From: Streptomyces deccanensis | GTDB lineage: Bacteria; Actinomycetota; Actinomycetes; Streptomycetales; Streptomycetaceae | Assembly (NCBI RefSeq): GCF_022385335.1 | Contig: NZ_CP092431.1 | Location: forward strand, 7,192,001-7,256,000 | Direction: 5' to 3' | Length of the DNA stretch: 64,000 nt | Part shown: positions 1 to 64,000 of the stretch, piece by piece | How positions within the stretch are numbered: position 1 is the stretch's first letter | Layout: the number at the start of each line of letters is the position of its first letter | The notes under the pieces: model-generated | Told to the model about the DNA's origin: nothing | Seen by the model: the letters and a program-made list of their open reading frames with translations, nothing else | Database searches by the model: none | Program-made: the position numbers and the translations under genes

Positions 1-1011
1 GGCCGCTGGGACGAGGCCCTGGAAGCGGTGAAAATGGCCCAGAACGTCGTCTCCAGCCAGAAACCCCGAGGCCTCAGCACCCTCATCCAAGCCTCCATCG
101 CCCTCGCCCGCGGCGACATCGCCGAGGCCCGCGGTCACCTCGCCGCCGCCCGCGGCCACTACGGCCACCACAACCCCACGCCCCAGAACGATCTGCCCCT
201 CTCCAGTCTCGCCCTCGGCATCGCCGCCGCCGAGGAGCGCCTCACGGACGCCCGCGCGGAACTGGCCCGCGTCCTCGACACCGGCTTCGCCGTCGGAACC
301 CAGCGCTACGCCTGGCCCCTCCTCCTCGCCTCCGCCACCGCCGAGGCCGACGCCCGCGCACTCCCGGCCGCCGAGCCCGGCCGCGCCGAGAGCCTCGACC
401 GGATCTTCACCGTGGCCAAGAAGCTCACCACCGGCTCACCGATCTGGCTCGCCCACGAACGCTGGGTCCGCGCCGAACTCCAACGCGCCGAGGGGACCGT
501 GGCCCCGGACATCTGGTCCGACGTCGTCACCGCCTTCGAGCCCCTGGACCGGCCCTACGACCTGGCCCGCGTCCGCCACCGCCTCGCCGAGGCGCTGCTG
601 GCCGACGGCACAGGCGACGAGGTCCGCGACCGGGCGACGGAACTGCTGCGGCTGGCCGCCGCCGTCGCCGACCACCTCGGCGCCCGCCCCCTCGCCGACG
701 AGGTCGCCCTCCTCGCCCGCCGAGCCCGCCTCACCCTGAGCCGCGCCCCCGAGCCGGCGCTCACACCCGCCGATCCCGTGGCCGCGCTCGGCCTCACCGA
801 CCGCGAGGACGACGTCCTCCGCCTGGTCGCCGCCGGCCGCACCAACCGCCAGATAGCCGAGGAACTCTTCATCTCCCCCAAGACGGCGAGCGTCCACGTC
901 TCCAACATCCTCGCCAAGCTCGGCGTCTCCAGCCGCGGCGAGGCGGCGGCGGTGGCCCACCGGGTGGGACTGGCCCCGACAGGGGCCGGAGACCGGCTCG
1001 CAGCGGGATGA
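1..1011 (+). CDS. LuxR-family (LAL-type) transcriptional regulator, 5' truncated by window edge
   Basis: The frame is open from base 1 with no start codon, so only the last ~336 residues are present. The visible part is an Ala/Leu-rich alpha-helical (TPR-like) region followed by a C-terminal LuxR-type helix-turn-helix over the last ~60 residues, recognisable by LTDRE, TNRQIAEELFIS and KTASVHVSNILAKLG. Large regulators of this class normally carry an N-terminal AAA ATPase, which would lie upstream of the window. The HTH and the preceding helical region closely resemble the complete regulator at 14163-17099, so the two are probably paralogues. Target genes cannot be inferred. Confidence 0.88.
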   Translation, partial: GRWDEALEAVKMAQNVVSSQKPRGLSTLIQASIALARGDIAEARGHLAAARGHYGHHNPTPQNDLPLSSLALGIAAAEERLTDARAELARVLDTGFAVGTQRYAWPLLLASATAEADARALPAAEPGRAESLDRIFTVAKKLTTGSPIWLAHERWVRAELQRAEGTVAPDIWSDVVTAFEPLDRPYDLARVRHRLAEALLADGTGDEVRDRATELLRLAAAVADHLGARPLADEVALLARRARLTLSRAPEPALTPADPVAALGLTDREDDVLRLVAAGRTNRQIAEELFISPKTASVHVSNILAKLGVSSRGEAAAVAHRVGLAPTGAGDRLAAG

Positions 1012-1092
1012 TGGAAGGGAGGACCACCGAGGCTCCGCCGTTCGACCGGGACCGCCCGCCCGCCGCCTCGTGGCCCTGGGGGAGGGAGCACA

Positions 1093-1296
1093 GTGTTCAA
1101 CGCCTTCGAGGAACTGTTCGCACCTGCCCGCAAGCACACCCGTGACGAGGAGAACCGGCTGGCACTGACCCGTGAGGACGTCGGGGACAACGATCCAGGA
1201 CGCGGACCGATAGACCTCGCGTCCGGGAAGGTCGTCATACGCCCGCCCGAGCCCGTGGAGAAGGAGGCCGAGTCGGCCACGACGGCCGAGGAGTAG
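1093..1296 (+). CDS. Conserved small protein, 67 aa (DUF6191-like)
   Basis: GTG start at 1093 with a GGAGGGAG ribosome-binding site about 5 bases upstream. The protein is hydrophilic and acidic, with a conserved-looking core (FEELFAPARKHT, then REDVGDNDPGRGPIDL) and a Pro/Glu-rich C-terminus. No signal peptide or membrane segment is seen. It resembles small actinobacterial proteins grouped as DUF6191; this assignment is from memory and the function is unknown. It ends only 8 bases before the end of the converging lipoprotein gene. Confidence 0.72.
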   Translation: MFNAFEELFAPARKHTRDEENRLALTREDVGDNDPGRGPIDLASGKVVIRPPEPVEKEAESATTAEE

Positions 1297-1304
1297 GCGG
1301 AGGC

Positions 1305-2471
1305 CTACGTCACCTCCAGCTCGAGGATCTTGTCGTCGCCGTTCTCCGGGGAGCCCCGTCCGTCCGTCTCGCTGGTCACCAGCCAGAGTTTGTCGCCACC
1401 GGCGGAGACCACGGTGCGGAGGCGGCCGTAGTCGCCCTCCAGGAAGGGCTGGGGGTCGGCGGCGGTCTTCGTGCCGTCGAGGGGGACGCGCCACAGACGC
1501 TGGCCGCGCAGGCCTGCCATCCACACCGAGCCCTCCGCGATGGCGATGCCGCTCGGGGAGGCCTCCTCCGTGCTCCACACGGCCACCGGGTCGACATAGC
1601 CGGACTCGCCGCCCTCGCCCTCGACCTCCGGCCACCCGTAGTTCCCGCCGGGGCGGATGTGGTTCAGCTCGTCCCAGGTGTTCTGACCGAACTCCGAGGC
1701 GAACAGGCGCTGTTCGGAGTCCCAGGCGAGGCCCTGGACGTTGCGGTGGCCGTACGAGTAGACGACGGAGTCGTCGAAGGGGTTGCCGGGGGCCGGCTGC
1801 CCCTCCGGGGTCATACGGAGGATCTTGCCGCCGAGGGACTTCTTGTCCTGGGCCAGGGGGCCCTCGTACCGCTCGCCCGTGCTCGCGTACAGCATCCGGT
1901 CGGGGCCGAAGGCGAGCCGGCCGCCGTTGTGGTTGGTGCCCTTGGGGATGCCCCGGAGGATGGTGTCGGGGGCGCCGAGCTGTTCGCCGGCCGGCTTCTC
2001 GGGGTCGTAGAGCATCCGCACGATCCGGTTGTCGGACTCCGAGGTGAAGTACGCGTAGATCATGTGGTCGGAGGCGTAGTCCGGGGAGACGGCGATGCCC
2101 ATGAGGCCGCCCTCGCCCGCCGGGGCGACGCCGGGGACCTCGCCCAGCTCGGTCCGCTTGCCGGTCTTCTCGTCGATCCTGCTGATCGTGGCCTCGTCAC
2201 GGGAGGAGACGAGGAGGCCGCCCTCGGGGAGGGGCGCGAGGCCCCAGGGGGAATCGAGATCTTCGGCGACGGTGCGGACCACCTTCACCGAGCCCTTCGC
2301 GGGAGGTGTCTCGTCCGCCGCCTTGCCGGGCGGGGACGAACCGGCACTGCTGCTGCTCGGGGGTGAGCTGCCTGCCGCGTCCGTCTTCTCCCCGTCGTCG
2401 GAGGAGCAGCCGGTCGTCACCAGGAGCAGGGCTGCGGCCAACGCGGCCGTCACCACTCGACGTTGCACCAT
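1305..2471 (-). CDS. PQQ-dependent sugar dehydrogenase-like lipoprotein
   Basis: A 388-aa predicted lipoprotein. A hydrophobic N-terminal segment ends in the lipobox VTTGC (Cys about residue 22), followed by a Ser/Pro/Gly-rich linker. The remainder matches the beta-propeller of soluble glucose/sorbosone dehydrogenases, with LDSPWGLAPLPEGGLLV, GTNHNGGRLAFGPD and YGHRNVQGLAWD typical of the family. It probably oxidises a sugar at the outer membrane face with PQQ, although many members have unknown substrates. ATG at 2471 is preferred over GTG at 2474 because AAGGGA then lies at normal spacing. The gene stands alone and converges on the 67-aa gene. Confidence 0.85.
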   Translation of the reverse strand: MVQRRVVTAALAAALLLVTTGCSSDDGEKTDAAGSSPPSSSSAGSSPPGKAADETPPAKGSVKVVRTVAEDLDSPWGLAPLPEGGLLVSSRDEATISRIDEKTGKRTELGEVPGVAPAGEGGLMGIAVSPDYASDHMIYAYFTSESDNRIVRMLYDPEKPAGEQLGAPDTILRGIPKGTNHNGGRLAFGPDRMLYASTGERYEGPLAQDKKSLGGKILRMTPEGQPAPGNPFDDSVVYSYGHRNVQGLAWDSEQRLFASEFGQNTWDELNHIRPGGNYGWPEVEGEGGESGYVDPVAVWSTEEASPSGIAIAEGSVWMAGLRGQRLWRVPLDGTKTAADPQPFLEGDYGRLRTVVSAGGDKLWLVTSETDGRGSPENGDDKILELEVT

Positions 2472-2656
2472 CACGATCCCTTCGGCGTGGAACTTCTACT
2501 TGTCTTACACCGCGAGTGCCCCACAAGTTCCACCTCCGCCCGAACCAGCGGATCTTTCGCCGGATGCAGGCCGCGCGGCGGGCCGACGGCCGCCTCCTGA
2601 GTCCCTGGCCCCTGGCCCCATGGCCCCTGGGCCCTGGTCCGAAAGTCCCGCGCGCC

Positions 2657-3655
2657 TCAGTCCCAGGATCCCCGCGCGGGCGGCAGGGCCGCCACCTCGG
2701 CCAGGTCCTGCGGCGTCAGGCGCAGCGCGTGGGCGGCCGCGTTCTCCGTCACCCACCGGGCCTGCTTCGTCCCCGGCACCGGGACCACGTGGGGGCCGAG
2801 GGACAGGATCCAGGCGAGGGCGACCTGGGCCGGCGTCACCGTCGCCCCGTGGCGGGCCGCGACCCGGCGCAGTCCGACGACGAGGGGCTGGTTGGCCGCC
2901 ATCATCTCGGCGGTGAAGCGGGGGTGGCGGGCCCGGAGATCGTCCGGCTCGAAGCCCTCGCCGGGCGTCAGGGTGCCGGTGAGGAAACCATTCCCCAGAG
3001 GCATGGCCGCGAGAAAGCCGATGCCACGGGCCACGCACCACGGAAGGAGGGCGTCCAGCGCCTCCCGCGACCAGACCGACAACTCCGCCTGCACCGCGCT
3101 CACCGGGAAGATCTGCTGGACCCGCTGGAGCTGGCGGAGCGTGGTGTCGTGCACCCCCGCTCCCGGCCGACGGCCCGCCCGCGCGCCCACCGCGCACAGA
3201 CCCAACGCCCGCACCTTCCCGGCCTGGACGAGTTCCGCCATCGCGCCCCACGTCTCCTCCACGGGCACCTCGGGGTCCGCGCGATGGAGCTGGTAGAGGT
3301 CGATGACATCGGTCTGGAGCCGGCGCAGCGAGGCGTCGCAGGCACGTTTCACATAGCCGGGGCGGCCGTTGGCCACGATGTGCTGCTCGCCCACCAGCAG
3401 GCCGACCTTGGTGGAGACGAAGGCCTCCGCGCGGCGCTCCTTCAGCACCCGGCCCACCAGCAGCTCGTTGGTGAAGGGGCCGTACATGTCGGCCGTGTCC
3501 AGCAGCGTGGTGCCGAGGTCGAGGGCCCGGTGCACCGTCCGCATCGACTCGTCGCCCCGTTGCCGCGACCCGGTGTACGCCCAGCTCATCGGCATGCACC
3601 CGAGTCCTACGGCCCCCACCTCGAGCGTCGCCGCGCCGATCGTCCTGCGCTCCAC
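2657..3655 (-). CDS. Aldo/keto reductase
   Basis: A 332-aa NADPH-dependent aldo/keto reductase of the YajO/perakine-reductase-like type. N-terminal LGCMPMSW leads into the family signature LLDTADMYGP, which holds the catalytic Asp and Tyr, followed by FVSTKVG with the catalytic Lys and a C-terminal cofactor-binding VPVPGTK. The open frame extends further upstream, but GTG at 3655 is chosen because the homology begins there and a GAGGGAGGG ribosome-binding site precedes it. It is divergent from the 2-hydroxyacid dehydrogenase with 76 bases between them, so the two may share a control region. The physiological substrate is unknown. Confidence 0.88.
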   Translation of the reverse strand: MERRTIGAATLEVGAVGLGCMPMSWAYTGSRQRGDESMRTVHRALDLGTTLLDTADMYGPFTNELLVGRVLKERRAEAFVSTKVGLLVGEQHIVANGRPGYVKRACDASLRRLQTDVIDLYQLHRADPEVPVEETWGAMAELVQAGKVRALGLCAVGARAGRRPGAGVHDTTLRQLQRVQQIFPVSAVQAELSVWSREALDALLPWCVARGIGFLAAMPLGNGFLTGTLTPGEGFEPDDLRARHPRFTAEMMAANQPLVVGLRRVAARHGATVTPAQVALAWILSLGPHVVPVPGTKQARWVTENAAAHALRLTPQDLAEVAALPPARGSWD

Positions 3656-3731
3656 CTGGTCGTGACCCTCCCTCTCCCGAACCCCCAACCTAACCTCTGC
3701 CGTAGCGGGTACCTGACATAGCCTCCGGAGC

Positions 3732-4733
3732 ATGACTGCTGACGCGACCGCAGACCCGACCCCGGACGTGACCGCCGACGTGTGGCTCTCCATCCCGCCG
3801 GACGAGATCGAGGGGCTCCCGAAGGGCCCCAACTACCTCTTCTGGGACGGGGGCGAGGACGGCACGCAGCCCTATCCGGGCGACCCCGCCGACTGCGTCC
3901 TGTACGTGGTCCCCTATATGAAGCGCCGGGCGGTGGCGGCCAACCCGCTGGCGGCCATGCGGAACCTGCGCGTCGTCCAGACGCTCACGGCCGGGGTCGA
4001 CGACATCACGGCCCGGCTGTCCGTGGTCGCTCCCGGTGTCCAGCTGTGCAACGCCCGCGGAGTGCACGAGGCCAGCACGGCCGAACTCGCGCTCACCCTG
4101 ACCCTCGCCTCGCTGCGCGGTGTCCCCGACTTCGTCCGGGCCCAGCAACAGGAGCGCTGGCAGGGCGACTTCCGCCCCGCGCTCGCCGACAGGACGGTGC
4201 TGATCGTCGGTTACGGCGCGATCGGCGCCGCCATCGAGGACCGGCTCGTTCCCTTCGAGGTGGCGCGGGTGGCGCGCGTCGCGCGCTCTGAGCGCACCAC
4301 GGCGCGCGGACCGGTGCATTCGTTCACCGAACTGCCCTCCCTGCTGCCGCAGGCGGATGTCGTGATCCTGTCCACGCCTCTCACGGAACAGACGAAAGGC
4401 CTGGTCAACGCCGATTTCCTGGCCCACATGAAGAACGGGGCCCTCTTGGTGAATGTTGCCCGCGGAGGCGTCGTCGACACCAAGGCGCTGCTGACAGAAC
4501 TGGACAACGGCCGCATCACCGCGGCGCTCGACGTCACCGATCCCGAGCCGCTGCCGCCGGGGCACCCGCTCTGGCGCGCGCCCGGGGTGCTCATCAGCCC
4601 GCACGTCGGCGGTCCCACGTCGGCCTTCCTGCCGCGTGCCAAAAGGCTGTTGGTGGACCAGTTGGGGCGTTTCGTGAACCGGGAGCCACTGCGCAACGTG
4701 GTCCTTACGACAGGCGAGACGGACGACGCGTAA
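3732..4733 (+). CDS. D-isomer-specific 2-hydroxyacid dehydrogenase
   Basis: A 333-aa NAD(P)-dependent oxidoreductase. It has the Rossmann signature VLIVGYGAIG near residue 160, the catalytic Arg region VNVARGGVVD, the Glu region DVTDPEPLPPGHPLW, and the catalytic His in ISPHVGG. It lacks the C-terminal ACT domain of SerA, so it probably acts on a glyoxylate/hydroxypyruvate-type or phosphoglycerate-like substrate that cannot be named. The start at 3732 has GGAG very close to the ATG, so the precise start is less certain than the function. Confidence 0.87.
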   Translation: MTADATADPTPDVTADVWLSIPPDEIEGLPKGPNYLFWDGGEDGTQPYPGDPADCVLYVVPYMKRRAVAANPLAAMRNLRVVQTLTAGVDDITARLSVVAPGVQLCNARGVHEASTAELALTLTLASLRGVPDFVRAQQQERWQGDFRPALADRTVLIVGYGAIGAAIEDRLVPFEVARVARVARSERTTARGPVHSFTELPSLLPQADVVILSTPLTEQTKGLVNADFLAHMKNGALLVNVARGGVVDTKALLTELDNGRITAALDVTDPEPLPPGHPLWRAPGVLISPHVGGPTSAFLPRAKRLLVDQLGRFVNREPLRNVVLTTGETDDA

Positions 4734-5125
4734 TCCACTTCGGGCACCCTCCGCATTCCTTCGGAAGCGGAACGTGCTCGTGTTGCCGCAGGTGGTCACT
4801 GAGCGTAGAGGAACTATGTCCCTGAGTGACGAGACTGGTGTATCGTCCCCGACAGGGGCTGCGCCGCGCACCGTTCGGCGCCGGGGACGGACTTGAGACA
4901 GCGAGGGGGGCGACGGGCGATGCACGGCCTATGGACGAACGATCCGACGCGGCGGAGCCGGCGACGGCGACCCTGGCGAGCTGCGACGCGGAGGCACCCG
5001 CACGGGAGCCACGGCGGCAGCGGCGGTCACGGTCAGTACCGCAGGCACAGCAGCCGCAGAAAGCACACCCACCCGACGCAGCGGGACCGGCGGGACACGG
5101 GAGCGGCGCTCACCGGGGAGACCCC

Positions 5126-8100
5126 GTGAGCACCCGCCCGTCCTCCGCCTCCACGCTGGACCCCACGCTCCGGGCCGCCAAGCCGTCGTCCGGATCGCTG
5201 TCGCCCGGCGGGCAGGCGTCCGGCCGCGGTGGCGGGAGCCTGCGGGCCCAGCTCGTCCTCGCCCTGCTCTGCGCGGCCTACGCCGTCGGCGCCGCGTTCG
5301 GCTGGGGCAATGAGCAAGTCGCCCTCGTCATGGGTGACTTCGGGCTCAGCGCCGCCGCGGCGGCCGCCGCCGTCTCCTGCTTCCGCTACGCGCGCAGCCG
5401 CCGCAGCCGCTTTCGACCCGCCTGGCTGCTCTTCGCCCTCTCCTCCGCCATGGCGGCCCTGGGCAACGGCGTCTGGGGGTGGTACGAGGTCGTCCTGGAG
5501 CGGCCCGTGCCCGAACCGAGCTACGCGGACCTGTTCTTCCTCTGCTTCGCGCCACCCGCCATCGTCGGCCTGCTGGTGCTGGCCAAGAGGCCCGTGACCA
5601 AGGCCGGCTGGGTCTGCCTGGCCCTGGACTCCTGGCTCATCGGCGGTTCCCTCGTCACCCTCTCCTGGAGCCTGGCGCTCGCCCAGAACGCCCAGCTGGA
5701 GGACTCCAACACGGCGCACACCGCGCTCTCGCTGGCCTACCCGCTGCTCGACATCGCGCTGGTCAGCATGGTGCTCGCGCTGCACTTCCGCCGCTCCTCG
5801 ATGCACCGCTCCGCGGTCAACACGGCGATCGGCGCCCTCGCGCTCACCGTGATGTGCGACGCCCTGTTCACCTCGCCCCTGCTGCACACCAGCTACCAGT
5901 CCGGTCAGCTCCTGGACGCCGGCTGGTTCGCGGGCTCCCTGCTCCTCGCCTACGCTCCCTGGGCCGGCCAGCGCGGCGGACAGGCGGACGAGGGCGGGCA
6001 CGGGCGCGTGGTGCACGAACACATCCCCGGCCAGCGGCACGACGTGCACGCGGGCCACCGCCACGAGGCGCACCCCGGCCACCGCCACGAAGCGCAGCCG
6101 GGCCACCGGCACGAGACGCACCCGGGCCACCGGCACGACGGTTCTCCGGGAGGGCACGTCCATGTGCTCCTCCAGGGAGGAGGCCACGGTCGGTATCCGG
6201 CCAACCGCCCCATCGCCGGATCCCTGGCCGCACTCACTCCGTACCTGGCCGCAGCCGTCTGCACCCTGGGCATCCTCTACAACGTCCTCAACGGCCGCAG
6301 CGTCGACCGCGTCGTGCTCATCACCGCCTGCACCGTCGTGCTCGCGCTGGTCGTCCGCCAGGGCATCATGCTCCTGGACAACATCACCCTCACCCAGGAA
6401 CTGGCCCAGAAGGAGAACCACTTCCGCTCCCTGGTCCAGGGCTCCAGCGACGTCATCATGATCGCCGCGCCGAACGGCATCCTCCGCTACGTCAGCCCGG
6501 CCGCCGCCGGGGTCTACGGCCGCCCCGCGGAGGACCTCGTCGGCAAGGAGCTGGCCTCGATCATCCACCCCGAGGACCTCGGCTGCGTCGTCCACGAGGT
6601 GCGCCGCTTCCTCGCCGCCAGCCCCGCCGAGGAGCCCACCACCCGCATCGAGTGCCGCTTCAAGGCCGGCGGGGGAGGCTGGCTGAACGTGGAGTCCACG
6701 GTCAACCGCCACCACGGCGGCCTGATCTTCAACAGCCGGGACGTGACCGAAAGAGTGCGCCTGCAGGCCCAGCTGCAGCACAACGCCGAGCACGACCCGC
6801 TCACCGACCTGCCCAACCGCGCCCTGTTCACCAAGCGCGTCCAGCAGGCGCTCTCCGGCCGCCGCTCCTCCGACCGGGGCGCCGCCCTGCGCAACACGGC
6901 GGTCCTCTTCATCGACCTCGACGGCTTCAAGGCCGTCAACGACACCATCGGGCACCAGGCCGGGGACGAGCTGCTCGTCCAGGCCGCCCGCAGACTCCAG
7001 GACGCCGTCCGGCAGGGGGACACCGCCTCCCGCCTCGGCGGCGACGAGTTCGCCGCCCTCATCGTCGGCGACGGCTCCCGCGACCGGGCCGCCCGCGAGC
7101 AGCACATCCTGGAGCTCGCCGACCGCCTCAGGATCGCCCTCTCGCAGCCGTACACCATCGACGGCAACGACGTCCGGGTGGCCGCCTCCATCGGGGTCTC
7201 CTTCGCCGAGCCCGGCCTCGGCGCGGGGGAGCTGCTGCGCAACGCCGACCTCGCCATGTACCGCGCCAAGGCGTCCGGCAAGGGCCGCGTCGAGCTGTAC
7301 AAGCCCCAGATGCAGCAGGACGTCGTACGCAAGGCCGAGCTGGCCACCCGGCTGCGGGCCGCGCTGCACGACGGCGAGTTCATGCTGCTGAACCAGCCCG
7401 TGGTGGAGTTGGAGACCGGCCGGATCTCGTCGGTCGCCACGGCCGCCCGATGGCGTTCGTCCCAGGGGGTGCTGTTCACGCCCGCGGAGTTCCTGCGGGT
7501 CTCCGAGGACAGCGACAAGACCGCCGAGCTGGGCCGCTGGATGCTGGAACAGGCCGTCGAGCAGGCCGCCGACCGTCTCACCAACGGGCTGAACGTGCCG
7601 GTGTCCGTCCGGATGAGCGCCCGGCGCCTGCTGGACCGCTCACTGCCCCCGGGCTCGCTGGAGGCGCTCCTGGCCCGCCATGGGCTGCCCTCCGGCTCCC
7701 TGGTCGTGGAGCTCTCCGACACCGAGCTCAAGGGCCCGCTCGACGAGCTGGAGCGCCGGTTGCACCACCTGCGGCGACTCGGCGTCCGGATCGCCCTGGA
7801 CGGCCTCGGCAGCGGACACGCGGCCATCACCGCGCTGCGGCGTCTCCCCGTCGACGTGCTGAAGCTCGACCGCAGCCTCGTCGAGGGCATCGTGGAGTCC
7901 ACCCGGCTGCACAAGATCACCCGGGGGTTGCTGCGCATCGCCGACGACCTGGGGCTCCAGTCCGTCGCCGACGGCGTGGACCTGCCCGAGCAGGTGGTCG
8001 TCCTGCGCGCGATGGGCTGCACCCACGGGCAGGGCGCGGCCTTCTCCGGACCACTGGACGAGTACCGGCTCCGCCGGGCCCTGTCCCTCGGGCACTACCC

Positions 8101-8278
8101 GGTGCCCGGAGGGCCCGCGGAACCCGCGTTCGCGGGTGGCGCGAGAGAGCCCGAGGGGCGTGTCGGGGGTGAGCGGGCATGGCGGAGCGCGGGGGTGTAC
8201 ACAAGTGGTGTACCCGCTGTTTATGGAGGCGGAAGTGCCCTTCGCTCACATAATGAGACTCCCGTCCCACCCGCTTGA
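5126..8278 (+). CDS. Membrane PAS-GGDEF-EAL cyclic-di-GMP signalling protein
   Basis: About 1050 aa. The N-terminal ~400 residues hold several hydrophobic helices interrupted by a His-rich tandem repeat (residues ~302-341). A PAS domain (from ENHFRSLVQ, ~residue 430) follows, then a GGDEF domain with HDPLTDLPN (556-564), intact RLGGDEF (636-642) and an upstream RxxD inhibitory site (RQGD) at the canonical five-residue spacing. The C-terminal EAL domain is degenerate: Thr772 replaces the EAL glutamate and DDFGTG reads DGLGSG at 892-897. It is therefore probably a diguanylate cyclase without phosphodiesterase activity. GTG 5126 is chosen for its GGGGAG site; upstream in-frame starts (4931, 4826) have poor codon bias. 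It is likely the orthologue of SCO5511 (from memory). Confidence 0.88.
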   Translation: MSTRPSSASTLDPTLRAAKPSSGSLSPGGQASGRGGGSLRAQLVLALLCAAYAVGAAFGWGNEQVALVMGDFGLSAAAAAAAVSCFRYARSRRSRFRPAWLLFALSSAMAALGNGVWGWYEVVLERPVPEPSYADLFFLCFAPPAIVGLLVLAKRPVTKAGWVCLALDSWLIGGSLVTLSWSLALAQNAQLEDSNTAHTALSLAYPLLDIALVSMVLALHFRRSSMHRSAVNTAIGALALTVMCDALFTSPLLHTSYQSGQLLDAGWFAGSLLLAYAPWAGQRGGQADEGGHGRVVHEHIPGQRHDVHAGHRHEAHPGHRHEAQPGHRHETHPGHRHDGSPGGHVHVLLQGGGHGRYPANRPIAGSLAALTPYLAAAVCTLGILYNVLNGRSVDRVVLITACTVVLALVVRQGIMLLDNITLTQELAQKENHFRSLVQGSSDVIMIAAPNGILRYVSPAAAGVYGRPAEDLVGKELASIIHPEDLGCVVHEVRRFLAASPAEEPTTRIECRFKAGGGGWLNVESTVNRHHGGLIFNSRDVTERVRLQAQLQHNAEHDPLTDLPNRALFTKRVQQALSGRRSSDRGAALRNTAVLFIDLDGFKAVNDTIGHQAGDELLVQAARRLQDAVRQGDTASRLGGDEFAALIVGDGSRDRAAREQHILELADRLRIALSQPYTIDGNDVRVAASIGVSFAEPGLGAGELLRNADLAMYRAKASGKGRVELYKPQMQQDVVRKAELATRLRAALHDGEFMLLNQPVVELETGRISSVATAARWRSSQGVLFTPAEFLRVSEDSDKTAELGRWMLEQAVEQAADRLTNGLNVPVSVRMSARRLLDRSLPPGSLEALLARHGLPSGSLVVELSDTELKGPLDELERRLHHLRRLGVRIALDGLGSGHAAITALRRLPVDVLKLDRSLVEGIVESTRLHKITRGLLRIADDLGLQSVADGVDLPEQVVVLRAMGCTHGQGAAFSGPLDEYRLRRALSLGHYPVPGGPAEPAFAGGAREPEGRVGGERAWRSAGVYTSGVPAVYGGGSALRSHNETPVPPA
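6029..6148 (+). repeat. In-frame 24-bp tandem repeat, five units, encoding a His-rich loop
   Basis: Five consecutive 24-base units start at 6029, 6053, 6077, 6101 and 6125. Each encodes a variant of the octapeptide GHRHEAHP. The first (GQRHDVHA) and last (GHRHDGSP) are the most diverged. The array lies within the membrane sensor part of the GGDEF protein, between two hydrophobic segments, and further histidines follow (GGHVHV). Confidence 0.93.
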
Positions 8279-8391
8279 CACGCGGTGCGCGCGAGGGGGA
8301 GGGTCAGTGCCATGCGCACCCGAATCCTCGTACTTGGAAAGCGCGTCGGCTGAAGCTGGGACCCACCGGACCGTGTTCCGGAATCCCCAGC
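8275..8391 (+). promoter_or_regulatory. ilvB leader: promoter element and pause-type hairpin
   Basis: TTGACA at 8275-8280 is a consensus -35 that overlaps the stop codon of the preceding gene; no clear -10 is seen. After the leader peptide (8312-8353), an imperfect hairpin at 8355-8391 is built from GCTGGG/CCCAGC and CCGGA/TCCGG arms. With the terminator at 8410-8444 it gives the usual layout of amino-acid attenuation: leader peptide, early hairpin, terminator. The antiterminator pairing itself was not computed. Confidence 0.75.
8312..8353 (+). CDS. ilvB leader peptide MRTRILVLGKRVG
   Basis: A 13-codon reading frame preceded by GGGGGAGG about 9 bases upstream. It contains four consecutive branched-chain codons, Ile-Leu-Val-Leu (ATC CTC GTA CTT), two of which (GTA, CTT) are rare in high-GC Streptomyces. 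Ribosome stalling there when charged Ile/Leu/Val tRNAs are scarce would favour readthrough of the terminator at 8410. Leader peptides of this kind upstream of actinobacterial ilvB have been predicted before. Confidence 0.85.
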   Translation: MRTRILVLGKRVG

Positions 8392-8409
8392 GACCGTTCC
8401 CGGCGCGCT

Positions 8410-8444
8410 CCCCTCGCTTGCCTCGTGGCAAGGAGGGGTTTTTT
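8410..8444 (+). terminator. ilvB attenuator terminator
   Basis: A stem of 12 base pairs with one bulged G (8410-8422 with 8427-8438) and a TCGT loop is followed directly by six T residues (8439-8444). It lies between the leader peptide and ilvB and is a textbook intrinsic terminator, rare this far inside an operon leader unless it regulates. Confidence 0.93.
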
Positions 8445-8518
8445 GTTGCACGGGCACCAGTCGGCGTGAGCCGCACACCGCACGAACCTCGCAAAACACC
8501 CTCAGCATCGAGAAGAGA

Positions 8519-10372
8519 ATGCCGATGACCGAGCAGGCCACCGGGGCCCACCATCCGCAGCCGCGGCCCCGATCCGGAGGACCGACCACCCCCGTCGAGC
8601 ACGTCACGGGTGCGCAGTCCCTCATCCGCTCGCTTGAGGAGGTCGGGGCCGACACCGTGTTCGGCATCCCCGGGGGCACCATCCTGCCGGCGTACGACCC
8701 GATGATGGACTCCAAGCGGGTGCGCCACGTGCTGGTCCGCCACGAGCAGGGCGCCGGCCACGCGGCCACCGGTTACGCGCAGGCCACCGGCAAGGTCGGG
8801 GTGTGCATGGCGACGTCCGGGCCGGGCGCCACCAACCTGGTCACCCCGATCGCGGACGCGCACATGGACTCCGTGCCGCTGGTCGCGATCACCGGGCAGG
8901 TCGCGGTCAAGGCGATCGGCACGGACGCCTTCCAGGAGGCGGACATCGTCGGCATCACCATGCCGATCACCAAGCACAGCTTCCTGGTGACCAAGGCGGA
9001 GGACATCCCCCGGGCGATCGCGCAGGCGTTCCACATCGCCTCCACCGGCCGCCCGGGACCGGTCCTGGTCGACATCCCCAAGGACGTCCTCCAGGCGAAG
9101 ACCACCTTCTCCTGGCCGCCCGCCATGGACCTGCCCGGCTACCGGCCCGTCACCAAGCCGCACGCCAAGCAGATCCGTGAGGCCGCCAAGCTGATCACCG
9201 CCGCCAAGCGGCCCGTGCTGTACGTCGGCGGCGGTGTCCTCAAGGCGCGGGCCACGGCCGAGCTGAAGGTGCTGGCCGAGCTGACCGGCGCCCCCGTCAC
9301 CACCACCCTGATGGCGCTCGGCGCGTTCCCCGACAGCCACCCGCAGCACCTGGGCATGCCCGGCATGCACGGTTCGGTGGCCGCCGTGACCGGCCTGCAG
9401 AAGGCCGACCTGATCGTCGCGCTCGGCGCCCGCTTCGACGACCGCGTCACCGGCAAGCTGGACAGCTTCGCGCCGTTCGCCAAGATCGTCCACGCGGACA
9501 TCGACCCGGCGGAGATCGGCAAGAACCGCGCCGCCGACGTGCCGATCGTGGGGGACGCCCGCGAGGTCATCGCCGACCTGATCCAGGCGGTGCAGAAGGA
9601 GCACAGCGAGGGCGCGCAGGGCGACTACAGCGCCTGGTGGAAGGACCTCAACCGCTGGCGCGAGACCTACCCGCTCGGCTACGACCAGCCGGCCGACGGC
9701 TCGCTCTCCCCGCAGGCGGTCATCGAGCGCATCGGTCAGCTCGCCCCCGAGGGCACGATCTTCACGGCGGGCGTCGGCCAGCACCAGATGTGGGCCGCCC
9801 ACTTCATCCAGTACGAGAAGCCCGCCACCTGGCTGAACTCCGGCGGCGCCGGAACGATGGGGTACGCGGTCCCGGCCGCCATGGGCGCCAAGGCCGGCGC
9901 CCCGGACCGGCCGGTCTGGGCGATCGACGGCGACGGCTGCTTCCAGATGACCAACCAGGAACTGACCACCTGCGCCCTGAACAACATCCCGATCAAGGTC
10001 GCCATCATCAACAACGGCGCCCTCGGCATGGTCCGCCAGTGGCAGACGCTGTTCTACAACCAGCGCTACTCCAACACCGTCCTGCACAGCGGCCCGGACG
10101 ACGTGAACCCCAACGCCCGCGGCACCCGCGTCCCCGACTTCGTCAAGCTGTCGGAGGCCATGGGCTGTTACGCCATCCGCTGCGAGTCCCCGGACGACCT
10201 CGACAAGGTCATCGAGGAGGCGAACTCGATCAACGACCGCCCGGTCGTCATCGACTTCGTCGTCCACGAGGACGCGATGGTGTGGCCGATGGTCGCCGCC
10301 GGCACCTCCAACGACACGATCATGGCCGCCCGGGACGTCCGCCCCGACTTCGGCGACAACGAAGACGACTGA
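8519..10372 (+). CDS. ilvB: Acetolactate synthase large (catalytic) subunit
   Basis: 617 aa, full length for the family. It condenses two pyruvates, or pyruvate and 2-oxobutyrate, to acetolactate/acetohydroxybutyrate, the first common step of Val/Leu/Ile synthesis. The N-terminal TPP-binding domain carries [13 protein letters not shown] and the catalytic Glu region [14 protein letters not shown]. The central FAD/transhydrogenase-like domain has [12 protein letters not shown], and the C-terminal TPP/Mg site has [12 protein letters not shown] with the downstream INN. The start is ATG 8519 or ATG 8525. It is the first gene of ilvBNC and is controlled by the attenuator just upstream. Confidence 0.97.
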
Positions 10373-10397
10373 GAGCCGTAGGTAAAGGAACCCGACC

Positions 10398-12045
<1,648 letters not shown>

Positions 12046-12052
12046 TCCGAGG

Positions 12053-12099
12053 GGCCGGTCACGGCGGGGTTCACCCGGTGCCGTGACCGGCCTCGTTTT
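12053..12099 (+). terminator. ilvC terminator
   Basis: A perfect 13-bp stem (12053-12065 with 12080-12092) with a 14-base loop is followed by TCGTTTT. It lies 8 bases after the ilvC stop and closes the ilvBNC unit. Confidence 0.92.
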
Positions 12100-12274
12100 C
12101 ACGTCCGGGTGACCTTTCCCCGGTGGCGTGGGACGACGCCCCCGGCGCCACTACACTGCTGCACTACATACGCGTCGGGCCCACAGCGTCGTGCGTCTTC
12201 CACGCGGACACCACCCTCCACCGCCTGCGGCCGTCGGGACGGCCGTCCGCAGCATTGGATTTGTGAGGACTCAC

Positions 12275-13864
12275 GTGAGCTCGAAACCAGTCGTACTGAT
12301 CGCTGAAGAGCTGTCGCCCGCCACCGTCGACGCGCTGGGCCCGGACTTCGAGATCCGGAACGTCAACGGAGCGGACCGAGCCGAACTGCTCCCCGCCATC
12401 GCCGATGTCGACGCGATCCTGATCCGCTCGGCCACCAAGGTCGACGCCGAGGCGATCGCCGCCGCGAAGAAGCTGAAGGTCGTCGCGCGCGCCGGCGTCG
12501 GCCTGGACAACGTGGACGTCTCCGCCGCCACCAAGGCCGGCGTGATGGTCGTCAACGCCCCCACCTCGAACATCGTGACCGCCGCCGAGCTGGCCTGCGG
12601 TCTGCTCCTCGCCACCGCCCGCCACATCCCGCAGGCGAACACGGCGCTGAAGAACGGCGAGTGGAAGCGCAGCAAGTACACGGGCGTGGAGCTGGCCGAG
12701 AAGACCCTCGGTGTCGTCGGCCTCGGCCGCATCGGCGCCCTGGTCGCCCAGCGCATGTCCGCCTTCGGCATGAAGGTCGTCGCCTACGACCCCTACGTGC
12801 AGCCCGCGCGCGCCGCGCAGATGGGCGTGAAGGTCCTGTCGCTGGACGAGCTGCTGGAGGTCTCCGACTTCATCACCGTCCACCTGCCGAAGACCCCCGA
12901 GACGGTCGGCCTGATCGGCGCCGAGGCGCTGCAGAAGGTCAAGCCCTCGGTGCGCATCGTCAACGCCGCGCGCGGCGGGATCGTCGACGAGGCCGCGCTG
13001 TACTCGGCGCTCAAGGAGGGCCGCGTCGCCGGCGCCGGCCTCGACGTGTACGCCAAGGAGCCCTGCACCGACTCGCCGCTGTTCGAGCTGGACGAGGTCG
13101 TCTGCACCCCGCACCTGGGCGCCTCCACCGACGAGGCCCAGGAGAAGGCCGGTATCGCCGTGGCCCGCTCCGTGCGCCTCGCCCTCGCCGGTGAGCTGGT
13201 CCCGGACGCGGTGAACGTGCAGGGCGGTGTCATCGCCGAGGACGTCAAGCCGGGTCTGCCGCTCGCCGAGCGGCTCGGCCGGATCTTCACCGCGCTCGCC
13301 GGTGAGGTCGCGGTCCGCCTCGACGTCGAGGTGTACGGCGAGATCACCCAGCACGATGTGAAGGTGCTGGAGCTGTCCGCGCTCAAGGGTGTCTTCGAGG
13401 ACGTCGTCGACGAGACGGTGTCGTACGTCAACGCTCCGCTGTTCGCGCAGGAGCGCGGCGTGGAGGTGCGGCTGACGACGTCGTCCGAGTCGCCGGACCA
13501 CCGCAATGTCGTCACCGTGCGCGGCACGCTCGGCAGCGGCGAGGAGGTGTCGGTGTCCGGGACGCTTGCCGGGCCGAAGCACCACCAGAAGATCGTCGCG
13601 GTCGGTGAGTACGACGTGGATCTCGCGCTCGCCGACCACATGGTCGTCCTCAGCTACGTGGACCGGCCCGGTGTCGTCGGCACCGTGGGGCGGGTCTTCG
13701 GTGAGGCCGGTATCAACATCGCCGGGATGCAGGTCGCGCGTTCCGCGGCCGGTGGGGAGGCGCTGGCGGTGTTGACGGTGGACGACACGGTGCCGCCGGC
13801 GGTGCTTGCCGAGGTCGCCGAGGAGATCGGGGCGACGTCGGCGCGGTCGGTCAACCTGGTCTGA
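12275..13864 (+). CDS. serA: D-3-phosphoglycerate dehydrogenase, ACT-domain form
   Basis: 529 aa. It catalyses the first step of serine synthesis, oxidising 3-phosphoglycerate with NAD+. Substrate- and nucleotide-binding domains cover residues 1-310 (ARAGVGLDNVD, GVVGLGRIGALVAQR, NAARGGIVDEAAL, PHLGASTDEAQ). An intervening domain follows, and a C-terminal ACT domain starting near SYVDRPGVVGTVGRVF probably gives serine feedback. GTG 12275 has GAGGA at 5-base spacing; the longer open frame upstream lacks homology. It is transcribed separately from ilvC. Confidence 0.96.
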   Translation: MSSKPVVLIAEELSPATVDALGPDFEIRNVNGADRAELLPAIADVDAILIRSATKVDAEAIAAAKKLKVVARAGVGLDNVDVSAATKAGVMVVNAPTSNIVTAAELACGLLLATARHIPQANTALKNGEWKRSKYTGVELAEKTLGVVGLGRIGALVAQRMSAFGMKVVAYDPYVQPARAAQMGVKVLSLDELLEVSDFITVHLPKTPETVGLIGAEALQKVKPSVRIVNAARGGIVDEAALYSALKEGRVAGAGLDVYAKEPCTDSPLFELDEVVCTPHLGASTDEAQEKAGIAVARSVRLALAGELVPDAVNVQGGVIAEDVKPGLPLAERLGRIFTALAGEVAVRLDVEVYGEITQHDVKVLELSALKGVFEDVVDETVSYVNAPLFAQERGVEVRLTTSSESPDHRNVVTVRGTLGSGEEVSVSGTLAGPKHHQKIVAVGEYDVDLALADHMVVLSYVDRPGVVGTVGRVFGEAGINIAGMQVARSAAGGEALAVLTVDDTVPPAVLAEVAEEIGATSARSVNLV

Positions 13865-13981
13865 GGTCGCTGTTCCGCTGGGGCGGGGCCTGGTCGCCTG
13901 TGGGTGGCTGGGCCCCGCCTTTTGCGCCCCCGCCGCCCCTACCCGTCCCATCCCCAAGGGGCTGCGCCCCTTTGACCCCCA

Positions 13982-14132
13982 TGCGTCCGTCCGGTGGGGC
14001 TTCTCGCGCAGTTCCCCGCGCCCCTGAAAAAAGCGGGGCTGCGCCCCGGCTTTTTTCAGGCCCGCAGGGCCTGTCGCTTTTAGGGGCGCGGGGAACTGCG
14101 CGACCAGCCCCCACGCACCCGCACCCGACAAC
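13982..14132. repeat. Palindromic intergenic element, copy A
   Basis: An inverted repeat has outer arms sharing the core CGCGCAGTTCCCCGCGCCCC and its complement (left arm near 13991-14025, right arm 14082-14132). The middle contains another hairpin, CTGAAAAAAGC with GGCTTTTTTCAG (14024-14059), which could terminate serA transcription. The same element recurs at 34729-34887 and 43440-43563. This copy has a less well matched left flank. It occupies most of the serA/LuxR intergenic space. Confidence 0.9.
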
Positions 14133-14162
14133 CCACCCCCGGCCGCATGCCAGGATGGCCGC

Positions 14163-17099
14163 GTGGCTCAGAGCATCGTGCACGCGCCGTTCGTCGGGCG
14201 GGACACCGAGATGGCCCGGCTGCGGGACATGCTGGACCGGGCCGGCGCCGGGGAGCCCCGGGCCGTGCTGGTCGCGGGGGACGCGGGGGTCGGGAAGAGC
14301 CGGACCCTGGCGGAGGCCGCGGCGTACGCGGCACGCAACGGCACCGTCGTCCTCACCGGCCACTGCGTCGACCTCGGCGACGTCGGCCTGCCCTATCTCC
14401 CGTTCACCGAGATCCTCGGCGCCCTCGCCGCCGACGAGCGCTTCGCGCCGCTGCTGGAGGCGCACCCGGCCACCGCACGCCTCCTCGGCGGCGGAGCGGA
14501 CGGCAGCGACCGGCTCCAGCTCTTCGAGGGCGTCGCCGCGCTGCTGACGGACCTCGCCGGCACGACGCCCGTCCTGCTCGTGCTGGAGGACCTGCACTGG
14601 GCCGACCAGTCCTCGCGGGACCTGCTGCGCTTCCTGCTCAGCCGACCCGTGCTCCAGCGGCCCACCCCCGGCGCCCCCGCCCACCGGCTCGCCGTCTTCG
14701 CCTCGTACCGCGCGGACGATCTGCACCGTCGCCACCCGCTGCGCCCCCTGCTCGCCGAACTGGTGCGGCTGCCCGCCGTGGAACGGCTGGAGCTGAGGCC
14801 GATGCCGGACACGGAGGTGGCCCGGCTGGTGCGCTCGCTGCGCGCCGAGCCGCTGCCCGAGGCGACGGTGGGCCGGATCGTCGAGCGGGCGGAGGGCAAC
14901 GCGTTCTACGCGGAGGAGTTGCTGGCCGCGACGGCGGAGGAGCCCGGCGCGGTGCTGCCGAGCGGGCTGGCCGACGTGCTGCTGATCCGGATCGAGCAAC
15001 TGCCCGGCGCGGCCCAGCAGGTGCTGCGCACGGCCGCGGTCGCGGGCCGCAGGGTCGAGCACGAGCTGCTGCGGGACGCCGTGCAACTCTCCGACGACGA
15101 GCTGGAGTCGGCGCTGCGCGAGGCGGTCGGCCGCCAACTGCTGCTGCCGGGCGAGGGATCGACGTACGAGTTCCGGCACGCCCTCACCCGGGAGGCCGTC
15201 TACGCGGATCTGCTGCCGGGCGAACGGGTCCGGCTGCACGGGGTGTTCGCCAAGCTGCTGGCCCGCCGGGGGCGGGCGGGGGAGAGCGCCGAGCGTGCCC
15301 ACCACTCGCGCGAGAGCCATGACCTCGCCGACGCGCTGACGGCGTCCGTCGAGGCCGCCGACCACGCGCACGGCATCGGGGCGCCCGCCGAGGAACTGCG
15401 GCAGTTGGAGGGCGCCCTGGACCTGTGGTCGTCCGTGGACGCCGGGGCACGGCCCCGGGACCTGGACCCGGTGACCCTGACCCTGCGCGCCTCGGCCGCC
15501 GCCGCGCGGGCCGGGGAGAACCACCGCGCGGTCTCCCTCTCCCGTTCGGCGCTCGCCGGAGCGGGCCCGGACGCGGACTCCGAGCTGGCCGCCCGGGTGC
15601 GCTACACCCTCGCCGGCGACCTGATGCGCGTGGACCATCTTCAGGCCGCGTTCCGGTACAGCAGCGAGGCGCTGGCGATGATCCCCGCCGAGCCGCCGTC
15701 CCGTACCTGGGTGTGGGCGGCGGCCACGCATGTGATGGCGGCGCGGTACGTGGGGGAGGACGAGGAGGCCGGGCGGGTGGCGAGGGAGGCGCTCGCCGTC
15801 GCCGAGCGTCTCGGACTGGCCGACGCACAGGCCGATCTGGTCATCTCCGTGGTGGGCCTCGACCCCCGGAGCAACCGGCGTACGCCGCGGGGCCGGGCGC
15901 GGCTGCGTGACGCCCGCGAGCTGGCCCGTGGCGCGGGCAACGTCCCGGTGGAGATGCGGGCCCTGTTCAACCTGGCCGTCGGCTGTTTCGAATCCGGCGA
16001 CCTCGACGACTGCCTCGCCTGGCTCTCCGAGGGGCTGGACCGGGCGGGCCGCACCGGCCTGCTCTCCTCCCCGTACCCGGTGGAGATGCGGTACCTCCAC
16101 TCCCTCTGTCTCTACACGCTGGGCCGCTGGGACGAGTGCCTCCGCTCGGCCGCCGACGCCGACCGGCTGCCCGCGGACGCCGGCTACGCGGTGGGTCCCG
16201 CCCTGTACGTCGCCCTCGCCCGGGGTGACGAACAGGGCGCCGTCGACCGGGCGCGCGCGCTCCTGGAGGGGCAGTACGACTTCATGGCGGCCCTGGTCGC
16301 GGGCATCACGCTCGTCGAGGCGGCCGTCCTGCGGCACGATCCCCAGGCGGCGGTCGCGCAGTTCCGCGCGAGTGTCGCCACCCTCACCGAGCAGGTGGGG
16401 GCCCGGCCCGACGCGACCGTGCGGCTCGCCGCGCTCACGCTCGGGGCGATCGCGGACGCGGTGGCGGAGCGGCGGTCGGCCGGGGACGAGGAGGCGGTGC
16501 GGCGCTGGACCGCCACGGCCGAGGAGTTGGTGCGGGCCGCGAGGGACACGGCCGCCGTGGGGGAGGACGGGAGCGAGCAGGGCCCCGAGGGGCTGGCCTG
16601 GCTGGCGCGGGCCGAGGCGGAGTGGACGCGGGTGCGTACCGGCCCCGAGGTGGACGTCTGGCGCGGGGCGGTGGACGCGTTCGCGTTCGGTGATCCGTAC
16701 GAGTCGGCCCGTTGCCGGCTGCGGCTGGCGGAGGCGTTGCTGGCGGCGGGGGCGCGGGAGGAGGCGGAGGCCGAGGCGCGGGCGGTGGGGGAGACCGCCG
16801 ACCGGCTGGGCGCCGTGCCGCTGCGCGCCGCCCTGGACGCGTTGGCCCGGCGGGGACGGTTGGGCGAGGCACCGGGAGGCGGGGAGGTGCCCGCGCTGAC
16901 CGCGCGGGAGAGCGATGTCCTGCGGCTGCTCGCGCTCGGCCGGACCAACCGGCAGATCGGCGAGGAGCTGTTCATCACCGGGAAGACCGCGAGCGTCCAT
17001 GTGTCCAACATCCTGGCCAAGCTGGGGGCGACGAGCCGTACGGAGGCGGTGGCCGTCGCCTACCGGCAGGGGCTGATCACCACCGGCTCGCCGACCTGA
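14163..17099 (+). CDS. LAL-type LuxR-family ATPase transcriptional regulator
   Basis: 978 aa. It has an N-terminal AAA/AAA_16 ATPase domain with Walker A GDAGVGKS (39-46) and Walker B LLVLEDLHWAD. A long Ala/Leu-rich TPR-like middle follows, then a C-terminal LuxR HTH (LTARESDVLRLLALGRTNRQIGEELFI, KTASVHVSNILAKLG). It would be an ATP-dependent, ligand-sensing DNA-binding activator, size-typical for the class. GTG 14163 is the start. It lies directly after repeat copy A and before a TetR gene; its targets are unknown. It is paralogous to the truncated regulator at 1-1011. Confidence 0.93.
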   Translation: MAQSIVHAPFVGRDTEMARLRDMLDRAGAGEPRAVLVAGDAGVGKSRTLAEAAAYAARNGTVVLTGHCVDLGDVGLPYLPFTEILGALAADERFAPLLEAHPATARLLGGGADGSDRLQLFEGVAALLTDLAGTTPVLLVLEDLHWADQSSRDLLRFLLSRPVLQRPTPGAPAHRLAVFASYRADDLHRRHPLRPLLAELVRLPAVERLELRPMPDTEVARLVRSLRAEPLPEATVGRIVERAEGNAFYAEELLAATAEEPGAVLPSGLADVLLIRIEQLPGAAQQVLRTAAVAGRRVEHELLRDAVQLSDDELESALREAVGRQLLLPGEGSTYEFRHALTREAVYADLLPGERVRLHGVFAKLLARRGRAGESAERAHHSRESHDLADALTASVEAADHAHGIGAPAEELRQLEGALDLWSSVDAGARPRDLDPVTLTLRASAAAARAGENHRAVSLSRSALAGAGPDADSELAARVRYTLAGDLMRVDHLQAAFRYSSEALAMIPAEPPSRTWVWAAATHVMAARYVGEDEEAGRVAREALAVAERLGLADAQADLVISVVGLDPRSNRRTPRGRARLRDARELARGAGNVPVEMRALFNLAVGCFESGDLDDCLAWLSEGLDRAGRTGLLSSPYPVEMRYLHSLCLYTLGRWDECLRSAADADRLPADAGYAVGPALYVALARGDEQGAVDRARALLEGQYDFMAALVAGITLVEAAVLRHDPQAAVAQFRASVATLTEQVGARPDATVRLAALTLGAIADAVAERRSAGDEEAVRRWTATAEELVRAARDTAAVGEDGSEQGPEGLAWLARAEAEWTRVRTGPEVDVWRGAVDAFAFGDPYESARCRLRLAEALLAAGAREEAEAEARAVGETADRLGAVPLRAALDALARRGRLGEAPGGGEVPALTARESDVLRLLALGRTNRQIGEELFITGKTASVHVSNILAKLGATSRTEAVAVAYRQGLITTGSPT

Positions 17100-17153
17100 C
17101 CGCTGATCGCCGGAACCGCGCGGGGCATGGGACGTATGTGTAAAACGTGCGTC

Positions 17154-17184
17154 TTGGACGCTTGTTCAGGCGCGCGGTTACGCT
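17154..17184 (+). promoter_or_regulatory. Candidate promoter giving a leaderless tetR transcript
   Basis: TTGGAC (17154-17159) and TACGCT (17179-17184) are separated by 19 bases. The -10 ends 6 bases before the ATG at 17191, so transcription would begin at the start codon. No ribosome-binding site is visible upstream of the gene, which fits. Confidence 0.55.
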
Positions 17185-17190
17185 GACCCC

Positions 17191-17811
17191 ATGGGACACC
17201 GTGAGGATCTGCTCGAAGGCGCCAAGCGTTGCCTGCTGGAGAAGGGGTTCGCGCGGACGACCGCGCGCGACGTCGTCAGGGAGTCGGGGACGAACCTGGC
17301 GTCCATCGGCTACCACTACGGTTCGAAGGACGCGTTGCTGGCGCAGGCGTACGTGGCGATGGTCGAGGAGGTCTCGGACACCTTCGAGGGCGGCGGGGCG
17401 GTCGGCAGCGACAGTGATCCCGGCTCCGTCGAACGGTTCCGCGAGGTGTGGGCGAACGCCGTGGAGACCATGCGGGCGCCGGGTTCGATGTGGCGGCTCA
17501 GCATGGAGGTGCTGGCCATGGGGGACCAACTCCCGGAGGTGCGCGAGCATCTGGCGCGGGCCCAGCGGGAGGCCGCGCGCGGGATCGTGACGCTGTTCAT
17601 GGGCGGCCGGGACGAGGAGATCACGGACGCGGCGGCGGACACGCTCGGCCGCTTCTACCTCACCCTTCTGCTGGGCCTTGTCGCCCAGTGGACCTTCGAC
17701 CCCGACACCGCACCCGACGCCGAGGCCCTCACCGAGGGGCTCCGCCAGGTGATGGAGGTGGCGAAGGGCCAGGGTGGCGTCGCGGCGAAGGACCGGGGCG
17801 GCATCGTCTAG
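17191..17811 (+). CDS. TetR-family transcriptional regulator
   Basis: 206 aa. The N-terminal HTH covers residues ~1-50 (LLEGAKRCLLEKGFARTTARDVV, GYHYGSKDALL). The C-terminal helical ligand-binding domain resembles the TetR_C_6 type. It converges on the ABC importer operon and shares its final four bases (CTAG, 17808-17811) with the last ATPase gene, so both stop codons are TAG read from the same palindrome. Its position suggests a link to transport but does not prove one. Confidence 0.92.
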   Translation: MGHREDLLEGAKRCLLEKGFARTTARDVVRESGTNLASIGYHYGSKDALLAQAYVAMVEEVSDTFEGGGAVGSDSDPGSVERFREVWANAVETMRAPGSMWRLSMEVLAMGDQLPEVREHLARAQREAARGIVTLFMGGRDEEITDAAADTLGRFYLTLLLGLVAQWTFDPDTAPDAEALTEGLRQVMEVAKGQGGVAAKDRGGIV

Positions 17812-18509
17812 GCCGTGGCGGTCCGGGCGGCCGGTACGAGTCTTCCGGCGCGCATCTCGATCGAGCGGTCCGCGAAGTGGCGTACGACCGCGCGGTCGTG
17901 GCAGATGAAGAGGTAGCCGAGGTTCAGCTCGTCCTGGAGGTCGGCGAGCAGGTTGAGGACGCCGGCCCGGATGGAGGGGTCCAGGGCGGACACCGGCTCG
18001 TCGAGCACCAGCAGGCGTGGCTCGGACGCCAACGCCCGTGCGATGCCGACCCGTTGGCACTGACCGCCGGACAACTCGTGCGGGAAGCGGTCGCCGAGGG
18101 CCGGGCTCAGGCCGACCCGGTCCAGGAGTCCGGCGACCCGGGCGGGGCCCGTGGCGTCCCAGCGGCCCTGCACGCGCAGGGGTTCCGCCACCGCCTCCCG
18201 GACGCGGTGGCGAGGGCTGAGCGAGCCGTACGGGTCCTGGAAGACCGGCTGCATACGGGGCCGGAGCGCGCGCAGCTCGCGTTCGGTCAGGGAGGTCAAC
18301 TCCCGCCCCTCGAAGTGGACTTCGCCACCGTCAGGGCGGCGCAGCCGGAGCACGGCGGCGACCGTGGAGGACTTTCCGCAGCCGGACGGGCCGTTCAGGG
18401 CCAGCGTCTCGCCCGCCTCCACCGTGAAGGACACCCGGTCGACGGCGGTGACCGGGCCGTAGCGGACGACCAGGTCGCGCACGTCGAGCAGCGGGGCGTT
18501 CGGGTTCAC
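17808..18509 (-). CDS. ABC transporter ATP-binding protein (DppF/NikE-like)
   Basis: 233 aa. A cytoplasmic ATPase of a peptide/nickel-type importer with Walker A GPSGCGKS (~41-48), Q-loop PVFQDPYGSL, signature LSGGQCQRVGIARAL and Walker B LLVLDEPVSALD. It is shorter than typical DppF because it lacks the C-terminal oligopeptide extension. It overlaps the preceding ATPase gene by 4 bases (ATGA-type), so the two are probably translated together as a heterodimer. Confidence 0.93.
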   Translation of the reverse strand: MNPNAPLLDVRDLVVRYGPVTAVDRVSFTVEAGETLALNGPSGCGKSSTVAAVLRLRRPDGGEVHFEGRELTSLTERELRALRPRMQPVFQDPYGSLSPRHRVREAVAEPLRVQGRWDATGPARVAGLLDRVGLSPALGDRFPHELSGGQCQRVGIARALASEPRLLVLDEPVSALDPSIRAGVLNLLADLQDELNLGYLFICHDRAVVRHFADRSIEMRAGRLVPAARTATA

Positions 18510-19813
18510 GCGGGCTCCAGGAACAAGTCGGTCGCGGGGTGCGGGACTTCGTCCCAGCGGTGGCAGGAGACCTCATGCCCGTCCCTGGCCGTCCACGGCC
18601 GCGGTTCCTCGCGGCGGCAGCGGTCCTCCACGAGCGGGCAGCGCGGCGCGAAGGCGCAGCCCGGCGGGAGGGCGTCGGGGGCGGGCGGGGATCCGGGGAT
18701 GGAGGGCAGCCGACGGCGACGGCGGCGGCCGGGACCGGTGTCATCGTGGTCGCGATCGCCGTTGCCTCCGCCGAGGTCGCCGTCGTCCGGTGGGAGCGAC
18801 GCCAGCAGGCCCGCCGTGTACGGCGCCCGGGGGCGGCCCCACACGGTCGCCGCCGGGCCCTGTTCGACCTGACGTCCGGCGTACATCACCAGCACGCGGT
18901 CGGCGTGTTCCCGGACCACGCCCAGGTCATGGGTGACCAGCACGAGCGCGGCGCCGACGGCCTCCCGCTGGGCGGCGAGGACCCGCAGCACCTGTTCCTG
19001 GAGTTCCGCGTCGAGCGCGGTCGTGGGCTCGTCCGCGACGACGACATCGGGTTCGTTGATCGTCGCCATGGCGATCACGGCCCGCTGGCGCATGCCGCCG
19101 GAGTACTCGTGCGGATACGCCCGCGCCCTGCGTACGGCATCGGGGATGCCCACCCGGTCGAGCGCGGCGACCGCCCGGGCGCGGGCCTCCTTGCGCGAGA
19201 CGCGCGCCACCGACCGTACGGCCGCGGCGAGTTGGTCGCCCACGGGGTGCACGGGGGACAGCGCCGACAACGCGTCCTGGGGGACCAGGGCGATACGTCG
19301 GCCCCGCTGGGCGGCGAGGTCCGCGTCCCCGCGCAGTCGTACGGTTCCGCTGCTCGTCGCGCCCTCGGGCAGCATCCCGAGCAGCGCCCGGGCCGTGAGG
19401 GACTTGCCCGCGCCCGACTCGCCCACCAGCGCGAGCACTTCGCGCGGCCGCACGTCGAAGGACAGCCCCCGCACGGCCTCGACCCCACCGAACGCGACCC
19501 GCAGCCCGCGCACGGAGAGCAGCACGTCGGAGGCGGGCGATGCGGCGGACGCGGGCGATGCGGCGGAGGTCGGTCGTCCGTCCGTGGCCGGTGACACGGT
19601 GGAGGCCGGTGGCGCGTCGGACCCAGGCGGCGCGTCGGAGTCCGGCGGCAGGTCGGAGGTCGGCGCCGCGCCGGACCTGGGCGGCCCATCTGACGGGTGC
19701 GGCCCCGACGACGGCGGCGGCCCGTCTGACGGGTGCGGTCCATCTGACGGCGGCGGCCCATCCGACGTAGGCGGCACGTCGGACCTCTGGGGCGGTTCAG
19801 ACTTCGGTGGCAC
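18506..19813 (-). CDS. ABC transporter ATP-binding protein (DppD/NikD-like) with repetitive N-terminal linker
   Basis: About 435 aa. Residues 1-95 are a low-complexity Ser/Asp/Gly/Pro tract largely encoded by 18-bp repeats. The ATPase domain then starts at DVLLSVRGLRV, with Walker A GESGAGKS (131-138), signature YSGGMRQRAVIAMA, Walker B VVADEPTTALD, and the C-terminal oligopeptide-transporter extension CAFAPRCPLVEDRC. GTG 19813 is chosen because CAGAGGTCCGAC precedes it; an equivalent GTG lies a little downstream in the same context. It overlaps the permease stop by 17 bases, implying translational coupling. The true start could also be nearer the ATPase domain. Confidence 0.88.
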   Translation of the reverse strand: MPPKSEPPQRSDVPPTSDGPPPSDGPHPSDGPPPSSGPHPSDGPPRSGAAPTSDLPPDSDAPPGSDAPPASTVSPATDGRPTSAASPASAASPASDVLLSVRGLRVAFGGVEAVRGLSFDVRPREVLALVGESGAGKSLTARALLGMLPEGATSSGTVRLRGDADLAAQRGRRIALVPQDALSALSPVHPVGDQLAAAVRSVARVSRKEARARAVAALDRVGIPDAVRRARAYPHEYSGGMRQRAVIAMATINEPDVVVADEPTTALDAELQEQVLRVLAAQREAVGAALVLVTHDLGVVREHADRVLVMYAGRQVEQGPAATVWGRPRAPYTAGLLASLPPDDGDLGGGNGDRDHDDTGPGRRRRRRLPSIPGSPPAPDALPPGCAFAPRCPLVEDRCRREEPRPWTARDGHEVSCHRWDEVPHPATDLFLEPA

Positions 19814-19823
19814 GTCGGACCTC
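19680..19823. repeat. 18-bp tandem repeat, about eight units, spanning two overlapping gene ends
   Basis: Eight imperfect 18-base units run from 19680 (unit boundaries 19680, 19698, 19716, 19734, 19752, 19770, 19788, 19806). On the minus strand they encode hexapeptides such as SDGPPP in the ATPase N-terminus. The last units also encode the final residues of the permease in another frame and contain both candidate GTG starts. Confidence 0.88.
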
Positions 19824-21746
19824 TGCTGTGACTTCAACGGATGTGCTCCCCTTCGCCCTGTGGGCCCGACCGGGTTTCCGCGTGGGGCGGGCCGTCCGTG
19901 ATTGCGCGTACGCCGCCCCCGACACCGCGAGGCCCGCCAGCAGGGCCAGGGCGACCGCCGGTGCCAGGGCCGCCCACGGCGCGCGTTCGACGTAGGCACG
20001 TGACTCGTCGAGGAGCAACCCCCACTCCGGGGTGGGTGGTTGGGCTCCGAGGCCCAGGAAGCCGAGGGAGGCGAGGGCCAGGGCGATGCCCGGGAGGCGC
20101 AGGACGGCGTGCCGGGCGACGGGGGCGGCGACCGACGGGAGGACGTGCCGGGTGAGGATCCACCACGGGCTCGCGCCGATCGCCCGCTGGGCGGTCAGGA
20201 ACGCGGACGCGCGGACCTCCTGCACCAGCGCCGCCGCGTGCGCGGACAGGGCGGGCCAGGAGATCAGGGCCACGGCGAGGGCCGCGCCGCCCGTGCCGGG
20301 GCCGGCCACCGCGGCGACGAGGATGCCGACGATCACCGGAGGCAGCGCGTTGGCGATGTCCGCCGCGCCCGCCGCGACCCGGGGCAGGAAGCCGAGGGCC
20401 AGGGAGACGAGGAGGCTCAGGGCGCAGACCGCCGCCGCCGTGCCGACCGTGGTGGCCGCACCGTGGCCGAGGCGGGCCAGGACGTCACGGCCGAGCCCGT
20501 CCGTGCCGAGCGGGTGCGCCCAGGACGGCGGGAAGAGACGGGCGGTGGTGTCCACGGCGTACGGGTCGCGCAGCAGACCCCAGCCCACGGTGACCAGGAG
20601 GACGGCCGCCAGGGTCAGCGGGATCGCGGGGTGGACGCGGACCGGGCGGGCCGGCGGCAGGGTGAGGCCCGCGTCGCGCAGGGCCGGGCCGAGGAGCCGC
20701 CGCCGGGCGAGGGTGGCCAGGGCGCCCGCGACCAGGCCCAGGGCGAGGAGGGCGAGGACCGCGCCCTGGAGGAGGGGGATGTCCTGGGACTTGGCCGCGC
20801 CCAGTGCGGTACGGCCGATGCCGGGCACCGCGAACACCATCTCCACGGCGACCGCGCCGCCGGTCAGGCCGACGGCGGCCATGCCGAACTGCGGTACCAG
20901 GGGCGGCAGTACGCGGCGCAGCGCGGCCGCCGAGACCCGGGCCCGGCTCACGCCCGCGCCGCGCCACAGCTCCACCCAGCGTTCGTCGAGCACGGCGGGC
21001 AGCGCGTCCGCGACCAGGCGGCCCAGCAGACCGCCGGCCGGGACACCGAGGGCGATCGCGGGCAGCACGAGGTACTCCGGGCCCGCCCAGCCTGACGTGG
21101 GCAGCCAGCCCAGCCAGACCCCGCAGACCAGCAGCGCCACCGTGGCCAGCAGGAACTCGGGGACGGCGGCGAGCATCGCGGCGAACGCGCCGGCCGACCC
21201 CCGGCCCCGCAGGAGCACCGGGGCGACCAGTGCGCAGGCCAGCAGGAGGGCGACGGCGAAGGCGGTGCCCATCAGGCCGAGGGAGACCTGGAGGCCGGAG
21301 ACCACCGAGGGCAGGACGTCCGTGCCCGACACCCATGACGTGCCGAGGTCGCCGCGCAGCAGTCCGGCGGCCCAACGCCCCAACAGGGAAAGGGGGCCCG
21401 CGCCGAGGCCCAGGTCCTCGCGGATCGCGGCCAGCGCCTCGGGCGTCGCCTCCTGCTCGGCCGACCGGGCGCGCAGCACGGTCAGCGCGGGGTCACGGCC
21501 GGACAGCCACGGCAGCAGACCGACGGCGGTCAGCGCGGCGAGGAGACAGAGGAGGCGGGTCAGCCCGGTGGCCCCGACCAGCGCCCCGACGAGGCGCCGC
21601 CCCCACCCGGTCCCGCTTGCTCCGGCCCCACGAGCCCACCGAACGGCTCCGACCGCCTCGGCGGCGGTTCGGGCGTCGCGTGCCCCGGCCGCCGATGAGC
21701 CTGCGGTCGGTTCGCCTGCGGTCGGTGCGTCTGTGGGCGTGCTCAC
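19797..21746 (-). CDS. Fused ABC permease (DppB-like + DppC-like halves)
   Basis: 649 aa and two permease domains in one chain. The N-terminal half has the DppB-type membrane region (LGLGAGPLSLLGRWAAGLLRGDLG and an EAA-type loop near WVELWRGAGVSRARVSAAALR). The C-terminal half is DppC-like (HPLGTDGLGRDVLARLGHG, SAFLTAQRAIGASPWWILTRH). These are normally separate subunits, so this is a natural fusion. The start GTG 21746 overlaps the binding-protein stop by 4 bases. It would form the membrane channel for the cognate binding protein and both ATPases. Confidence 0.92.
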   Translation of the reverse strand: MSTPTDAPTAGEPTAGSSAAGARDARTAAEAVGAVRWARGAGASGTGWGRRLVGALVGATGLTRLLCLLAALTAVGLLPWLSGRDPALTVLRARSAEQEATPEALAAIREDLGLGAGPLSLLGRWAAGLLRGDLGTSWVSGTDVLPSVVSGLQVSLGLMGTAFAVALLLACALVAPVLLRGRGSAGAFAAMLAAVPEFLLATVALLVCGVWLGWLPTSGWAGPEYLVLPAIALGVPAGGLLGRLVADALPAVLDERWVELWRGAGVSRARVSAAALRRVLPPLVPQFGMAAVGLTGGAVAVEMVFAVPGIGRTALGAAKSQDIPLLQGAVLALLALGLVAGALATLARRRLLGPALRDAGLTLPPARPVRVHPAIPLTLAAVLLVTVGWGLLRDPYAVDTTARLFPPSWAHPLGTDGLGRDVLARLGHGAATTVGTAAAVCALSLLVSLALGFLPRVAAGAADIANALPPVIVGILVAAVAGPGTGGAALAVALISWPALSAHAAALVQEVRASAFLTAQRAIGASPWWILTRHVLPSVAAPVARHAVLRLPGIALALASLGFLGLGAQPPTPEWGLLLDESRAYVERAPWAALAPAVALALLAGLAVSGAAYAQSRTARPTRKPGRAHRAKGSTSVEVTAEVRRATEV

Positions 21747-23233
21747 TTGACGTAGGTGTCGGCCGTGACCAGTTCCCGCTCGCGCGGGTCGTGGGCCGCG
21801 TCCACGACTCCGGACGCGTCGCCCTGGATGACGCGCTCGTGCAGCATCGGCACGGCCGCGTCGGTGGTGAGGACGGCGGCCTCGGCGTCGATCACGGCCC
21901 GGCGGCGGGCGTCACCGGCGGCGGTGTCGGAGGCCCGGTCGAGGGCGGTGTCCACGGTCTTGTCCGCGAGCTGGGCGATGTTGAAGGAGCCGTCGGAGGC
22001 GAAGTCGCTGTAGAGGTACGCGGCCGGGTCACCGGAGTCGAGGACGGTCGCCCGGGAGAGGATGAACGCGTCGAACTCGCCCGCGAGCGCGTCGGACTCG
22101 ATGTTGGCGTACTCGCGCACGTCGAGCTTCACCTTGAACCCGGCCTTCTGCAGCTGCTGTTGCAGCGTGGCGGCGACCTCGGGCAGCTCGGCGCGGTCGG
22201 TGAACGTGCCGATGGTGATGGACTGGCCGTCCGGGTCCCCCGCTTCGGCGCGCTTCACCGGTGACCGCAGTTCGGCGGCCCACGGGAGCGCGGGCCCGAG
22301 GAGCCCCTCGGCGACGTCCGCACGCCCCTCGTACACGCCCTTCACGATCGACTCGGCGTCGACGGCCTCGCGGGCGGCGGCGCGCAGCGAGGCGTCCTTG
22401 AACACGCCCTTCTCGGTGTTCAGATAGAGGGTGTTGGTGCGAGGCATCGGGACCTCGGTGATCAGGTCCTGGTCGAGCACGGCGGCCTGCGACACCGGGA
22501 CCGCCTCGACGATGTCGGCCTCGCCGCTGCGCAGGGAGGCCGCGCGGGCGGTGCCGTCCGGCACGTACTTCACGTCGATCCCGGGGGCCTTGGCCTTGCC
22601 GCCCCAGTAGTCGTCGTAGCGGTCGAGGGCGGCGGAGGCGGTGCCGTTGACCTCGGTCAGCTCGAAGGGGCCGGTGCCGGCGCCGAGCGGGTTCACCGTC
22701 TTCCCCTCGTACGCCTTCGCCGCGAGGATCGACAGCTGCGGCGAGCTGAGGCGCTGCGGGACCAGCGGGTCCTCGACCGCCGTGGTGACGGTGACGGTGT
22801 CGCCGTCGGCCTTCGCGGTGAGCTCCACGCCGTCGAGGATGCGGGGCTTGGGGGAGGCGGTGGCCGCCTCGGTGAGGGAGTTGACGACGGCCTCACCCGT
22901 CAGCTTCGTACCGTCGTGGAACGTCACGCCCTTCCGGATCGTGAACGTCCACTTCTTGCCCGAGCGCTTCCACTCGGTGGCGAGCGCGGGCTGCGCGTCG
23001 CCCTCCGCGTTCAGCTTCACCAGGGTCTCCGCGGTCGACCAGCGGGACAGCTTGAACGCGTCGTCGGAGAGCGGCGACAGGCCCGAGCGGGGCGGCAGCA
23101 TCATCGCGATCCGTATCCGCTTGCCCTCGCTCCCGGCCTCCTCGGGGCCCGTTGCCGAGAAGCAGCCCGTGAGCAGGGCGGAGGTCGCGGTGGTGACCGC
23201 GGTGAGCGGGACGAAACGGGCCGGGACGCGCAC
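21743..23233 (-). CDS. ABC transporter substrate-binding lipoprotein, family 5
   Basis: 496 aa. Signal peptide with lipobox LLTGC (Cys about 24), then a family-5 (peptide/nickel/opine) binding domain: ALATEWKRSGKKWTFTIRKGVTFHDGTKLT, DDYWGG, LYLNTEKGVFKD. It is the first gene of a four-gene importer operon. GTG 23233 has GGAG at 6-base spacing. A Zur-type operator in the promoter suggests zinc-responsive control and hence uptake of zinc, a zinc chelate or a metallophore; peptides remain possible. Confidence 0.92.
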   Translation of the reverse strand: MRVPARFVPLTAVTTATSALLTGCFSATGPEEAGSEGKRIRIAMMLPPRSGLSPLSDDAFKLSRWSTAETLVKLNAEGDAQPALATEWKRSGKKWTFTIRKGVTFHDGTKLTGEAVVNSLTEAATASPKPRILDGVELTAKADGDTVTVTTAVEDPLVPQRLSSPQLSILAAKAYEGKTVNPLGAGTGPFELTEVNGTASAALDRYDDYWGGKAKAPGIDVKYVPDGTARAASLRSGEADIVEAVPVSQAAVLDQDLITEVPMPRTNTLYLNTEKGVFKDASLRAAAREAVDAESIVKGVYEGRADVAEGLLGPALPWAAELRSPVKRAEAGDPDGQSITIGTFTDRAELPEVAATLQQQLQKAGFKVKLDVREYANIESDALAGEFDAFILSRATVLDSGDPAAYLYSDFASDGSFNIAQLADKTVDTALDRASDTAAGDARRRAVIDAEAAVLTTDAAVPMLHERVIQGDASGVVDAAHDPRERELVTADTYVK

Positions 23234-23277
23234 GGGACACTCCGAGTAAAGGCGTGGTCAAAGATTCAACGTGCCTG

Positions 23278-23306
23278 ACCGTAACACGATGACAATCATT
23301 TTCAGA
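23278..23306 (-). promoter_or_regulatory. Promoter with Zur-type operator upstream of the ABC importer
   Basis: On the minus strand, TGAAAATGATTGTCA (23304-23290) is a 7-1-7 inverted repeat with one mismatch between its arms. It differs at one position from the mycobacterial Zur consensus as I recall it. It lies between a -35-like TCTGAA (23306-23301) and a -10 TACGGT (23283-23278) spaced 17 bases apart, a position suited to repression. The binding-protein start codon is 45 bases further downstream. Confidence 0.78.
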
Positions 23307-23396
23307 AGCGCGGTTTTGCGCCACCACGATGCCGCCACCCGACCCCGAACACGCAGGCCGGAGGGCATTGTCAGTGCCCCCTGCCATGGTGGGGCC

Positions 23397-23978
23397 GTGG
23401 ACGACGAGACCTTCTGGGACGTGATCGAGGGCTGCCGACGGGCGACGCGGGACCCCGACGAGCGGTCGGAGTGGCTGCGCGGGCGGCTGGCGGGCCGGCC
23501 GGAGGCCGAGATACTGCGGTTCCAGACGATCCTGGACCGCGTGTTGGCCCCCTCGCTCACCTGGGACCTGTGGGGCGCCGCCGACCGGATCATGGGCTGG
23601 TGCTCGGACGACAGCTTCTTCTACTTCCGCCTCTGGCTGGTCGGTCTGGGCCGGGACGGGTTCGACCGGGCCGTCCGAGACCCTGACTCCTTGGCCGACG
23701 TGCCCGGGGTGCGACAGCTCGCGGGCCGCTCGCCGCAGCTCTGGGACGAGGAGGAGTGGCTGGACTGGGAGGAGTTGGACTATGTGGCCGCGCGGGCCTA
23801 CGCACACCTCTCGGGGCGTACGGAGGAGGACTTCTACGACGCCATGGACGAACTCGGCGGCGACGACCCCGAGTCGGGGGACCCGGCCGGTGAACGCTGG
23901 GACGCCTGCGACGACGAGGAGTCGCACCGCCGTCTGCCCCGCCTCAGCGCGCTGTTCCCGCTCTCCTCGGCGAGTTGA
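23397..23978 (+). CDS. DUF4240-like protein
   Basis: 193 aa, strongly acidic. It begins DDETFWDVIEGCRRATRD and contains conserved Trp/Asp-rich blocks (LTWDLWGAADRIMGWCSDDSFFYFRLWLVGLG, ARAYAHLSG), the pattern of DUF4240 proteins often found as Streptomyces orphans. No enzyme motif is seen and the function is unknown. GTG 23397 is the first start that matches the family; the frame is open further upstream across the Zur-type site, which is probably non-coding. It is divergent from the ABC importer. Confidence 0.8.
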   Translation: MDDETFWDVIEGCRRATRDPDERSEWLRGRLAGRPEAEILRFQTILDRVLAPSLTWDLWGAADRIMGWCSDDSFFYFRLWLVGLGRDGFDRAVRDPDSLADVPGVRQLAGRSPQLWDEEEWLDWEELDYVAARAYAHLSGRTEEDFYDAMDELGGDDPESGDPAGERWDACDDEESHRRLPRLSALFPLSSAS

Positions 23979-24044
23979 CGCCCACCGGCTGTCCCGGGGT
24001 GAGCCGACGCCCGCCAAAGGCCTCGTGGACGCGCACCAAAGACC

Positions 24045-25229
24045 TCACAGCCGCGCGCCCTTCAGTGCCATGTGCAGCAGCAGCCGGTCCTCGCCGTCGG
24101 TCAGGCGCAGACCCGTGAGCTGTTCGACGCGGGAGAGACGGTAGTAGAGGGTCTGCCGGTGGATGCCCAACTCGGCCGCCGTCCGCCCGGCTTGGCCCGC
24201 GTGGTCGAGGAAGACCTCGGCGGTGTGGGCGAGTTCACGGTGGGCGGGGGTGAGGAGGGCGCGGACGGCCGGGTCATGGGGAAGGCCGGGAGGCAGCGCG
24301 GTCAGCAGCCGGTACGGGCCGATGGAGCGCCACTCGGCGATCGGGCCCAGCCGCGGCTCCGCCAGCGCCGCCCGGGCCGCAGCCGAGGCCTCCCGCCAGT
24401 CGGTGCCCAGTTCGGCGAGGCCCGCTCGGGCCCCCGAGACACCCGCCGCCGCGTGCGCGCCCGCGCGTTCCAGCAGCCGGGCGGCGGCGGTGAGCGCCGG
24501 CGCCGGTACGTCGGCGGAGCGCAGCCGTACCAGCAGGGCCAGGCTCTGGCCCGCCGCGCCCCACGGCACCGTGCACAGCGCGGTCGCCCCCGGCACCGTA
24601 CGGAAGGAAGGGGCGTCGTCCGGGTCGGGGGACGGCCAGGGGGCCACGCACACCAGCGTGTGGACGCCGTCGCCGCGGGGGCCGAGGGCCGCGCGCAGCT
24701 CCGCCACGGCCATGTCGCGCTCCCAGTCGCGCTCGGCGGCGAGGACCGCGCGCAGTTCGCGGGTGAGATCGGCGCCGGCCTGGGCCTCGTCCGCGAGGAG
24801 GGCGCCGATGCGGGAGGTCACCGTCATGGCGGCGGACAGCTGGGCGTCGGTCGGGCCCGGGTCGCCGTCCAGGAGCCAGACGTACCCGAGGACGACCCCC
24901 CGATGGCGTACCGGGAGGCAGACCCGGCCCCGGAGCACCCCCGCCTCCGGGGTCGGCGGGATCCGGACCGGGCCGGTCGCCCGAGTGATGCCGAAGCCCT
25001 CGAACCACTCCCGTACCGCCGTCGTCGAGCGGCGGGTCAGGATCGAGCGGGTGCGGACCGGGTCGAGAGCCGACGGATCGAGCTCGCCCTCGCTGTCGTA
25101 GGCGCCGAAGGCGATCAGCTCGAAGTCGCGGTTCTCCAGCGTCGCCGGGGCACCGAGCAGCGCGGAGATCTCGTCGACGAGGTCCTGGTAGCCACCCAGC
25201 GAGTGCGGCGATGCGGATTCCGACGTCAC
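24045..25229 (-). CDS. PucR-family transcriptional regulator, likely of proline catabolism
   Basis: About 394 aa. A GAF-like N-terminal sensory region ([23 protein letters not shown]) leads to the PucR C-terminal HTH (HTH_30): [36 protein letters not shown]. It is divergent from proline dehydrogenase and P5C dehydrogenase, and regulators of this family commonly activate adjacent catabolic genes, so control of proline use is inferred. GTG 25229 is chosen (GGGAG upstream); ATG 25265 or GTG 25247 are alternatives. A perfect GACAGCTGTC palindrome at 25294-25303 in the divergent region is a possible operator. Confidence 0.88.
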
Positions 25230-25372
25230 CCACGCATTCTCCCGCACCGACCCGCCTTCATACATCTGTCTGAGATCTGCGGCACGAATGCGTGACAGCT
25301 GTCGATGGTCGGGGAACGGGGGGATCCTTAGGTTTCACGGTGGTTCTATCTGCTGGTATGTGGAGGTGCCCC

Positions 25373-26299
25373 GTGCTGGGTCCCGTGATTCTCGCCGCGT
25401 CGCGCAGCGACCGGATACGACGCCTGATCTCGGCGGCGCCCGTGACCAAGCAGGTCGTCGACCGCTTCATCCCCGGTGAACGCGTCGACGACATCGTCCC
25501 CGTCATCCGCGAGCTCACCGGCCGCGGTCTCGACGTCACGATGGACGTCGTCGGCGAGGACATCACCCGACCGGAGCAGGCCACCGCCGCCCGCGACGCC
25601 TATCTGGAGCTGATCGACCGGCTGAAGGAGCTGGATCTCGGCGAGCGCGCCGAGATGTCCGTGAAGCTCTCCCTCTTCGGCCAGGCCCTCGACGGCGGCC
25701 ACGAGCTGGCCCTCGCCAACGTCCGCCCGGTCGTCGAGGCCGCCGCCGCGATCGGGACGACCGTCACGCTCGACGCCGAGGACCACACCACCCTCGACTC
25801 GATGTTCGCCATCCACGACGAGCTGCGCCGGGACTTCCCGCAGACCGGCTGCGTCATCCAGGCCTACCTCTTCCGCACCGAGGCCGACGCCCGCCGCCTG
25901 GCCGAGAACGGCAGCCGGGTGCGGCTGGTGAAGGGCGCCTACAAGGAGCCCGCCCACGTGGCGTTCCAGCAGAAGGCCGAGATCGACAAGGCGTACGTCC
26001 GCGTCCTGAAGATCCTCATGGAGGGGGAGGGGTACCCGATGATCGGGTCCCACGACCCGCGCCTCATCTCCATCACCCAGGAACTCGCCCACCGCGCCGG
26101 ACGCAAGCTCGACGAGTACGAGTTCCAGATGCTGTACGGCATCCGCGGCGACGAGCATCTGCGGCTCGCCGCCGAAGGCCACCGGATGCGGGTCTACACC
26201 GCGTACGGCACGGACTGGTACGGCTATTTCATGCGCCGCCTCGCGGAGAAGCCCGCCAACCTGCGGTTCTTCCTCCGCGCCATGGTCAGCAAGGGCTGA
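25373..26299 (+). CDS. Proline dehydrogenase
   Basis: 308 aa monofunctional PRODH. It oxidises L-proline to pyrroline-5-carboxylate with FAD and passes electrons to quinone. TIM-barrel features include MSVKLSLFGQALDGG, VTLDAEDHTTLDS, GCVIQAYLFRTEADA, RLVKGAYKEP and MIGSHDPRLI. The C-terminal substrate-binding YTAYGTDWYGYFMRRLAEKP has the conserved RR pair. GTG 25373 follows GGAGG at 6 bases; upstream codons are not conserved. It is followed after 50 bases by P5C dehydrogenase, so the two steps to glutamate are in one operon. Confidence 0.95.
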   Translation: MLGPVILAASRSDRIRRLISAAPVTKQVVDRFIPGERVDDIVPVIRELTGRGLDVTMDVVGEDITRPEQATAARDAYLELIDRLKELDLGERAEMSVKLSLFGQALDGGHELALANVRPVVEAAAAIGTTVTLDAEDHTTLDSMFAIHDELRRDFPQTGCVIQAYLFRTEADARRLAENGSRVRLVKGAYKEPAHVAFQQKAEIDKAYVRVLKILMEGEGYPMIGSHDPRLISITQELAHRAGRKLDEYEFQMLYGIRGDEHLRLAAEGHRMRVYTAYGTDWYGYFMRRLAEKPANLRFFLRAMVSKG

Positions 26300-26349
26300 G
26301 CCCCACACAACGGCTCGCACACACCGCTCAGTAAGGAGTTACGGAACCC

Positions 26350-27981
26350 ATGGACGCTGTGACCCAGGTCCCCACCCCCGTCAACGAGCCGGTGCACGGC
26401 TACGCCCCCGGCTCGCCCGAGCGCGCCCGGCTGGAGGTCAAGCTGAAGGAACTGGCGGAGAACCCGATCGACCTGCCGATGACCATCGGCGGCGAGAAGC
26501 GGATGGGCGGCGGCGACCGCTTCGACGTGGTGCAGCCGCACAACCACAAGGCCCGCCTCGGCACCTACGCCAACGCCACCGGGCAGGACGCCCAGGACGC
26601 CATCGACGCGGCCCTCGCCGCCGCGCCCGCCTGGCGCGCGATGTCCTTCGACGACCGCGCCGCGATCATCCTGCGCGCCGCCGACCTCCTCGCCGGCCCC
26701 TGGCGCGAGACGCTGGCCGCCTCCACCATGCTCGGCCAGTCGAAGACCGCCCAGCAGGCCGAGATCGACTGTCCCTGCGAACTGGTCGACTTCTGGCGCT
26801 TCAACGTCAAGTACGCCCGTGACCTGCTCGCCGAGCAGCCCCCGGCCAACTCGCCGGGCGTCTGGAACCGCCTCGACCACCGCCCGCTGGAGGGCTTCGT
26901 CTACGCGATCACGCCGTTCAACTTCACGGCCATCGCGGGCAACCTGCCGACCGCCCCGGCGCTGATGGGCAACGTGGTGGTGTGGAAGCCGTCCCCGACG
27001 CAGACCCACGCCGCCGTCCTGCTCATGCGCCTGCTGGAGGAGGCGGGCCTGCCCAAGGGCGTCATCAACCTCGTCACCGGCGACGGCATCGAGGTGAGCA
27101 AGGTCGCCCTGGAGCACCGCGACCTCGCCGGCATCCACTTCACCGGCTCGACCAAGACCTTCCAGTACCTGTGGAAGACGGTCGGCGCCAACATCGAGAA
27201 GTACCGGTCGTACCCGCGCCTCGTCGGCGAGACCGGCGGCAAGGACTTCGTGGTCGCGCACCCGAGCGCCGACCGCGCCGTGCTCAAGACCGCCCTCACC
27301 CGCGGCGCCTTCGAGTACCAGGGCCAGAAGTGCTCGGCGACCTCCCGGGCCTACATCCCCGCGTCGATCTGGAACTCCGGCTTCAAGGAGGAGTTCGCCG
27401 CCGAGGTCGAGTACCTGACCATGGGCGACGTCACCGACCTGTCCAACTTCATCGGCGCCGTCATCGACGAGCGCTCCTTCGCCAAGAACAAGGCCGCCAT
27501 CGACCGCGCCAAGTCCGACCCGACCTGCACGATCGTCGCGGGCGGCAGCTACGACGACTCGGTCGGCTACTTCGTCCGCCCGACCGTCGTCGAGTGCACC
27601 GACCCGGAGAACGAGGTCTTCACCACCGAGTACTTCGGCCCGTTCCTCGCCGTGCACGTCTACGAGGACGACCGCTACGAGGAGATGCTGACCCAGATGG
27701 AGTCGGTGTCGGCCTACGCCCTGACCGGTTCGGTCATCTCGGGCGACCGCGCGGCCACCGCGTACACGATGGACAAGCTCCGCTACGCGGCCGGCAACTT
27801 CTACGTCAACGACAAGTCCACCGGCGCCGTCGTCGGCCAGCAGCCCTTCGGCGGCGGCCGTGCCTCCGGCACCAACGACAAGGCCGGCGCCCCGCAGAAC
27901 CTGATGCGCTGGACCCTGACCCGCGCCATCAAGGAGACCCTGGTCCCGCCGACCGACTACACGTACCCGCACATGGGCTGA
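26350..27981 (+). CDS. pruA: L-glutamate gamma-semialdehyde (P5C) dehydrogenase
   Basis: 543 aa, the usual length for the RocA/PruA aldehyde dehydrogenase. It oxidises glutamate semialdehyde to glutamate with NAD+. The catalytic Cys is Cys328 in YQGQKCSATSRAYIP; the general-base Glu lies in LVGETGGKDFVV; the nucleotide-binding region includes FTGSTKTFQYLWK. ATG 26350 has an AAGGAG site. It completes proline degradation with the preceding gene and is followed by a strong terminator. Confidence 0.96.
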   Translation: MDAVTQVPTPVNEPVHGYAPGSPERARLEVKLKELAENPIDLPMTIGGEKRMGGGDRFDVVQPHNHKARLGTYANATGQDAQDAIDAALAAAPAWRAMSFDDRAAIILRAADLLAGPWRETLAASTMLGQSKTAQQAEIDCPCELVDFWRFNVKYARDLLAEQPPANSPGVWNRLDHRPLEGFVYAITPFNFTAIAGNLPTAPALMGNVVVWKPSPTQTHAAVLLMRLLEEAGLPKGVINLVTGDGIEVSKVALEHRDLAGIHFTGSTKTFQYLWKTVGANIEKYRSYPRLVGETGGKDFVVAHPSADRAVLKTALTRGAFEYQGQKCSATSRAYIPASIWNSGFKEEFAAEVEYLTMGDVTDLSNFIGAVIDERSFAKNKAAIDRAKSDPTCTIVAGGSYDDSVGYFVRPTVVECTDPENEVFTTEYFGPFLAVHVYEDDRYEEMLTQMESVSAYALTGSVISGDRAATAYTMDKLRYAAGNFYVNDKSTGAVVGQQPFGGGRASGTNDKAGAPQNLMRWTLTRAIKETLVPPTDYTYPHMG

Positions 27982-27999
27982 CACCGGCCACCGTCCAGC

Positions 28000-28037
28000 G
28001 GCGCCCGGCCTCCTCCGTCTCGGAGGGGCCGGGCGCC
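28000..28037 (+). terminator. Terminator after P5C dehydrogenase
   Basis: A 17-bp GC-rich stem with one bulged T (28000-28017 with 28021-28037) and a 3-base loop lies 18 bases after the pruA stop. There is no T tract, which is common for Streptomyces terminators. Confidence 0.85.
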
Positions 28038-28312
28038 GCCGCGTTCGGCGCGAGATCAAAGAAATCGCAGGTCAGCGGGGTGTGACCCATTCCACCGTCT
28101 CAGATAGTAGGAAGTCCGACTACTTGTAGAGACAGATGCGCCGCGCTCACCTAGCTTTGTAGGAGCCGAACGTCTCGCTCGATCCAGCGAATGGCGGTCG
28201 TGAGCCGGAGCCCTAGGCAGGCAACCCCTGCGGCCCCGCTCCCCGCCCCATCCGGCGTCTCGTAACCCTCCCGTTTCCGTACTCCGGATTGCCTCGAAGG
28301 AGTCGATTCCCC
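28038..28312. other. Intergenic region upstream of the 43-aa gene
   Basis: Relatively AT-rich for this genome between 28060 and 28170. It contains an imperfect palindrome at 28097-28133 (GTCTC/GAGAC outer arms, AGTAG/CTACT inner arms) and a short hairpin TCGCT/AGCGA at 28175-28190. I could not recognise a promoter or a known riboswitch with confidence. It is probably the promoter and leader of the small gene at 28313. Confidence 0.5.
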
Positions 28313-28444
28313 ATGGCCGAGACGACCGTCCGCCGCCGAGTCCGTCACGTTTCCCGGACCACCGAGTCCGACCGCAAGAACGCCGCGGCCGCCCTGCAGC
28401 GCGCCCTCGACCGCCGGGACAACGGCGGCTCCACCGGGCACTGA
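28313..28444 (+). CDS. Small basic protein, 43 aa
   Basis: ATG 28313 with AAGGAG about 10 bases upstream, ending TGA at 28444. The protein (starting MAETTVRRRVRHVSR and ending DNGGSTGH) is Arg-rich, with no membrane segment. The start context, codon bias and clean termination before a strong hairpin support a real gene, and I recall similar short proteins at this locus in other Streptomyces. Function unknown. Confidence 0.7.
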   Translation: MAETTVRRRVRHVSRTTESDRKNAAAALQRALDRRDNGGSTGH

Positions 28445-28479
28445 GCGCCCCGTCAGCCGGGAGCCGCACCTCAGGGAGT

Positions 28480-28517
28480 GCGGCGCGGCCGTAGGTGGAC
28501 GCCTACGGCCGCGCCGC
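28480..28517. terminator. Bidirectional terminator between convergent genes
   Basis: A perfect 16-bp stem (28480-28495 with 28502-28517) with a 6-base loop sits between the 43-aa gene and the end of the phosphoesterase gene, and would serve both strands. Confidence 0.88.
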
Positions 28518-28531
28518 GCCCCGAAGTGGAC

Positions 28532-30106
28532 TCACGCGCCGCGCCGCACCTCGAAGTGGTCGACGCGGTCGCCGTTCTGCGCCAGCGCCGACACCTTCAG
28601 GGCCGGTCGCGCGCCGCTCTCCACCTCCACCGAGAGCAGCGAGAACCCCCGGTAGCGCACCCGCGACCACTCCACCGTCTCCGCCTTCGACCTGCGGGAC
28701 TTCGTCCACTCGAACGTCTCGACGGCGTCGTGACGGGTGACGTGCCCCTCGTAGCTCTCCTTCACGCCGGACGGGAAGCCGTACAGATCGCGCCCGCCGC
28801 CGCCCGCCGTGACGTACACGATGCCGTCCCGGGTCGGGTCGGTGGACGCGCCGACGGGTACCGGCCTGCCGACCTCGCCGTCCTTGATGGCGTCGGTCCG
28901 TTCGTAGACGTGGTTGTGGCCGTTGACCACCAGGTCCACCTGGTGCTTGGTGAACAGCGGCAGCCACGCGTCACGGACACCGCCGTCGGAGGCGTGCGCG
29001 GACGTCGAGTAGGCGCAGTGGTGGAAGAAGACGACGATGAAGTCGACGCCCTTCGCGGCCCTCAGCTCCCCCAGCTTCCGGTCCAGCCACTGGGTCTGCC
29101 GGCCGCCCGAGTAACCGAGGTTGGCGGGGATCTCGTACGACACGTCGTTCGCGTCCAGCGCCACGAAGCCGACGTTGCCGTAGGTGAACGCGTACACCCC
29201 CGGCGCCGACCGGGGATCGAAGCCGTTGTCCGGGAGGGACCAGCGGGCGAGCTGACCGCCGTAGCCGTCCGGTGAGTACCAGGCCTCCATGTCGTGGTTG
29301 CCGGTCGTCACCATCCACGGCACGGACCTGGCCACCGGCTCGTTCTGCTTGAGGAACAGGTCCCAGAACCCCGGGTCGTAGCCGTCCGCCTCCACACCCT
29401 TGCCATTGCCGTTGGCGTAGCAGATGTCGCCGGCGTGGAGGTGGAAGGCGGGTTTCTGGCGGACGATCAGGTTGTCGTTCGCCGCCGCGGCCTTGCCGAC
29501 GCCCTGATCGCCGAACGCGGTGAACACGAACTTCTCCGGCGCGGCGGGCGCCGTGCGGAAGGTGCCGATCGTGAAACGGTGGGCCGGGGCGGCCGGATCG
29601 AAGCCCTCGTGGCCGACGCCGTAGTAGTACGTCGTGCCCGGGCGCAAACCGTCCAGGGCGGCGTGCAGGTAGTACTGCTCCAGCTCCAGGCGCACGCCCT
29701 CGACCCCCGGCGTGTGCAGGTCACGGACCTCCGCCTCGACCTTCCGGGTCAGCTCCTCGGGCTTCAACCCCACCCGCAGATAAGGCTTCTTCACCGCGAG
29801 CGGCACCTGCCAGGAGACCCGCATCTGGGTCTTCGGATCGGCGCCGAACGCCAGATGACGGCCGAAGGGGGTGACCACGGAACCGGGCGCCTTGGAGGTG
29901 GCGGGCGACGGGGTCGAGGTCGTCGCGTTCGGTGAGGCCGACGAATCGGAACCGCCGCAGGCGGTCAGCAGTCCGCCCGCCGCCAGCGAGCCCGCCGTCA
30001 CCAGGGTGCGGCGCCGCGACAGCTTCGTACGCAGGTACTCGTGCTGCTCGGCCATGCTCATCCGGCGCGCGAGCTGCGGCGGGATGCCGAAGTCGGGTAT
30101 ATCCAT
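28532..30106 (-). CDS. Tat-exported purple-acid-phosphatase-like metallophosphoesterase
   Basis: About 524 aa. An unusual ~30-residue N-terminal extension is followed by a twin-arginine signal SRRRTLVTAG and lipobox LLTAC (Cys50), so it is probably a Tat-exported lipoprotein. A Fn3-like purple acid phosphatase N-domain precedes the dimetal phosphoesterase core, whose five motifs are visible: FGDQGVG, GDICYANG, TGNHDMEAW, FFHHCAYS and NGHNHVYER. ATG 30106 is preferred over longer in-frame starts that would run through the leuB promoter. It likely hydrolyses phosphomonoesters outside the cell; the substrate is unknown. Confidence 0.92.
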   Translation of the reverse strand: MDIPDFGIPPQLARRMSMAEQHEYLRTKLSRRRTLVTAGSLAAGGLLTACGGSDSSASPNATTSTPSPATSKAPGSVVTPFGRHLAFGADPKTQMRVSWQVPLAVKKPYLRVGLKPEELTRKVEAEVRDLHTPGVEGVRLELEQYYLHAALDGLRPGTTYYYGVGHEGFDPAAPAHRFTIGTFRTAPAAPEKFVFTAFGDQGVGKAAAANDNLIVRQKPAFHLHAGDICYANGNGKGVEADGYDPGFWDLFLKQNEPVARSVPWMVTTGNHDMEAWYSPDGYGGQLARWSLPDNGFDPRSAPGVYAFTYGNVGFVALDANDVSYEIPANLGYSGGRQTQWLDRKLGELRAAKGVDFIVVFFHHCAYSTSAHASDGGVRDAWLPLFTKHQVDLVVNGHNHVYERTDAIKDGEVGRPVPVGASTDPTRDGIVYVTAGGGGRDLYGFPSGVKESYEGHVTRHDAVETFEWTKSRRSKAETVEWSRVRYRGFSLLSVEVESGARPALKVSALAQNGDRVDHFEVRRGA

Positions 30107-30237
30107 GCTGTCGAACTTCCCAGTGAATCCCAACGCCCGCCCCCCGTACGGGTGAACGCGTGGTGACGTGTGGGCAGCCTCACCCGATGGCGCGTCCGTG
30201 TCGCCGTCGAGGAAGCCGTCCGTATCGCGGACAGCCC

Positions 30238-30266
30238 ATGTCATCCCGTGGGACAAGGAGTACGGT
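30238..30266 (+). promoter_or_regulatory. Candidate leuB promoter
   Basis: ATGTCA (30238-30243) and TACGGT (30261-30266) are spaced 17 bases. The -10 ends 6 bases before the leuB ATG, which would make the transcript leaderless. An AAGGAG at 30255-30260 is 12 bases from the ATG, so ordinary initiation from an upstream promoter is also possible. Confidence 0.5.
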
Positions 30267-30272
30267 GCCGTC

Positions 30273-31316
30273 ATGTCTCGCAGCCTCAATCTCGCAGTGA
30301 TCCCCGGTGACGGCATCGGTCAGGAAGTCGTGGCCCAGGGGCTCAAGGTCCTCTCCGCCGTCCTTCCGCAGGATGTGAAGCTGGAGACCAAGGAGTACGA
30401 CTTCGGCGCCCAGCGCTACCACGCCACCGGTGAGACCCTCACCGACGCCGACCTCGACGCGCTGAAGAAGCACGACGCGATCCTGCTCGGCGCGATCGGC
30501 GACCCGAGCGTCCCCTCCGGGGTCCTGGAGCGCGGCTTCCTGCTCAAGCTCCGCTTCGCCTTCGACCACCACGTGAACCTGCGCCCGTCGAAGCTGCTCC
30601 CCGGTGTCGCCACCCCGCTCGCCGGTCAGCCCGAGATCGACTTCGTCGTGGTCCGCGAGGGCACCGAGGGTCCGTACACCGGAAACGGCGGCACCATCCG
30701 CAAGGGCACCGAGCACGAGGTCGCCACCGAGGTCTCCGTCAACACGGCGTTCGGTGTCGAGCGGGTCGTGCGAGACGCGTTCGCCCGCGCCCAGGCCCGC
30801 CCGCGCAAGAAGCTCACCCTCGTCCACAAGAACAACGTGCTGACCTTCGCCGGTCACCTGTGGACGAACATCTTCAACAAGGTGGCCGAGGAGTTCCCCG
30901 AGGTCACCACCGACTACATCCACGTCGACGCGGCCACGATCTACCTGGTCACCGACCCCGCCCGGTTCGACGTGATCGTCACCGACAACCTCTTCGGCGA
31001 CATCATCACCGACCTCGCCGCGGCCGTCTCCGGCGGCATCGGCGTCGCGGCCTCCGGCAACATCAACCCCTCCGGCGAGTTCCCGTCCATGTTCGAGCCC
31101 GTGCACGGCTCGGCCCCGGACATCGCCGGCCAGGGCAAGGCCGACCCCTCCGCCACGGTCCTGTCCGTCGCGCTGCTCCTGCGTCACCTCGGCTACGAGG
31201 GCGAGGCCGCCCGTATCGAGGAGGCCGTCTCCGCCGACCTCGCGGAGCGCGTCGGCAAGCCCGCCCGTTCGACGGCCGAGATCGGCGACGCCCTCGCCGT
31301 ACGAGTAGCCGGCTGA
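30273..31316 (+). CDS. leuB: 3-isopropylmalate dehydrogenase
   Basis: 347 aa, full length. It oxidatively decarboxylates 3-isopropylmalate to 2-oxoisocaproate with NAD+ and Mg2+ in leucine synthesis. The N-terminal [13 protein letters not shown], the central [14 protein letters not shown] and the metal-site signature [26 protein letters not shown] all match the isocitrate/isopropylmalate dehydrogenase family. ATG 30273 is chosen although the frame is open further upstream. It is divergent from the phosphoesterase and 262 bases before ilvE, with a terminator between. Confidence 0.96.
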
Positions 31317-31343
31317 CCCGCCGCGCTCACTCGAATCTCTCGA

Positions 31344-31376
31344 AAGCCGCCGGGTCGCATCAGCACCCGGCGGCTT
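31344..31376 (+). terminator. leuB terminator
   Basis: A perfect 12-bp stem (31344-31355 with 31365-31376) with a 9-base loop, 27 bases after the leuB stop. It separates leuB from ilvE transcription. Confidence 0.87.
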
Positions 31377-31486
31377 CCGTATGACTTCCCCAGGGTCCCG
31401 CCGGGTGTCACCATCATCCCCGGGTCGCAATCACGCCGTTTTCGTCCGCCGACTCCGCTTGCGATAATCGAACGCGGAGCCGCCGA

Positions 31487-31582
31487 ATGAGGCAATGCTC
31501 GGACGTCCTAGGACTCGCCACCGGCAGTGCGGACGTGAGCGCGGCCCGTCACACACAACCGGTGAAGGACAACCACTCATGA
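31487..31582 (+). CDS. Possible upstream ORF of ilvE, 31 aa
   Basis: ATG 31487 opens a 31-codon frame whose TGA overlaps the ilvE start as ATGA (31579-31582). A GATAAT at 31473-31478 ends 8 bases before this ATG, so it could be read from a nearly leaderless transcript. It contains the run VLGLA with a rare CTA codon, but no dense branched-chain codon cluster. It may be a coupling or leader ORF, or chance. Confidence 0.3.
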
Positions 31583-32667
31583 CGACGCCCACGATCGAGC
31601 TCAAGCCCTCGGCCTCGCCACTTTCCGACGCGCAGCGCGAGGCGATCCTGGCCGACCCCGGCTTCGGCCGCCACTTCACCGACCACATGGTCGTCATCAA
31701 GTGGACCGAGGGCCGCGGCTGGCACGACGGCCAGCTCGTTCCGTACGCGCCGCTCTCCCTGGACCCGGCCACCATGGTCCTGCACTACGCCCAGGAGATC
31801 TTCGAGGGCCTGAAGGCCTACCGTCAGCCGGACGGCTCCGTCGCCACCTTCCGCCCGGAGAAGAACGCCCGGCGCTTCCAGGCCTCCGCCCGCCGGCTCG
31901 GCATGCCGGAGCTGCCGGTCGAGACGTTCATCGAGGCCTGTGACGCGCTGGTGCGGCAGGACCAGGCCTGGGTCCCGGCCCACGGCGGCGAGGAGTCCCT
32001 CTACCTGCGCCCCTTCATGATCGCCACCGAGGTCGGCCTGGGCGTCAAGCCGGCGGGCGAGTACCTCTTCCTGGTCATCGCCTCCCCGGCCGGCGCCTAC
32101 TTCCCCGGTGGCGTGAAGCCCGTCTCCATCTGGGTCTCCGAGGACCACGTCCGCGCCGTCCCCGGCGGCATGGGTGACGCCAAGACCGGCGGCAACTACG
32201 CCGCCTCCCTCCTCGCCCAGGCCGAGGCGGCGGCCGAGGGCTGCGCCCAGGTCTGCTACCTCGACGCGGTCGAGCGCAAGTGGGTCGAGGAACTCGGCGG
32301 CATGAACCTGTACTTCGTGTACGGCGACCGCATCGTCACCCCCTCCCTCACCGGCTCCATCCTGGAGGGCGTCACCCGTGACTCCCTGCTGACGGTCGCC
32401 GCCGACCTCGGCTACGCCGCCGAGGAGGGCCGGATCTCCATCGACCAGTGGCAGGCCGACTCCGAGAGCGGCGCCCTCACCGAGGTCTTCGCCTGCGGTA
32501 CGGCCGCCGTCATCACCCCCGTCGGCACGGTCAAGCGCACCGGCGCCGCCTGGCAGCAGTCCGGCGGAGAGCCCGGCCCCGTCACCCTCAAGCTCCGCGA
32601 CGCGCTGCTGAACATCCAGCGCGGCACGGTCGAGGACAAGCACGGCTGGATGCACGAACTGGGCTGA
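31579..32667 (+). CDS. ilvE: Branched-chain amino acid aminotransferase
   Basis: 362 aa class-IV PLP aminotransferase. It transfers amino groups from glutamate to the three branched-chain 2-oxo acids, the last step of Val/Leu/Ile synthesis. It has [28 protein letters not shown], the PLP-lysine region [16 protein letters not shown] and the C-terminal [18 protein letters not shown] 31579 has GAAGGA about 9 bases upstream. It is monocistronic between two hairpins. Confidence 0.96.
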
Positions 32668-32686
32668 CACCCACCGCGACTCCCCT

Positions 32687-32723
32687 CAGGGCCGCCCCGG
32701 ACGACCCGTCCGCGGCGGCCCTG
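32687..32723 (+). terminator. ilvE terminator
   Basis: A long hairpin has outer arms CAGGGCCGCC/GGCGGCCCTG (32687-32696 with 32714-32723) and inner arms CGGAC/GTCCG. It lies 19 bases after the ilvE stop. Confidence 0.87.
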
Positions 32724-32851
32724 CCGCGTCACCCGGCCGCCCGTCACGGTCGCGGTGATCCGCGCGCACGCCGGCACCGACATGATCAGCGCGCTGTTCG
32801 CATCCTGAGACGGACGGTGAGCACGGGAACGGTCTGTGCCAGACTGCCCCC

Positions 32852-32902
32852 GTGCTCTCGTTCGCCATGATTATTGGCAGCAGGCGCGCCGGTCCGCAGT
32901 GA
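32852..32902 (+). CDS. cimA leader peptide with tandem Ile codons
   Basis: A short frame ending TGA at 32902 reads MLSFAMIIGSRRAGPQ from GTG 32852, or MIIGSRRAGPQ from ATG 32867. Two consecutive ATT Ile codons (ATT is rare here) lie near its start. A -10-like CAGACT (32840-32845) ends 6 bases before GTG 32852, allowing leaderless translation. It is followed by a hairpin and an intrinsic terminator and then cimA, whose pathway leads to isoleucine. Confidence 0.65.
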   Translation: MLSFAMIIGSRRAGPQ

Positions 32903-32929
32903 CCGCCACGTACGACCAGGTACGGGCGG
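32903..32929 (+). promoter_or_regulatory. cimA leader hairpin preceding the terminator
   Basis: A hairpin with CCGCC/GGCGG and GTAC/GTAC arms starts immediately after the leader-peptide stop. An alternative pairing GTCCGC/GCGGAC (32892-32897 with 32926-32931) overlaps it. This is where a ribosome-dependent switch would be expected, but the competing structures were not folded computationally. Confidence 0.5.
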
Positions 32930-32956
32930 ACACCGTCGTCCTCGACCCGCGCGCAG

Positions 32957-32982
32957 ACCTCTCGCACCCGCGAGGGGTTTTT
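32957..32982 (+). terminator. cimA attenuator terminator
   Basis: A 9-bp stem (32957-32965 with 32970-32978) with an ACCC loop is followed by a run of T (32978-32982) and then CGCTTTT. It is an intrinsic terminator located about 120 bases before the cimA start and downstream of the leader peptide, which argues for regulation rather than end-of-gene termination. Confidence 0.82.
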
Positions 32983-33102
32983 CGCTTTTCTGGCCCACCT
33001 TCAGCCGGGAGCGCAGCGCGAGGGACCATTGGGGGCGGTGGAGCCGGTCATTCCGGTACAGACCGAGATCCAGCGGGATCCAACAGCAGGAGCCTTGACA
33101 CC

Positions 33103-34707
33103 ATGACGGAAACCAGCGCACTGGACGACTCGTTCCACGTCTTCGACACCACCCTGCGCGACGGCGCCCAGCGCGAGGGCATCAACCTCACGGTCGCGGA
33201 CAAGCTGGCCATCGCACGGCACCTGGACGACTTCGGCGTCGGCTTCATCGAGGGCGGCTGGCCCGGCGCGAACCCGCGCGACACCGAGTTCTTCGCCCGG
33301 GCGCGCAAGGAGATCGACTTCAAGCACGCCCAACTGGTCGCGTTCGGCGCCACCCGCCGAGCGGGCGGCAAGGCGAGCGAGGACCCGCAGGTCAACGCCC
33401 TGCTCGACTCCGGCGCCCCGGTGATCACCCTGGTCGCGAAGTCCCACGACCGTCATGTGGAACTCGCCCTGCGCACCACCCTCGACGAGAACCTGGAGAT
33501 GGTGCGCGACACGGTGTCGTACCTCCGTTCCCAGGACCGCCGGGTCTTCGTCGACTGCGAGCACTTCTTCGACGGCTACCGCGCCAACCCCGAGTACGCG
33601 AAGGCCGTCGTCCGTACCGCCGCCGAGGCCGGCGCCGACGTGGTGATCCTCTGCGACACCAACGGCGGCATGCTCCCGGCGCAGGTCCAGGCCGTCGTCT
33701 CCACCGTCCTGGCCGACACCGGCGCCCGTCTCGGCATCCACGCCCAGGACGACACCGGCTGCGCGGTCGCCAACACCCTGGCCGCCGTCGACGCCGGCGC
33801 GACCCACGTCCAGTGCACCGCCAACGGCTACGGCGAGCGCGTCGGCAACTCCAACCTGTTCCCCGTGGTCGCCGCGCTGGAGCTGAAGTACGGCAAGAAG
33901 GTCCTCCCCGAGGGCGCCCTGCGCGAGATGACGCGGATCTCGCACGCGATCGCCGAGGTCGTCAACCTCACCCCCTCCACCCACCAGCCGTACGTCGGTG
34001 TCTCCGCCTTCGCGCACAAGGCGGGCCTGCACGCCTCCGCGATCAAGGTCGACCCGGACCTGTACCAGCACATCGACCCCGAGCAGGTCGGCAACACCAT
34101 GCGGATGCTGGTCTCCGACATGGCGGGCCGCGCCTCCATCGAACTCAAGGGCAAGGAGCTGGGTGTCGACCTCGGCGACGACCGCGAGCTGGTCGGCCGG
34201 GTCGTCGAGCGCGTCAAGGAGCGCGAGCTGAAGGGCTACACCTACGAGGCCGCCGACGCCAGCTTCGAGATCCTGCTGCGCGACGAGGTCGCGGGCAAGC
34301 CGCAGCGCTACTTCCGCACGGAGTCCTGGCGGGCCATCGTCGAGGACCGCCCCGACGGCAGCCACGCCAACGAGGCCACCGTCAAGCTGTGGGCCAAGAG
34401 CGAGCGCATCGTCGCCACGGCGGAGGGCAACGGGCCGGTGAACGCGCTCGACCGCGCCCTGCGCGTCGCCCTGGAGAAGATCTACCCCCAGCTCGCCAAG
34501 CTGGAGCTGGTCGACTACAAGGTCCGCATCCTGGAGGGCAAGCACGGCACGAACTCCACGACGCGGGTCCTCATCTCCACGACGGACGGAACGGGGGAGT
34601 GGTCCACGGTCGGGGTCGCCGAGAACGTCATCGCCGCGAGCTGGCAGGCGCTGGAGGACGCGTACACGTACGGGTTGCTCCGCGCGGGGGTGGAGCCGGC
34701 GGAGTAG
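33103..34707 (+). CDS. cimA: Citramalate synthase
   Basis: 534 aa. A DRE-TIM metallolyase with FDTTLRDGAQREGINLTVADK at the N-terminus, FIEGGWPGANPRD, CDTNGGMLPAQV, HAQDDTGCAVANTLAAVDAG, and a C-terminal LeuA-type allosteric dimer domain (from ~residue 400). Length and the DGAQ-EGI form fit the CimA group rather than LeuA: pyruvate plus acetyl-CoA to citramalate, a threonine-independent route to 2-oxobutyrate and isoleucine. Older annotations call such genes leuA2. ATG 33103 has AGGAG upstream; the longer open frame runs through the attenuator and is not coding. Confidence 0.92.
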   Translation: MTETSALDDSFHVFDTTLRDGAQREGINLTVADKLAIARHLDDFGVGFIEGGWPGANPRDTEFFARARKEIDFKHAQLVAFGATRRAGGKASEDPQVNALLDSGAPVITLVAKSHDRHVELALRTTLDENLEMVRDTVSYLRSQDRRVFVDCEHFFDGYRANPEYAKAVVRTAAEAGADVVILCDTNGGMLPAQVQAVVSTVLADTGARLGIHAQDDTGCAVANTLAAVDAGATHVQCTANGYGERVGNSNLFPVVAALELKYGKKVLPEGALREMTRISHAIAEVVNLTPSTHQPYVGVSAFAHKAGLHASAIKVDPDLYQHIDPEQVGNTMRMLVSDMAGRASIELKGKELGVDLGDDRELVGRVVERVKERELKGYTYEAADASFEILLRDEVAGKPQRYFRTESWRAIVEDRPDGSHANEATVKLWAKSERIVATAEGNGPVNALDRALRVALEKIYPQLAKLELVDYKVRILEGKHGTNSTTRVLISTTDGTGEWSTVGVAENVIAASWQALEDAYTYGLLRAGVEPAE

Positions 34708-34728
34708 GCCCGGGGTGGGTGGGGGTGC

Positions 34729-34887
34729 GTTGCCGGGTGCGGGTTCGGTGGGGGCTGGTCGCGCAGTTCCCCGCGCCCCTGAAGGAGGCCTTCGGCCCCT
34801 TCGTCAAAAAGCACGGGGCGCAGCCCCTGCTTTTTGAGGGGCGCGGGGAACTGCGCGACCAGCCCCCACCCACCCGCACCCGACGAC
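34729..34887. repeat. Palindromic intergenic element, copy B
   Basis: Left arm 34729-34780 and right arm 34837-34887 are near-perfect inverted copies around the core CGCGCAGTTCCCCGCGCCCCT, extending to TGCGGGT-type flanks. The 56-base centre holds a second hairpin AAAAAGCA/TGCTTTTT (34806-34835). It sits 22 bases after cimA and before a convergent lipoprotein gene, so it can act as a bidirectional terminator. Confidence 0.92.
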
Positions 34888-34931
34888 GCACCCCGAGAAC
34901 CCCACCCCGTACCCCGCCCCCGGCGGAGCCG

Positions 34932-35429
34932 TCAGCACGCCCCCTCGGCCAGCTCCTCGAACTCCTCCGCATCCATCACCCGGCCGTCGGCCCACACGTC
35001 CCCCCGCTCCAGCCGCCCCAGATCGGCCGCCGTGAAGCTGACCGCCCCGTTGGCGTAGTCGTCGGTGTGGCCGAAGAAGGCGAACTCGTAGGTGTGCCCC
35101 GGCAGCACCCGCTGCTCCCCCCTCGCCTCGGCCCGCCACGCCGCCGGCGGCGAGAAGAGCGGGAACTCCACGTCCCCCGACCACGCCCCGGTCGTCGCCC
35201 AGACCGTGGTGTCCGCCTCGTCCGCACCGGGCTTCTCCTTGTAGGAGCCCGCCCAGCCCTCGACCGTCGGCGCCTCGTAGGTGTCGTCGCCGCACGGCCG
35301 CACCAGCACGCGCGGCGTCCCGTCACCGTCCACCGCCACGGCGGCCAGCGGCAGGACTTCCGGACCGCAACCGCTCAGCACCACCACCGCCGCCAGCGCC
35401 CCGACCACGCCGAGAACTCTCCGCAGCAT
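34932..35429 (-). CDS. Predicted lipoprotein, 165 aa
   Basis: N-terminal MLRRVLGVVGALAAVVVLSGC with lipobox LSGC (about Cys21). The mature part is acidic with several Trp and a TYEFAFFGHTDDY block; no catalytic motif is recognised. ATG 35429 gives a normal signal peptide; the frame extends further upstream without homology. Extracytoplasmic, membrane-anchored; function unknown. Confidence 0.82.
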   Translation of the reverse strand: MLRRVLGVVGALAAVVVLSGCGPEVLPLAAVAVDGDGTPRVLVRPCGDDTYEAPTVEGWAGSYKEKPGADEADTTVWATTGAWSGDVEFPLFSPPAAWRAEARGEQRVLPGHTYEFAFFGHTDDYANGAVSFTAADLGRLERGDVWADGRVMDAEEFEELAEGAC

Positions 35430-35646
35430 CCCGTTCGCCCCCGTCCCCTTGTCGCACCACCTGACCCGCACCCTCCCGAACGGTTGTACAGCCGTCCCGA
35501 CGCCCACCCAAGTCGACAGTCGACTGCCATCACGTCACGAATCGAGCACCCTCACCGTCACGGTCAGCGTCACCGGCACCCAGGCACTCACGGGACCCGT
35601 TGATCGAATCGTCCGTTTTCGCGGCGATGGAGGTAGCTTCGAAGGT

Positions 35647-37041
35647 ATGAAAGGCGTACCGGGTCGACGTCGTCTCCTCATCCGCCTGCTGATCGCGCCG
35701 CTCGCCGCGGCGGCCCTGGCGGTGCTGTCGGTCGGTGCGCCGAGCGCACACGCGGCCACCGACCTGTCCACAGTGGCCGCGGCCCTGCGCGAGGACCCCG
35801 TCTACGTCGACCCGGCCGCCACCGACCTGCTCTCCTCGGCGGACGCCGAGGCCCTCTCGGACAAGATCGAGGACGCGGACGAGCCGATCTTCGTGGCGGT
35901 CCTCCCGGCCGGCTACCCGACCGAGAACCTCTTCCAGAACCTGCGCACCGAGACGGGCGTCACCGGCCTCTACGCCGTCCGCCTCGGCGACCGCTTCGAC
36001 GCCCGCGCCGACAGCAGTGTGCTGAGTCAGGAGGCCGTCGCCAACCTGGTCACGGCGGTCCAGGGCGCCGGCGACCCGAAGGCCCAGCTCAACGACTTCG
36101 TGGACGACGCCCTGCGCAGCAACCCGGGCGGCACGGCCCCGTCGAGCTGGAGCGAAGGCTCCGACGCCGGCGTGGACGCCGGCGCCCTGGCCGCGGCGGG
36201 CGCGGTGGTGGTGGCGGGCGGCGTCGGCGCGTACGCGCTGGTCCGCCGGAACCGCCGCCGCAAGGAGGAGGAACGCCGCGAGGCGCTGGCCAAGCTCGCC
36301 GTGGTGGTGGACGAGGACATCACGGCCTTCGGCGAGGAACTGGAGCGCCTGGACTTCCACCCCGCCGAGGCGGGCGCCGACGACGCGATGCGCGCCGACT
36401 ACGAACGGGCCCTGGACGCCTACGAGAAGGCCAAGTCCCTCATGGCGGCGGCCACCCGTCCCGAGGAGGTCCGCGCGGTCACCCAGACCCTGGAGGACGG
36501 CCGCTTCTCCCTGGCCCAGCTCGCCGCCCGCAGGGAGGGCCGGCCCCTGCCGGAGCGCCGGGCCCCCTGCTTCTTCGACCCGCGCCACGGGCCGTCGGTC
36601 GCGGACGTCCTGTGGACCCCGGGCGCTGGCACCGCGCGCGAGGTGCCGGTCTGCGCCGCCGACGAGGCCCGTCTCGCCGACGGCCAGGACCCCATGATCC
36701 GCGAGGTGGAGACGGTGTCCGGCGCCCGCCGCCCCTACTGGGACGCCGGCCCGGCCTACGGTCCCTGGGCGGGCGGCTACTTCGGCGGCGGCATCCTCCC
36801 CGGCCTCCTCGTCGGCACCATGCTCGGCAGCATGATGGCCACCCCCTCGTACGCGGCCATGTACGGCGCCGGGTACGGCGACTTCGGCGCGGCCTCCGGC
36901 TACGGAGGTGGCGACGTCTCGGGCGGTGACTTCGACACGGACGACTTCAGCGGCGGTTTCGGCGGCGGGGACTACGGAGGCGGCGACTTCGGCGGGGGCG
37001 GGGACTTCGGGGGCGGCGGAGACTTCGGCGGAGGTTTCTGA
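35647..37041 (+). CDS. Secreted/membrane protein with Gly-rich C-terminus
   Basis: 464 aa. A signal peptide (MKGVPGRRRLLIRLLIAPL to about residue 37) precedes a TPM-like extracellular domain (~40-165) that begins VAAALREDPVYVDPAATD. A single membrane helix near residue 180-200 (AAAGAVVVAGGVGAYALV) is followed by Arg/Lys, then a cytoplasmic helical region and a tail of GGGDFGG repeats. The topology suggests an N-out, C-in membrane protein. A -10-like TAGCTT seven bases before ATG 35647 suggests a leaderless mRNA. Function unknown. Confidence 0.82.
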   Translation: MKGVPGRRRLLIRLLIAPLAAAALAVLSVGAPSAHAATDLSTVAAALREDPVYVDPAATDLLSSADAEALSDKIEDADEPIFVAVLPAGYPTENLFQNLRTETGVTGLYAVRLGDRFDARADSSVLSQEAVANLVTAVQGAGDPKAQLNDFVDDALRSNPGGTAPSSWSEGSDAGVDAGALAAAGAVVVAGGVGAYALVRRNRRRKEEERREALAKLAVVVDEDITAFGEELERLDFHPAEAGADDAMRADYERALDAYEKAKSLMAAATRPEEVRAVTQTLEDGRFSLAQLAARREGRPLPERRAPCFFDPRHGPSVADVLWTPGAGTAREVPVCAADEARLADGQDPMIREVETVSGARRPYWDAGPAYGPWAGGYFGGGILPGLLVGTMLGSMMATPSYAAMYGAGYGDFGAASGYGGGDVSGGDFDTDDFSGGFGGGDYGGGDFGGGGDFGGGGDFGGGF

Positions 37042-37077
37042 CGCCCTCGCCCGCCCCGGGCCGGCCGTGGGCACGGA

Positions 37078-37111
37078 CACGGGCCCGGCGCTGGGAGCCG
37101 CCGGGCCCGTG
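37078..37111. terminator. Bidirectional terminator
   Basis: A perfect 13-bp stem (37078-37090 with 37099-37111) with an 8-base loop lies between the convergent Gly-rich membrane protein gene and the trypsin gene. Confidence 0.9.
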
Positions 37112-37141
37112 GACGTCGTACGGAGTGCTGCGGGGCGTCGC

Positions 37142-38122
<981 letters not shown>

Positions 38123-38177
38123 TCAGCGTCCCGGCGTCGCCCCGCGCGCGTCGAGCCGGGCGCCCGTGTGCGGACAT

Positions 38178-38231
38178 GCCGAGCCCTCGCCCTCCTGCCC
38201 GGGAGGCAGGCGAAGGGCGAGGGCGCTCGGC
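38178..38231 (-). terminator. Terminator downstream of the yceI-like gene
   Basis: Long hairpin: GCCGAGCCCTCGCCCT (38178-38193) with a nearly complementary arm at 38214-38231 and an inner TGCC/GGCA pair. It lies 37 bases past the stop on the minus strand. Confidence 0.8.
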
Positions 38232-38268
38232 GGTGTGTCGGGACGGCGCGGCGTCGCCGCCGACGGGG

Positions 38269-38886
38269 TCACGCGTTGCGGATGGCCGAGATGTCGAAGG
38301 TGAGCTTGATCTTGTCCGACACCAGGACGCCACCCGTCTCCAGCGCCGCGTTCCACGTCAGGCCCCACTCGGAGCGCAGGATCTCCGCCTTGCCCTCGAA
38401 GCCGACGCGCTCGTTGCCGAAGGGGTCCTTGGCGGCGCCGTTGAACTCCAGGTCGATGGTGAGGGGCTTGGTCGTGCCGAGGATGGAGAGATCGCCGGTG
38501 ATGCGGTAGTCGTCGCCACCGAGGGCCTCCGCCTTCGTGGAGCGGAAGGTCATCGTCGGGAACTCCTCCGTCTTGAAGAAGTCCGCGCTCTTCAGGTGAC
38601 CGTCACGGTCGGCGTTGCCGGTGTCGATGCTCTCCATCTTGACGTCGATGGAGGCGGTGGACCGGGTCGGGTCCGTGCCGTCCAGGTGCAGGCTGCCGGA
38701 GAAGTCGAGGAAGGCGCCCTTGACGTTGGTGACCATGGCGTGGCGGGCCGTGAAGCCGATCGTGGTGTGGGACGCGTCGATCGCGTAGTCGCCGGTCAGC
38801 GCGGCGAGTTCGGGGTTCACCGCGGAGACGGTCGCCGGGGTGCCGGCGGTCTCGGTGGTCGAGTTGTTGCGGCCGAAGATGCCCAT
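38269..38886 (-). CDS. YceI-family protein
   Basis: 205 aa. YceI lipocalin-like fold: GDYAIDASHTTIGFTARHAMVTNVKGAF, the GHLKSADFF block, EFPTMTFRST, LSILGTTKPLTIDLEF and the FEGKAEILRSEWGL region. These proteins bind isoprenoid-type lipids and are often stress-induced. No signal peptide is seen, unlike periplasmic enteric YceI, so this form is cytoplasmic. It has a strong promoter and a GTTCAA/TTGAAC-type operator upstream. Confidence 0.92.
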   Translation of the reverse strand: MGIFGRNNSTTETAGTPATVSAVNPELAALTGDYAIDASHTTIGFTARHAMVTNVKGAFLDFSGSLHLDGTDPTRSTASIDVKMESIDTGNADRDGHLKSADFFKTEEFPTMTFRSTKAEALGGDDYRITGDLSILGTTKPLTIDLEFNGAAKDPFGNERVGFEGKAEILRSEWGLTWNAALETGGVLVSDKIKLTFDISAIRNA

Positions 38887-38908
38887 GACGTGCTCCTTGA
38901 GTGATGTC

Positions 38909-38967
38909 GTTCAATGTTCAACGAACTGAACACGGCCTACCGTAGACCTATTCCGTTCAAATTTCAA
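38909..38967 (-). promoter_or_regulatory. yceI-like gene promoter with inverted-repeat operator
   Basis: On the minus strand, TTGAAA (38967-38962) and TACGGT (38944-38939) are spaced exactly 17 bases. Just downstream lies TGTTCA-N6-TGAACA with an extra GAAC half-site (38932-38909), placed where a repressor would block elongation. The arrangement resembles MarR-type operators, but no marR gene is adjacent. Confidence 0.68.
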
Positions 38968-39033
38968 CCGTGTCGAATCGGTGATCGACATGTCACGCGT
39001 TGTTGATCCGGCGACGCCCGGGTGGTACACGGC

Positions 39034-41388
39034 ATGGGCATGCCCCCCACACGCCGCACCGTCCTGCTCCTCGCCGCGACCCTGGCGACGACGACCGCAC
39101 CCGACCCCACAGCGGCGGCCGCCGCCGCGCACGTCGCCGACGACGAGTACGACGCCCTCCGACACCGCTGGCTCGCCATCGCGCTCGGCGACGGCTACGA
39201 CCCCGCCGCCGAGCCCTACGCCACCCGCCTGCGCGAGACCGGCGACCTCGCCCATGCCTTCCGCGCGGCCATGGCCCCCACCGCGAACTCCCTCTGGCCG
39301 GGCCACCCCTTCGACCCGCCCGCCGGAATCACCCAGAGCTACAGCCGCCTGTGGACCATGGCCCAGGCGTACGCCCAGCCCGGCACCGGCCGTACCGGCG
39401 ACCCGGCCCTCCTCGCGGACGTCCTGCGCGGCCTCGACCACCTCGCCATGACCGTCTACCACCCCGGCACCACCCGCTACGGCAACTGGTGGGAGTGGCA
39501 GATCGGCAGCCCCCGCCTCCTGCTGGACATCGTCGCCGCCCTGTACGACGAGCTGACCCCCGTCCGCCGAGCCGCCGCCTGCGCGGCGATCGACCACTTC
39601 ATCCCCGACGCGCTGCTCCGCGACTACACCGGCACCTCCACCGGCGCCAACCGCGTCGACCTCTGCCGCTCCGTCGCCCTGCGCGGCATCCTCGGCCGCG
39701 CCCCCGAGAAGATCGCCCTCGCCCGTGACGCCCTCTCGCCCGTCTTCCCGTACGTCACCCGGGGCGACGGCCTCTACGCCGACGGCTCGTTCGTGCAGCA
39801 CACCTGGGTCGCCTACTCGGGCACGTACGGCCAGGTCATGCTCGACGGACTGGGCAGGCTCCTCGCACTGCTGGCCGGGTCGAGCTGGGCGGTCACCGAT
39901 CCGAACCGGCAGACCGTGCTCGACGCCGTGGAGCGGGCCTACGCGCCGCTCATCCTCGACGGGTTGGTGATGGACAGCGTCAACGGCCGTGCCATCAGCC
40001 GGGGTTACCTCAAGGGCGACGACCGGCACCTCCTGCGCGGCGACCACTTCCACGGGCACGGCCTCATCGCCGCGATCGCGCTCCTCGCGCTCGGCGCCTC
40101 CGCCGCCGAGCGCGAGCGGTGGCACGGGCGGATCAAGGGGTGGATCGAACGCGACACGGTGACACCGATCCTCACGGCGCGCCAGTTCGGTGTCGCGGAC
40201 CTGGCCCGGCTGCACGCCGTCGCCGCCTCCCCGGTCGCCGCCGCGCCCGAACCCGTCGGCCACCGCCTCTTCCCGGCCATGGACAGAGCCGTCCACCGCC
40301 GGCCCGCCTTCACGGTGAACATCGCCATGGCCTCCGACCGCATCGCCCACTACGAGTGCGGCAACGGCGAGAACCCGCGCGGCTGGCACACCGGTTCGGG
40401 AACGACCCTGTGGTGGGCCGACGGGCACGGCGACCAGTACACGAACTGGTTCTGGCCCACCGTCGACTGGTACCGCCTCCCCGGCACCACCGTCTCCACC
40501 CGGCGGCTCGCCGACCGGGAGGGCGGCGAATGGGGCGCCCCGAAGCCCCCGGTCCGCTGGGTCGGCGGGACGACCGACGGCGAGTACGCGGCCGTCGGAC
40601 AGCACCTCGCGGGCCTCGGCTCCACCCTCCGCGCCCACAAGTCGTGGTTCTGCGTCGCGGACGCCGTCATCTGCCTCGGGGCGGGGATCAGCTGCGCGGA
40701 CGGGGTGCCGGTGGAGACGGTGGTCGACAACCGGAACCTGGGGGAGACCGCCGCCGCGGCACCCCAGGCCCTGCTACGGGGCCGACGCTGGGCACACCTG
40801 GCGGGCCACGGCGGCTGGGTCTTCCCTGAGGCGCGGACGGACGGCGCCCTGCGCACCCTCCGCGAGGACCGCACCGGCGCCTGGTCCGACATCAACACCG
40901 GCGGTACGACCGAACGCCGCACCCGGCGCTGGCAGACCCTCTGGCTGGACCACGGCACCGATCCGGTGAACGCCGGCTACGCCTATCTGCTCATGCCCGG
41001 GGCGTCCCGCCACGCCGTCGAGGCCCGTGCCGCCGACCCGCGCTGGTTGTCGATCTTCGCCAACGACAGCGCGTGCCAGGCCGTCCACGTCCCCTCGCTG
41101 GGACTGTTCTGCGCGAACTTCTGGCGGCCCGGTACGGTGGGCCCGCTGACCGCCTCCGCCGGGGCGAGCGTGCTGGTCCGCCGCCGGGGGAGGACCGCTA
41201 CCCTCTGCGTGAGCGAACCACCGCGCACGGGCGAGCCGATGGAGATCACCTGGCACGGCCCGTTCCGCGGGGTGGGCCGGGCGGACGACACGGTCGAGGT
41301 GCTGGAGTCGACACCGGGACGCCTGCGGCTCCGCGTCACCCCCGGCACGGCCTGCGCCACCCACACCTGTGACCTGACTCTCGCCTGA
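39034..41388 (+). CDS. Secreted polysaccharide lyase, family 8
   Basis: About 784 aa. N-terminal twin-arginine-like signal PPTRRTVLLLAATLA. An alpha/alpha toroid domain (~40-370) carries NWWEWQIGSPRLLLD, NRVDLCRSVALRGIL and GLYADGSFVQHTWVAYSGTYG, which contain the Asn/His/Tyr catalytic residues of hyaluronate/chondroitin/xanthan lyases. The central and C-terminal beta-sandwich domains follow (YECGNGENPRGWHTGSG). It depolymerises an acidic polysaccharide by beta-elimination; the actual substrate cannot be told. Start uncertain among GTG 39022, ATG 39034 and ATG 39040. Confidence 0.9.
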   Translation: MGMPPTRRTVLLLAATLATTTAPDPTAAAAAAHVADDEYDALRHRWLAIALGDGYDPAAEPYATRLRETGDLAHAFRAAMAPTANSLWPGHPFDPPAGITQSYSRLWTMAQAYAQPGTGRTGDPALLADVLRGLDHLAMTVYHPGTTRYGNWWEWQIGSPRLLLDIVAALYDELTPVRRAAACAAIDHFIPDALLRDYTGTSTGANRVDLCRSVALRGILGRAPEKIALARDALSPVFPYVTRGDGLYADGSFVQHTWVAYSGTYGQVMLDGLGRLLALLAGSSWAVTDPNRQTVLDAVERAYAPLILDGLVMDSVNGRAISRGYLKGDDRHLLRGDHFHGHGLIAAIALLALGASAAERERWHGRIKGWIERDTVTPILTARQFGVADLARLHAVAASPVAAAPEPVGHRLFPAMDRAVHRRPAFTVNIAMASDRIAHYECGNGENPRGWHTGSGTTLWWADGHGDQYTNWFWPTVDWYRLPGTTVSTRRLADREGGEWGAPKPPVRWVGGTTDGEYAAVGQHLAGLGSTLRAHKSWFCVADAVICLGAGISCADGVPVETVVDNRNLGETAAAAPQALLRGRRWAHLAGHGGWVFPEARTDGALRTLREDRTGAWSDINTGGTTERRTRRWQTLWLDHGTDPVNAGYAYLLMPGASRHAVEARAADPRWLSIFANDSACQAVHVPSLGLFCANFWRPGTVGPLTASAGASVLVRRRGRTATLCVSEPPRTGEPMEITWHGPFRGVGRADDTVEVLESTPGRLRLRVTPGTACATHTCDLTLA

Positions 41389-41553
41389 CCGGACCGACCC
41401 GCCTTTGTGAGACCCCTACAAGCCCCACACCCCCTGAGCAGTCGGTTCGACTGCATGCCGACGAGGTTCTGTTCAGGGGTACCAGGAAAACACGCCGGAG
41501 ACTGTACGGAGTCGACGGACCGCTTTCCTCGCTCGGCTTCGTAAGGTCACTAC

Positions 41554-43137
41554 ATGACCGTTTTGGATGAGGCACCGGGTGAGCCGACGGACGCGCGCGG
41601 GCGAGTGGCCGAACTGCACGAGATCCGTGCCCAGGCGTTGGCCGGCCCCAGCGAGAAGGCGACCGAGGCGCAGCACGCCAAGGGCAAGCTGACCTCCCGG
41701 GAGCGCATCGAGCTGCTGCTGGACCCGGGCTCCTTCAACGAGGTCGAGCAGCTGCGCCGGCACCGGGCCACCGGCTTCGGTCTGGAGGCCAAGAAGCCGT
41801 ACACCGACGGTGTCGTCACCGGCTGGGGCACGGTGGAGGGCCGTACGGTCTTCGTCTACGCCCATGACTTCCGCATCTTCGGCGGCGCCCTCGGCGAGGC
41901 CCACGCCACGAAGATCCACAAGATCATGGACATGGCCATCGCGGCCGGTGCCCCGCTGGTCTCGCTCAACGACGGCGCGGGCGCCCGTATCCAGGAGGGC
42001 GTCTCGGCGCTGGCCGGCTACGGCGGCATCTTCCAGCGCAACACCAGGGCCTCGGGCGTCATCCCGCAGATCTCGGTGATGCTCGGCCCCTGCGCGGGCG
42101 GCGCGGCCTACAGCCCCGCCCTCACCGACTTCGTCTTCATGGTCCGCGAGACCTCGCAGATGTTCATCACCGGACCGGACGTCGTCAAGGCGGTCACCGG
42201 CGAGGAGATCACCCAGAACGGCCTCGGCGGCGCGGACGTGCACGCCGAGACCAGCGGCGTCGCGCACTTCGCGTACGACGACGAGGAGACCTGCATCGCC
42301 GAGGTGCGCTACCTCCTGTCGATGCTCCCGCAGAACAACCGCGAGAACCCGCCGCGCGTCGAGGCCTCCGACGCCGCCGACCGCCGCAGCGACGTCCTCC
42401 TCGACCTGGTCCCGGCCGACGGCAACCGGCCGTACGACATGACCAAGGTCATCGAGGAGATCGTCGACGACGGCGACTACCTGGAGGTCCACGAGCGCTG
42501 GGCCCGCAACATCATCTGCGCCCTGGGCCGGCTCGACGGCCAGGTGGTCGGCATCGTCGCCAACCAGCCGCAGTCCCTCGCGGGCGTCCTCGACATCGAG
42601 GCCAGCGAGAAAGCCGCGCGCTTCGTGCAGATGTGCGACGCCTTCAACATCCCGATCGTCACTCTCCTGGACGTACCCGGCTTCCTCCCGGGCGTCGACC
42701 AGGAGCACGGTGGAATCATCCGCCACGGCGCGAAGCTGCTGTACGCCTACTGCAACGCGACCGTGCCCCGGATCTCCCTGATCCTGCGCAAGGCGTACGG
42801 AGGTGCCTACATCGTGATGGACAGCCAGTCCATCGGCGCGGACCTGACGTACGCGTGGCCGACCAACGAGATCGCCGTCATGGGCGCCGAAGGTGCCGCG
42901 AACGTCATCTTCCGGCGCCAGATCGCCGAGGCCGAGGACCCGGAGGCGATGCGGGTCCGGATGGTCAAGGAGTACAAGGCCGAGCTGATGCACCCGTACT
43001 ACGCGGCCGAGCGTGGCCTCGTGGACGACGTGATCGACCCCGCGGACACCCGCGCGGTCCTCATCCGCTCCCTCGCGATGCTCCACACCAAGCACGCGGA
43101 CCTGCCGTCCCGCAAGCACGGCAACCCGCCGCAGTAA
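41554..43137 (+). CDS. accB: Acyl-CoA carboxylase beta (carboxyltransferase) subunit
   Basis: 527 aa carboxyltransferase of the acetyl/propionyl-CoA carboxylase type. It moves CO2 from carboxybiotin to acyl-CoA, giving malonyl-/methylmalonyl-CoA for fatty acids and polyketides. The N-terminal domain has LTSRERIELLLDPGSF and FGGALGEAHATKI. The oxyanion-hole glycines lie in GPCAGGAAYSPAL and in RKAYGGAYIVM. It needs a biotinylated alpha subunit encoded elsewhere and the small epsilon subunit encoded just downstream. AAGG lies about 7 bases before ATG 41554. Orthologous by context to S. coelicolor AccB (SCO5535, from memory). Confidence 0.95.
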   Translation: MTVLDEAPGEPTDARGRVAELHEIRAQALAGPSEKATEAQHAKGKLTSRERIELLLDPGSFNEVEQLRRHRATGFGLEAKKPYTDGVVTGWGTVEGRTVFVYAHDFRIFGGALGEAHATKIHKIMDMAIAAGAPLVSLNDGAGARIQEGVSALAGYGGIFQRNTRASGVIPQISVMLGPCAGGAAYSPALTDFVFMVRETSQMFITGPDVVKAVTGEEITQNGLGGADVHAETSGVAHFAYDDEETCIAEVRYLLSMLPQNNRENPPRVEASDAADRRSDVLLDLVPADGNRPYDMTKVIEEIVDDGDYLEVHERWARNIICALGRLDGQVVGIVANQPQSLAGVLDIEASEKAARFVQMCDAFNIPIVTLLDVPGFLPGVDQEHGGIIRHGAKLLYAYCNATVPRISLILRKAYGGAYIVMDSQSIGADLTYAWPTNEIAVMGAEGAANVIFRRQIAEAEDPEAMRVRMVKEYKAELMHPYYAAERGLVDDVIDPADTRAVLIRSLAMLHTKHADLPSRKHGNPPQ

Positions 43138-43193
43138 CCCGACGGTTCCTTCGCGGTACCCCTGCGGAAACCTCATCCACGGAGACTGAACCC

Positions 43194-43388
43194 ATGAAGC
43201 TGCCTGATATTCGCGTCGAGAAGGGCCACGCCGAGCCGGAGGAAGTGGCCGCGATCACCGCGCTGCTGCTGGCCCGCGCGGCCGCGCAGCCGACCGAGAC
43301 CCTGCCGGCCCACCGGGGCCGCCTCCGCGCGGGGTGGCGCCGCCTGGAGCGCGAGCCGGGGTTCCGGGCGCCGCACAGCTGGCGCTGA
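43194..43388 (+). CDS. accE: Acyl-CoA carboxylase epsilon subunit
   Basis: 64 aa. MKLPDIRVEKGHAEPEEVAAITALLLARAAA is typical of AccE/PccE epsilon subunits, which bridge alpha and beta subunits and raise activity. The C-terminal WRRLEREPGFRAPHSW motif is conserved in the family. It starts 56 bases after accB with GGAGA upstream. Too short to be found by length filters but clearly real. Confidence 0.92.
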   Translation: MKLPDIRVEKGHAEPEEVAAITALLLARAAAQPTETLPAHRGRLRAGWRRLEREPGFRAPHSWR

Positions 43389-43400
43389 GCCTTGGCTCGA

Positions 43401-43432
43401 AAGGGCCCCTTTCCTTCAGGGAGGGGGCCCTT
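43401..43432 (+). terminator. accE terminator
   Basis: Hairpin AAGGGCCCC/GGGGCCCTT (43401-43409 with 43424-43432) with a 14-base loop starts 12 bases after the accE stop. Confidence 0.85.
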
Positions 43433-43439
43433 CGCGTGC

Positions 43440-43563
43440 GTCGTCGGGTGCGGGTCCGGTGGGGCTTCTCGCGCAGTTCCCCGCGCCCCTATGGAATGGC
43501 CGGAGGCCTTTCAGGGGCGCGGGGAACTGCGCGACCAGCCCCCACCCACCCGCACCCGACAAC
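43440..43563. repeat. Palindromic intergenic element, copy C
   Basis: Arms of 51 bases each (43440-43490 and 43513-43563) form a nearly perfect inverted repeat with the same core as copies A and B, around a 22-base loop. It sits between the convergent accE and cvnD genes, flanked by two further hairpins. Confidence 0.92.
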
Positions 43564-43602
43564 GAACAGGGACCCCTCCCGCAAAGGAAGGGGTCCCTGT
43601 TC
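43564..43602. terminator. Terminator downstream of conservon 1
   Basis: Perfect 14-bp stem GAACAGGGACCCCT (43564-43577) with 43589-43602. It lies 14 bases past the cvnD stop on the minus strand and abuts repeat copy C. Confidence 0.88.
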
Positions 43603-43615
43603 ATGACCTCGGTGG

Positions 43616-44197
43616 CTACCGGAGCCGTGCCATCAGCGCATGCTCCACAAGGGTGATCAGGGCCGACTTCGCGTCCGAGCGGTGGCGGGCGTCCGTCGTG
43701 ATGATCGGGGTGTCCGGACCGATCTGCAGGGCCTCCCGGACTTCGTCCGGGTTGTACGGCTGCTGGCCGTCGAAGCCGTTGAGCGCGATGACGAACGGGA
43801 GCCCGCTGTTCTCGAAGTAGTCGACGGCCGGGAAACAGTCGGCGAGACGCCGGGTGTCGACCAGCACGATCGCGCCGATCGCGCCACGCACGAGGTCGTC
43901 CCACATGAACCAGAAGCGGTCCTGACCGGGGGTGCCGAACAGGTACAGGATCAGGTCCTGGTCGAGGGTGATGCGGCCGAAGTCCATGGCGACCGTGGTG
44001 GTCGTCTTGTCCCCGGTGTGGGTGAGGTCGTCGATGCCCGCGGACGCGGACGTCATGACGGCCTCGGTACGCAGCGGGTTGATCTCCGAGACGGCCCCGA
44101 CGAACGTGGTCTTGCCCACGCCGAAGCCACCCGCCACCACGATCTTCGCCGAGGTGGTGGAGCGGGAAGGACCGCCGCTAGAGCTTGCGAAGTCCAC
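43616..44197 (-). CDS. cvnD: CvnD, conservon small GTPase (conservon 1)
   Basis: 193 aa Ras-like/ATP-GTP-binding protein. P-loop GGFGVGKT (23-30), G3-like LFGTPGQDRFWFMWDDL and G4-like NGFD in place of NKxD. CvnD is the GTPase partner in the CvnA-B-C membrane-associated complex of actinobacterial conservons. Its start overlaps cvnC by 20 bases, indicating coupled translation. A 233-bp internal tract is identical to the second cvnD at 48890-49465. Confidence 0.95.
   Translation of the reverse strand: MDFASSSGGPSRSTTSAKIVVAGGFGVGKTTFVGAVSEINPLRTEAVMTSASAGIDDLTHTGDKTTTTVAMDFGRITLDQDLILYLFGTPGQDRFWFMWDDLVRGAIGAIVLVDTRRLADCFPAVDYFENSGLPFVIALNGFDGQQPYNPDEVREALQIGPDTPIITTDARHRSDAKSALITLVEHALMARLR
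43893..44125 (-). repeat. 233-bp tract identical to 49167-49399 (within cvnD copies)
   Basis: Base-by-base reading shows no difference between this tract and 49167-49399, while the flanking parts of both cvnD genes differ at many silent sites. It encodes the P-loop through the G3 region. Confidence 0.92.
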
Positions 44198-44747
44198 TGA
44201 GCACCCTTTCGAGCAGTGTCACGTCTGGCTGGCCGCCGGCGTTCTCGTCGCCGCCGGGCTGATGGATGGCGACCAGGCCCGCCTCCGCCAAGTCGGCGAC
44301 GAGGATCCTGGCCACGCCGAGGGGGATGGTCAGCAGCGCCGAGATCTCGGCGACCGACTTGATCTCTCGGCAGAGGTTGCAGATCCGCTGATGCTCGGGC
44401 AACTGGCCCTGCATCTGGTGCGGCTGCGCGGTGGTGTGCACCAGTGCCTCGATGGCGAGCTGGTAGCGCGGCCTGGTGCGGCCGCCCGTCATGGCGTACG
44501 GGCGCACCAGGGGGTTGTGTGCTGCCCCGGCGGGCGACGGCTCCGGGGTGCGGCGCTGCGGCTGCACGGGCTGGATGCGCGGCGCCGGCGGCTGGTCGTA
44601 CGGCGAGGGGCCGGGGCCCTGCGGTGCGTACGGCTGCTGGCGGCTCGGTGCGGAGGGGAAGTTGTACCGGTTCTGGTCACCCTGGCCCGGCCCCTGGCCA
44701 GGGTAGGACCAGTTGCCCGACGATGAACCGCCTGGGGGTGTTGCCAC
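44178..44747 (-). CDS. cvnC: CvnC, DUF742 protein (conservon 1)
   Basis: 189 aa. The N-terminal half is a Gly/Pro/Gln/Tyr-rich disordered segment; the C-terminal ~110 residues are DUF742 (LVRPYAMTGGRTRPRYQLAIEALVHTT, PEHQRICNLCREIKSVAEISALL, VARILVADLAEAGLVAIHQPG), a winged-helix-like fold. GTG 44747 has a strong GGAGGAG site; ATG 44780 is an alternative. It is part of the cvnABCD transcript. Confidence 0.92.
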   Translation of the reverse strand: MATPPGGSSSGNWSYPGQGPGQGDQNRYNFPSAPSRQQPYAPQGPGPSPYDQPPAPRIQPVQPQRRTPEPSPAGAAHNPLVRPYAMTGGRTRPRYQLAIEALVHTTAQPHQMQGQLPEHQRICNLCREIKSVAEISALLTIPLGVARILVADLAEAGLVAIHQPGGDENAGGQPDVTLLERVLSGLRKL

Positions 44748-44845
44748 GTTCTCTCCTCCTCCGACTGTGCTGGCATCCATGGCTCATTGGAAGCCGCGTC
44801 CCGAAACCTTACGGCCCCGGGACGTCAAAACGCACGGTCTGACTG

Positions 44846-45268
44846 TTAGTTGAGCAGGCTGCCCTGGAGCTCCGCACGAAGATCGGGCGTCAGGACCGTG
44901 CCGGCACGGTCCACCAGAAGGGCCATCTCGTACCCGATGAGGCCGATGTCGGCTTCCGGATGTGCGAGAACGGCGAGCGAGGAACCGTCGGAAATGGACA
45001 TGATGAACAGGAATCCCCGCTCCATCTCCACAACCGTCTGATTGACGCTGCCACCTTCGAAAATGCGGGAGGCACCCGCGGTCAGAGAGGTCAGACCCGA
45101 CGCGACGGCCGCCAGCTGGTCGGCACGGTCGCGGGGAAACCCTTCGGACATCGCCAGAAGGAGTCCGTCGGCGGAGACCACCACCGTGTGCGACACCCCG
45201 GGGGTGTTGTCCACGAAATTGGTGATCAACCAGTTCAGGTTCTGTGCCGCCTGGCTCATCGGGCTCAC
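44846..45268 (-). CDS. cvnB: CvnB, roadblock/LC7 protein (conservon 1)
   Basis: 140 aa roadblock/LC7-fold protein: LNWLITNFVDNTPGVSHTVVVSADG, the FPRDRADQLAAVASGLTSL helix, and GFLFIMSISDGSSLAVLAHPEADIG. Such proteins bind small GTPases and regulate them. GTG 45268 lies one base after the cvnA stop, with AGGAG provided by the last cvnA codons; ATG 45259 is the alternative. Confidence 0.93.
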   Translation of the reverse strand: MSPMSQAAQNLNWLITNFVDNTPGVSHTVVVSADGLLLAMSEGFPRDRADQLAAVASGLTSLTAGASRIFEGGSVNQTVVEMERGFLFIMSISDGSSLAVLAHPEADIGLIGYEMALLVDRAGTVLTPDLRAELQGSLLN

Positions 45269-45269
45269 A

Positions 45270-48200
45270 CTAACGCTCCTGGTTGTAGGTGCTGTCAGGA
45301 CCGAAGCCCTGGCCGTTCGTTTCACTGCCTGCGTTGCGCCCACGCTGGACACCCCGGCGCAGGTTGCTCAGCCTGCCCCGGACGTCCTCGGGAGCGCGGG
45401 AGATCTGTGGACCTCCCTGCGGGGTCGTCTTGGCGGCTCCCTCGACCAGGTTGGCCTTGGGTACCCGCCGAGGCAGGCCGGAGGAGGTGACCCCGCCCGC
45501 CTTGGGCTTCTTCAGCTGGGAGGCCTGCTGCCAGCGCGCGTCGTTGTCCGAGCGCCAGTCGCCGTTCGGTCCCCCGGCCGTCGGCTGGTCCTGGGCCACT
45601 TCCTGCCGTCCGTTCACGGCGCCCGCGCTCGAGCCGCCCGCGCTCGCGGTGGAGCCGCGGCGGGGCAGGCCGGCGTCGGTCAGCGCGTGGCCGGCGGAAG
45701 GGGTGGATCCCGGACGGTCGAAGCCTACGCGGTCAGGCTCCTTCACGTCAGCGGCCTGCGTGGATTCCGGTTCCGGAGCGTACTCGGAGCGGTACGAGCT
45801 CTGGTAGTCCTGCTGCTGCGGCCAGTCGTCCTGATAGGACGGCTCTTCGAAGCCCGAGTACGTCTCCGGGGCGTGCGCGGCGGCCGCCGCGTGGTCCTCT
45901 TGGACGGACTCCGCATACGCCGGCTCGGGGTAACCGCCGGTAGCGGAGAACGTGTCGTTCCCGCCCGGGAGGTGCCCGTTCCCGTTCGCCATGCCGTTGC
46001 CCTGGCCGAAGTACGCCTCGTCGTACGACGGTTGCTGCGGCTCCTCGTACGCCGTCTGCTGGTCGTACGACCGCTGCGGGTCCGCGTACGCGGTCGCGCC
46101 GTTGTCGTAGGACGGTTCGGCCGACTGGAAGTCGTCGCCGTAGCGCGGCGCCTCGGCGGCGGGCAGCTGCGGGTTCTGGTGCGCCTGGGACTCCAGGGCA
46201 GCGCGGCGCTCCTCGCGCATCAGGGAACGGCCCACGGGGTCCAGGTCACGGAGGTCGTCCGGAACCTCGTACCGGCTGTCGTCGAAGCCCAGCTCGGCGG
46301 CGGTCCGCATCGGGGCGACGCCCGGCTGCTGGAACGAGTGCTGCTGCTCCGGGATGATCTGCGAGACCGTGAACTCGTCGGCCCCCGGCTGGTGCTGCTC
46401 GCCACCGCCACCGTGGGTGATGACGTCGGGGAGCATGACCAGCGAGGTCGTACCGGCCTGCTCGCCCGAGGGGCGGAGCTGGACCCGGATGCCGTGCCGG
46501 TCGGACAGCCGGCCGACCACGAACAGACCCATGCGCTGCGAGATCGCGGCGTCCACGGTCGGCGGGTTGGCCAGCTTGTGGTTGATGTCCGCGAAGTCCT
46601 CGGCGGTGAGGCCGATGCCCTTGTCGTGGATCTCGATCATCACGCGGCCGTCGGGGAGACGGGTCGCGGTGACGCGGACCTTGGTCTGCGGGGAGGAGAA
46701 CGTGGTGGCGTTCTCCAGGAGCTCGGCGAGCAGGTGCACGAGGTCGGTCACGGCGCGGCCGTGGATCTCGGCCTCCGGGACACCGGAGAGCTCGATGCGC
46801 TCGTACTGCTCCACCTCGGAGGAGGCGGCGCGCAGCACGTCGATCAGCGGCACCGGCTGGTCCCAGCGGCGGCCGGGCTCCTCGCCGGCGAGGACCAGGA
46901 GGTTCTCGCCGTTGCGGCGCATACGGGTCGCCAGGTGGTCCAGCTTGAAGAGGTTCTCCAGCTGGTCCGGGTCGGCCTCGTTGTTCTCCAGGTCGGTGAT
47001 CAGGGTCAGCTGGCCCTCGATCAGCGACTGGTTGCGGCGCGAGAGGTTGGTGAAGATCGCGTTGATGTTGCCCCGCAGCAGGGCCTGCTCGGCGGCGAGG
47101 CGGACGGCCTCGCGGTGGACCTGGTCGAAGGCGCGGGCGACTTCGCCGATCTCGTCCGTGGAGGTGATCGGGATCGGTGCCACCCGGGTGTCGACCCGGC
47201 CGGGGTCGGTGCGCGAGAGCTGGTCGACCAGCATCGGCAGACGCTGCTCGGCGATGCCGAAGGCGGCGTTGCGCAGCTGGCGCATCGAGCGGCTCATCTG
47301 GCGGGCCATGATCCCGGCGATGATGAACGCGGCGAGCAGGGCGACGATGACGATGGCGCCGTTGATGTAGGCGTCGCGCTGGGCGTCGGAGGCGATCTGG
47401 CCGGCCTCGGACACCGCGCGGTTGATCAGCTCGGTCTCGACCTCGCTGTAGCCCTCGAACTTCAGCGTGGAGGCCGCCATCCAGTTCTGGTAGGTGACAC
47501 CCTGCTTGGCGAGGTCCTCGCGGGAGGCACCGCTGCCGATCGCCTGGATCATCTTCAGCATGGTGTCCGGCGGCGCGACGTAGTCCGGGTTCTTCGCGGC
47601 GGCCTCGGCCGCCTGCTTCTTGCCCTCTTCGGTCTTCTGCGCCATGACCGACTCGAGCCGCGCGGCGTCGGCCTCGGTGCCACCGGAGACGAACTCCTGG
47701 ACGGCGACGTTCTCCAGGTAGGCGTACGAGGTGAACGCGGTGATCTGCTGGCGGAAGATCTGCTCGTCCTCGCTCGGGCGGACCAGCAGGTGGGTGCCGA
47801 TCGAGCGCTGCAGCGAGGCGGCGCCCTTGGCGAGGGCGATCGCGTAGACGGTACGGCCGTACGCGGTGACGTTGCCGGTGCCGAGACCGAGCTCGTTGGA
47901 GAACTCCATCAGCAGGTGCTCGACGGCGACGTAACCCTCTTCGGTCTGCACCGGGTCGGCGGCGCGGGTGAAGGCGGTCTGCCGGATCTTCTCCAGCTGC
48001 GGCTCGGCCTCCTCCACCAGACGCAGACGGCGCTCCAGGCCCTGCCCGGCGGGCATCCCGACGACCTCCGCGTGGAAGGCGTCGGCCTTCTCGTCGGTGA
48101 AGGCGCGGGCGTCCTTGACGACGTCGCTGTCCCGGTTGCCCTCCAGCAGGGGCTGGGCGGAGAGGTCACGCTCGTTGAGCAGCGCCTCGGCGTAGATACC

Positions 48201-48491
48201 GGCGGCGGCCACGATCTTGGCGACCTTCTCGGCGTCCTTGGCCTCCTGCCAGGTGTCGATCGAGCCCTTCACCTGGAAGCCGCCCATGACCAGGCCGACC
48301 AGCACGGGTATGAGGAGAATCGCGTTCAGGCGGGTGGGTACACGCCAGTTGCGGGGGGAGAGACGACTGCCGCTGGGCGCGGGAACTGCCGTCGGCTCCG
48401 GTCCGGTCACTTGTGCGGGTGCCGCTCCGCGCGGCGGCGGGGTGAAGTTGCCCCGCGCCGACGGCTCGGGACCTTTCTTGCTTCGCCTCAC
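45270..48491 (-). CDS. cvnA: CvnA, sensor-kinase-like membrane protein (conservon 1)
   Basis: About 1073 aa. One membrane helix near residue 55 (LNAILLIPVLVGLVMGGF), a nitrate-sensor-like helical extracellular domain, a second helix (YINGAIVIVALLAAFIIAGIMA), HAMP, then a histidine-kinase-type ATPase with LLAELLENATTFSSPQTKV (N box), IHDKGIGL (G1) and MGLFVVGRLSDRHGI (G2). A long Gln/Tyr/Pro-rich tail ends in a conserved SGLPRRVPKANLVEG and DVRGRLSNLRRG region. No phospho-acceptor His box is evident. GTG 48491 has AGAGGTTG upstream. Confidence 0.94.
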   Translation of the reverse strand: MRRSKKGPEPSARGNFTPPPRGAAPAQVTGPEPTAVPAPSGSRLSPRNWRVPTRLNAILLIPVLVGLVMGGFQVKGSIDTWQEAKDAEKVAKIVAAAGIYAEALLNERDLSAQPLLEGNRDSDVVKDARAFTDEKADAFHAEVVGMPAGQGLERRLRLVEEAEPQLEKIRQTAFTRAADPVQTEEGYVAVEHLLMEFSNELGLGTGNVTAYGRTVYAIALAKGAASLQRSIGTHLLVRPSEDEQIFRQQITAFTSYAYLENVAVQEFVSGGTEADAARLESVMAQKTEEGKKQAAEAAAKNPDYVAPPDTMLKMIQAIGSGASREDLAKQGVTYQNWMAASTLKFEGYSEVETELINRAVSEAGQIASDAQRDAYINGAIVIVALLAAFIIAGIMARQMSRSMRQLRNAAFGIAEQRLPMLVDQLSRTDPGRVDTRVAPIPITSTDEIGEVARAFDQVHREAVRLAAEQALLRGNINAIFTNLSRRNQSLIEGQLTLITDLENNEADPDQLENLFKLDHLATRMRRNGENLLVLAGEEPGRRWDQPVPLIDVLRAASSEVEQYERIELSGVPEAEIHGRAVTDLVHLLAELLENATTFSSPQTKVRVTATRLPDGRVMIEIHDKGIGLTAEDFADINHKLANPPTVDAAISQRMGLFVVGRLSDRHGIRVQLRPSGEQAGTTSLVMLPDVITHGGGGEQHQPGADEFTVSQIIPEQQHSFQQPGVAPMRTAAELGFDDSRYEVPDDLRDLDPVGRSLMREERRAALESQAHQNPQLPAAEAPRYGDDFQSAEPSYDNGATAYADPQRSYDQQTAYEEPQQPSYDEAYFGQGNGMANGNGHLPGGNDTFSATGGYPEPAYAESVQEDHAAAAAHAPETYSGFEEPSYQDDWPQQQDYQSSYRSEYAPEPESTQAADVKEPDRVGFDRPGSTPSAGHALTDAGLPRRGSTASAGGSSAGAVNGRQEVAQDQPTAGGPNGDWRSDNDARWQQASQLKKPKAGGVTSSGLPRRVPKANLVEGAAKTTPQGGPQISRAPEDVRGRLSNLRRGVQRGRNAGSETNGQGFGPDSTYNQER

Positions 48492-48889
48492 TCGACCAAC
48501 AACCTCTCGGCGCCGGCACCTACGTCGTGCCGCGGGTGACTCCACGCCCTAGTACGTCTTTGACTAATGGGCAGTTCAGGCATTCCAGCACGTCACGCTG
48601 AGGACTTCCAAACACTGGGAGGCAACGATTCCGCGTGATGTAAGTCCCAGATAAAACGGTCATAAAGAGCGAGCCCCGGCAAAAAGCGGGGCCATTGTGA
48701 GCGCAGCGGCACCGATCGACCGCGACGCGTGGTCGTACCACCCTATTTCTCTGTCGAAACGTTATGAACACCGAGGCCGACCGTGTCAAAGGACACAGCC
48801 GGCTCCGGTGTAACTACGACAACTACCGTATGACGTTGTGGACTTGGGTCCTGTTTTTGGGACCGGTCGGGGTGCTTCGGCCCTGTTTC
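48492..48889. other. Intergenic region between the two conservons
   Basis: About 400 bases, AT-richer than its surroundings, holding the promoter of conservon 1 (minus strand). A GCCCCG/CGGGGC hairpin with an A-rich loop lies at 48673-48692. A weak GGTCC/GGACC hairpin around a T run at 48848-48864 could end conservon 2 transcription. No supported gene is seen on either strand; open frames here lack start context. Confidence 0.5.
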
Positions 48890-49465
48890 CTAGCGCAGCC
48901 GCGCCATGAGCGCGTGCTCGACCAAGGTGATCAGGGCCGATTTGGCGTCCGCGCGGTGGCGGGCGTCCGTCGTGATGATCGGGGTGTCGGGCCCGATCTG
49001 GAGCGCCTCACGCACCTCGTCGGGCGTGTAGGGCTGGTGCCCGTCGAAGCCGTTGAGGGCGATGACGAACGGCAGGCCGCTGTTCTCGAAGTAGTCGACG
49101 GCCGGGAAGCAGTCGGCCAGACGCCGGGTGTCCACCAGCACCACGGCGCCGATGGCACCGCGGACCAGGTCGTCCCACATGAACCAGAAGCGGTCCTGAC
49201 CGGGGGTGCCGAACAGGTACAGGATCAGGTCCTGGTCGAGGGTGATGCGGCCGAAGTCCATGGCGACCGTGGTGGTCGTCTTGTCCCCGGTGTGGGTGAG
49301 GTCGTCGATGCCCGCGGACGCGGACGTCATGACGGCCTCGGTACGCAGCGGGTTGATCTCCGAGACGGCCCCGACGAACGTGGTCTTGCCCACGCCGAAA
49401 CCGCCCGCCACCACGATCTTCGCGGAGGTGGTGGCCCGTCCCGCTTCAGAGCTTCCGAAGTCCAC
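48890..49465 (-). CDS. cvnD: CvnD, conservon small GTPase (conservon 2)
   Basis: 191 aa, paralogous to the protein at 43616-44197 and nearly identical in residues ~20-100. P-loop GGFGVGKT, GTPGQDRF and NGFD are all present. Differences concentrate at the N-terminus and a few C-terminal positions (YTPDEV for YNPDEV). It overlaps the upstream cvnC by 20 bases, as in conservon 1. Confidence 0.95.
   Translation of the reverse strand: MDFGSSEAGRATTSAKIVVAGGFGVGKTTFVGAVSEINPLRTEAVMTSASAGIDDLTHTGDKTTTTVAMDFGRITLDQDLILYLFGTPGQDRFWFMWDDLVRGAIGAVVLVDTRRLADCFPAVDYFENSGLPFVIALNGFDGHQPYTPDEVREALQIGPDTPIITTDARHRADAKSALITLVEHALMARLR
49167..49399 (-). repeat. 233-bp tract identical to 43893-44125 (within cvnD copies)
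   Basis: Second member of the identical pair; the first mismatches occur immediately outside at both ends. The two copies are 5274 bases apart in direct orientation. Confidence 0.92.
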
Positions 49466-49844
49466 TGAGCACCCTTTCCAGCAGAGTCACGTCCGGCGCG
49501 CCACCGGCGTTCTCGTCGCCACCGGGCTGATGGATCGCGACCAGTCCGGCCTCGGCGAGGTCCGCGACCAGGATCCGGGCCACACCGAGCGGCATGGACA
49601 GCAGGGCCGACACCTCGGCCACCGACTTCACCTCGTGGCACAGGTGGCAGATCCGCTGGTGCTCGGGGAGCAGCCCCATCAGGTGCGCGGGGTCTGCCGT
49701 CGTGCTGATCAGCGCCTCGAGGGCGAGCTGGTAACGCGGCCGCGTCCGGCCACCGGTCATGGCGTACGGCCGTACCAGCGGCTGGTCGCCCTCGTCTCCG
49801 TACGGCTCTGCGTACGGATCGTGAGGAGCGGTGGGCGGGGTCAT
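49446..49844 (-). CDS. cvnC: CvnC, DUF742 protein (conservon 2)
   Basis: 132 aa, shorter than the conservon 1 copy because the disordered N-terminus is only ~25 residues. DUF742 core: LVRPYAMTGGRTRPRYQLALEALISTT, PEHQRICHLCHEVKSVAEVSALL and the C-terminal TLLERVLSGLRKL. ATG 49844 follows a GGAGGATCA sequence. Confidence 0.94.
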   Translation of the reverse strand: MTPPTAPHDPYAEPYGDEGDQPLVRPYAMTGGRTRPRYQLALEALISTTADPAHLMGLLPEHQRICHLCHEVKSVAEVSALLSMPLGVARILVADLAEAGLVAIHQPGGDENAGGAPDVTLLERVLSGLRKL

Positions 49845-49955
49845 TGATCCTCCGAGCGGGACAGCAGGTCGGTCAGTCGTGCCGTCTGACGGGGGCCGGT
49901 GGGGGGACTGTGTCGGCCGGACGGTGGTTTGGTGAGTTCTGTGGATCCGCAGGCG

Positions 49956-50378
49956 TCAGTGGAGCAAACTGCCTTGGAGTTCGGCGCGCAGGTCGGGCGT
50001 GAGCACGGCGCCCGCGCGGTCGACGAGCAGCGCCATCTCGTAACCGACCAGGCCGATGTCGCACTCGGGGTGGGCGAGGACGGCCAGGGACGATCCGTCG
50101 GAGACGGACATCAGGAAGAGGAACCCGCGCTCCATCTCGACCACCGTCTGGGCCACGTCCCCGCCCTCGAAGATCCGGGACGCCCCGGCCGTGAGCGAGG
50201 TGAGCCCGGAGGCGACGGCCGCGAGCTGATCGGCACGGTCGCGCGGAAAGCCCTCCGACATCGCCAGAAGAAGACCGTCGGCGGACACGACGACGGTGTG
50301 GGACACCCCGGGGGTGTTGTCCACGAAGTTGGTGATCAACCAGTTGAGGTTCTGTGCCGCTTGGCTCATCTGGCTCAA
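49956..50378 (-). CDS. cvnB: CvnB, roadblock/LC7 protein (conservon 2)
   Basis: 140 aa from TTG 50378, or 137 aa from ATG 50369. TTG directly abuts the cvnA stop with AGGAG six bases upstream, in exactly the position of the GTG start in conservon 1, which supports the NTG start. Residues LNWLITNFVDNTPGVSHTVV onward are almost identical to the paralogue although the DNA differs at many third positions. Confidence 0.92.
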   Translation of the reverse strand: MSQMSQAAQNLNWLITNFVDNTPGVSHTVVVSADGLLLAMSEGFPRDRADQLAAVASGLTSLTAGASRIFEGGDVAQTVVEMERGFLFLMSVSDGSSLAVLAHPECDIGLVGYEMALLVDRAGAVLTPDLRAELQGSLLH

Positions 50379-53300
50379 CTAACGCTCCTGCTGGTGAGTG
50401 GGGCTCGGGAAGCTGCCGGTCTGGCCCGTACCGGCCTGTCGACCCTGCGCGATGCCCCGACGGAGATTGGTCAGCCGGCCGCGTACGTCGTCAGGCGAAC
50501 GCGAGACCTGCGGACCGGTTTGGTGCTGTTGCTGCTGAGCCGTGCCCGGCACGAGGTTGGCGCGCGGGACCCGGCGCGGCAGGCCGGAGGTGGTGACCCC
50601 GCCTGCCGAGGGCTGACGGGCTCGTTCGGCCTGGCGGACCAGGTCGTCGTTGGGTGTGCTGCGCCAGGTGGGGGAAGCCGGCGCGGCGGGAGCCGCCGGA
50701 CGCTGGGGAGCGGCCGGAGTCTGGGGAGCCGGAGCGGTGTGCTGCTGCGGCGCGGAACCGTTGCCCTGCTGCTGGCCGTTCTGGCCGCCCTGACCGTGGA
50801 ACCAGTTGGTCTCCAGCGTGTCGTACAGCGGGGTACGGCCGTCCATCGGGCCCGTGGCCGGGGGCAGTGCCTCCGGCTCCTGCGGGCGCGCGGGACGCTG
50901 CGGGGGCACCGGGGGACGCTGCGGCGGCACCGGCGGGCGGGGCGCGCCGTAGCTCTCCCCGTTGACCTGCGGCCGCTCGAACTGTCCGGTGTCCTGCGGG
51001 TTCTGCCTGCCCTGGCCACCGAACTGCCCGGTGCCCTGGCCGTTCGGCCGGCCGGGCGCGGCGAACTGGCCGGTGTCCTGCGGGTTCTGCCGACCCGGAG
51101 CCGGGAACTGGCCCGTGCCGGAGCCGTCGTAGCCCGGCGTGGCGAACTGGCCGGTGGACGACGGGTCCTGCGGGGCGCCGCGGGACGGACCGGTGGGCGC
51201 CGGCGGAGCACCGGCCCCGCCGAACACGTCGGAGCGGACGTAGGAGCCGGTGCCGTTCTGCGGTGTGCCCGCACCGGGACGCCGGCTGTCGAAGTCGCCC
51301 TGCGGGGGCGGGAAGTCGTTGGACGAACCCGGAGCCTGGTGGGGGTCCACGCGCGGCATCGGCGCGGTGACGTCCGGCTGCTCCTCGTGGCCGCGCGGGG
51401 CGTCCAGCGAGGCGCGCGGCACCGGCGGCTGCGCGTTGTCGTCGCTCCAGCTCGGCCGCGCGGGGGCGTTGCCACCGGGCAGCTCGGCGCGCGGGCCACC
51501 GCGGCCGGGCAGCTGCGGGCGCCGCCTGCCGGAACGTTCCTTGCCCTGCTTCGGCGGCACGGCACCCGGGCCGTTGTCGGCGCCGCCCGGCCGTCCCGCG
51601 CCGGTGTCACCGGGACCGCCGGCCGGGCGCAGGCCCGAGCCGGTCGGGAAGCCGCCCTGGCGCCCGGAGTCGTCGAAGCTCTCGAAGCCGCCAGGACCAC
51701 CGGTCCCGGCCGCCTGCAGACCCTGCGGGGCACCCGGCGCCTGACCGCCGCCGAACCCACCGGCACCGGCGCCCGCCGGAGCCGGCCGGCCGCCCTGCGG
51801 GGGCACCGGCGGACCACCCTGGGGCCCACGCGGGCCGCCGGGGTTGCCGAAGCCGCCCGGACCGCTGGGGTTGCCGGGCAGCGCGGCCCGCGGACCCTGG
51901 CCCGCACCGACCTGCCCACGCTGCGGGGCGCCGCCCAGCAGCCCGCCACCGGCGGAGGGGCCGCCGAGCGGCGGACCCGACTGGTTGCCCGCCTGGCGAC
52001 GCGCGGCGGCGGCACCGGCCGCGGCCTGCGCGGCGGCGGGGCCACCGGTGGACGGGGCGCCCTGGCCGGGCTTGCCCGGGGTGGGCTTCTTGTTGCCCTG
52101 CGCCACGTCGACGGGAAGCATGACGAGCGCCGTCGTACCGCCCGAGTCGGACGGACGCAGCTGGATACGGATGCCGTGGCGCTGCGACAGACGACCGACC
52201 ACGAACAGACCCATGCGGCGGGAGACCGACACGTCCACGGTGGGCGGCGATGCGAGCCGCTCGTTGATCGCCGCGAGGTCCTCGGGGGAGAGGCCGATAC
52301 CGGTGTCGTGGATCTCGATCAGCACCCGGCCGTCGGGCAGGGCGTGACCGGTGACCTTGACCTTGGTCTGCGGCGAGGAGAACGAGGTGGCGTTCTCCAG
52401 CAGCTCGGCGAGCAGGTGCACGAGGTCGTTGACCACGCGGCCGGCGACCTCGGTCGTCGGCACGGAGGCCAGCTCGATGCGCTCGTACTGCTCCACCTCG
52501 GACGCGGCGGCGCGGAGCACGTCGACCAGCGGGACCGGACGGGTCCAGCGGCGGCCGGGCTCCTCACCGGCGAGGACGAGGAGGTTCTCACCGTTACGGC
52601 GCATGCGGGTGGCGAGGTGGTCGAGCTTGAAGAGGGAGGACAGCTGGTCCGGGTCGGCCTCGCGGGACTCCAGTTCGGAGATGAGCGACAGCTGACGCTG
52701 GATGAGGCCCTGGGAGCGGCGCGAGAGGTTGGTGAACATCGCGTTGACGTTGCCCCGCAGGAGGGCCTGCTCGGCGGCGAGGCGGACGGCCTCGCGGTGC
52801 ACGTCGTCGAAGGCCGCGGCCACCTGGCCGATCTCGTCCCGGGAGTGCACACCGACCGACTCGACGGAGGTGTCGACGTCCTGCGGGTCCGACTCCGACA
52901 GCTGCTTGACCAGCTCGGGCAGCCGCTCCTGGGCGACCTTGGTCGCGGTGTCCTGGAGGCGCCGCAGCGAGCGGATCATGGACCGGGCCACGACGAAGGC
53001 GCCGACCAGGGAGACACCGAGGACGAGCAGGATCAGCGCACCGGAGATGATCGCCTCTTGCTCGGCGTCGGCGCGCAGGTTACGAGCGGTCTGCTCCATC
53101 TCCTCCAGGAGCGAACCCTCGATCTTTTTCATCTGCTCGATCTTGGCAGAGGAGTCGTCGGTCCAGTCCTTGTACGAGCGGTTGTCCTGACCGCCCAGAC
53201 CGCCGGCGCTGGCGAGCACCCGGTCCGCGTAGACGTCGGCGGCCTCGATGGTGGGGCTCGCGTCGTCGATCGGCTTGGTCAGTTCCTCGGCACCGGATCC

Positions 53301-54233
53301 GTAGATGTCGGAGAAGGTGCTGCGGTCCGACTCCTCGTTCGACAGGGCCGAGTTCGCGTAGAGACGGTCGTTCTCGGAGAGCTTGCCGGCCTTGTCGTCG
53401 GTGGCGGGCAGTGCCGCCGCGATGACCGCGCGCTGGATGGAGGCGTACTCCTTGGCGGAGGAGAAGGCCGCCAGGGCACGGGTCCGCTTGATCATGTCCG
53501 GGTTGCTGGTGGCCTCGGCCATGTCCGTGGACAGGTCCAGCAGCTGGGAGATCAGGCGGTGGTAGGCCTCGACCGTCTGCGTGGAGTTCTTGGGGTCCAC
53601 GTAGGCGTTCTTGCGGATGCTGCTGAGGTTGTAGAGCTCGCGCACCACCCGGACGAGGCTGTCGCGGACGCCGGGCATCTTCGCCGTGGTGTTCGCGGTC
53701 TCGGCGGCCTGGGTGGCGTCCGTGAACTGGATGCGGGCCTGGTCCGTCTTCTCGCGGGTGCCCTTGACGGTGAAGTCGGTGGCGTCCAGACCGTGGGCGA
53801 GGGGACCGGCGGACAGGTCGCGCTCCTGCTGGAGCGCTGCGGCGAGCTCGGTCGCCTGCTTCGTCATGTCGGTCAGCAGCCGCATGTTGTCGAGCTGCTG
53901 GATGTCGTCCACGTTGTCGCCGATACGTAGGGCACCGAGCGAGGTCGCCGCCACCACGGGGAGCGCGAGCAGCGACACGAGACGGGTCGAGATGCGCCAG
54001 TTGCGCAGGGCTATTCGGGAGCCGCTTCCGGTGCCCGTCTTGGTGCCGCCCTTGGGTTTGCCGGGTGGCACGGGAGCAACTGACGCGCCGGGGCGCCCGG
54101 AGCGCTCCCCGCCGTCGCCGATCTCCGCCGGACCCGGGTTCTGGGCGTGCTGGGGGGAGGAACCGTTGCCGGTTCCGATGTGTGGCTCCGGCTCCGCCGA
54201 AGCGCTGCCATCCCTCTTGAAACGTCCCTGCAC
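50379..54233 (-). CDS. cvnA: CvnA, sensor-kinase-like membrane protein (conservon 2)
   Basis: About 1284 aa. Membrane helix near residue 80 (LVSLLALPVVAATSLGAL), extracellular nitrate-sensor-like helical domain, second helix (AIISGALILLVLGVSLVGAF), HAMP, then an HATPase with LLENATSFSSPQTKV, IHDTGIGL and MGLFVVGRLSQRHGI. The C-terminal ~480 residues are Gly/Pro/Gln-rich, with many GQF-containing repeats (DTGQFAAPGRPN-like), ending in SGLPRRVPRANLVPG and DVRGRLTNLRRG. GTG 54233 shares the AGAGGTTG upstream context with conservon 1; the longer open frame is poorly supported. Confidence 0.93.
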   Translation of the reverse strand: MQGRFKRDGSASAEPEPHIGTGNGSSPQHAQNPGPAEIGDGGERSGRPGASVAPVPPGKPKGGTKTGTGSGSRIALRNWRISTRLVSLLALPVVAATSLGALRIGDNVDDIQQLDNMRLLTDMTKQATELAAALQQERDLSAGPLAHGLDATDFTVKGTREKTDQARIQFTDATQAAETANTTAKMPGVRDSLVRVVRELYNLSSIRKNAYVDPKNSTQTVEAYHRLISQLLDLSTDMAEATSNPDMIKRTRALAAFSSAKEYASIQRAVIAAALPATDDKAGKLSENDRLYANSALSNEESDRSTFSDIYGSGAEELTKPIDDASPTIEAADVYADRVLASAGGLGGQDNRSYKDWTDDSSAKIEQMKKIEGSLLEEMEQTARNLRADAEQEAIISGALILLVLGVSLVGAFVVARSMIRSLRRLQDTATKVAQERLPELVKQLSESDPQDVDTSVESVGVHSRDEIGQVAAAFDDVHREAVRLAAEQALLRGNVNAMFTNLSRRSQGLIQRQLSLISELESREADPDQLSSLFKLDHLATRMRRNGENLLVLAGEEPGRRWTRPVPLVDVLRAAASEVEQYERIELASVPTTEVAGRVVNDLVHLLAELLENATSFSSPQTKVKVTGHALPDGRVLIEIHDTGIGLSPEDLAAINERLASPPTVDVSVSRRMGLFVVGRLSQRHGIRIQLRPSDSGGTTALVMLPVDVAQGNKKPTPGKPGQGAPSTGGPAAAQAAAGAAAARRQAGNQSGPPLGGPSAGGGLLGGAPQRGQVGAGQGPRAALPGNPSGPGGFGNPGGPRGPQGGPPVPPQGGRPAPAGAGAGGFGGGQAPGAPQGLQAAGTGGPGGFESFDDSGRQGGFPTGSGLRPAGGPGDTGAGRPGGADNGPGAVPPKQGKERSGRRRPQLPGRGGPRAELPGGNAPARPSWSDDNAQPPVPRASLDAPRGHEEQPDVTAPMPRVDPHQAPGSSNDFPPPQGDFDSRRPGAGTPQNGTGSYVRSDVFGGAGAPPAPTGPSRGAPQDPSSTGQFATPGYDGSGTGQFPAPGRQNPQDTGQFAAPGRPNGQGTGQFGGQGRQNPQDTGQFERPQVNGESYGAPRPPVPPQRPPVPPQRPARPQEPEALPPATGPMDGRTPLYDTLETNWFHGQGGQNGQQQGNGSAPQQHTAPAPQTPAAPQRPAAPAAPASPTWRSTPNDDLVRQAERARQPSAGGVTTSGLPRRVPRANLVPGTAQQQQHQTGPQVSRSPDDVRGRLTNLRRGIAQGRQAGTGQTGSFPSPTHQQER

Positions 54234-54838
54234 TAGCGTCGCAACCTCTGGACCAGGCGCCCCACCGCGTGAACGGCGGGACGGTGTCGGCGTCTTCGGG
54301 GGCGCCCTGAATACGTCCCCAATTGGTGGTCGTGAGTGACCGGCGCTGGCTCCCCCTTCCACCGCCGCCAGGCGCTTTGTTCTTGCGCCTCTGCGCGCCG
54401 GCACGATCCTGCGGCGGTCCGTGGAATTCCAGCACAGTGCCGGATCTCCAACAAGGCCAATGGGTAACGGTCTGTTCACTGTGACAGCATGTGAGGACCG
54501 CGTCACCGGGCGTGGGGGGTGTTTCCGCTTATTGGGGACATACCCGTGCGATCCAGGGGTGGGAGCAGGGTGTCCCAGTCGCCATGATCAGGAGCGGAAT
54601 GCGGGCTTCAGGTGCTTAATGTCCGTTTCGAGGGGGCGGGTTGATGGCCTGGATTGCCCGTTTTACCCATGACTGAGTGAGCAAACTCACACGCCGATCA
54701 TGCCTTCTTCACGACTTGACCCGGGAATCGGATGTTTAGCCTGACGCTTTACAGGGATGGCGAATCCGACAACCCGCGCTTGTGGGACGGCCCTTGCGGC
54801 CCGCCCGGCGCCCGTACACGACGAGGTCCAGGACAACA
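54234..54838. other. Divergent intergenic region upstream of conservon 2 and the 59-aa gene
   Basis: About 600 bases without a supported gene. It is AT-richer from 54420 to 54740. A TTGACC (54716-54721) and TAGCCT (54737-54742) pair spaced 15 bases is a candidate promoter for the 59-aa gene. A GTGAG/CTCAC hairpin (54677-54690) lies just before it. The remainder should hold the conservon 2 promoter on the minus strand, which I could not place. Confidence 0.5.
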
Positions 54839-55018
54839 GTGAAGACGACGACGATGTTCCGCACGATAGCCAACCCCCGGCGCACGACCCTGGCCCACCT
54901 CGAAGACGCCGAGGACCTGCGCACGCCGGAGCAGGAGCACTCCGTCGACCTCCCCTCCGTGACCGCCAACCCCCGCCGCACGGTCCTGATGACGATCCCG
55001 GTCCAGGCGGCGGAGTAG
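54839..55018 (+). CDS. Small protein, 59 aa, with duplicated ANPRRT motif
   Basis: From GTG 54839 (AGGA 5 bases upstream) or ATG 54854. The core contains ANPRRTTLAHLEDAEDL and later ANPRRTVLMTIP, so the ANPRRT motif occurs twice, flanking an acidic stretch. No membrane segment. It is divergent from conservon 2. I recall similar small proteins next to conservons in Streptomyces but cannot name a family. Confidence 0.68.
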   Translation: MKTTTMFRTIANPRRTTLAHLEDAEDLRTPEQEHSVDLPSVTANPRRTVLMTIPVQAAE

Positions 55019-55237
55019 TTGCACGGTCAAGTACGCGCGGAATCCGCCGATCACTCAAGCCGGTTCCGGTGAAGAAACGGCGGATTCCGGTGAGGACTCC
55101 GTGGAAGGGCGCCCGGCACGAGCCGGGCGCCCTTCCCCATGCCCGCCGCACTCGATATGCGCGAGGCCGGCCCCCTGCCCCGCGTTAGCCTGGACCGTCA
55201 GACTCCAGCCAGCTCACTTAAGGGGCGCAAGCATCCC

Positions 55238-56014
55238 GTGCGCATCGCCAGGTTCTCCATCGACGGGAACGTAGCCTTCGGCGCGGTCGAGGGCGACAAG
55301 CCGGACGAGCTCGTCCTCGACATCATCAAGGGCATCCCGTTCGCGGACTTCGAGCTCTCCGGTACGAAGGTCCCGGTCAACAAGGTCAGGCTGCTGCCGC
55401 CGGTGCTCCCCAACAAGGTCGTGGCCTTCGGCCGCAACTACGCCGAGCACGCCCGCGAGCTGGGCAACGAGGTCCCCGACGCCCCGTTCGCCTTCTTCAA
55501 GCCCGCCACCTCGGTGATCGGCCCGGGCGACGAGATCCAGTACCCCTCGTTCTCCGAGGACCTCCACCACGAGGCCGAGCTGGCCGTCGTCATCGGCCGG
55601 ATGTGCCGCGAGGTCCCGCGCGAACGCGTCAAGGACGTGATCTTCGGCTACACCTGCGCCAACGACGTCACCGCCCGCGACGTCCAGAAGCGCGAGAAGC
55701 AGTGGGCCCGCGCCAAGGGCTTCGACACCGCCTGCCCGCTGGGCCCCTGGGTGGAGACCGACCTCGACCCGGGCGACCTGACCATCCAGCTCACCGTCAA
55801 CGGCGCACAACGCCAGCTCGGCCGGACGAGCGAGATGATCAACTCCATCGAGGACCTGATCGTCAACATCACCGAGGCCATGACACTGCTCCCCGGCGAC
55901 GTCATCCTCACGGGCACCCCGGCAGGGGTCGGCCCCCTCAACGTCGGCGACGAGGTCGCCGTCACCATCGAAGGCATCGGCACTCTCACCAACAAGGTGA
56001 TCAAGCGTGGCTAA
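55238..56014 (+). CDS. Fumarylacetoacetate hydrolase-family protein
   Basis: 258 aa. FAH fold with [17 protein letters not shown], the metal-binding Glu residues in [29 protein letters not shown], and the C-terminal [20 protein letters not shown]. Members hydrolyse or decarboxylate 2-oxo acids or acylpyruvates; YcgM-like acylpyruvase is a reasonable comparison. GTG 55238 is chosen where homology begins, with AGGGG 10 bases upstream. It overlaps gltX by 8 bases, so the two are co-translated. Confidence 0.92.
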
Positions 56015-57482
56015 CGGCTCCGTCCGCGTACGTTTCTGTCCGTCCCCGACCGGCAACCCCCATGTGGGTCTGGTCCGCACGGCCCTGTTCAACTGGGCGT
56101 TCGCCCGCCACACCGGCGGCACGTTCGTCTTCCGCATCGAGGACACCGACGCGGCCCGCGACTCCGAGGAGTCCTACGAGCAGCTCCTGGACTCGCTGCG
56201 CTGGCTGGGCTTCACCTGGGACGAGGGCCCCGAGGTCGGCGGCCCGCACGCGCCGTACCGCCAGTCGCAGCGCATGGAGACGTACCAGGAGGTGGCCGAG
56301 AAGCTCAAGGAGGCCGGCCACGCCTACTCCTGCTACTGCACCGCCTCCGAGCTGGAGGAGCGCCGCGACGCCGCCCGCGCCGCCGGGAAGCCCTCCGGCT
56401 ACGACGGCAAGTGCCGCGAGGTCACGCCCGAGCAGCTCGCCCAGTACGAGGCCGAGGGCCGTGAGCCGATCGTCCGCTTCCGGATGCCCGACGAGACGAT
56501 CACCTTCACGGACCTGGTCCGCGGCGAGCTGACCTTCACCCCGGAGAACGTGCCGGACTACGGCATCGTCCGCGCCAACGGCGCCCCGCTCTACACGCTC
56601 GTCAACCCCGTCGACGACGCCCTGATGGAGATCACCCACGTCCTGCGCGGCGAGGACCTGCTCTCCTCCACGCCCCGGCAGATCGCCCTCTACAAGGCGC
56701 TGATCGAACTGGGCATCGCCAAGGAGGTCCCGTCCTTCGGGCACCTGCCGTACGTGATGGGCGAGGGCAACAAGAAGCTGTCGAAGCGCGACCCGCAGTC
56801 GTCTCTCAACCTCTACCGCGAGCGCGGCTTCCTCCCCGAGGGCCTGCTCAACTACCTCTCCCTCCTCGGCTGGTCGCTCTCCGCCGACAAGGACATCTTC
56901 ACGATCGAGGAGATGGTCGCCGCCTTCGACATCGCCGACGTGAACCCCAACCCGGCCCGCTTCGACCTGAAGAAGGCCGAGGCGATCAACGCCGACCACA
57001 TCCGCCTGCTGGATGTGAAGGAGTTCACCGAGCGCTGCGCCCCGTGGCTGAGGGCCCCCTTCGCCCCCTGGGCGCCGGAGGACTTCGACGAGGCCAAATG
57101 GGAGGCCATCGCCCCGCACGCGCAGACTCGGCTCAAGGTCCTCTCGGAGATCACGGAGAACGTGGACTTCCTGTTCCTGCCGGAGCCGGCCGAGGACGAG
57201 GCCAGCTGGGCCAAGGCCATGAAGGAGGGCTCCGACGCTTTGCTCCGCACGGCCCGCGAGAAGCTGGAGTCCGCCGACTGGACCTCGGCCGAGTCCCTGA
57301 AGGATGCCGTCCTGGCCGCCGGCGAGGCCCACGGCCTGAAGCTCGGCAAGGCCCAGGCCCCCGTCCGCGTCGCCGTCACCGGCCGCACGGTCGGCCTCCC
57401 CCTCTTCGAGTCCCTGGAGATCCTGGGCAAGGAGAAGACGCTGGCACGGATCGACGCGGCCCTGGCGAAGCTCGCCGCGTGA
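56007..57482 (+). CDS. gltX: Glutamyl-tRNA synthetase
   Basis: 491 aa class I synthetase. HIGH-equivalent HVGL within [20 protein letters not shown], and KMSKS-equivalent KLSKR in [18 protein letters not shown]. The C-terminal anticodon-binding helical domain is present. Streptomyces lack glutaminyl-tRNA synthetase, so this enzyme is expected to be non-discriminating and to charge tRNA-Gln with Glu for later amidation by GatCAB (established for the group). The Gln and Glu tRNA genes lie 0.9-1.4 kb downstream. It overlaps the upstream gene by 8 bases. Confidence 0.96.
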
Positions 57483-57495
57483 CGCACGGTACGTG

Positions 57496-57529
57496 AGGGG
57501 CGGCATCCGGGATTCCGGGTGCCGCCCCT
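57496..57529 (+). terminator. gltX terminator
   Basis: A 15-bp stem with one G-T pair (57496-57510 with 57515-57529) and a 4-base GATT loop, 14 bases after the gltX stop. Confidence 0.9.
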
Positions 57530-57577
57530 TCGGCATCCCCCGGACACGGCGGCCGACCTCGGGTTACGGTCGGTTCC

Positions 57578-58309
57578 ATGAACATCAAGGCCGTGCTCTG
57601 GGACGTCGACGACACCCTTTTCGACTACACCGCGGCCGACCGCGCCGGAATGCGCGCCCACTTGGGCGTCGAGGGGCTCCTCCACGGATACGACTCCGTC
57701 GACGAGGCGATCACACGCTGGAAGGACCTCACCAGCCTGCACTGGCGGCGCTACGCGGCCGGCGAGGGCGACTGGGAGGCCACCCGGCGCGACCGCGTCC
57801 GGGACTTCCTCGGCGAACCGCTGACCGACCCGGAGGCGGACGCCTGGTTCGAGCGGTACGTCGCGCACTACGAGCGCGCCTGGTCCCTCTTCCCGGACGT
57901 CCTGCCCGTGCTCGACGCCCTCGCTGCCAGCCACCGGCACGCGGTCCTGTCCAACTCCAGCCTCCCCGTCCAGGAGCGCAAGCTGCGCGCCCTCGGCGTG
58001 TGGGACCGCTTCGAGACGGTGCTGTGCGCCGAGCAACTGGGTGTCCACAAGCCGGCCGCCGAGGCGTTCCACGTGGCCTGCGAGGCCCTGGACCTGCCTC
58101 CGCGCGAGGTGGCGTACGTGGGCGATCACCCGGAGATCGACGGCCGCGGCGCCGCCGACGCCGGTCTGCTGTCCGTCTGGATCGACCGCGGCGATCTCCA
58201 CGCGACCGTCGACCCGCCGGTCGGGCCGCACCGGATCGTCACCCTCGCCGAACTCCCCGCGATCCTCGGCTCCGATACCCGTTTTGGAGCGCCGTCCACC
58301 TTCGGGTAA
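57578..58309 (+). CDS. HAD-superfamily hydrolase
   Basis: 243 aa. HAD motif I LWDVDDTLFDYT, motif II LSNSSLPVQ, motif III Lys region LGVHKPAAEAFHVAC and motif IV VAYVGDHPEIDGRGAADAG. It is a phosphoglycolate-phosphatase-like (subfamily IA) phosphatase of unknown substrate. The start at ATG 57578 has no strong ribosome-binding site, and the open frame does not extend upstream. It precedes the tRNA cluster. Confidence 0.92.
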   Translation: MNIKAVLWDVDDTLFDYTAADRAGMRAHLGVEGLLHGYDSVDEAITRWKDLTSLHWRRYAAGEGDWEATRRDRVRDFLGEPLTDPEADAWFERYVAHYERAWSLFPDVLPVLDALAASHRHAVLSNSSLPVQERKLRALGVWDRFETVLCAEQLGVHKPAAEAFHVACEALDLPPREVAYVGDHPEIDGRGAADAGLLSVWIDRGDLHATVDPPVGPHRIVTLAELPAILGSDTRFGAPSTFG

Positions 58310-58399
58310 TGTTCTTTCTGCGCCGCCGGGGAGCGGGCCGAAAGGCCGGAACCGACGGAGCAAGCTAGAACAAGATCCCCTTCGGGGCTTGCGTTCCAG

Positions 58400-58471
58400 T
58401 GGCCTATGGTGTAATTGGCAGCACGACTGATTCTGGTTCAGTTAGTCTTGGTTCGAGTCCAGGTAGGCCAG
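58400..58471 (+). tRNA. tRNA-Gln (CTG)
   Basis: 72 nt. Acceptor arms TGGCCTA/TAGGCCA, T-arm GTTCGAGTC, anticodon loop TTCTGGT closed by ACTGA/TCAGT, giving anticodon CTG. The 3' CCA is not encoded. Confidence 0.96.
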
Positions 58472-58511
58472 CTCGCAGAGCTCATCTGCAGGCGGAGATC
58501 AATTCCGCGAA

Positions 58512-58584
58512 GCCCCCGTTGTGTAGCGGCCTAGCACGCTGCCCTCTCAAGGCAGTAGCGCCGGTTCGAATCCGGTCGGGGGTA
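58512..58584 (+). tRNA. tRNA-Glu (CTC), copy 1
   Basis: 73 nt. Acceptor GCCCCCG/CGGGGGT, anticodon stem CTGCC/GGCAG, loop CTCTCAA giving anticodon CTC, T-arm GGTTCGAATCC. CCA is not encoded. It differs from the other two Glu copies in the anticodon stem (a T-A pair in place of C-G). Confidence 0.96.
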
Positions 58585-58646
58585 CAGATCCTTCCCGCGA
58601 AGGTGGCCAGGGTAGCTCCCGTCACCATCGATGCAGGATCGCTAGG

Positions 58647-58719
58647 GCCCCCGTTGTGTAGCGGCCTAGCACGCCGCCCTCTCAAGGCGGTAGCGCCGGT
58701 TCGAATCCGGTCGGGGGTA
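58647..58719 (+). tRNA. tRNA-Glu (CTC), copy 2
   Basis: 73 nt, as copy 1 but with anticodon stem CCGCC/GGCGG. It appears identical to copy 3. CCA is not encoded. Confidence 0.96.
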
Positions 58720-58739
58720 CTGACTGGTCTAAACCACAT

Positions 58740-58811
58740 TGGTCTATGGTGTAATTGGCAGCACGACTGATTCTGGTTCAGTTAGTCTTGGTTCGAGTCC
58801 AGGTAGACCAG
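58740..58811 (+). tRNA. tRNA-Gln (CTG), copy 2
   Basis: 72 nt. Differs from the first tRNA-Gln only in a compensated acceptor pair (TGGTCTA/TAGACCA), so the fold is preserved. Anticodon CTG. CCA is not encoded. Confidence 0.96.
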
Positions 58812-58855
58812 CTCGGACCTGCAGCGGTCCAGTACTGAACGCTTGCAGGCTCCAC

Positions 58856-58928
58856 GCCCCCGTTGTGTAGCGGCCTAGCACGCCGCCCTCTCAAGGCGGT
58901 AGCGCCGGTTCGAATCCGGTCGGGGGTA
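58856..58928 (+). tRNA. tRNA-Glu (CTC), copy 3
   Basis: 73 nt, appears identical to copy 2. It is the last tRNA of the cluster and is followed within 6 bases by a strong terminator. Confidence 0.96.
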
Positions 58929-58933
58929 CGTCC

Positions 58934-58970
58934 GACGAAGGCCCTCCACCTCTGGTGGAGGGCCTTCGTC
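58934..58970 (+). terminator. tRNA cluster terminator
   Basis: Perfect 16-bp stem (58934-58949 with 58955-58970) with a CTCTG loop directly after the last tRNA gene. Confidence 0.94.
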
Positions 58971-59014
58971 ATGTCCAACTCGGCGCACGGGCCCATGAGT
59001 TCGGTGACACGAGA

Positions 59015-59046
59015 GAAGGCCTGCCGCGGCGTTGAGGCAGGCCTTC
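59015..59046 (-). terminator. ndgR terminator
   Basis: Perfect 11-bp stem (59015-59025 with 59036-59046) located 29 bases past the ndgR stop on the minus strand, followed there by TTCTCTCG. Confidence 0.83.
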
Positions 59047-59074
59047 TTCGTGGTGGGACGGACGCTTCGAGGGA

Positions 59075-59791
59075 TCAGCCGGTGCGGCGCAGGGCCTCCG
59101 AGAGGCGGCCCGCGGCGTCGATCACCGCCTGGGCGTGCATACGGCCGGGGTGGCGGGTCAGCCGCTCGATGGGGCCGGAGACGGAGACCGCGGCGACCAC
59201 ACGGTTCGACGGCCCGCGCACCGGGGCGGAGACCGAGGCCACGCCCGGCTCCCGCTCACCGATGGACTGGGCCCAGCCCCGGCGCCGCACACCCGAGAGG
59301 GCGGTGGCGGTGAAACGGGCGCCCTGCAGACCGCGGTGCAGGCGCTCGGGCTCCTCCCAGGCCATCAGGATCTGGGCCGAGGAGCCGGCCTTCATGGTGA
59401 GGGTCGAACCGACCGGGACCGTGTCCCGCAGGCCGGACAGGCGCTCCGCCGCGGCGACGCAGATGCGCATGTCGCCCTGGCGGCGATAGAGCTGCGCGCT
59501 CTCGCCCGTCACGTCCCGTAGATGGGTGAGCACCGGGCCCGCCGTCGCGAGGAGGCGGTCCTCGCCGGCGGCCGCGGCCAGCTCGGCCAGCCGGGGGCCG
59601 AGGATGAAACGGCCCTGCATGTCGCGTGCCACCATGCGGTGGTGTTCCAGAGCCACGGCCAGGCGGTGGGCCGTGGGCCGTGCGAGTCCGGTGGCGCCGA
59701 CCAGACCCGCGAGGGTGGCCGGACCGGACTCCAGAGCGCTCAGGACCAGGGCCGCCTTGTCCAGAACGCCGACGCCGCTACTGTTGTCCAT
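59075..59791 (-). CDS. ndgR: IclR-family regulator NdgR (AreB-like)
   Basis: 238 aa. The N-terminal winged HTH covers ~8-65 (GVLDKAALVLSALESGPATLAGLVGATGLARPTAHRLAVALE), and the C-terminal IclR effector domain has the GQ/ITG-like core (TVPVGSTLTMKAGSSAQILMAW, VSAPVRGPSNRVVAAVSVSGP). NdgR is known in Streptomyces to control leucine and other amino-acid genes including leuCD; it is divergent from leuC here. ATG 59791; a much longer open frame upstream runs antisense through leuCD and is spurious. Confidence 0.95.
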   Translation of the reverse strand: MDNSSGVGVLDKAALVLSALESGPATLAGLVGATGLARPTAHRLAVALEHHRMVARDMQGRFILGPRLAELAAAAGEDRLLATAGPVLTHLRDVTGESAQLYRRQGDMRICVAAAERLSGLRDTVPVGSTLTMKAGSSAQILMAWEEPERLHRGLQGARFTATALSGVRRRGWAQSIGEREPGVASVSAPVRGPSNRVVAAVSVSGPIERLTRHPGRMHAQAVIDAAGRLSEALRRTG

Positions 59792-59820
59792 GCAACGATA
59801 CTCGCGTCTCACTCTGTGAA

Positions 59821-59840
59821 ACGCAAGTTCAATTTCGCGT
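59821..59840. promoter_or_regulatory. Candidate operator between ndgR and leuC
   Basis: A 20-base imperfect inverted repeat with ACGC/GCGT ends lies in the 198-base divergent gap; a second motif GTTG-N6-CAAC spans the ndgR start (59783-59796). Both are plausible NdgR sites because IclR proteins usually bind between themselves and a divergent target, but neither was tested against a known motif. Confidence 0.42.
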
Positions 59841-59989
59841 GGACCTTGCCACTCTGGAAGCAGAACAACAACGGCTCGCGGACCGACGAGCCCGGCGGCC
59901 GGCGCGCGCCACGAGGGGATTCGCGCGCTCGCCACCTCCGAGATCTCTAGTTGGGTCGGCGCGCTGTCGCGTCGGCCGGAGGGAAAGCG

Positions 59990-61420
59990 ATGGGTAGGAC
60001 ACTCGCGGAGAAGGTCTGGGACGACCATGTCGTCCGGCGCGCCGAGGGCGAGCCCGACCTCCTCTTCATCGATCTGCACCTGCTGCACGAGGTGACCAGC
60101 CCCCAGGCCTTCGACGGTCTCCGCAAGAGCGGGCGGAAGGTTCGCCGGCTCGACCTGACCATCGCGACCGAGGACCACAACACCCCCACCCTCGACATCG
60201 ACAAGCCCATCGCGGACCCGGTCTCCCGTGTCCAGCTGGAGACGCTGCGCGCGAACGCCGCCGAGTTCGGTGTGCGTCTGCACCCGCTGGGCGACGTCGA
60301 GCAGGGTGTCGTGCACGTCGTCGGCCCGCAGCTGGGTCTGACCCAGCCCGGCATGACGGTCGTCTGCGGTGACTCCCACACCTCGACGCACGGTGCCTTC
60401 GGCGGTCTGGCGTTCGGTATCGGCACCTCCCAGGTGGAGCACGTGCTGGCCACGCAGACGCTGCCGCTGGTCCGCCCCAAGACCATGGCGATCACGGTCG
60501 AGGGCGAGCTCGCCGAGGGCGTCACCGCCAAGGACCTGATCCTGGCGATCATCGCCAAGATCGGTACGGGCGGCGGCCAGGGCTATGTCCTGGAGTACCG
60601 GGGCGAAGCCATCGAGAAACTCTCGATGGAGGCCCGCATGACCATCTGCAACATGTCGATCGAGGCCGGTGCCCGCGCGGGCATGATCGCCCCCGACCAG
60701 ACCACCTTCGACTACCTCAAGGGTCGCCCGCACGCCCCTGAGGGCGAGGACTGGGACGCGGCCGTCGCGTACTGGAAGACGCTGAAGACGGACGACGACG
60801 CCGAGTTCGACGCCGAGGTGATCATCGACGGCGCCTCCCTGTCGCCGTTCGTGACCTGGGGCACCAACCCCGGCCAGGGCGCGCCGCTTTCGGCCTCGGT
60901 CCCCGACCCGGCTTCGTACGAGGACGCTTCGGAGCGCCTGGCCGCCGAAAAGGCCCTGGAGTACATGGGGTTGGAGGCCGGCCAGCCGCTGCGCTCCATC
61001 AAGGTGGACACCGTCTTCGTAGGTTCGTGCACCAACGGCCGCATCGAGGACCTGCGCGCCGCCGCCGAGCTGGTCAAGGGCCGCAAAGTCGCCGACGGCG
61101 TACGGATGCTGGTCGTCCCCGGCTCCGCGCGGGTCGGTCTGCAGGCCGTCTCCGAGGGCCTGGACGTCGTCTTCAAGGAGGCCGGCGCCGAGTGGCGGCA
61201 CGCGGGCTGCTCGATGTGTCTGGGCATGAACCCCGACCAGCTGGCCCCCGGTGAGCGCTCCGCGTCCACCTCCAACCGCAACTTCGAGGGCAGGCAGGGC
61301 AAGGGCGGCCGTACCCACCTGGTCTCCCCGCAGGTCGCCGCCGCGACGGCCGTCCTCGGCCATCTGGCGTCCCCCGCCGACCTGACCGACGCCACCGCCC
61401 CCGCGCCCGCTGGAGTCTGA
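59990..61420 (+). CDS. leuC: 3-isopropylmalate dehydratase large subunit
   Basis: 476 aa aconitase-family protein. With LeuD it isomerises 2- to 3-isopropylmalate. The [4Fe-4S] cysteines are visible in [10 protein letters not shown] and [11 protein letters not shown]. Substrate-binding [23 protein letters not shown] and [10 protein letters not shown] are conserved. ATG 59990 follows GGAGGGA; a longer frame upstream is not conserved. leuD follows after 6 bases. Confidence 0.97.
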
Positions 61421-61426
61421 ACAGCC

Positions 61427-62020
61427 ATGGAAGCATTCACCACGCACACCGGCCGGGCCGTCCCGCTGCGCCGCAGCAACGTCGACACCGACCAGATCAT
61501 CCCCGCCCACTGGCTCAAGAAGGTGACCAGGGACGGCTTCGAGGACGGGCTGTTCGAGGCCTGGCGCAAGGACGAGACCTTCATCCTCAACCAGCCCGAG
61601 CGCAAGGGTGCCACCGTCCTGGTCGCCGGCCCCGACTTCGGCACCGGATCCTCCCGTGAGCACGCGGTGTGGGCGCTGCAGAACTACGGCTTCAAGGCCG
61701 TCATCTCCTCCCGCTTCGCCGACATCTTCCGCGGCAACTCGCTCAAGAACGGCCTGCTCACGGTCGTCCTGGAGCAGAAGATCGTGGACGCGCTCCAGCA
61801 GCTCACGGAGAACGACCCCGAGGCCGAGATCACCGTCGACCTCCAGGCCCGCGAGGTGCGCGCCGAGGGCATCACCGCCTCCTTCGAGCTGGACGAGAAC
61901 TCCCGCTGGCGGCTGCTGAACGGCCTCGACGACATCTCCATCACCCTCCAGAACGAGGCCGACATCGCCGCGTACGAGGCCAAGCGCCCCTCGTACAAGC
62001 CGAGGACGCTGAAGGTCTGA
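61427..62020 (+). CDS. leuD: 3-isopropylmalate dehydratase small subunit
   Basis: 197 aa swivel domain: [60 protein letters not shown]. It forms a heterodimer with LeuC. It starts 6 bases after leuC and the pair is followed by two tandem hairpins. Confidence 0.97.
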
Positions 62021-62027
62021 TCCGTCG

Positions 62028-62056
62028 GCGCGGACCCCCTCTCGGGCGGTCCGCGC
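62028..62056 (+). terminator. leuD terminator 1
   Basis: Perfect 9-bp stem GCGCGGACC/GGTCCGCGC (62028-62036 with 62048-62056), 7 bases after the leuD stop. Confidence 0.8.
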
Positions 62057-62086
62057 AAGGCGGATTCCAGCCACCGCGACACCCCC

Positions 62087-62120
62087 AGGTACCCCCAATC
62101 GTGCACGGTTGGGGGTACCT
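62087..62120 (+). terminator. leuD terminator 2
   Basis: Perfect 12-bp stem AGGTACCCCCAA/TTGGGGGTACCT (62087-62098 with 62109-62120) with a 10-base loop, in tandem with the previous hairpin. Confidence 0.82.
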
Positions 62121-62274
62121 CCATGTCCGGGTCCGGGCACCTTCGAAGTCATGTGCAGAAAGGTTTCAACTCCCCTAGTTACAAAGGTGATTGCCGGGGT
62201 ACGCGCATCATGGTGTGGCATCTGCCCGGGGTGCTCCCAGGGCCCCGGGGAGACGGCAGTTGCCCCCTGCGCAG

Positions 62275-62303
62275 GCGACAACTCGCCCCAGATGGCACAA
62301 TCT
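62275..62303 (+). promoter_or_regulatory. Candidate leaderless promoter of the 76-aa gene
   Basis: GCGACA (62275-62280) and CAATCT (62298-62303) spaced 17 bases; the -10 ends 4 bases before ATG 62308. No ribosome-binding site is present, consistent with a leaderless transcript. Confidence 0.5.
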
Positions 62304-62307
62304 GTGC

Positions 62308-62538
62308 ATGGAACACGACGGCCAACTCGAGCTCTATGCGGCGGTCGCGGGCCAACTCAAGGAAGCGCACGCAAGGGTGCGCGCACTGCAAGTCCCGGAG
62401 GGCGTACGCATGGCGCTGACCCGGAAGCTGCTGGTCATTACGGCCGTGGCCAAGCACGATCTCGCCGACGCGGCAAGGCGGCTGGAGAGCTTCACGACGG
62501 ACCTCGACGAGGGGCGAATGCCCGCAGAGGAACGCTGA
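62308..62538 (+). CDS. Conserved small helical protein, 76 aa
   Basis: MEHDGQLELYAAVAGQLKEAH followed by long amphipathic helices (VRMALTRKLLVITAVAKHDLADAARRLESF). Probably cytoplasmic; no domain recognised. The codon bias and its fixed place between leuD and hupS in Streptomyces (from memory) support a real gene. It is probably transcribed alone. Confidence 0.78.
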   Translation: MEHDGQLELYAAVAGQLKEAHARVRALQVPEGVRMALTRKLLVITAVAKHDLADAARRLESFTTDLDEGRMPAEER

Positions 62539-62597
62539 AGGAACTCCATGACCGTCCGAGTTCGTTGCGGCACAAGGGTGATAAGCCCGTTTCGTGT

Positions 62598-62626
62598 TTG
62601 ATTTGCGGTATATATCTGCCTAACGT
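62598..62626 (+). promoter_or_regulatory. hupS promoter
   Basis: TTGATT (62598-62603) and TAACGT (62621-62626) are spaced exactly 17 bases in an AT-rich stretch (TATATATC in the spacer). The start codon is 51 bases downstream, leaving room for a leader with AAGGGGA before GTG 62678. Confidence 0.72.
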
Positions 62627-62677
62627 GCGAAAAAGCTTGAACACTATCGTTCGGGCGATGTCTCCGAAGGGGAAGAC

Positions 62678-63331
62678 GTGAACAAGGCGCAGCTCGTAGA
62701 AGCGATTGCGGACAAGGTCGGCGGGCGTCAGCAGGCCGCCGACGCGGTCGACGCCGTTCTGGACGCCATCGTCCGCGCGGTCGTCGGCGGGGACCGGGTG
62801 TCGGTCACCGGCTTCGGTTCGTTCGAGAAGGTCGACCGGCCGGCCCGTTACGCCCGCAACCCGCAGACGGGTGAGCGGGTTCGGGTCAAGAAGACCTCCG
62901 TACCGAGGTTCCGCGCGGGCCAGGGTTTCAAGGACCTGGTGAGCGGCTCGAAGAAGCTTCCCCGTGGTGGCGAGGTCGCGGTCAAGAAGGCGCCCAAGGG
63001 CAGCCTGAGCGGTGGCGCTTCGGCGACGGTCAAGAAGGCGGCGGCGAAGAAGACCACCGCGAAGAAGACGACCGCCCGCAAGACCACGGCCGCCGCCAAG
63101 AAGACGACGGCCGCCGCGAAGAAGACCACGGCGAAGAAGACGACCGCGAAGAAGGCCACGACCAAGTCCGCGGCGGCGAAGAAGACGACCGCCAAGAAGA
63201 CGACGGCGACGGCGAAGAAGACCGCGGCGAAGAAGGCCCCGGCCAAGAAGGCCACCGCCAAGCGGGCCCCGGCCGCGAAGTCGACGGCTCGCAAGACGAC
63301 CGCGAAGAAGACGGCCGCGCGTCAGGCTTAG
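62678..63331 (+). CDS. hupS: HU-family nucleoid protein with Lys-rich tail (HupS)
   Basis: 217 aa. Residues 1-~92 form a complete HU fold (MNKAQLVEAIADKVGGRQQ, VSVTGFGSFEKVDRPARYARNPQTGE, VPRFRAGQGFKDLV). The rest is a histone-H1-like tail of AAKKTTAKK-type repeats ending AARQA. In Streptomyces, HupS is the two-domain, sporulation-associated HU that compacts spore nucleoids. GTG 62678 with AAGGGGA at 6 bases. Confidence 0.96.
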   Translation: MNKAQLVEAIADKVGGRQQAADAVDAVLDAIVRAVVGGDRVSVTGFGSFEKVDRPARYARNPQTGERVRVKKTSVPRFRAGQGFKDLVSGSKKLPRGGEVAVKKAPKGSLSGGASATVKKAAAKKTTAKKTTARKTTAAAKKTTAAAKKTTAKKTTAKKATTKSAAAKKTTAKKTTATAKKTAAKKAPAKKATAKRAPAAKSTARKTTAKKTAARQA

Positions 63332-63354
63332 AACGCCGGGTACTCACACGCACC

Positions 63355-63387
63355 GGGCCGGGCTCCCTGTTACTTGGAGCCCGGCCC
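63355..63387 (+). terminator. hupS terminator
   Basis: Perfect 12-bp stem GGGCCGGGCTCC/GGAGCCCGGCCC (63355-63366 with 63376-63387) between hupS and the converging 67-aa gene. Confidence 0.9.
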
Positions 63388-63407
63388 GCGGCGTGTTGAG
63401 AGTTCGT

Positions 63408-63611
63408 TCAGAACGTCTGCAGGGTGATCAGCGTGATGCGCAGGGCCTCGCCCTCGCCGTCCGTCTCGATCCTCACGCGCTGGCCCGGGCGCAGCAGGCG
63501 CAGGGCGCCCGCGTCGAAGGCCGGGGCGTCGAAGGGGAGCGGGGTGCCGTCGTCGAGGAGGACCTGGCCGGTGCGGGTGGCGGGGTCGTAGGTGTACGCG
63601 GTGGCCTGCAT
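63408..63611 (-). CDS. Small OB-fold-like (cold-shock-like) protein, 67 aa
   Basis: MQATAYTYDPATRTGQVLLDD followed by GTPLPFDAPAFDAG and LLRPGQRVRIETDGEG matches the strand pattern of cold-shock-domain-like proteins but lacks the RNP1/RNP2 aromatic motifs of CspA. Probably an OB-fold protein of unknown ligand. It lies 9 bases downstream of the cofC fragment on the same strand, so the two probably form an operon. Confidence 0.78.
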   Translation of the reverse strand: MQATAYTYDPATRTGQVLLDDGTPLPFDAPAFDAGALRLLRPGQRVRIETDGEGEALRITLITLQTF

Positions 63612-63620
63612 GGCCGCAGC

Positions 63621-64000
63621 CTACTGGCCGGGGATCAGCAGGCGCGCGGCCGCCGCGGCCGTACGGGGGCCGACCCCGAGGCCGAGGGCGGCGCGCAGGT
63701 CGTCCCCGGTGTCGACGTCCTGGCGTACGGAGTCGACGCCGGTGAGAGCGAGCTCCGCGGCGCCGGAGTCGCGGTGGCGTCGGCGGGAGTCGGGGCCGAA
63801 GACGGGGGAGAGGTCATGACCGGGGCTCGCGGCGAGCAGCGTCGTACCGGTGCCGGCCGCGTCGGGGAGGAAAGAGCGGGGGAATTCGGCGGCCGCGTCC
63901 AGTACGCGGGTCAATTCCCCGGGCCGCAGAGCGGGCAGGTCCGCGTTCAGGGCTGCCACGGGGCTTTGCGGGCGTACATCGCGTACGACGGCCGCCGCGT
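63621..64000 (-). CDS. cofC: 2-phospho-L-lactate guanylyltransferase, 5' truncated
   Basis: The C-terminal ~126 residues of a CofC-type nucleotidyltransferase; the frame is open to the window edge (VVRDVRPQSPVAALNADLPALRP). The conserved LNADLPAL, DAAGTGTTLLAA and the terminal DTGDDLRAALGLGVGPRT support the family. CofC makes the guanylated (or PEP-derived) precursor of coenzyme F420. GTG 63957-63959 is internal to homology, so the real start lies outside. Confidence 0.85.
   Translation of the reverse strand, partial: AAAVVRDVRPQSPVAALNADLPALRPGELTRVLDAAAEFPRSFLPDAAGTGTTLLAASPGHDLSPVFGPDSRRRHRDSGAAELALTGVDSVRQDVDTGDDLRAALGLGVGPRTAAAAARLLIPGQ

Follow-up and report, generated by a model that had tools for sequence, protein, structure and literature searches.

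A Zur-type box in front of a nickel/peptide-type importer operon

The locus studied here raises the question of whether an ABC importer operon of the nickel/peptide type is controlled by the zinc-responsive repressor Zur and, if so, what the importer carries. It lies in a 64-kb stretch of Streptomyces deccanensis DNA, hereafter the window. Judging from Pfam profiles, the operon has the make-up that a first-pass annotation had proposed for it, with a family-5 binding protein, a double permease and two ATPases, all on the minus strand. The first gene (21743..23233) starts with GTG and encodes a solute-binding lipoprotein (SBP; PF00496, 220 bits) with the lipobox LLTGC. It is followed by a fused double permease (19797..21746), in which two BPD_transp_1 stretches are part of one polypeptide, by ATPase 1 (18506..19999; PF00005 and oligo_HPY) and by ATPase 2 (17808..18509; PF00005, 108 bits). 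SBP_bac_5, BPD_transp_1 and ABC_tran were all matched above their gathering scores (220, 107, 91 and 108 bits), and the architecture is that of an importer. SBP and permease genes overlap by 4 bp (21743-21746), as do the two ATPase genes (18506-18509). The true start of ATPase 1 is uncertain, as the open reading frame shows homology to ATPases only from about residue 160 onwards. The start of this frame contains 18- and 36-base tandem repeats (19528-19784), which encode a Pro/Ser/Asp-rich stretch ahead of the domain. A TetR-family gene (17191..17811, plus strand; PF00440) converges on the operon, as annotated, and nothing in our analysis ties it to operon control. Other zinc genes do not adjoin the operon within the 64-kb window.

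The operon fell below the cut-off of every specific model to which we compared it. The closest NCBIfam model of the SBP was Opp5A_nikA (NF045468) with 217 of the 600 bits required, and the NikA model TIGR02294 was matched with 118 of 393 bits. Models of the staphylopine importer were likewise missed (CntA, 69 of 800 bits; CntC, 88 of 440), also by ATPase 1 (CntD, 194 of 380; CntF, 195 of 385). The first half of the permease resembles NikB/Opp2B and the second half NikC/Opp2C, and dipeptide and glutathione models were matched as well, all below cut-off. Among solved chains, the nickel-binding protein 3t66 ranked first and SaNikA third. An alignment of 43 SBPs contains no invariant histidine, and the sole invariant cysteine is that of the lipobox; a chelate would thus fit the binding protein better than bare zinc.

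The box is the strongest Zur-type site found in the genome

A near-perfect 7-1-7 Zur box had been annotated at 23304-23290, and the 15-mer TGAAAATGATTGTCA is indeed found there (23290..23304, minus strand), 71 bp upstream of the GTG of the SBP gene. The pattern TGAAAATGATTTTCA, searched with up to three mismatches, occurs at this single place in the 64-kb window, compared to a mean of 0.01 in 100 shuffled windows. Within the 10.1-Mb single-contig genome, TGAAAATGATTNTCA has one exact match, the window box. Two places are one mismatch away, znuA and a second SBP5 gene (a paralogue), and those two mismatches away include a second znuA site, an L33/CobW locus and an ATP-grasp cluster (see below), together with sites that look like chance, e.g. 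one within a YggT-like gene. The window box also has no mismatch at the specified positions of the consensus tGaNNatSatNNtCa, which according to the available text of PMC5472717 was built from the 172 regions that Zur ChIP yielded in S. coelicolor.

To compare the site with known ones, a scoring matrix was trained solely on 49 boxes upstream of znuA from 30 Streptomyces genomes. With 30.9 bits, the window box ranks above all 49 training sites (11.6-28.0 bits), a set narrowed by its preselection at two mismatches or fewer to the published consensus. The runner-up in the window reached 9.8 bits, and 5 Mb of simulated sequence contained no site that attained the score of the window box. We infer that Zur binds at TGAAAATGATTGTCA. 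Four FUR-family genes are present in the genome, one of which (3383041-3383388) lies ~2 kb downstream of znuA and is, from this position, presumably zur. A further site elsewhere in the genome, TGAAAATGGATGTCA (L007 1501-1515; G000:C1:5321585), is identical to the znuA box 15-mer of two other genomes (L416 and L420). It precedes a CooC/MinD-like ATPase gene by ~47 bp, and on its other side lies a gene for a wall protein with a C-terminal LAETG motif (identified by eye).

The box is conserved in two clades of Streptomyces importers

A search of 199 Streptomyces genomes identified homologues of the SBP in 90 of them at E 1e-40 or better, with 138 matches altogether. We read 131 of the matched loci, leaving out 7 partial or contig-end matches, and built a quick tree of 130 after dropping L191 (fewer than 380 residues). 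In clade A, to which the window belongs (34 rows, at least about 72% identity), the box was present with at most one mismatch to the S. coelicolor ChIP consensus in 34/34 upstream regions. The same was true for 21/21 loci of the paralogous clade B, its sister row L114 aside, whose upstream region is truncated where the contig ends. Of the 57 rows of clade C, among them a second paralogue of the genome itself, 13 had a box with at most one mismatch, 8 had two mismatches and 36 had more than two. Among the 15 rows of clade D, which include a third own paralogue, none was within one mismatch and a single one had two, and two rows of the tree fell outside clades A-D. Judging from clade D and the 36 of 57 clade C loci without a good box, the SBP family overall is not tied to zinc. 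Of 349 control stretches taken from other parts of the first 90 loci, 1 had a box with at most one mismatch, compared to 0 of 900 shuffled upstream regions; exactly two mismatches were seen 7 and 8 times, respectively. The column information across clade A averages 1.77 bits in the box, 1.1 in the next 15 bases and 0.2-0.3 in the 100 bases upstream.

Conservation upstream of orthologues, on which the annotated site depended, thus holds throughout clade A, and it extends to named relatives. Among the best 80 of 298 named Streptomyces relatives, of which S. caniscabiei is the closest (95%), 79 carry the box with at most one mismatch (23 with none, 56 with one) and the 80th with two. Given its proximity to S. 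caniscabiei, the species studied here probably stands close to the scab-associated Streptomyces. Searched across 392 genomes, the exact box pattern was present in 83, and its reversed control was absent from all of them.

Clades A and B never co-occur in one genome (34 and 21 of the 199; p 0.028), and they also differ in gene content: the ATPases of the fused-permease importers are present in clade A and absent from the clade B and C loci mapped. By tblastn, an MFS gene follows the permease in 4/4 clade B and 4/6 clade C loci mapped, and these ten loci have no ATPase of this kind in the operon. In the clade B loci L138 and L110, the run GNAT-like, SBP, fused permease, MFS stands between ispD/ispF-like and cysS-like genes (by eye). 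The second own SBP5 paralogue (L059 4238-9580; G000:C1:9370238 onward) shows 52% identity, has a box one mismatch off and lies in the same run, without such ATPases on that strand. In all three loci read (L138, L110 and L059), the SBP gene thus follows a GNAT-like gene. The MFS proteins have MdtH as their nearest model, below cut-off. Genes in these loci were called by codon-position G+C, which missed or mis-framed some of them; key genes were confirmed by Pfam or tblastn, and the enolase-like gene mentioned below and some GNAT-like genes were named by eye. Convergent TetR genes were called in 12 of 24 clade A loci by this simple gene caller, which can miss genes. Apart from these loci, L191 (G141:C2:7096677-7097078) encodes a 134-residue clade A-like SBP fragment of 67% identity, has an exact Zur box ~270 bp away, at 7097349, and is perhaps a decayed copy.

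The box abuts an extended -10 element

The first-pass annotation had placed the box between a -35 and a -10 element. Its downstream half stands in a modified form: an extended -10 element, TGTTACGGT (23278..23286, minus strand), starts three bases past the Zur box, and its pattern TGnTAnnnT is conserved in 33/34 clade A upstream regions. The proposed -35 is doubtful, because a strict sigma-70 promoter and terminator scan gave no match and no -35 conservation was seen in the clade A upstream regions. As the extended -10 directly follows, the box would abut the -10 and cover the spacer/-35 region, a position that fits repression by occlusion. The divergent DUF4240 gene (~23394-23978) was considered as a target of the box and rejected: the 24 clade A loci mapped have no DUF4240 homologue beside the operon, and the box is kept.

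Some related importers in other genera lie near zinc and MFS genes

We also drew 296 genomes from across the class. Of these, 25 had a homologue at E 1e-50, and 14 of the 25 belong to genera other than Streptomyces. Ten of these 14 show 61-71% identity and G660 shows 47%; in the remaining three, at 36-43%, the Streptomyces consensus was not matched with two mismatches or fewer. For the other eleven, we used the actinobacterial Zur core TGANAANNNTTNTCA, as quoted in the accessible part of PMC5472717. A Zur-like site with 0-2 mismatches to this core was found near the first importer gene in 9/11, with no mismatch in G636, G597, G574 and G465, one in G660 and G502, and two in G559, G416 and G572. 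The sites of G502 and G416 are unsure, as they overlap the region where the gene caller placed the start of an ATPase gene, and the importer promoters of G466 and G452 have no such site within two mismatches. Shuffles of two non-Streptomyces loci gave 0.25-0.3 two-mismatch sites per 12 kb and none better.

The gene context in some of these genera strengthens the earlier idea that the substrate is zinc or a zinc chelate. In G466 (L318 and L425; G466:C266:49830-71983), the importer shares ~22 kb with two P-type ATPases, an ArsR-type regulator, an MFS gene and genes for L33, CobW, S14 and L28; one of the two P-type ATPases matches a heavy-metal domain below threshold. The S. coelicolor Zur targets named in the available portion of PMC6103462 include a CobW-type gene as well as L33, L28 and S14 paralogues. 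G452 and G502 have part of this zinc neighbourhood. It speaks against the zinc reading that G466 and G452, with the most zinc-like surroundings, are the two loci without a Zur-like site at the importer promoter within two mismatches. The same ~22 kb of G466 encodes a 677-residue protein without a Pfam match, which has a relative in L428. Moreover, an MFS gene in or beside the importer of G416, G465, G660, G466, G452 and G502 is 35-41% identical to the MFS of the ATP-grasp cluster described next.

A candidate zincophore cluster elsewhere in the genome

This cluster (L058 5114-15063; G000:C1:1195114 onward) begins with a Zur-like site, followed by genes for an ATP-grasp ligase, a DUF364 protein, an SbnA-like enzyme (TIGR03945, 237 of 350 bits), an enolase-like protein (by eye) and an MFS protein, and continues with its own SBP5 and two permeases. 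DUF364 bears the Pfam label of putative heavy-metal chelation, and the ATP-grasp/DUF364/SbnA-like run is a candidate zincophore cluster. The ATP-grasp ligase occurs in 52 of the 199 Streptomyces genomes. Its upstream site is present with at most two mismatches in 32/34 close Streptomyces loci whose upstream region was read and in 0/23 more distant homologues (about 36-44% identity). In the genome studied here, it scores 11.3 bits on the znuA matrix, a value that ~44 sites per genome are expected to reach, and the case for this putative Zur site is its conservation in the 32 of 34 loci. With kinship ignored, the ligase was found in 17/34 clade A genomes compared to 35/165 others (p 0.001) and in 8/21 clade B genomes (p 0.20). 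We set this co-occurrence aside as evidence on the substrate, because it is uncorrected for kinship and clade B lacks the association.

The operon probably encodes an importer of a zinc chelate

Taken together, the conservation of the box in clades A and B, its quality and the zinc genes beside the importer in some relatives support a reading that we consider probable, namely that the operon encodes an ABC importer of the NikA/Opp type, repressed by Zur, which takes up a zinc chelate under zinc scarcity. We propose that this chelate is a zincophore of the cell or its neighbours, or zinc with an amino-acid or peptide ligand, a view of the substrate that draws on regulation and gene context. With zinc present, zinc-loaded Zur would occupy the box abutting the extended -10 and block RNA polymerase, as suggested by the quality, position and conservation of the box. 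When zinc drops, Zur would be released and the four genes transcribed as a single unit, as the overlapping gene ends suggest. The lipoprotein would then bind the complexed metal, with the fused permease as the channel and the two ATPases powering uptake.

SBP5/Opp importers commonly carry peptides, and the below-cut-off matches to dipeptide and glutathione models would agree with a Zur-repressed importer of metal-free peptides or amino acids, serving salvage or the supply of ligands, with no zinc passing through the pump. We regard this as unlikely, since the best model and the best solved chains are those of nickel-chelate binders and since zinc and metal-pump genes adjoin the importer in some genera. 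Less likely still is an importer of nickel or cobalt, or control by a different member of the FUR family with a similar recognition site. Opp5A_nikA being the best model and the genome having four FUR-family genes speak for such a scenario, but both NikA cut-offs are missed (217 of 600 and 118 of 393 bits), the box scores alongside znuA sites, and the Nur motif differs from the Zur motif. A short motif in a large genome may also arise by chance or persist as a functionless relic. For the window box this is highly improbable: none of the sites in 5 Mb of simulated sequence reached its score, all 34 orthologues retain it while their flanks diverge, and the exact pattern recurs across genomes in which the reversed control is absent.

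Returning to the zinc-chelate importer, a more far-reaching idea can be put forward as speculation, and we think it rather unlikely. The importer family and its MFS partner in relatives might constitute the uptake side of an actinobacterial zincophore system that is so far undescribed and has a non-opine ligand. The ATP-grasp/DUF364/SbnA-like/MFS cluster might make this or a related ligand, and fused-permease importers might harvest or compete for it among Streptomyces. The opine dehydrogenase profile PF10100 had no match in 20 genomes, the own one included, and was equally silent in the control genomes (0/14).

The strongest Zur box found in the genome would add a chelate-type importer to the likely zinc regulon of Streptomyces, which has so far been mapped in one model strain. 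If the importer carries a zincophore, the operon offers a way to trace that ligand, and it would indicate that soil actinobacteria compete for zinc chelates.

Comparison with known systems

The operon shares its protein families with NikABCDE, and NikA-type proteins are its closest models and solved chains; it differs by falling below every curated cut-off, by its Zur-type box and by its fused permeases. CntABCDF of Staphylococcus aureus is likewise an SBP5/Opp-type importer, of the zinc chelate staphylopine, and CntE is the MFS exporter of the same system. A similar trait is seen among the relatives of the window operon, which often have an MFS gene in or beside the operon. In contrast, the window operon remains below the CntA, CntC, CntD and CntF cut-offs, and the MFS proteins of its relatives are nearest to MdtH. 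Opine zincophore clusters with dipeptide-type importers are described for some actinobacteria in the part of PMC7438024 available to us.

With the S. coelicolor Zur regulon (znuABC, ribosomal paralogues, the coelibactin cluster and zitB), the operon has the same 7-1-7 box at the promoter in common. We found no Nik/Opp-type importer in the Streptomyces Zur regulon as described in the accessible text of PMC5472717 and PMC6103462; the supplementary ChIP table may name one. A parallel in regulation comes from C. diphtheriae. According to the available text of PMC6711530, dip2125-2128 and dip2162-2165 are importers of this type that are down with zinc and up in a zur mutant. The nik1 and nik2 loci are related to nickel, peptide and metallophore importers in the excerpt available of PMC12445094, and dip2125-2128 and dip2162-2165 probably correspond to nik2 and nik1, respectively. 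As in the window, these are operons of SBP, permease and ATPase genes of the peptide/nickel type, repressed by zinc and Zur, for which zinc chelates have been suggested (PMC6711530 and PMC12445094, as far as available). They differ in that their permease genes are separate, whereas the window operon has a fused protein and is known from sequence. Thus, Zur-repressed importers of this type are already published in C. diphtheriae, judging from the accessible parts of these two reports, and the window operon would add one.
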